From: Synergistaceae bacterium
Lineage (GTDB): Bacteria; Synergistota; Synergistia; Synergistales; Aminobacteriaceae
Assembly: GCA_017427625.1 (NCBI GenBank)
Contig: JAFRSL010000165.1
Coordinates: forward strand, 1-15,375
DNA: 15,375 nucleotides
Direction of reading: 5' to 3'
This document shows positions 1-15,375 of this stretch, piece by piece. The notes beneath the pieces are model-generated. The model worked only from the letters and a program-made list of their open reading frames with translations. It had not been told where the DNA came from and searched no databases. Position 1 is the stretch's first letter. Every line of letters begins with the position of its first letter. Position numbers and translations under genes: made by a program.

Positions 1-1401
1 CCCCGAATCATCACGGAAGAACTTCCAGACGGGAATCTCGGTGTCCCATACAGTGCAACGCTCATGGCCGAAGGGAATGTTACGTGGAAGGCTCAGAATG
101 GTTTCATCTCAGGGCTTAGGCTGAGAACGTCAGGGGAAATTTCTGGTACTCCAACGGTAGCGAGGACTTTCACGGTTACTGTCGTGGCTGAAAATGAGGC
201 CGGAAGAACTTCGCGGACATTCACTGTTACGATTAACGGAAAGAAGAACCTGAGGATCACTCCGAACTCGCTGCCAAAAGCAAAATGGGGAAAGAAGTAC
301 TCGAAAACTTTCAAGGTCTCAGGTTTGAAGTCGCCAGCTTGGACAGTTTCAGGAGACCTTCCAGATGGCCTGAGTCTCAACAGCTCAATTGGAAGGATCT
401 CCGGCACTGTAACAGGTGTTGGAACGTTCAACTTCACCGTAACCGCAAGAAACGGCACAGTCATCTCTAAGGACTACTCGCTCACGGTCAAGGGCATTAA
501 GCCGAAGCTCAAAGGCTCTTTGCCGAAGGGGATCGTTGGGACTGAATACTACGCTGAACTCAGGGCTACGGGTACTACGCCGATGACGTGGAGCATTCCG
601 AGATTGCCGGAAGGTTTGGTGCTGACGGTCTCTGATGACGGGAAACTCTGCATCATCTCAGGCACTCCAACAGAGGGCAACAAGCGAAAAGTCTCCGTGA
701 ACTTGACCAACGCAGCAGGAAGTATCAAGAAGAATCTCGCGCTCAAATTGAATTTCACCAAGCCAAAAATCACAACGCTCGTGCTCCCGGCAGGACGTAA
801 GGGAACAGCTTACTCCGCAAAATTCAAAGCGTCAGGTTCGCCCGCAATAACGTGGAGGAAATCAAGCGGTAAACTCCCTAAAGGCATAACGCTCTATGAG
901 GACGGTACAATGTCGGGAACTCCTGAAGAAGCCGGAGATTTCACCTTCAAAGTTCAGGCAAAGAACGGAGGCGGAAAAGACAGCGCAAGATTCATCCTCA
1001 ACGTCTCGGAAACTCAGCACGACGAACAAAACACCGATTACGGCCATGACTCAACGCAGGGGACTGTTGTGTGCACACACACTCTCTCTCAAGGGGCAGT
1101 AGATGTTGAGCCTGATGCGTATGGGGATGTCTATGTTACGGCGGCTTTGCTGGGTGAGATTGAGGTTGACGAGGAGGGAATGTACGAGTTCGAGGTAGTC
1201 CTGAGCGATGATGTTCCTGACGGATTGCTGGTTTGGCGTGAAACTCCCGATGCTGAAAACGATACTGAGAATGCGATATTCCTCGATGATGACGGTGAGA
1301 TTATTCACTCAGTTCCAGAGAGCAGAAGCGTTACCGTCAGTGCGTGGCTTGAACCTGGAAAGGTCTACGAGCCTGCTATAATAGTGAAAGTGTCAAGATA
1401 G
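1..1401 (+). CDS. Putative-Ig-repeat protein, C-terminal part (5' truncated by window edge)
   Basis: The reading frame is open from base 1 and in register with the later ATG at 64, so the real start lies outside the window and residue 64 is not a true start. The visible 466 residues hold about four repeats of 75-85 residues of the putative-Ig (He_PIG) type. Each runs from LP.G..G..Y through W.....LP.GL and SGTP to a final TVT/NV strand; clear SGTP-type motifs sit near bases 145, 400, 660 and 915. After base 1010 comes an acidic, Asp/Glu-rich C-terminal domain of about 125 residues (EVDEEGMYEFEVVLSDDVP near 1160-1215) with no membrane anchor, cell-wall sorting signal or transmembrane segment. 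Proteins of this build are usually exported surface or secreted adhesin-like proteins; that role is inference, since the signal peptide is not visible. The gene ends at a strong bidirectional terminator. Confidence 0.85.
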   Translation, partial: PRIITEELPDGNLGVPYSATLMAEGNVTWKAQNGFISGLRLRTSGEISGTPTVARTFTVTVVAENEAGRTSRTFTVTINGKKNLRITPNSLPKAKWGKKYSKTFKVSGLKSPAWTVSGDLPDGLSLNSSIGRISGTVTGVGTFNFTVTARNGTVISKDYSLTVKGIKPKLKGSLPKGIVGTEYYAELRATGTTPMTWSIPRLPEGLVLTVSDDGKLCIISGTPTEGNKRKVSVNLTNAAGSIKKNLALKLNFTKPKITTLVLPAGRKGTAYSAKFKASGSPAITWRKSSGKLPKGITLYEDGTMSGTPEEAGDFTFKVQAKNGGGKDSARFILNVSETQHDEQNTDYGHDSTQGTVVCTHTLSQGAVDVEPDAYGDVYVTAALLGEIEVDEEGMYEFEVVLSDDVPDGLLVWRETPDAENDTENAIFLDDDGEIIHSVPESRSVTVSAWLEPGKVYEPAIIVKVSR

Positions 1402-1414
1402 TTCTGACTTGATG

Positions 1415-1452
1415 AAAAAAAAAGCCCTCCGCTCTGGAGGGTTTCCTTTTTC
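1415..1452. terminator. Bidirectional intrinsic terminator
   Basis: A perfect 6-bp GC-rich stem CCCTCC/GGAGGG (1425-1430 and 1436-1441) with a 5-nt loop is flanked by nine A on the left and by TTTCCTTTTT on the right. It gives a U-tract on both strands. It lies between two convergent genes whose stop codons are at 1401 and 1460, so it can end both transcripts. Confidence 0.9.
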
Positions 1453-1459
1453 TCTGAAA

Positions 1460-3238
1460 CTATATCTCGTTTACTGTGATTGAAGTTATGGAGTTGTTCT
1501 TGTCGAGCTGAATCGTGAGGCCAGTCTTTCCGTTCTCGTTGTAGTTCAGGTTACGTCCGTTCTGGCTCGATGGGTAGCCCATGATCTGAAGCAATGCAGT
1601 CTGGCTCATTCCAGTCTTCAAACCGTTCTGAAGCTCCCGGTTCGCGTTTGTCAGCCTTATCCGCGTTATGTCATCGCCCTTAAGCGTCGCAGTAAGTCCC
1701 GGCCATTCCGCAGTCGAACTTGTGCTTCTCGTAGGATTTCCCAGAGCCTCGATTAGCTGGGTCTTGCTGTTCCCGAAAGTCTTCAGCAATGCAGACGAGT
1801 ACCCCGCCGGAAGCCCAGAACCCAATGGCTGAACATACTTCCCGTAAACCCAGCCCTCATTTCCACCTGTCCGAATGTTGTACCAGATTCCAGCGTATTG
1901 CCCCGATGTTACGTTATATGTCCCGAGAACTTCAACGCGAGTGTTGACCTTGAGGCGTGTTACACGTGATGAGCTTGTGGTGTGGTCAGCTCGGACATTG
2001 ACGCTGCTTCCTGTGATTACTCCGCTTCGTGGCTCACGATCAGGCGTGAAATTCGGAAGGACATTCTCGGCCACAGCTATCCCCGAAGGTTCAGCTACGA
2101 CTGGCTGCGTCTCAGGCTCTGTAACATTGCTCACTGGCAGCGGTGTAGGTTCGGGAATCACATCGTTCCTCGCTATCGGAGGCAAATCTCCAGGCGGCAG
2201 CTTCCTCAGTCCAAGAAGGAAGTACAATGCCCCTCCCACTGCCGCAACTAACAGCATCATACTGATGACCTTGCGCCCGGCTGAACGTTTCCGCTTCTTT
2301 CCCTTGTCAGCATATCGTGAGAACTCCTTGTAGCTCGATGCTGCCTCGTTGGCCGACGTTCCCCTCTTCGTGCTCCGGCGCGGCATTTCGTCTTCATCAG
2401 TGCTGCGCTTCACCGATACCCTGTAACCCTGCGTACTCGCCATTTCATCACCATCATTCATATCAATATTCAACGCTCCGTTTTCTTCGGGCGGTTGTTC
2501 CTGAATATCATATTCCTCAGCGTTCTGAGGCATCAATAACTGGTCATTCAGCTTCTCGACATCAATGTCATCATCTCGGCCGGAAAGCGTGAAATTCCCC
2601 ATCTCCGGCATCACTGACAGCTTTGCACCGCACGTTGAACAGTAAGCACTGTCACGCGGGACTATCGCTCCGCATTCAGGGCAGGACTTCGACATCCTCC
2701 GTGTTGAACGTCTCAATATTGGAGGCTCTTGGTTCAGCTGTAAAACCTCGTTCGCTGATACTTCGTCATTCAATGGATCGTCGGGGATGCTTATTGTTGC
2801 AGGCTGAGGCAATGGCGAATCTGGAATTTCCTGAGGAGAAAAGTCTTGCTGGTCGTAGTAGAAATCATCATTGTAGCCCGCTTCATCGTAGTCATCTTCG
2901 TAGCTGTACATCATGTCGTCCTGCCTCGACTTCAGGAAGAAGCATAACAGCCCCGCGAAGAAATATATTCCCCCGTAAAGCCACATGTCCCTCGACGGTA
3001 CGCAAAGCCCCATCGCTATGAAAAGGAACAATGCTCCCCATTTATGCAGGTTGAACGCCGTTATACCGCCTATGAGTGCAAATACCGCCGAGATTACTGG
3101 AAGGCTCGCCAGTAGCGTTGACGGGATTCCATGTACTACCCCTCCGCTTACCGTCAATGAGCCGAAGAGCATAAATACTCCGTGTATTATTGATGTTATC
3201 GACGCTCCGAGTGTCAGTGCCAGTACAATCCAGCTCAT
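1460..3238 (-). CDS. Membrane protein with zinc ribbon, SH3b domain and BamE-like C-terminal repeats
   Basis: This 592-residue protein has no function I can name. From the N-terminus: about four hydrophobic segments (residues 3-30, 43-63, 68-81, 86-103); an acidic Tyr/Asp-rich linker; a zinc ribbon with Cys186, Cys189, Cys200, Cys203 (CPECG and CSTCG); a long disordered charged region ending in a Lys/Arg cluster (313-323); a further membrane segment (324-343); a Pro-rich linker; an SH3b domain (about 405-472, with SSVNVRAD and GWVYGKYVQPL); and two related C-terminal units (about 483-530 and 540-590). The last of these, beginning GLKTGMSQTALLQIMGYPSS, resembles the SmpA/BamE fold signature. 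The zinc ribbon probably faces the cytoplasm and the SH3b part the cell exterior, where such domains often bind peptidoglycan; this topology is inference. ATG start chosen; a GGAG lies 14 nt upstream. A candidate promoter lies at 3283-3311, so it is likely transcribed alone. Confidence 0.85.
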   Translation of the reverse strand: MSWIVLALTLGASITSIIHGVFMLFGSLTVSGGVVHGIPSTLLASLPVISAVFALIGGITAFNLHKWGALFLFIAMGLCVPSRDMWLYGGIYFFAGLLCFFLKSRQDDMMYSYEDDYDEAGYNDDFYYDQQDFSPQEIPDSPLPQPATISIPDDPLNDEVSANEVLQLNQEPPILRRSTRRMSKSCPECGAIVPRDSAYCSTCGAKLSVMPEMGNFTLSGRDDDIDVEKLNDQLLMPQNAEEYDIQEQPPEENGALNIDMNDGDEMASTQGYRVSVKRSTDEDEMPRRSTKRGTSANEAASSYKEFSRYADKGKKRKRSAGRKVISMMLLVAAVGGALYFLLGLRKLPPGDLPPIARNDVIPEPTPLPVSNVTEPETQPVVAEPSGIAVAENVLPNFTPDREPRSGVITGSSVNVRADHTTSSSRVTRLKVNTRVEVLGTYNVTSGQYAGIWYNIRTGGNEGWVYGKYVQPLGSGLPAGYSSALLKTFGNSKTQLIEALGNPTRSTSSTAEWPGLTATLKGDDITRIRLTNANRELQNGLKTGMSQTALLQIMGYPSSQNGRNLNYNENGKTGLTIQLDKNNSITSITVNEI

Positions 3239-3282
3239 TCTTCAAGATTTCACTCCTTCATCAAATATTTTCACGTCTCAAT

Positions 3283-3311
3283 ATTATCACACACCAGCGA
3301 GGCTGTCTTAA
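3283..3311 (-). promoter_or_regulatory. Candidate sigma-70-type promoter for the zinc-ribbon/SH3b gene
   Basis: On the minus strand TTAAGA (3306-3311) and GATAAT (3283-3288) are separated by exactly 17 bp, about 45 bp upstream of the ATG at 3238. The -10 is a 5/6 match and the -35 a 4/6 match, so this is plausible rather than strong. The -35 box sits at the edge of the neighbouring repeat. Confidence 0.45.
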
Positions 3312-3312
3312 A

Positions 3313-3334
3313 ACCCCTCCGTCTCACTGCGCTC
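3313..3334 (+). repeat. Partial extra unit of the structured intergenic repeat
   Basis: The 22-bp string beginning ACCCCTCCGTCTCACT is repeated 34 bp further on at 3347-3368 with three substitutions. It looks like a truncated tandem copy of the end of the larger repeat beside it. Confidence 0.6.
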
Positions 3335-3344
3335 TCTGTGAAGA

Positions 3345-3448
3345 CGACCCCTCCGCCTCACTTCGTTCAGCACCTCCCCTTACGCAGGGGAGGCAAGATT
3401 TTTGCGCCCCATGACAAGGGGGAGAGGGCCAGCTTGCTGGCGAGGGGG
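3345..3448 (-). repeat. Structured intergenic repeat, copy 1
   Basis: About 104 bp, found again in inverted orientation at 6351-6465. It contains two strong hairpins: CCTCCCCT/AGGGGAGG with loop TACGC (3373-3393), and GCCAGC-TT-GCTGGC (3428-3441) inside complementary C-rich and G-rich flanks. It abuts the sua5 stop codon (3449-3451). It resembles the REP- or MITE-like palindromic elements scattered between genes in many genomes. It carries no ORF or transposase, so movement in trans, if any, is inference. The hairpins could also stop transcription leaving sua5, but there is no good U-tract on that strand. Confidence 0.8.
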
Positions 3449-4432
3449 TCAGTTTTCGGATACCTCCACACCGGCAGAGCGTGAGATTCTGTCCCTCAAT
3501 CCCTCAGAAAGCCCCGTATCTCCCTCAGGCCATTCGACAAGAATACATGCAACGTCCTCAGTCTCCAGCTTTCTCAATCCAGCAAAATATCCGTGAGCAT
3601 AATTCTCGATTGACGTGAAGATTATTGACTTCTTCATTGCGAGACTTTTGGGAGGGTTCATCCCCATGAATGCAAAACTTTTCGGCAAACGTCCGGGCTT
3701 CTTCCGCCATATCTTGACGGGGATTGATGGCGCGTAATGCTTGTAGTGTGTTCCTGGTGAACGTTTAAGGCTGGTGTCATCAGGTGCTTCAATGGTGATG
3801 CCGATCCTCTCCTCGATTACTTCACGAGGCATTCCTCCGGGTCTAAGCATCAAGACGTGTTCGGGATTGGTGATGTCGATTACTGTTGACTCAATTCCGA
3901 GCGTAACGCTGCCCCCGTCAACAATCATGTCAATCCTTCCGGCCATGTCCTGAAGAACAGCCTCTGCATCGGTTGGGCTTGGACGGCCTGAGAGGTTCGC
4001 TGAAGGTGCTGCGATTGCAGTGTTTGCGGCGTAAATCAAGGCTCTGGCTGTGGGATTGTCGGGCATTCTTACAGCTGCTGTAGGAAGTCCTCCGCGTGTT
4101 ATTGAGGGTACGATGTCCATCGCTGGAAGAACGAGTGTGAGAGGCCCCGGCCAAAATTCATCGGTCAGCCTCCATGCCAGACGGTTCATCTTGACGTACT
4201 GCGAGGCTTGAGATGGGCTGTAGACGTGAAGGATTAGAGGGTTGTCGGAAGGACGTCCCTTTGCCTCGTAAATCTTCCTTACAGCTTCGGGATTAAGAGC
4301 GTCAGCACCGAGACCGTAGACCGTCTCCGTCGGGAACGCTACAAGTCCCCCTGAACGTATGATCCTCCCAGCCTTCCCTGTGATGAGAGGGTCAGGGTTC
4401 CATCTGTCAACTGTCGCTGTTACTGTTATCAT
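3449..4432 (-). CDS. sua5: L-threonylcarbamoyladenylate synthase, Sua5-type
   Basis: Makes threonylcarbamoyl-AMP from threonine, bicarbonate and ATP, the first step of the t6A37 modification of ANN-decoding tRNAs. The N-terminal YrdC-like domain shows GGLVAFPTETVYGLGADA (about residues 28-45), the K..GRPSDNPL substrate/ATP motif (about 58-66), the S-A-N-LSG segment (about 144-149) and GIESTVID (about 179-186). The linker motif SPGTHYKHYAP (about 225-235) and a Rossmann-like C-terminal domain make it the long Sua5 form, about 327 residues, rather than the short TsaC form. I chose the ATG at 4432; a GTG at 4435 in the same frame is also possible, and both lie downstream of GGAGAG. It overlaps the end of tgt by 26 bases, so two tRNA-modification genes are probably translationally coupled. 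The stop codon abuts a structured repeat, probably the end of the long operon. Confidence 0.95.
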   Translation of the reverse strand: MITVTATVDRWNPDPLITGKAGRIIRSGGLVAFPTETVYGLGADALNPEAVRKIYEAKGRPSDNPLILHVYSPSQASQYVKMNRLAWRLTDEFWPGPLTLVLPAMDIVPSITRGGLPTAAVRMPDNPTARALIYAANTAIAAPSANLSGRPSPTDAEAVLQDMAGRIDMIVDGGSVTLGIESTVIDITNPEHVLMLRPGGMPREVIEERIGITIEAPDDTSLKRSPGTHYKHYAPSIPVKIWRKKPGRLPKSFAFMGMNPPKSLAMKKSIIFTSIENYAHGYFAGLRKLETEDVACILVEWPEGDTGLSEGLRDRISRSAGVEVSEN

Positions 4433-5546
4433 CACGAAATCTCTCCGTAAAATCTCTCAAGAACTCAGGGAACTTTCCAGCTATTATTGCCTCTCTTGCC
4501 TTCTCAGCAATCCTAATCGTGAACCTCAGGTTGTGCCACGTGAATAGCCTCGCCCCTAGAATCTCTCCGCACATGGCCAAGTGCCTCAAGTATGAGCGTG
4601 AAAAATTACGGCAGGCATAGCAGTCGCATTCACTGTCCATCGGGAAAAATTCTTCGGCGTGTGAAGCTCCCCGCATGTTGAGCCGCCCGAATGACGTGAA
4701 GACTGTTGCGTTCCTTCCGTTTCGTGTCGGCATTACGCAGTCGAACATGTCAACACCCCTCGCAATCCCCTCGACGATGTTAGGCGGGTATCCAACTCCC
4801 ATGAGATAGCGTGGCTTGTCCTTAGGCATGATTTCGTTGAGAACGTCAAGTGAGTGATACATGGCCGAGTGTTCTTCGCCGACTGAGAGTCCCCCGATTG
4901 CGTAGCCGGGAAAATCCATTCCGCAGATTTCTTCCGCGCTCCGTCTCCTCAAGTCATCATAGACAGAGCCTTGAACTATCCCGAATAATGCCTGCTTCCC
5001 CGTGTCGTTGTTGGCCATGAAGTATTCCCGTGAACGCTTTGCCCATATCGTCGTCCGCCTGACTGCATCTTCGGCTTTCTCGTGAGTTGCGGGGTATTCG
5101 CAGCACTGGTCGAAACACATCGCTATATCCGAGCCTAGTACTCCCTGCATATTCATCGACCATTCCGGCGACATTGTGAGGAGTGAGCCGTCAATGTGTG
5201 AGCGGCAAATTACTTCCTTGTCAGTGATCTTCTGAAGCCTTGCGAGCGAGAATACCTGAAATCCACCGCTGTCAGTCAGGATTGGCCTCTTCCAGTTCAT
5301 GAAGCTGTGAAGTCCTCCGGCTTTGGCGATGATCTCAGGCGTTGGACGGAGATATAAGTGATACGTGTTGCCCAGAATAATCTGCGAGCCTATGGTCTCA
5401 AGCTCATCAGGAGACATTGCTTTTACCGTCGCAAGAGTTCCTACGGGCATGAATACGGGCGTGTGAATTACTCCGTGAGGTGTCGTGAACTCTCCGGCTC
5501 TGGCTCCTGTTACCGGGCATTGTGCTATAACTTTGAACTCAAACAT
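4407..5546 (-). CDS. tgt: Queuine tRNA-ribosyltransferase (tRNA-guanine transglycosylase)
   Basis: Exchanges guanine-34 in the anticodon of Asp, Asn, His and Tyr tRNAs for preQ1 on the way to queuosine. At 379 residues it is of normal family length. Asp92 in TDSGGFQVFSL is the expected general base, and Asp269 in DMFDCVMPTRNGRN is the expected nucleophile. The zinc site is complete: Cys307, Cys309 and Cys312 (CDCYAC) with His338 (TWHN). The substrate-pocket GGLSVGE loop is at 218-224. The start codon directly follows the stop of the tatD-type gene with no gap, and GGAAGG lies 4 nt upstream. No other queuosine-pathway gene is visible in the window. Confidence 0.97.
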   Translation of the reverse strand: MFEFKVIAQCPVTGARAGEFTTPHGVIHTPVFMPVGTLATVKAMSPDELETIGSQIILGNTYHLYLRPTPEIIAKAGGLHSFMNWKRPILTDSGGFQVFSLARLQKITDKEVICRSHIDGSLLTMSPEWSMNMQGVLGSDIAMCFDQCCEYPATHEKAEDAVRRTTIWAKRSREYFMANNDTGKQALFGIVQGSVYDDLRRRSAEEICGMDFPGYAIGGLSVGEEHSAMYHSLDVLNEIMPKDKPRYLMGVGYPPNIVEGIARGVDMFDCVMPTRNGRNATVFTSFGRLNMRGASHAEEFFPMDSECDCYACRNFSRSYLRHLAMCGEILGARLFTWHNLRFTIRIAEKAREAIIAGKFPEFLRDFTERFRDDNSNSDS

Positions 5547-6320
5547 TTAGCCTTCCCACCCGAAGAATCTTCGCGCATTATCCTCAACAATCCGCGACAA
5601 TTCGGCAACTGAAATCCCGCGTTCCCTCGCAACAGTCTCATAAACATAGCGGACATTGGCAGGCTCATTCCTTCGGCCTCGTAACGGTGCTGGGGCCATG
5701 TAAGGCGAATCTGTCTCACAGAGAATGTTCTCGGCAGGAATAGCACGCACAGTTTCACGAAGTTCGTCGCTGCCCTTAGTGTCCCAAGTTACTGCACCTC
5801 CGAAAGCGCACATTCCTCCCATTCCGATTACCTCGTTGAGATATTGCAATCCCCCGCTGTAGCAGTGGAATAGCAGCTTCAATCCACGATGTACCGTCAA
5901 TATCTCCATTGCGTCATCCATTGCGTCCCTGATGTGAAGTATCACAGGCATGTCGAGTTCTTCTGCTAGTCTCAGGTGAAGCTCGAACATTCGTTTCTGT
6001 ACGTCTCTGGGTGAATGGTCATAGTGATAGTCAAGCCCCGTCTCGCCGATCGCTACTACCCTGTTTGAACGGGCTATGTCCCGGAATACTTCAGGTATCG
6101 CTGTGTAACGTTTGGCCTCGTGCGGGTGAATGCCGATTGCAGCGTAAAGTCCGAACTGCGAGAAGTCCTCTGCCATTCCGGCAGCCTCGCATGAATCCTC
6201 GTAATCGCAGCCAACTATCAGCATCTTACGGACATCAAAATCTCTTGCGCGCGTTATTACGGCCCTTGCATCAAGCCTTAAATCCTCATGGTTAATGTGG
6301 CAGTGTGTGTCTATTAACAT
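5547..6320 (-). CDS. TatD-family metal-dependent DNase/hydrolase
   Basis: A 257-residue TIM-barrel metallohydrolase. Metal-binding residues expected for the family are all present: His6 and His8 in DTHCHIN, Glu93 in GETGLDYHYD, His129 in ILHIRDA, His152 in FHCYSGG and Asp204 in ETDSPYMAP. Family members act as 3'-5' exonucleases or general phosphodiesterases (TatD/YcfH/YabD group); which reaction this one performs cannot be told from sequence. The start is supported by AAGG about 8 nt upstream. It lies 65 bases after ribF, the largest gap in this half of the cluster after the infB leader, and that gap holds part of a structured repeat. Confidence 0.93.
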   Translation of the reverse strand: MLIDTHCHINHEDLRLDARAVITRARDFDVRKMLIVGCDYEDSCEAAGMAEDFSQFGLYAAIGIHPHEAKRYTAIPEVFRDIARSNRVVAIGETGLDYHYDHSPRDVQKRMFELHLRLAEELDMPVILHIRDAMDDAMEILTVHRGLKLLFHCYSGGLQYLNEVIGMGGMCAFGGAVTWDTKGSDELRETVRAIPAENILCETDSPYMAPAPLRGRRNEPANVRYVYETVARERGISVAELSRIVEDNARRFFGWEG

Positions 6321-6350
6321 AATTTTTCCTTTTCCATAATTTAATATTCT

Positions 6351-6465
6351 ACCCCCTCGCCAACAAGTTGGCTCTCTCCCCCTTCTCAGGGGGCGTAAAG
6401 TTCTCCGCTTTCCCAGTCGCCCCTGCGTAAGGGGAGATGTTGAACGAAGCGAGACAGAGGGGTCG
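6351..6465 (+). repeat. Structured intergenic repeat, copy 2 (overlaps the end of ribF)
   Basis: Matches the reverse complement of 3345-3448 almost end to end (ACCCCCTCGCC..., CCCCTGCGTAAGGGGAG, TGAACGAAG.GAG.C.GAGGGGTCG). The hairpin GCCAAC-AA-GTTGGC (6359-6372) differs from copy 1 by a paired change, G-C to A-T, so the stem is preserved. The ribF stop codon lies inside it, and the last 25 codons of ribF come from it. Confidence 0.85.
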
Positions 6466-7330
6466 CATTCATATAGTTGTCATAAATCCTCCGGCATTCA
6501 GCTACATCGTTCGTGATTTGTGCCGAAAGTTCGTCCTTCCCCGAAAACTTCCGTATCCCCCTAACTCGTCCGAGTATCATCGTGATGACTTCCTCGCCGT
6601 AAATATCTCCGTCAAAATCAAGAACGTGAACCTCCGCCCTCGTTCCCTCAACGTCATTGAACGTCGGATTATTCCCAACTGACAATGCACCGCAATACCA
6701 TCGGCCATTGATGAAAATTGCTGACGAGTATACCCCGTAAGCAGGCATCATCTTATTGACAGCTATATTGGCCGTCGGGAATTTCATCGTCCTTCCGCGC
6801 TCATTGCCGTGAATTACCCTGCCAATCATGAAGAACGGATACCCAAGAATCTCAGCAGCAGTCTCGACGTTTCCAGCCATTATAGCCTCGCGGATCGTCG
6901 TGCTCGAATATCGCGGCTTGTCCTTGAGGTCAGCAATAATCACTCGCTCTATTCCGTCAGAACGTGCTAGCTCACGCAATGCCTCAGCGTCCCCTGAACG
7001 TCCGTAACCAAAATGAAAATCACTCCCCATAACAAGACCGTCAACATCAATCCTATCACGCAGGAACCTCCAGAACTCAGACGGCGACAGTCTCATCATC
7101 TCATCGTCGAACTTCAAGACGTACATTCTCGGAATGCCCAATACCCGCCGGATAAGCTCGCGTTCTTGAAGCGTGAAGAGCGGCTGTATCTTCCCCATGA
7201 ATACGGAAGGGTGTGGGTTGAACGTTACAACTCCCCAATCGCCCGAATTTTTAGTGAGCTCACGGCATATCCTGAGGAGTTCCGAGTGCCCTTTGTGGAA
7301 TCCGTCAAACGCACCGATCGTGATTAACAT
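6386..7330 (-). CDS. ribF: Bifunctional riboflavin kinase / FAD synthetase with repeat-derived tail
   Basis: Converts riboflavin to FMN and FMN to FAD. The N-terminal nucleotidyltransferase (FAD synthetase) domain has IGAFDGFHKGH (5-15), FNPHP (37-41), GSDFHFG (102-108) and the YSSTTIR segment (141-147). The C-terminal kinase domain has GRVIHGNERGR, then FPTANI (184-189), YGVYSS and the conserved Glu of AEVHVLDFDGDIYG (232-245). Native sequence appears to stop near residue 289; residues 290-314 (TPLSRFVQHLPL onward) are read from an inserted intergenic repeat that supplies a new stop codon. The start codon overlaps the truB stop by 7 bases (ATGTTAA) and has no clear SD sequence, so it probably relies on coupling to truB. 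Confidence 0.95.
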   Translation of the reverse strand: MLITIGAFDGFHKGHSELLRICRELTKNSGDWGVVTFNPHPSVFMGKIQPLFTLQERELIRRVLGIPRMYVLKFDDEMMRLSPSEFWRFLRDRIDVDGLVMGSDFHFGYGRSGDAEALRELARSDGIERVIIADLKDKPRYSSTTIREAIMAGNVETAAEILGYPFFMIGRVIHGNERGRTMKFPTANIAVNKMMPAYGVYSSAIFINGRWYCGALSVGNNPTFNDVEGTRAEVHVLDFDGDIYGEEVITMILGRVRGIRKFSGKDELSAQITNDVAECRRIYDNYMNATPLSRFVQHLPLRRGDWESGELYAP

Positions 7331-8211
7331 AGCGTGTCTTTGGGGACTACAACCTCTGGCTTAACGTAGTCATAGCCCACATATTTCCCGAATCCCAAGA
7401 AGCTCTCACCCTCAACGCATATCATGCCATTCACGCAGATTCCACGCGATGTCATCAGGCTGTTACGGAGGAGGATGCTCATTCCGTTCGTGAAGCTCTG
7501 GGCATCTCGGCTTGAGACATAGATTCGGGTAAAATTCTCTGCCAGCCTGCTCAATGGCAACGGGATAATCTCGCCATCTGGTGAACTTGCCTCGTCAACC
7601 TTGAACATCCCAGTCGATAGCCTCTCAAGCGACTTAATATATGCTCCGCAGCCAGCTATCTCACCAAAGTCATGTGCAAGCGTCCGAATATATGTCCCTC
7701 GTCCGCAATGTACATCAATCGTCATCGTCCCGTCCTCAGGATTATAGGGTTCAGTGATTTCCACTCGTCGGAAGAATACAGGCCTCGTTTTCATCTCAAT
7801 ATCATGACCTGAACGTGCTAGCTTGTATGCCGGTTGACCTTCTATCTTTACGGCAGAGACAGCGGGAGGCTTCTGCATTCTGTAGCCCGAAAACTTGTAC
7901 ATTACGTCAGCAAAAATCCTTCCGTCTAAATCAGCATATCCCTTCTCTGAGACAACATCGCCTGAGTAATCATACGTTTCAGTCTCAGCCCCGAACTGTA
8001 TCACTGCCCTGTAAACCTTCGGCAATGACATAACGTACTCACTGAATCGTGTAGCGTTCCCGGTGAGAAGGACAAGAAGACCTGATGCCGTTGAATCCAG
8101 CGTTCCAGAATGACCCACCTTTAGTGAGCCGCCGAGCTTCTTCCTCGCTATGGCTACACACTTCGTTGAGCGACAATCTACGGGCTTATTGATGAGGACT
8201 ATAGCATTCAT
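7324..8211 (-). CDS. truB: tRNA pseudouridine(55) synthase
   Basis: Forms pseudouridine-55 in the T-loop of tRNAs. The 295-residue protein starts with LINKP, followed by the KVGHSGTLDSTASGLL motif with catalytic Asp39 and the YRAVIQFGAETETYDYSG stretch typical of TruB. The C-terminal part contains the GRGTYIRTLAHDFGE signature and a short PUA-like tail. It overlaps nrnA by 26 bases. No good SD precedes the ATG; the upstream bases belong to the CRISPR-repeat-like segment in the end of nrnA, so expression probably depends on readthrough coupling. The order rbfA-nrnA-truB-ribF is widely conserved in bacteria. Confidence 0.96.
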   Translation of the reverse strand: MNAIVLINKPVDCRSTKCVAIARKKLGGSLKVGHSGTLDSTASGLLVLLTGNATRFSEYVMSLPKVYRAVIQFGAETETYDYSGDVVSEKGYADLDGRIFADVMYKFSGYRMQKPPAVSAVKIEGQPAYKLARSGHDIEMKTRPVFFRRVEITEPYNPEDGTMTIDVHCGRGTYIRTLAHDFGEIAGCGAYIKSLERLSTGMFKVDEASSPDGEIIPLPLSRLAENFTRIYVSSRDAQSFTNGMSILLRNSLMTSRGICVNGMICVEGESFLGFGKYVGYDYVKPEVVVPKDTLC

Positions 8212-9217
8212 GATACAATACGTCTCGTCGCTCTCCTACGTGGATTGAAACATGATAACGTCTCAGAATTTCTGCCTCAAGCCTCGACATTACTTCAACC
8301 GCAGGAAAGTCGAACGTACATCCTGCGGCTCTTTCATGTCCGCCTCCACCGAAAGCCCTCGCAAATTCCCCTGCCCCGAAAGGACTGCCTTCCCTTGAAC
8401 GTACACTCAATCGTATAGTACCGTCAGGATACTCAGTCGCTACTGCCGCGAACTTTACTCCCCTTATCGTCATGAACATTTGCGACAATCCCTCAGTCCC
8501 AGTCATGTCAGCTCCAGCTTCGTGAAAGTCATCAGCATATATCATCGAGACTGCGAATTTTCCATCGCCAAAGACTTTTACACGAGACAGTGCCCTAGCC
8601 CATATTTGGAAGTCTGGGACGCTCTTGTTCTGGCTTATACGGTCGGCCATGATCGAAGGGTCAACTCCAAGCGCAATTAGTTCTCCGGCTATGTCATGGG
8701 TCAGCTTCGATGTGTTCGAGAATATGAAGCCACCTGTGTCCGTGAATATCCCTGTGTATAGGCTCTCGGCTATCTTGGGGGTGATTTCCCAGCTTCCGGC
8801 CTTGAAGATACGATACAATACCTCGCAGGTCGATGATGCTTTCCCGTCAACACAATTCACGCGTGCATACTCAGTATTGTCCTCATGATGGTCAATGTTG
8901 AGTGTGTGCACACACACACGTGTATCGTAACCTGAAACCGAACGAACTTCCGTCGCACAGTCCAAGAACACATAGAGGGTATCATCGTCGTTGAACGAAA
9001 ATTCTTCCCTCGTCCTGAAGTCATCAAAGTGAGACAAGTACCTGTAACCTTCAGGCAGCTTAGTGTCAGGGCTGTACCATGAGACCGACTTTCCTGCGTT
9101 CACTCCAGCCTCGAATAATGCCGTCGCTGAACCCAAAGCATCACCGTCGGACTTCCTGTGCGTGAAGATTACCCACGTGTCATATGCCCTCAGCGTCTCC
9201 GATGCCCTCATCATCAT
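8186..9217 (-). CDS. nrnA: DHH/DHHA1 phosphoesterase, NrnA-type nanoRNase / pAp phosphatase
   Basis: NrnA proteins degrade 2-5 nt RNAs and dephosphorylate 3'-phosphoadenosine 5'-phosphate. Here motif I is THRKSDGDALGS (His20, Asp24, Asp26; the family more often has N-P where this has K-S), followed by Asp86, the DHH motif (Asp109-His110-His111), Asp160 in FTDTGG, and the DHHA1 motif GGGHERAAG (291-299). All metal ligands are therefore present. Three consecutive ATGs begin the frame; the first is favoured because GGGGGTGA lies 6 nt upstream. It overlaps rbfA by 38 bases and truB by 26. The last 20 or so residues (from about 322) are unlike the family and are partly encoded by a CRISPR-repeat-like sequence. 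Confidence 0.92.
   Translation of the reverse strand: MMMRASETLRAYDTWVIFTHRKSDGDALGSATALFEAGVNAGKSVSWYSPDTKLPEGYRYLSHFDDFRTREEFSFNDDDTLYVFLDCATEVRSVSGYDTRVCVHTLNIDHHEDNTEYARVNCVDGKASSTCEVLYRIFKAGSWEITPKIAESLYTGIFTDTGGFIFSNTSKLTHDIAGELIALGVDPSIMADRISQNKSVPDFQIWARALSRVKVFGDGKFAVSMIYADDFHEAGADMTGTEGLSQMFMTIRGVKFAAVATEYPDGTIRLSVRSREGSPFGAGEFARAFGGGGHERAAGCTFDFPAVEVMSRLEAEILRRYHVSIHVGERRDVLYHECYSPHQ
8227..8251 (+). repeat. Solitary CRISPR-repeat-like sequence (type I-C-like, shortened)
   Basis: GTCGCTCTCC then TACGTGGATTGAAAC: it has both conserved ends of type I-C repeats (5' GTCGC, 3' GTGGATTGAAAC) but lacks about 7-8 bases of the middle palindrome. It lies inside the 3' end of nrnA, antisense to the gene. 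No second unit or spacer is next to it, so it is not an array. Confidence 0.4.
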
Positions 9218-9587
9218 CGCCGTTCACCCCCTGCCTATAATCCATTCCGAAACCCAAGCTGTCGAGTATTGCGTCAATCTTCGCCCCGTATGCACTGCTC
9301 GTGTCAATCACAAACTCAAGCGCTGGTATCCTCCTCATCTTCACTGACTGGCCGAGAAGTCCACGTACTGCTCCCTTGATTTCGTTCAGGTCCTTCAAGA
9401 TTCCAGGACATTTTCGGGCTTCTAGTGCCGTGAAATAGACTTTTGCTCGCTCAAGGTCCTTCGTGCATTCAACGCCGGTTATTATGATGGTCTTGACGCT
9501 CTCCTTCTTTATGCGGCTCTCGAATATCAACGCTAACTCTCGCTGCAACTCCTTGTTGATTCGAGACATCCTGAGATTCGTACTCAC
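9180..9587 (-). CDS. rbfA: 30S ribosome-binding factor A
   Basis: Small KH-like factor that binds the immature 30S subunit near the 16S 5' helix and helps its final maturation. Recognised from RMSRINKELQRELALIF near the N-terminus, the T-I-I-I-TGVE strand, LERAKVYFTA, and KMRRIPALEFVIDTSS near the end of the fold. The GTG at 9587 overlaps the infB stop (GTGA) and has AGAGGAG 11 nt upstream, so it is preferred over an internal ATG at 9569 that has no good SD. The C-terminus is an acidic tail (DDDEGIGDAEG) that overlaps the nrnA start region. Confidence 0.94.
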   Translation of the reverse strand: MSTNLRMSRINKELQRELALIFESRIKKESVKTIIITGVECTKDLERAKVYFTALEARKCPGILKDLNEIKGAVRGLLGQSVKMRRIPALEFVIDTSSAYGAKIDAILDSLGFGMDYRQGVNGDDDEGIGDAEGI

Positions 9588-11503
9588 AGCGTTCTCTTCT
9601 CCTCTATTACTTCGTAGACCTCAAGAATATCCCCTTCCCTGAAATCTTGGAAGCCCTCTAGCGATATTCCACAGTCGTTTCCGGCCCTGAGCTCTTTTGC
9701 CTCGTCCTTCTCATGACGTAGTGAGGCTATCTTTCCGTCCCAGATTACTACACCGTCGCGGATTACTCTGACCTTCGCAGTCCTCTTAACGACACCCTTC
9801 GTAACATGTGAACCCGCTATAATCCCAACCTTTGGAACTCGGAACAGCTTCCTAACCTCAACCTCACCTAACGTATCCTCACGCAGCACGGGCTTCAGCA
9901 ATCCTGCCATTGCTGCCTTCACATCGTCCATAACGTCATAGATTACGCTGTAGATTCGTATTTCGACACCGTTAAGATCCGCTACACGTTTTGCGTTGCC
10001 ATCAGGCCTTACGTTAAAGCCAACGATTACCGCGTTCGATGCTGAGGCCAACATTACATCGCTCTCCGCTATCCTTCCTACTCCTCGATGAACGATCGAC
10101 ACTCCGACCTCGTTCGTAGCAAGTTTCTCCAGTGATGCACATAATGCCTCCAATGAACCCTGAACATCACACTTCACCACGAGATTCAGGTGCGGAAGCT
10201 GGCCTTCCTCAAGATTGGAATACAGGTCCTCGAATGATGCCTTCTTGATTTCTGCGTTTGCATCCCTTTCGGCTGACCTTATCGCCGCGATTGCATCCCT
10301 TGCCTCACGTTCGGTCTTCACAACTTTGAATGTCTCGCCGGGATTTGGTACTCCGTCAAGCCCTAGAATTTCAACGGGGGTGCTTGGACCTGCCTTCTTG
10401 AGACCTTTCCCAGCCCAGTCAAACAACGCTCGCGTCTTTCCCCACGTCGAATTGAAGAGTACGATGTCGCCGGATTTGAGTGTTCCGTCCTTAACGATTA
10501 CTGTTGCAACAGGGCCTTTGCCTTTGTCCAGACGTGCCTCAATTACAACTCCCTCAGGGTTAGCGTCAGGGTTGCCCTTGAGTTCCTGCATCTCTGCCTC
10601 AAGCAAAACTCGCTCCAAGAGGTCAGGAACACCAATTCCCTGCTTCGCCGAGATTTCAACTGCTCCAACCTCTCCGCCCCAACCTTCGGTGAAAATCCCC
10701 AGTTCGCTCAACTGCTGTCGAACACGATCAGGCTTTGCTCCCTGCTTGTCGATTTTGTTGATTGCGACTACTAGGGGTACTCCGGCGGCCTTAATGTGGT
10801 TGATGGCCTCGCGGGTCTGCGGCATTACCCCATCGTCAGCACCTATCACTAGGATTACGATGTCCGTAACGCTCGCTCCTCTTGCACGCATCTCTGTGAA
10901 CGCCTCATGTCCCGGTGTATCAAGAAACACTATCTGCTTACCGTCCTGAATTACAACGTATGCCCCGATGTGCTGGGTTATTCCTCCGGCTTCATGGGCT
11001 GCTATGCTCGAATGCCGGATGTTGTCGAGTAGCGTCGTCTTGCCATGATCTACATGTCCCATTACCGTGATTATTGGAGGACGTTCGACAAGCTTTTTGC
11101 CACCCTGAGACTTTGCAGGCTGAGGTTGAGGCTGTACAGGTACTGTGGCTTTTGTGGACGGGGGAGTTTGGGGGGGATTATGAGGGTCGCGGTTATGGTG
11201 CTTGTCGTGAGGCTTGATGTCCCTTTCTGGCGGCAATTTGTCGTCCGTTGATTCCCTCTTCTCGGCACGTTCAGGGGACTTTGACGGCTCGCTTCCGTGC
11301 TGATTCTTCTCCTGAGACTTCGACGCGCTTGCTTCGGCAAGAATATTCTCCACTATCTGTGCCGTATCCTCATCTATCGAGCTTGAATGAGACTTCACAG
11401 GTATATCAAGCTGCTGCAATACGGCTAGTAATTCCTTGTTCGACTTCTTGAGCTTTCTCGCTAGGTCGTAAATCCTTATCTTGTTATTACTCGGTGTATT
11501 CAA
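9584..11503 (-). CDS. infB: Translation initiation factor IF-2
   Basis: GTPase that delivers initiator fMet-tRNA to the 30S subunit and promotes subunit joining. An IF2 N-terminal domain (residues 1-52, KIRIYDLARKLKKSNKELL) is followed by a low-complexity Lys/Pro/Gln/His linker (about 60-138), then the G domain: G1 GHVDHGKT (149-156), GGIT (173-176), G3 DTPGH (195-199), G4 NKID (249-252), G5 SAK (285-287). Domains II-IV follow, with KCDVQGSLEAL and the C-terminal initiator-tRNA-binding domain. At 639 residues it is at the short end of the family, with the linker as the compressed part. The start is TTG with AAAGGGGAA about 9 nt upstream; no ATG or GTG fits better. It follows ylxR after an 81-base gap that holds two hairpins and repeat-like sequence. 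Confidence 0.97.
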   Translation of the reverse strand: MNTPSNNKIRIYDLARKLKKSNKELLAVLQQLDIPVKSHSSSIDEDTAQIVENILAEASASKSQEKNQHGSEPSKSPERAEKRESTDDKLPPERDIKPHDKHHNRDPHNPPQTPPSTKATVPVQPQPQPAKSQGGKKLVERPPIITVMGHVDHGKTTLLDNIRHSSIAAHEAGGITQHIGAYVVIQDGKQIVFLDTPGHEAFTEMRARGASVTDIVILVIGADDGVMPQTREAINHIKAAGVPLVVAINKIDKQGAKPDRVRQQLSELGIFTEGWGGEVGAVEISAKQGIGVPDLLERVLLEAEMQELKGNPDANPEGVVIEARLDKGKGPVATVIVKDGTLKSGDIVLFNSTWGKTRALFDWAGKGLKKAGPSTPVEILGLDGVPNPGETFKVVKTEREARDAIAAIRSAERDANAEIKKASFEDLYSNLEEGQLPHLNLVVKCDVQGSLEALCASLEKLATNEVGVSIVHRGVGRIAESDVMLASASNAVIVGFNVRPDGNAKRVADLNGVEIRIYSVIYDVMDDVKAAMAGLLKPVLREDTLGEVEVRKLFRVPKVGIIAGSHVTKGVVKRTAKVRVIRDGVVIWDGKIASLRHEKDEAKELRAGNDCGISLEGFQDFREGDILEVYEVIEEKRTL

Positions 11504-11532
11504 ATAGTATTCCCCTTTCTATTATGTTACAA

Positions 11533-11556
11533 TTCCCCTGGCAGGGGCGTGGATTA
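11533..11556 (+). repeat. Hairpin followed by GCGTGGATT, CRISPR-repeat-like fragment
   Basis: CCCCT-GGC-AGGGG followed by CGTGGATTA. It repeats the arrangement hairpin plus GCGTGGATT seen 50 bases to the right at 11576-11610, but lacks the 5' GTCGC and the final GAAAC. It sits in the 5' untranslated leader of infB on the opposite strand and could also fold there as a hairpin upstream of the SD. Confidence 0.3.
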
Positions 11557-11575
11557 GCAACAAACGTTTTACAAA

Positions 11576-11610
11576 GTCGCTCTCTCACGTGAGTGGGCGT
11601 GGATTGAAAG
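11576..11610 (+). repeat. Solitary CRISPR-repeat-like sequence (type I-C-like)
   Basis: Begins GTCGCTCTCTCACGTGAG and ends GGGCGTGGATTGAAAG: 35 bases, with an internal perfect palindrome CTCACGTGAG (11584-11593). Type I-C repeats have 5' GTCGC, a central GC-rich palindrome and 3' GCGTGGATTGAAAC/T in about 32-33 bases. The ylxR stop codon (11585-11587) and about its last nine codons fall inside it. There is no adjacent array and no cas gene in the window. Confidence 0.45.
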
Positions 11611-12157
11611 AAATTGCGAAACCTGAACTTAGGGGCAGACCAACTATTTGAACTCCGCCCCTGCTCCCTATTACTTCACTTAGCTCCGAAATATTCATAT
11701 CCAGCGCGATGTGCTCGTACCTCTCTGCAAATTCCCTCACGTTCTCTGAACAATCAGAAGCCGTCATCACCAACACTTTCCTTTTCTCACGCTCAATATT
11801 ATCCATACCAATGAGCAATGTCCCAGACTTCCGTGAAAGTCCCAAAATCGAACGCAGCTTCAAGCCCATTACCATCCCCATATTCCCGGCATATTCCGTC
11901 AGTTCGTCCCAAAATTCAGCATCAGTCATTGCACCGATTGAATGTGCTAGCCTCCCTGACTTACGCGCCTTCTCGATACATTCCGCATCTGGACAGATAT
12001 ACGTTCCGCGTCCGGGCAGCTTCTTGGACTTGTCGATTACCGCATGACCGTCGGGACTTCTCACGATTCGGATCAGTGCGTCCTTGTCATACTTCACTCG
12101 GCATATGCTACAGCTCCTCTGCGGGCTGCGTTTGCTCTGGCTCTTCAAATACGTCAT
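11585..12157 (-). CDS. ylxR: YlxR (DUF448) RNA-binding domain fused to an L7Ae-like domain
   Basis: A 190-residue two-domain protein. Residues 1-75 are YlxR: Cys16 and Cys19 (CSIC), the K-D-A-LIRIV strand, LPGRGTYIC (47-55) and a last Cys at 60. Residues about 95-178 resemble the L7Ae/YlxQ kink-turn-binding fold (GLSRKSGTLLIGMDN, then KVLVMTASDCSENV). In Bacillus the equivalents, ylxR and ylxQ, are separate genes in this same nusA-infB position, so this is a fusion of neighbours. Exact function is not settled in the family; an RNA-binding or regulatory role is likely. I chose the ATG at 12157 (AAGGA 9-10 nt upstream) over a TTG at 12160. It overlaps the end of nusA by 50 bases. The C-terminal residues ISFNPRPLT are read through a CRISPR-repeat-like sequence. 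Confidence 0.9.
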   Translation of the reverse strand: MTYLKSQSKRSPQRSCSICRVKYDKDALIRIVRSPDGHAVIDKSKKLPGRGTYICPDAECIEKARKSGRLAHSIGAMTDAEFWDELTEYAGNMGMVMGLKLRSILGLSRKSGTLLIGMDNIEREKRKVLVMTASDCSENVREFAERYEHIALDMNISELSEVIGSRGGVQIVGLPLSSGFAISFNPRPLT

Positions 12158-13235
12158 CAAATATATCCTTCAATGTCGGCATCTTATCCGGTTCAAGCGT
12201 CTCAATGTTCAGCTTCCAACCCGTCAACTTCGCCGCCAATCTCACATTCTGCCCGCCCTTACCGATTGCAAGCGACAACTGGTCAGGGTAAACGTAGGCT
12301 ATCGCTTCCTTCTCACGGTCTAAGACTGGCTCCACCTTCACTATCTGAGCCGGCGATAACGCGTTCTTTATGTACGTCAATGGGTCGGAACTGTAGGCTA
12401 CAATATCTATCTTCTCGTTCCTAAGGGCTGCACTCACTGCCTTGATTCTTGCTCCGCCATTCCCTACGCATGAACCTACTGGGTCAACATCCGGGTCTAG
12501 CGTGATTAGTGAGACTTTTGCCCGTAATCCTCCGTCCCTCACGATGTTCTTTATCTCGATTATTCCCTCTTTGATTTCGGGGATCTCTACCTCAAGAAGC
12601 CTCCTCAACAATCCTGGATGAGTCCTTGAGACTACGATCCTTGCTCCGCGAAAATTATTCTTCACATCGAGGACATAGAACTTCATCACTGAGCCGGGTA
12701 CATACTTCTCACCCATGATACGCTCTCGCATTGGAAGCGTCGCATCGGTCTTGTCGTTCAGGTGGATTATTATCTGGCTTCCGTCCATCTTGAAGACTGT
12801 TCCGTTCACCATGTCCCCAACTTTGTCCGCAAAAACACTGTAAACTATCTTGCGCTCCTCGTCCCTTAAACGCTGCGAGATTATCTGCCTTGTTGTCTGG
12901 GCCGCTATCCTTCCGAAATCGCCGGGGTTCTTCTCGATCTTTAATATGCTCCCTAACTGCGCTGTAGGGTCTATCGCCAAAGCATCACTGAGCGAGATCT
13001 CTCGGTCTGGATTCGTCGGTGCCTCTACTACTTTCCTGAGCTCACTGATGGTAATATCACCGGTGTCATGGTTGATCTTGATTTCCGTCGTCCGGTCAAC
13101 TGAATAGGGGTGATAACGACGGTTATATGCCGAGAGCAACGCCGCTTCGATCGCAGAGGTTACTACGCTCATATCAAGACCTCGCTCCTCTGCTACTGTG
13201 TCCAGCGCTTCTATAAATTCACGTCCGAGACGCAT
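12108..13235 (-). CDS. nusA: Transcription termination/antitermination factor NusA
   Basis: Binds RNA polymerase near the RNA exit channel and modulates pausing, intrinsic termination and antitermination. The 375 residues cover the N-terminal polymerase-binding domain (1-130), S1 domain (about 135-205, KVGDMVNGTVFKMDGSQI), KH1 (PVGSCVGNGGARIKAV, 252-267) and KH2 (AIGKGGQNVRLAAKLTG, 323-339). It ends in a short acidic tail (DIFDDVFEEPEQ), with none of the extra acidic repeats of the proteobacterial form. The ATG overlaps the rimP stop as TAATG, a typical re-initiation junction. The operon leader upstream contains a candidate attenuator, which NusA itself could sense. Confidence 0.97.
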   Translation of the reverse strand: MRLGREFIEALDTVAEERGLDMSVVTSAIEAALLSAYNRRYHPYSVDRTTEIKINHDTGDITISELRKVVEAPTNPDREISLSDALAIDPTAQLGSILKIEKNPGDFGRIAAQTTRQIISQRLRDEERKIVYSVFADKVGDMVNGTVFKMDGSQIIIHLNDKTDATLPMRERIMGEKYVPGSVMKFYVLDVKNNFRGARIVVSRTHPGLLRRLLEVEIPEIKEGIIEIKNIVRDGGLRAKVSLITLDPDVDPVGSCVGNGGARIKAVSAALRNEKIDIVAYSSDPLTYIKNALSPAQIVKVEPVLDREKEAIAYVYPDQLSLAIGKGGQNVRLAAKLTGWKLNIETLEPDKMPTLKDIFDDVFEEPEQTQPAEEL

Positions 13236-13732
13236 TATTTCTTCTCCCTTCTCTTCTTTCTTCTTTTCTCATCTTCAAACCTGTATACTAGATTGCCTCC
13301 TCGTATCGCTTCGTATGGTAAATCGTATTCCTTGCCTTCACTGAGGATTGTTATGGTGCCGCCGATGGCCTTCTGGATTATTCCCGTGAAGGTCTTTCGC
13401 CCGTCAATCAGTTTCGACAGTCTAACCCTCGCTTCACGTCCCTCAAACCTCGCGTAATCCTCAAGCTTGTACAGCGGCCTCTCAATTCCCGGCGAACTAA
13501 CCTCAAGGTAATAACGTCCCTTGTCCAAGCCTGGAATTTCCGGCACAGTGTCGAGATAGCTGTTGATGTGCCCTGAGACTAGCTCGCAATCTCCGGCGTT
13601 TATACCTCCCAATGTGTCGATTAGGACTTGGAGCTTCAAACGCCCGAACTCGCTGCGTATTCCTGCGTGCACACACTCATAACCTAGTCCCGTAACGATG
13701 CCTTCTATGTGATGCAAAAATTCTTCGTTCAT
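13235..13732 (-). CDS. rimP: Ribosome maturation factor RimP
   Basis: Helps late assembly of the 30S subunit. The 165 residues show the family marks: GYECVHAGI near the N-terminus, LKLQVLIDTLGGI, the D-C-E-L-V-S helix, and the strongly conserved YYLEVSSPGIERPLYKLEDYARFEG (78-102). The C-terminal SH3-like part ends in a run of Lys/Arg/Glu. The SD GGGAG lies 5 nt before the ATG and starts only a few bases after the U-tract of an intrinsic terminator, so transcription must pass that terminator to express the operon. First gene of the rimP-nusA-ylxR-infB-rbfA cluster. Confidence 0.95.
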   Translation of the reverse strand: MNEEFLHHIEGIVTGLGYECVHAGIRSEFGRLKLQVLIDTLGGINAGDCELVSGHINSYLDTVPEIPGLDKGRYYLEVSSPGIERPLYKLEDYARFEGREARVRLSKLIDGRKTFTGIIQKAIGGTITILSEGKEYDLPYEAIRGGNLVYRFEDEKRRKKRREKK

Positions 13733-13751
13733 AAATACTCCCTTTTACAAC

Positions 13752-13782
13752 AAAAAAGGAGCGGGGAATTACCCAACTCCTT
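13752..13782 (-). terminator. Intrinsic terminator in the rimP leader (candidate attenuator)
   Basis: On the minus strand AAGGAG (13782-13777) pairs with CTCCTT (13761-13756), with an inner GGG/CCC stem around the loop TAATT, followed by six U (13757-13752). The last U is 19 nt before the rimP ATG, leaving no room for a promoter between them. It therefore acts within the rimP operon leader and also catches readthrough from the upstream transporter gene. Confidence 0.8.
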
Positions 13783-13797
13783 CCACAATAATATGCG

Positions 13798-13818
13798 TTA
13801 CAATCCACGCAAGAGCAT
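13798..13818 (-). CDS. Candidate leader peptide (six codons) upstream of rimP
   Basis: ATG CTC TTG CGT GGA TTG TAA encodes MLLRGL. AGGAG (13828-13824) lies 5 nt before the ATG, a near-ideal ribosome binding site. The ATG lies in the loop of an 8-bp hairpin whose 5' arm is the SD and whose 3' arm is codons 2-4. The ORF lies between a good promoter and an intrinsic terminator, as in known attenuation leaders. An ORF this short could be chance; the SD and placement are what support it. Confidence 0.4.
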   Translation of the reverse strand: MLLRGL

Positions 13819-13831
13819 TTCAACTCCTGCG
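13808..13831 (-). promoter_or_regulatory. Leader hairpin sequestering the leader-ORF ribosome binding site
   Basis: Minus-strand CGCAGGAG pairs with CUCUUGCG (seven Watson-Crick pairs and one G-U) around the loop UUGAAAUG. The SD is in the 5' arm and the start codon in the loop. The GGAGUUG of this element is repeated in the 5' arm of the downstream terminator, so the two could compete for CUCCUU. Confidence 0.5.
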
Positions 13832-13832
13832 A

Positions 13833-13857
13833 CAATTCTCACAATCACGTGAAATTG
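13833..13857 (-). promoter_or_regulatory. 5'-terminal hairpin of the rimP leader RNA
   Basis: Minus-strand CAAUUUCAC pairs with GUGA-G-AAUUG (nine pairs with one bulged G) around the loop GUGAUU. It would start within a base or two of the predicted transcription start, so it may protect the 5' end or take part in leader folding. It has no U-tract and is not a terminator. Confidence 0.45.
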
Positions 13858-13862
13858 CTTGT

Positions 13863-13890
13863 ATTATATCGTAAAAATTTTATGTTGCAA
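13863..13890 (-). promoter_or_regulatory. Promoter of the rimP-nusA-infB operon
   Basis: Minus-strand TTGCAA (13890-13885), a 16-bp AT-rich spacer, and a perfect TATAAT (13868-13863). Transcription would start near 13856, giving a leader of about 124 nt before rimP. It lies just downstream of the transporter stop codon. Confidence 0.75.
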
Positions 13891-13904
13891 GTGATATGAC
13901 GAAA

Positions 13905-14855
13905 TCACTCGCTCACGACGTCACCATTCCAACGCCTGTATATACTCGCAAGCAATGCACCAGAGATATTATGCCAGACACTGAACAGTGCACCGGGTAC
14001 TGTGGCCATTGCGAGATTTGGGAACGTTGAAGCAGCTAGGCTCGTCGCTAGTCCGGAGTTCTGCATTCCAACCTCGATTGAGATTGCCTTTACACGCGCT
14101 GTATCAAGACCGAGTATCTTCCCGAGAATGAAGCCGCATAGATAGCCAAGAATGTTGTGAAGGATCACTACCGCGAAGACAAGCCACCCTGTCGACAAGA
14201 TTCGCTCCGAATTGTGCGAGACTACACATGCTACGATTAGGCATATCGCTGTTACGCTCACGGCAGGAAGAATATCGGAAAGCGTCTCCGTGATTTTCGG
14301 GAAAAGCTTGTTGATTGCGAAGCCCAAAACTATCGGGATTATCACTACCTGAACGATCGAGATGAACATTGCTACAACGTCAACGCTTATCGTCGCACGA
14401 AGAATCAGGTACGTTATCGCCGGTGTCAGGAACGGTGCAAGAAGCGTGTTCACACTCGTCATTCCAACGCTCAATGCAACATCACCGCGTGAAAGGTACG
14501 TTATCACATTGCTCGATGTTCCGCCTGGACATGTCCCGACAAGTACAACCCCCGCCATCAACGCAGTGTCAAGACCGAAGACGATGCTCAATCCCCACGC
14601 CAATAACGGCATTATCGTGAACTGTGCCACTGTACCGAGAAGAACATACTTCGGGTGTGTGAAGACTGGAATGAAGTCCCTTATGCTGAGGGTCAGACCC
14701 ATTCCGAACATTACGAGCATTAACAGCGGGTTAATCCAGCTCGTCTGGATCCATAGTGATGACGATGGAACGAACAATGACAACAGCGTTACTGCTACAA
14801 CGATTACGGCCATGTAGCGACCGAATATACTGCTTACTTTGCGGAGAAACTCCAT
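13905..14855 (-). CDS. Bile acid:sodium symporter (BASS) family transporter
   Basis: A 316-residue polytopic membrane protein with about nine or ten hydrophobic segments along its whole length. The two family signatures are present: GTCPGGTSSNVITYLSRGDVALSVGMTS (about 107-134), the crossed-helix region that binds sodium, and EVGMQNSGLATSLA (261-274). Bacterial members (ASBT_NM, YocS, PanS groups) move organic acids such as bile acids or pantothenate precursors with sodium; the substrate here cannot be told. I chose the ATG at 14855 because GGAAGGTGA lies just upstream; the GTG at 14864 is inside that SD. It has no functional link to its neighbours and is divergent from the TerD-type gene. Confidence 0.92.
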   Translation of the reverse strand: MEFLRKVSSIFGRYMAVIVVAVTLLSLFVPSSSLWIQTSWINPLLMLVMFGMGLTLSIRDFIPVFTHPKYVLLGTVAQFTIMPLLAWGLSIVFGLDTALMAGVVLVGTCPGGTSSNVITYLSRGDVALSVGMTSVNTLLAPFLTPAITYLILRATISVDVVAMFISIVQVVIIPIVLGFAINKLFPKITETLSDILPAVSVTAICLIVACVVSHNSERILSTGWLVFAVVILHNILGYLCGFILGKILGLDTARVKAISIEVGMQNSGLATSLAASTFPNLAMATVPGALFSVWHNISGALLASIYRRWNGDVVSE

Positions 14856-14865
14856 ACTAATCACC

Positions 14866-14893
14866 TTCCGTCAAGATTGTATCATGCTATAAT
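14866..14893 (+). promoter_or_regulatory. Extended -10 promoter of the TerD-family gene
   Basis: TGC followed by TATAAT (14888-14893) is a perfect -10 with an extended TGn element. The -35 region (TTCCGT, 14866-14871) is poor, as is usual with extended -10 promoters. The start codon at 14926 has GGGAGG 10 nt upstream. Confidence 0.6.
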
Positions 14894-14907
14894 CCTTGAA
14901 AACTCAA
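14879..14907 (-). promoter_or_regulatory. Possible promoter of the BASS transporter
   Basis: Minus-strand TTGAGT (14907-14902), 17-bp spacer, TGATAC (14884-14879), which would give a leader of about 17 nt before the ATG. The boxes are weak and overlap the divergent + strand promoter, so this is tentative. Confidence 0.3.
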
Positions 14908-14925
14908 AAGGGAGGCATAATTCAC

Positions 14926-15375
14926 ATGATTAACCTATTCAAAGGACAGAAAGTTGACCTCACGAAGAATAATCCAGGTCTCTCCCGCATTCTCGTAGGC
15001 TTAGGCTGGGACGTCAACAAATACGACGGTGGCTCGGCTTTCGACTTGGACGCTGCAGCTTTCCTTCTCGGCACTAATGGGAAGGTTACGTCGGACGCGG
15101 ACTTCGTGTTCTACGGAAACTTGAAGCACAATTCAGGAGCGGTTCAACACATGGGCGACAATCTCACTGGATTAGGCGAGGGCGACGATGAGCAGGTCAA
15201 AATAGACCTCAGCAAAGTTCCAGGTAACATCGACAAGATCACCTTCACCGTTACTATCTATGACGCTGAAACTCGAAAGCAAAACTTCGGGCAAGTCTCA
15301 AACTCCTTCATCCACATCTATGACGAGGCCAATGGAAAGGAGCTAATCCGCTACGACTTGGGTGAAGACTTCTCC
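14926..15375 (+). CDS. TerD-family protein, N-terminal part (runs off the window)
   Basis: The frame is open from the ATG to the last base, 150 codons, and a full TerD domain is about 190 residues, so some 40 residues are missing. Family marks: [10 protein letters not shown] at the start, [23 protein letters not shown] (acidic calcium-site segment), [21 protein letters not shown], then [12 protein letters not shown] and [15 protein letters not shown]. TerD-domain proteins bind calcium and occur in ter clusters tied to tellurite, phage and stress resistance, but also as stand-alone general stress proteins. Whether other ter genes follow cannot be seen. It has its own promoter, terD-like by similarity only. 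Confidence 0.92.

Follow-up and report, generated by a model that had tools for sequence, protein, structure and literature searches.

The question raised by this locus is whether a terminator in the leader of rimP-nusA-ylxR-infB-rbfA attenuates transcription of this operon and, if so, which factor acts on it. The window, i.e., the whole stretch of 15,375 nt analyzed here, is a contig of a 1.9-Mb, 81% complete assembly of a gut bacterium of the Synergistaceae (labelled G000); the nearest named NusA records are from Synergistaceae, Synergistales and Fretibacterium-labelled MAGs, many of goat and red deer (records of the genome itself were possibly excluded). On the minus strand, a promoter, a leader and a terminator are followed, in this order, by the five genes. 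The first gene, rimP (13235..13732, with its ATG at 13732), matched RimP_N over the cut-off and the NCBIfam RimP models below their curated cut-offs, while nusA (12108..13235) and infB, encoding IF-2 (9584..11503), matched NCBIfam TIGR01953 and TIGR00487, respectively, over the cut-offs. As a side observation, the RnpM-like gene ylxR (11585-12160, minus strand, 191 aa) matches RnpM at residues 12-90 and, below the cut-off, a longer RNA-binding model that covers residues 7-140; a second RNA-binding domain is perhaps fused to the RnpM part.

We compared the sequences ahead of rimP among 43 genomes of the window's genus, 34 from other genera in the family and 22 from other families in the order, i.e., 100 rimP loci from 99 genomes of one order. 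The other families contributed 23 loci, as one genome (G052) gave two, the second of which was excluded from the tree and from the genome counts. In the family search, G145 and G147 gave no rimP match, and G135 (in which rimP is cut by the contig start) and G154 were not included; in the search among relatives, G042 and G058 gave no match.

The first-pass annotation of this DNA had proposed a strong promoter, TTGCAA-16-TATAAT. This sigma-70-type sequence is present (13863..13890, minus strand) and its position is conserved; its match to consensus, on the other hand, is not beyond chance when taken alone, as four promoter-like sites were found in the region against 2.8 expected. The -10 position reads TATAAT in 41 and TATACT in 2 of the 43 genus leaders (the choice in G064 is doubtful), and a -35 with at least four of six matches was found in 36 of them (best of six spacings, without a control). 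Overall, a -10 was assigned in all 43 genus genomes, in 33 of the 34 genomes from other genera of the family and in 18 of the 22 from other families. As AATTTCA is conserved behind the -10, the RNA would start at the A at 13856, 7 nt after the -10, and would measure approx. 105 nt to the end of the U-tract (13752..13856, minus strand). In most relatives, which carry no inserted unit (see below), the predicted leader RNA is roughly 50-60 nt long; the distance from the -10 to the terminator is 82 nt in the window versus 21 to 37 nt in the other 42 genus leaders.

The terminator reads GGAGTTGGGTAATTCCCCGCTCC plus TTTTTT (13780..13752, minus strand). Its hairpin, GGAGUUGGGUAAUUCCCCGCUCC (13758..13780), which is defined by fold and conservation, has a mid-stem U-G wobble and a U-C mismatch, and its U-tract (13752..13757), which is read from the letters, ends 19 nt before the rimP ATG. 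The fold (z = -4.2) was matched by none of 200 shuffles and is thus beyond chance, which bears out the intrinsic terminator proposed at this place. A simple terminator scan of the region did not pick out the rimP terminator. The pattern of the window's terminator occurs at a single place in the assembly. A search of Rfam release 15 gave nothing above the gathering thresholds (best, STnc390 with 24.6 of 50 bits and ncr952 with 20.9 of 100 bits).

We looked for close relatives that had lost the terminator, but a hairpin with a T-rich tail was found upstream of rimP at all 100 loci (43/43 in the genus and 57/57 elsewhere); a single regular expression captured 98 of them, and those in G008 and G078 were identified by eye. 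Where measured, the hairpin lies 22 to 217 nt from the aligned rimP start. These data support the first-pass annotation in its reading of the leader as an attenuator before rimP-nusA-infB, and the promoter-terminator-rimP order supports its corollary that transcripts from this promoter must cross the terminator. The ORF closest upstream varies within the genus, with several unrelated groups and both orientations represented (by crude ORF calls), which suggests that the terminator goes with rimP and not with any one upstream gene.

Sequence conservation in the hairpin extends beyond the genus. A GGG..CCC stem core is present in the window and in 55 of 56 genomes outside the genus; 41 of the 43 genus leaders have a GGG..CCC or CCT core, the others having GGA..UCC (G016) and GG..CC (G008). 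Of 149 genomes of the phylum, 84 contain the palindrome GAGTGGG(2-10)CCCACTC, with a single site per genome except in G139 and G141 (among the matches listed, with rimP confirmed at part of the sites); it was found in none of 39 genomes of the window's genus, which carries the mispaired form. Outside the phylum, 24 nusA loci were examined, 16 of which gave a RimP match; the 5'-arm word GAGUGGG was observed at eight of the 24 (L073, L075, L083, L084, L085, L087, L089 and L090, from Acholeplasmatales-type, Bacillota and uncultured bacteria), in hairpins ending 8 to 86 nt before the RimP match. This suggests that GAGUGGG is a rimP-leader word common to several phyla.

We consider it probable that this region is a rimP-leader transcription attenuator ahead of rimP-nusA-ylxR-infB-rbfA, with NusA as the likeliest effector. 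The promoter, the terminator and their conservation can be read directly from the sequences, as can the stem interruption and the pairing of the 5' hairpin described below; termination and its efficiency, the folding order and the role of NusA are what we infer from them. RNA polymerase would start near 13856, part of the polymerases would stop at the terminator and the rest would read through into the operon. By analogy with the published systems discussed below, NusA probably stimulates termination here, such that high NusA levels would lower expression of its own operon.

The foremost alternative, which we regard as unlikely but as deserving serious attention, is a constitutive partial terminator that would hold the number of transcripts per promoter firing at a fixed ratio and insulate the operon from upstream read-through, with no sensing involved. 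A same-strand ORF does lie just upstream in some genus genomes, no conserved antiterminator was found, and the unbroken stems at all 57 loci outside the genus might act without a factor. However, the hairpin persists even where the closest ORF upstream runs in the opposite direction, and GAGUGGG is retained beyond the needs of pairing at nearly all loci outside the genus as well as at 8 of the 24 outside the phylum; conservation of this kind suggests a reader.

Among the loci compared, weakness of the stem is peculiar to the window's genus. The first-pass annotation had described the window's terminator stem as interrupted, and this description extends to 39 of the 43 genus species, whereas at the 57 loci outside the genus the same position is occupied by a Watson-Crick pair (49 loci) or a U-G wobble (8 loci). 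Mid-stem states in the genus comprise U.U, C.U, A.G, U.C, C.C, a bulge, U-G plus a mismatch or bulge, and plain U-G; the stem is continuous via U-G in four species (G010, G018, G031 and G064), and an uninterrupted Watson-Crick stem was seen in none of the 43, although G024 can form an A-U pair beside a bulged C. Mean core stem energies were -10.65 kcal/mol in the genus, -14.01 kcal/mol in other genera of the family and -13.15 kcal/mol in other families, i.e., the core stems of the genus are approx. 3 kcal/mol weaker. The weak stem is thus a fact of sequence.

Whether the weak stem is also under selection was addressed on a RimP tree. Over the 41-member core clade of the genus (G018 and G064, which fall outside this core, were omitted from the count of changes and retained among the 43), the mid-stem state needs 14 to 15 changes (13 to 16 over 100 sampled bootstrap trees). 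The chance of observing no Watson-Crick restoration is 0.002 to 0.005 if one third of changes are restoring and 0.013 to 0.024 if one quarter are; for at most one restoration (i.e., counting G024) the values are 0.02 to 0.04 and 0.08 to 0.13, respectively. As the model is post hoc, ignores insertions and uses the tree of one short protein, these values are suggestive only of selection for a weak stem. A mid-stem mispair or bulge would weaken the stem and make termination lean more on a factor, which is how the first-pass annotation had read the interruption. This may apply to the genus; in the other genera the stem is unbroken at the same place, and stem weakness is thus not needed for the general role of the leader.

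The hairpin also offers a possible target for the ribosome. On this second alternative, which we consider improbable, a ribosome-assembly signal (RimP, IF-2, RbfA or free 30S) instead of NusA acts on the leader; in one variant, a 30S subunit on the Shine-Dalgarno-like AGGAG in the 5' arm of the terminator could hold it open. The operon families include proteins that act on the 30S subunit, and 42 of the 43 genus leaders have AGGAG in this arm (AAGGAG in 39), with no start codon just after it. Feedback by RimP is also mentioned as a hypothesis by Naville & Gautheret (PMC2965389). At most loci outside the genus, however, the arm reads AGAGUGGG, a poorer Shine-Dalgarno sequence. A point against the attenuator reading is that, in the minimum-energy fold of the window, the terminator 3' arm and U-tract are predicted to pair with the rimP Shine-Dalgarno sequence AAAAGGGAG (pairing region 13733-13770, minus strand); the probability of this pairing was 0.84 against 0.16 in the window's full leader and did not exceed 0.05 in the other 42 genus leaders, and sequestration of the Shine-Dalgarno sequence was thus rejected as a conserved device.

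Ahead of the terminator, the genus has a further hairpin. Most genus leaders begin with AAUUUCA and form a hairpin of 6 to 9 bp that directly abuts the terminator; in the window, comparison of the genus leaders places its 5' arm UUUCAC at 13849..13854 and its 3' arm GUGGAA at 13781..13786 (minus strand), and the A's of the 3' arm can, by fold, alternatively pair with the U-tract. The first-pass annotation had noted a 5' hairpin, which is present as letters, but the strong inner hairpin lies in a unit found in 1 of 43 leaders and the conserved structure is the smaller UUUCAC/GUGGAA hairpin that encloses this unit. In an alignment of 42 sequences (A1, from which the window was excluded because of its insert), 91% of the cells of the 5' hairpin were standard pairs and changes on both sides were found at three of seven pairs, the clearest being G-C to A-U in eight sequences. 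Shuffle controls, which treat both helices together, were mixed; the number of paired cells was reached in 0 and the covariation score in 8 of 500 shuffles, while both-sides pair changes were reached in 46 and further pair types in 448 of 500. In addition, sliding the helices by +1 gave more both-sides changes. In leaders from outside the genus, the sequence ahead of the terminator shows no more folding than its shuffles (median z approx. -0.1), and no general 5' hairpin was found across the order.

RNAalifold alone picks the pairing of the A-tract with the U-tract instead of the 5' hairpin, which suggests that the two compete, and most of the pairing predicted for the A-tract in the full-length RNA is with the U-tract. 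An early, co-transcriptional 5' hairpin would form first, initially sequestering the A-tract, which can pair with the U-tract later. A DNA operator in place of the RNA hairpin was also considered and is disfavored, as the arms are not at a fixed distance from each other and both sides of a pair are altered in G008.

The loop of the 5' hairpin of the window contains a 37-nt insert (13797..13833, minus strand), GTCGCAGGAGTTGAAATGCTCTTGCGTGGATTGTAAC, of the form GTCGC..hairpin..GCGTGGATTGTAAC, with ends that resemble type I-C CRISPR repeats (by comparison of the units and of the repeat form in Table 1 of PMC3890593). Among the 43 genus species, the window alone carries such a unit within the rimP leader, and the insert (13833-13797) is, by this comparison, outside the conserved attenuator device. 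It also contains a six-codon ORF (13818..13798, minus strand; M-L-L-R-G-L) with AGGAG five bases before the ATG, which the first-pass annotation had regarded as part of the leader. Attenuation by translation of this ORF as a leader peptide would accord with the AGGAG and with its placement between promoter and terminator. However, the ORF is missing from the other 42 genus leaders, all of which are without the unit, its codons show no telling run of a single amino acid, and its letters come from a dispersed unit of which other copies do not preserve it (both copies in G029 miss the stop there and the copy G000:C60 is without the ATG). The ORF is thus, on the comparison of copies, a by-product of the inserted unit; a leader peptide as a conserved mechanism is refuted, and even for the window we consider it very improbable.

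Similar units (87-89% over 36-43 nt) were found at G000:C60 and twice in G029, seemingly at the same place (by eye). They follow a similar gene, which we take to encode an outer-membrane-protein-like product. The rimP unit fits the pattern GTCGC..palindrome..GCGTGGATTGAAAY with a hairpin and a 3' handle, one base of which is off (TGTAAC for TGAAAC), while its middle and inner hairpin are unlike the array repeats of the same genome. No second exact-pattern match was found beside it, placing it outside a regular array; arrays of such repeats, spaced by approx. 65-68 nt, occur in G029, G006, G012 and at two contig ends of G000. For comparison, PMC3890593 gives the type I-C repeat of B. halodurans as GTCGCACTCTACATGAGTGCGTGGATTGAAAT, in which Cas5d cuts at the base of the hairpin, with an 11-nt handle. 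Beside the G029 array, models for Cas3, Cas5c, Cas8c, Cas7, Cas4 and Cas1 matched over the cut-offs (Cas2 was outside the search).

Lone exact-pattern units with the same ends and mostly self-complementary, differing middles were found in G000 (11 besides the rimP unit), G005, G006, G012, G014, G020 and G022, and G029 has a close pair. With arrays included, a longer pattern occurs in 8 of 43 genus and 10 of 81 family genomes, and its reverse has no matches; a shorter pattern occurs in 7 of 43 genus genomes, with one reversed match. A second CRISPR-repeat-like unit was observed in the window itself, at the ylxR/infB junction (11576-11608), on the plus strand and thus opposite to the rimP-leader unit. 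Separately, some units are part of a longer dispersed repeat, in which TATATCACTGGAGTTT or a similar sequence directly precedes GTCGC..GCGTGGATTGAA (L179-L182 and L184 in G014, L186-L189 in G020); G014 has eight near-identical cores, of which L178, L183 and L185 are without the upstream piece, and the longer repeat is possibly a miniature mobile element. In two distant genus species, the units L183 (G014:C13:8842-8885) and L189 (G020:C28:7829-7872) end 53 and 18 nt, respectively, before near-identical ORFs, the product of which presumably is a class II fructose-bisphosphate aldolase.

The rimP unit may be one of a set of dispersed chromosomal recognition hairpins of Cas5d type in 5' regions, binding or cleavage of which, now or in the recent past, would tie the NusA/IF-2 operon to the state of CRISPR-Cas; such an event at the unit would part the arms of the 5' hairpin and release the A-tract for the U-tract. 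We consider this link improbable. Among the 43 genus genomes, two were found to encode Cas5d (G014 and G029, both unit carriers), so that most unit carriers show none, and the link is weakened further as no Cas5d was found in the window's 81% complete assembly. As units in G014, G020 and some copies in G000 lie inside the longer dispersed repeat, a mobile origin not related to CRISPR is also possible.

Finally, the hairpin might be the terminator of the upstream transporter gene (13905-14864, minus strand), placed before rimP by chance; this gene is on the same strand and ends approx. 40 nt before the -10, but the promoter intervenes and the promoter-terminator-rimP order persists with unrelated upstream ORFs, some on the opposite strand (by crude ORF calls), and we therefore reject this reading.

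Overall, the attenuator is of a known kind, as it fits the rimP-leader that Naville & Gautheret described in 2010 (PMC2965389), i.e., an intrinsic terminator before rimP-nusA-infB for which NusA is named as effector. It shares with that motif the gene order, the GGG..CCC arms and the lack of a riboswitch-like aptamer in the description given there. Unlike the published GGGc..gCCC, the flanking c..g is found in none of the 43 genus leaders, and exact GGGC..GCCC in 12 of 56 other genomes; we took the lower-case flanks of the motif as less conserved and hence as non-defining. The genus also differs from the rimP-leader, as there described, in its mid-stem mispair and its added 5' hairpin. The string "Synergist" is absent from the main text of PMC2965389, and, among the matches listed in searches on rimP/nusA attenuation and Synergistetes NusA (which included few subscription journals and left the 2010 supplements aside), there was no description of the attenuator in this phylum. 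The interrupted-stem variant of the genus and the inserted unit likewise appear undescribed in the literature on rimP/nusA attenuation and solitary CRISPR repeats (among the matches listed). The present data widen the range of the rimP-leader attenuator to an order, a hairpin being present at each of the loci examined, and correct the leader-peptide reading. In addition, the uninterrupted, wobble, mismatched and bulged stems from approx. 100 genomes provide a natural series on stem strength versus NusA dependence.

The inserted unit brings to notice a dispersed CRISPR-repeat-like element near chromosomal genes. As a lone hairpin with type I-C ends downstream of a promoter, it resembles the solitary CRISPR repeat units, or RNA anti-CRISPRs, described in PMC10651486. 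The search in that study covered viruses, prophages and plasmids, whereas the rimP unit lies within a core operon of the chromosome; in addition, the inner hairpin of the rimP unit departs from the array repeats of its genome.

With regard to the effector, a 2025 review (PMC12288461) states that NusA of B. subtilis autoregulates by attenuation via its leader. There, as predicted here, a terminator in the 5' leader gates entry into the gene; dependence on NusA is reported for the B. subtilis leader and is proposed here by analogy, and the rimP leader of B. subtilis, at 180 nt (PMC2965389), is longer than the 50-60 nt predicted for most of the genus. For the S. agalactiae operon gbs0413-gbs0418, PMC4448216 describes a short leader RNA and proposes feedback by NusA; as in our genomes, an intrinsic terminator follows soon after the start site and precedes rimP, with 31 nt from start to termination observed by RNA-seq in S. 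agalactiae, whereas the short RNA is a prediction here. Autoregulation by NusA, the leading hypothesis of the first-pass annotation, agrees with what these three sources report and is, by this analogy, the best explanation for the rimP leader of the window and its relatives.
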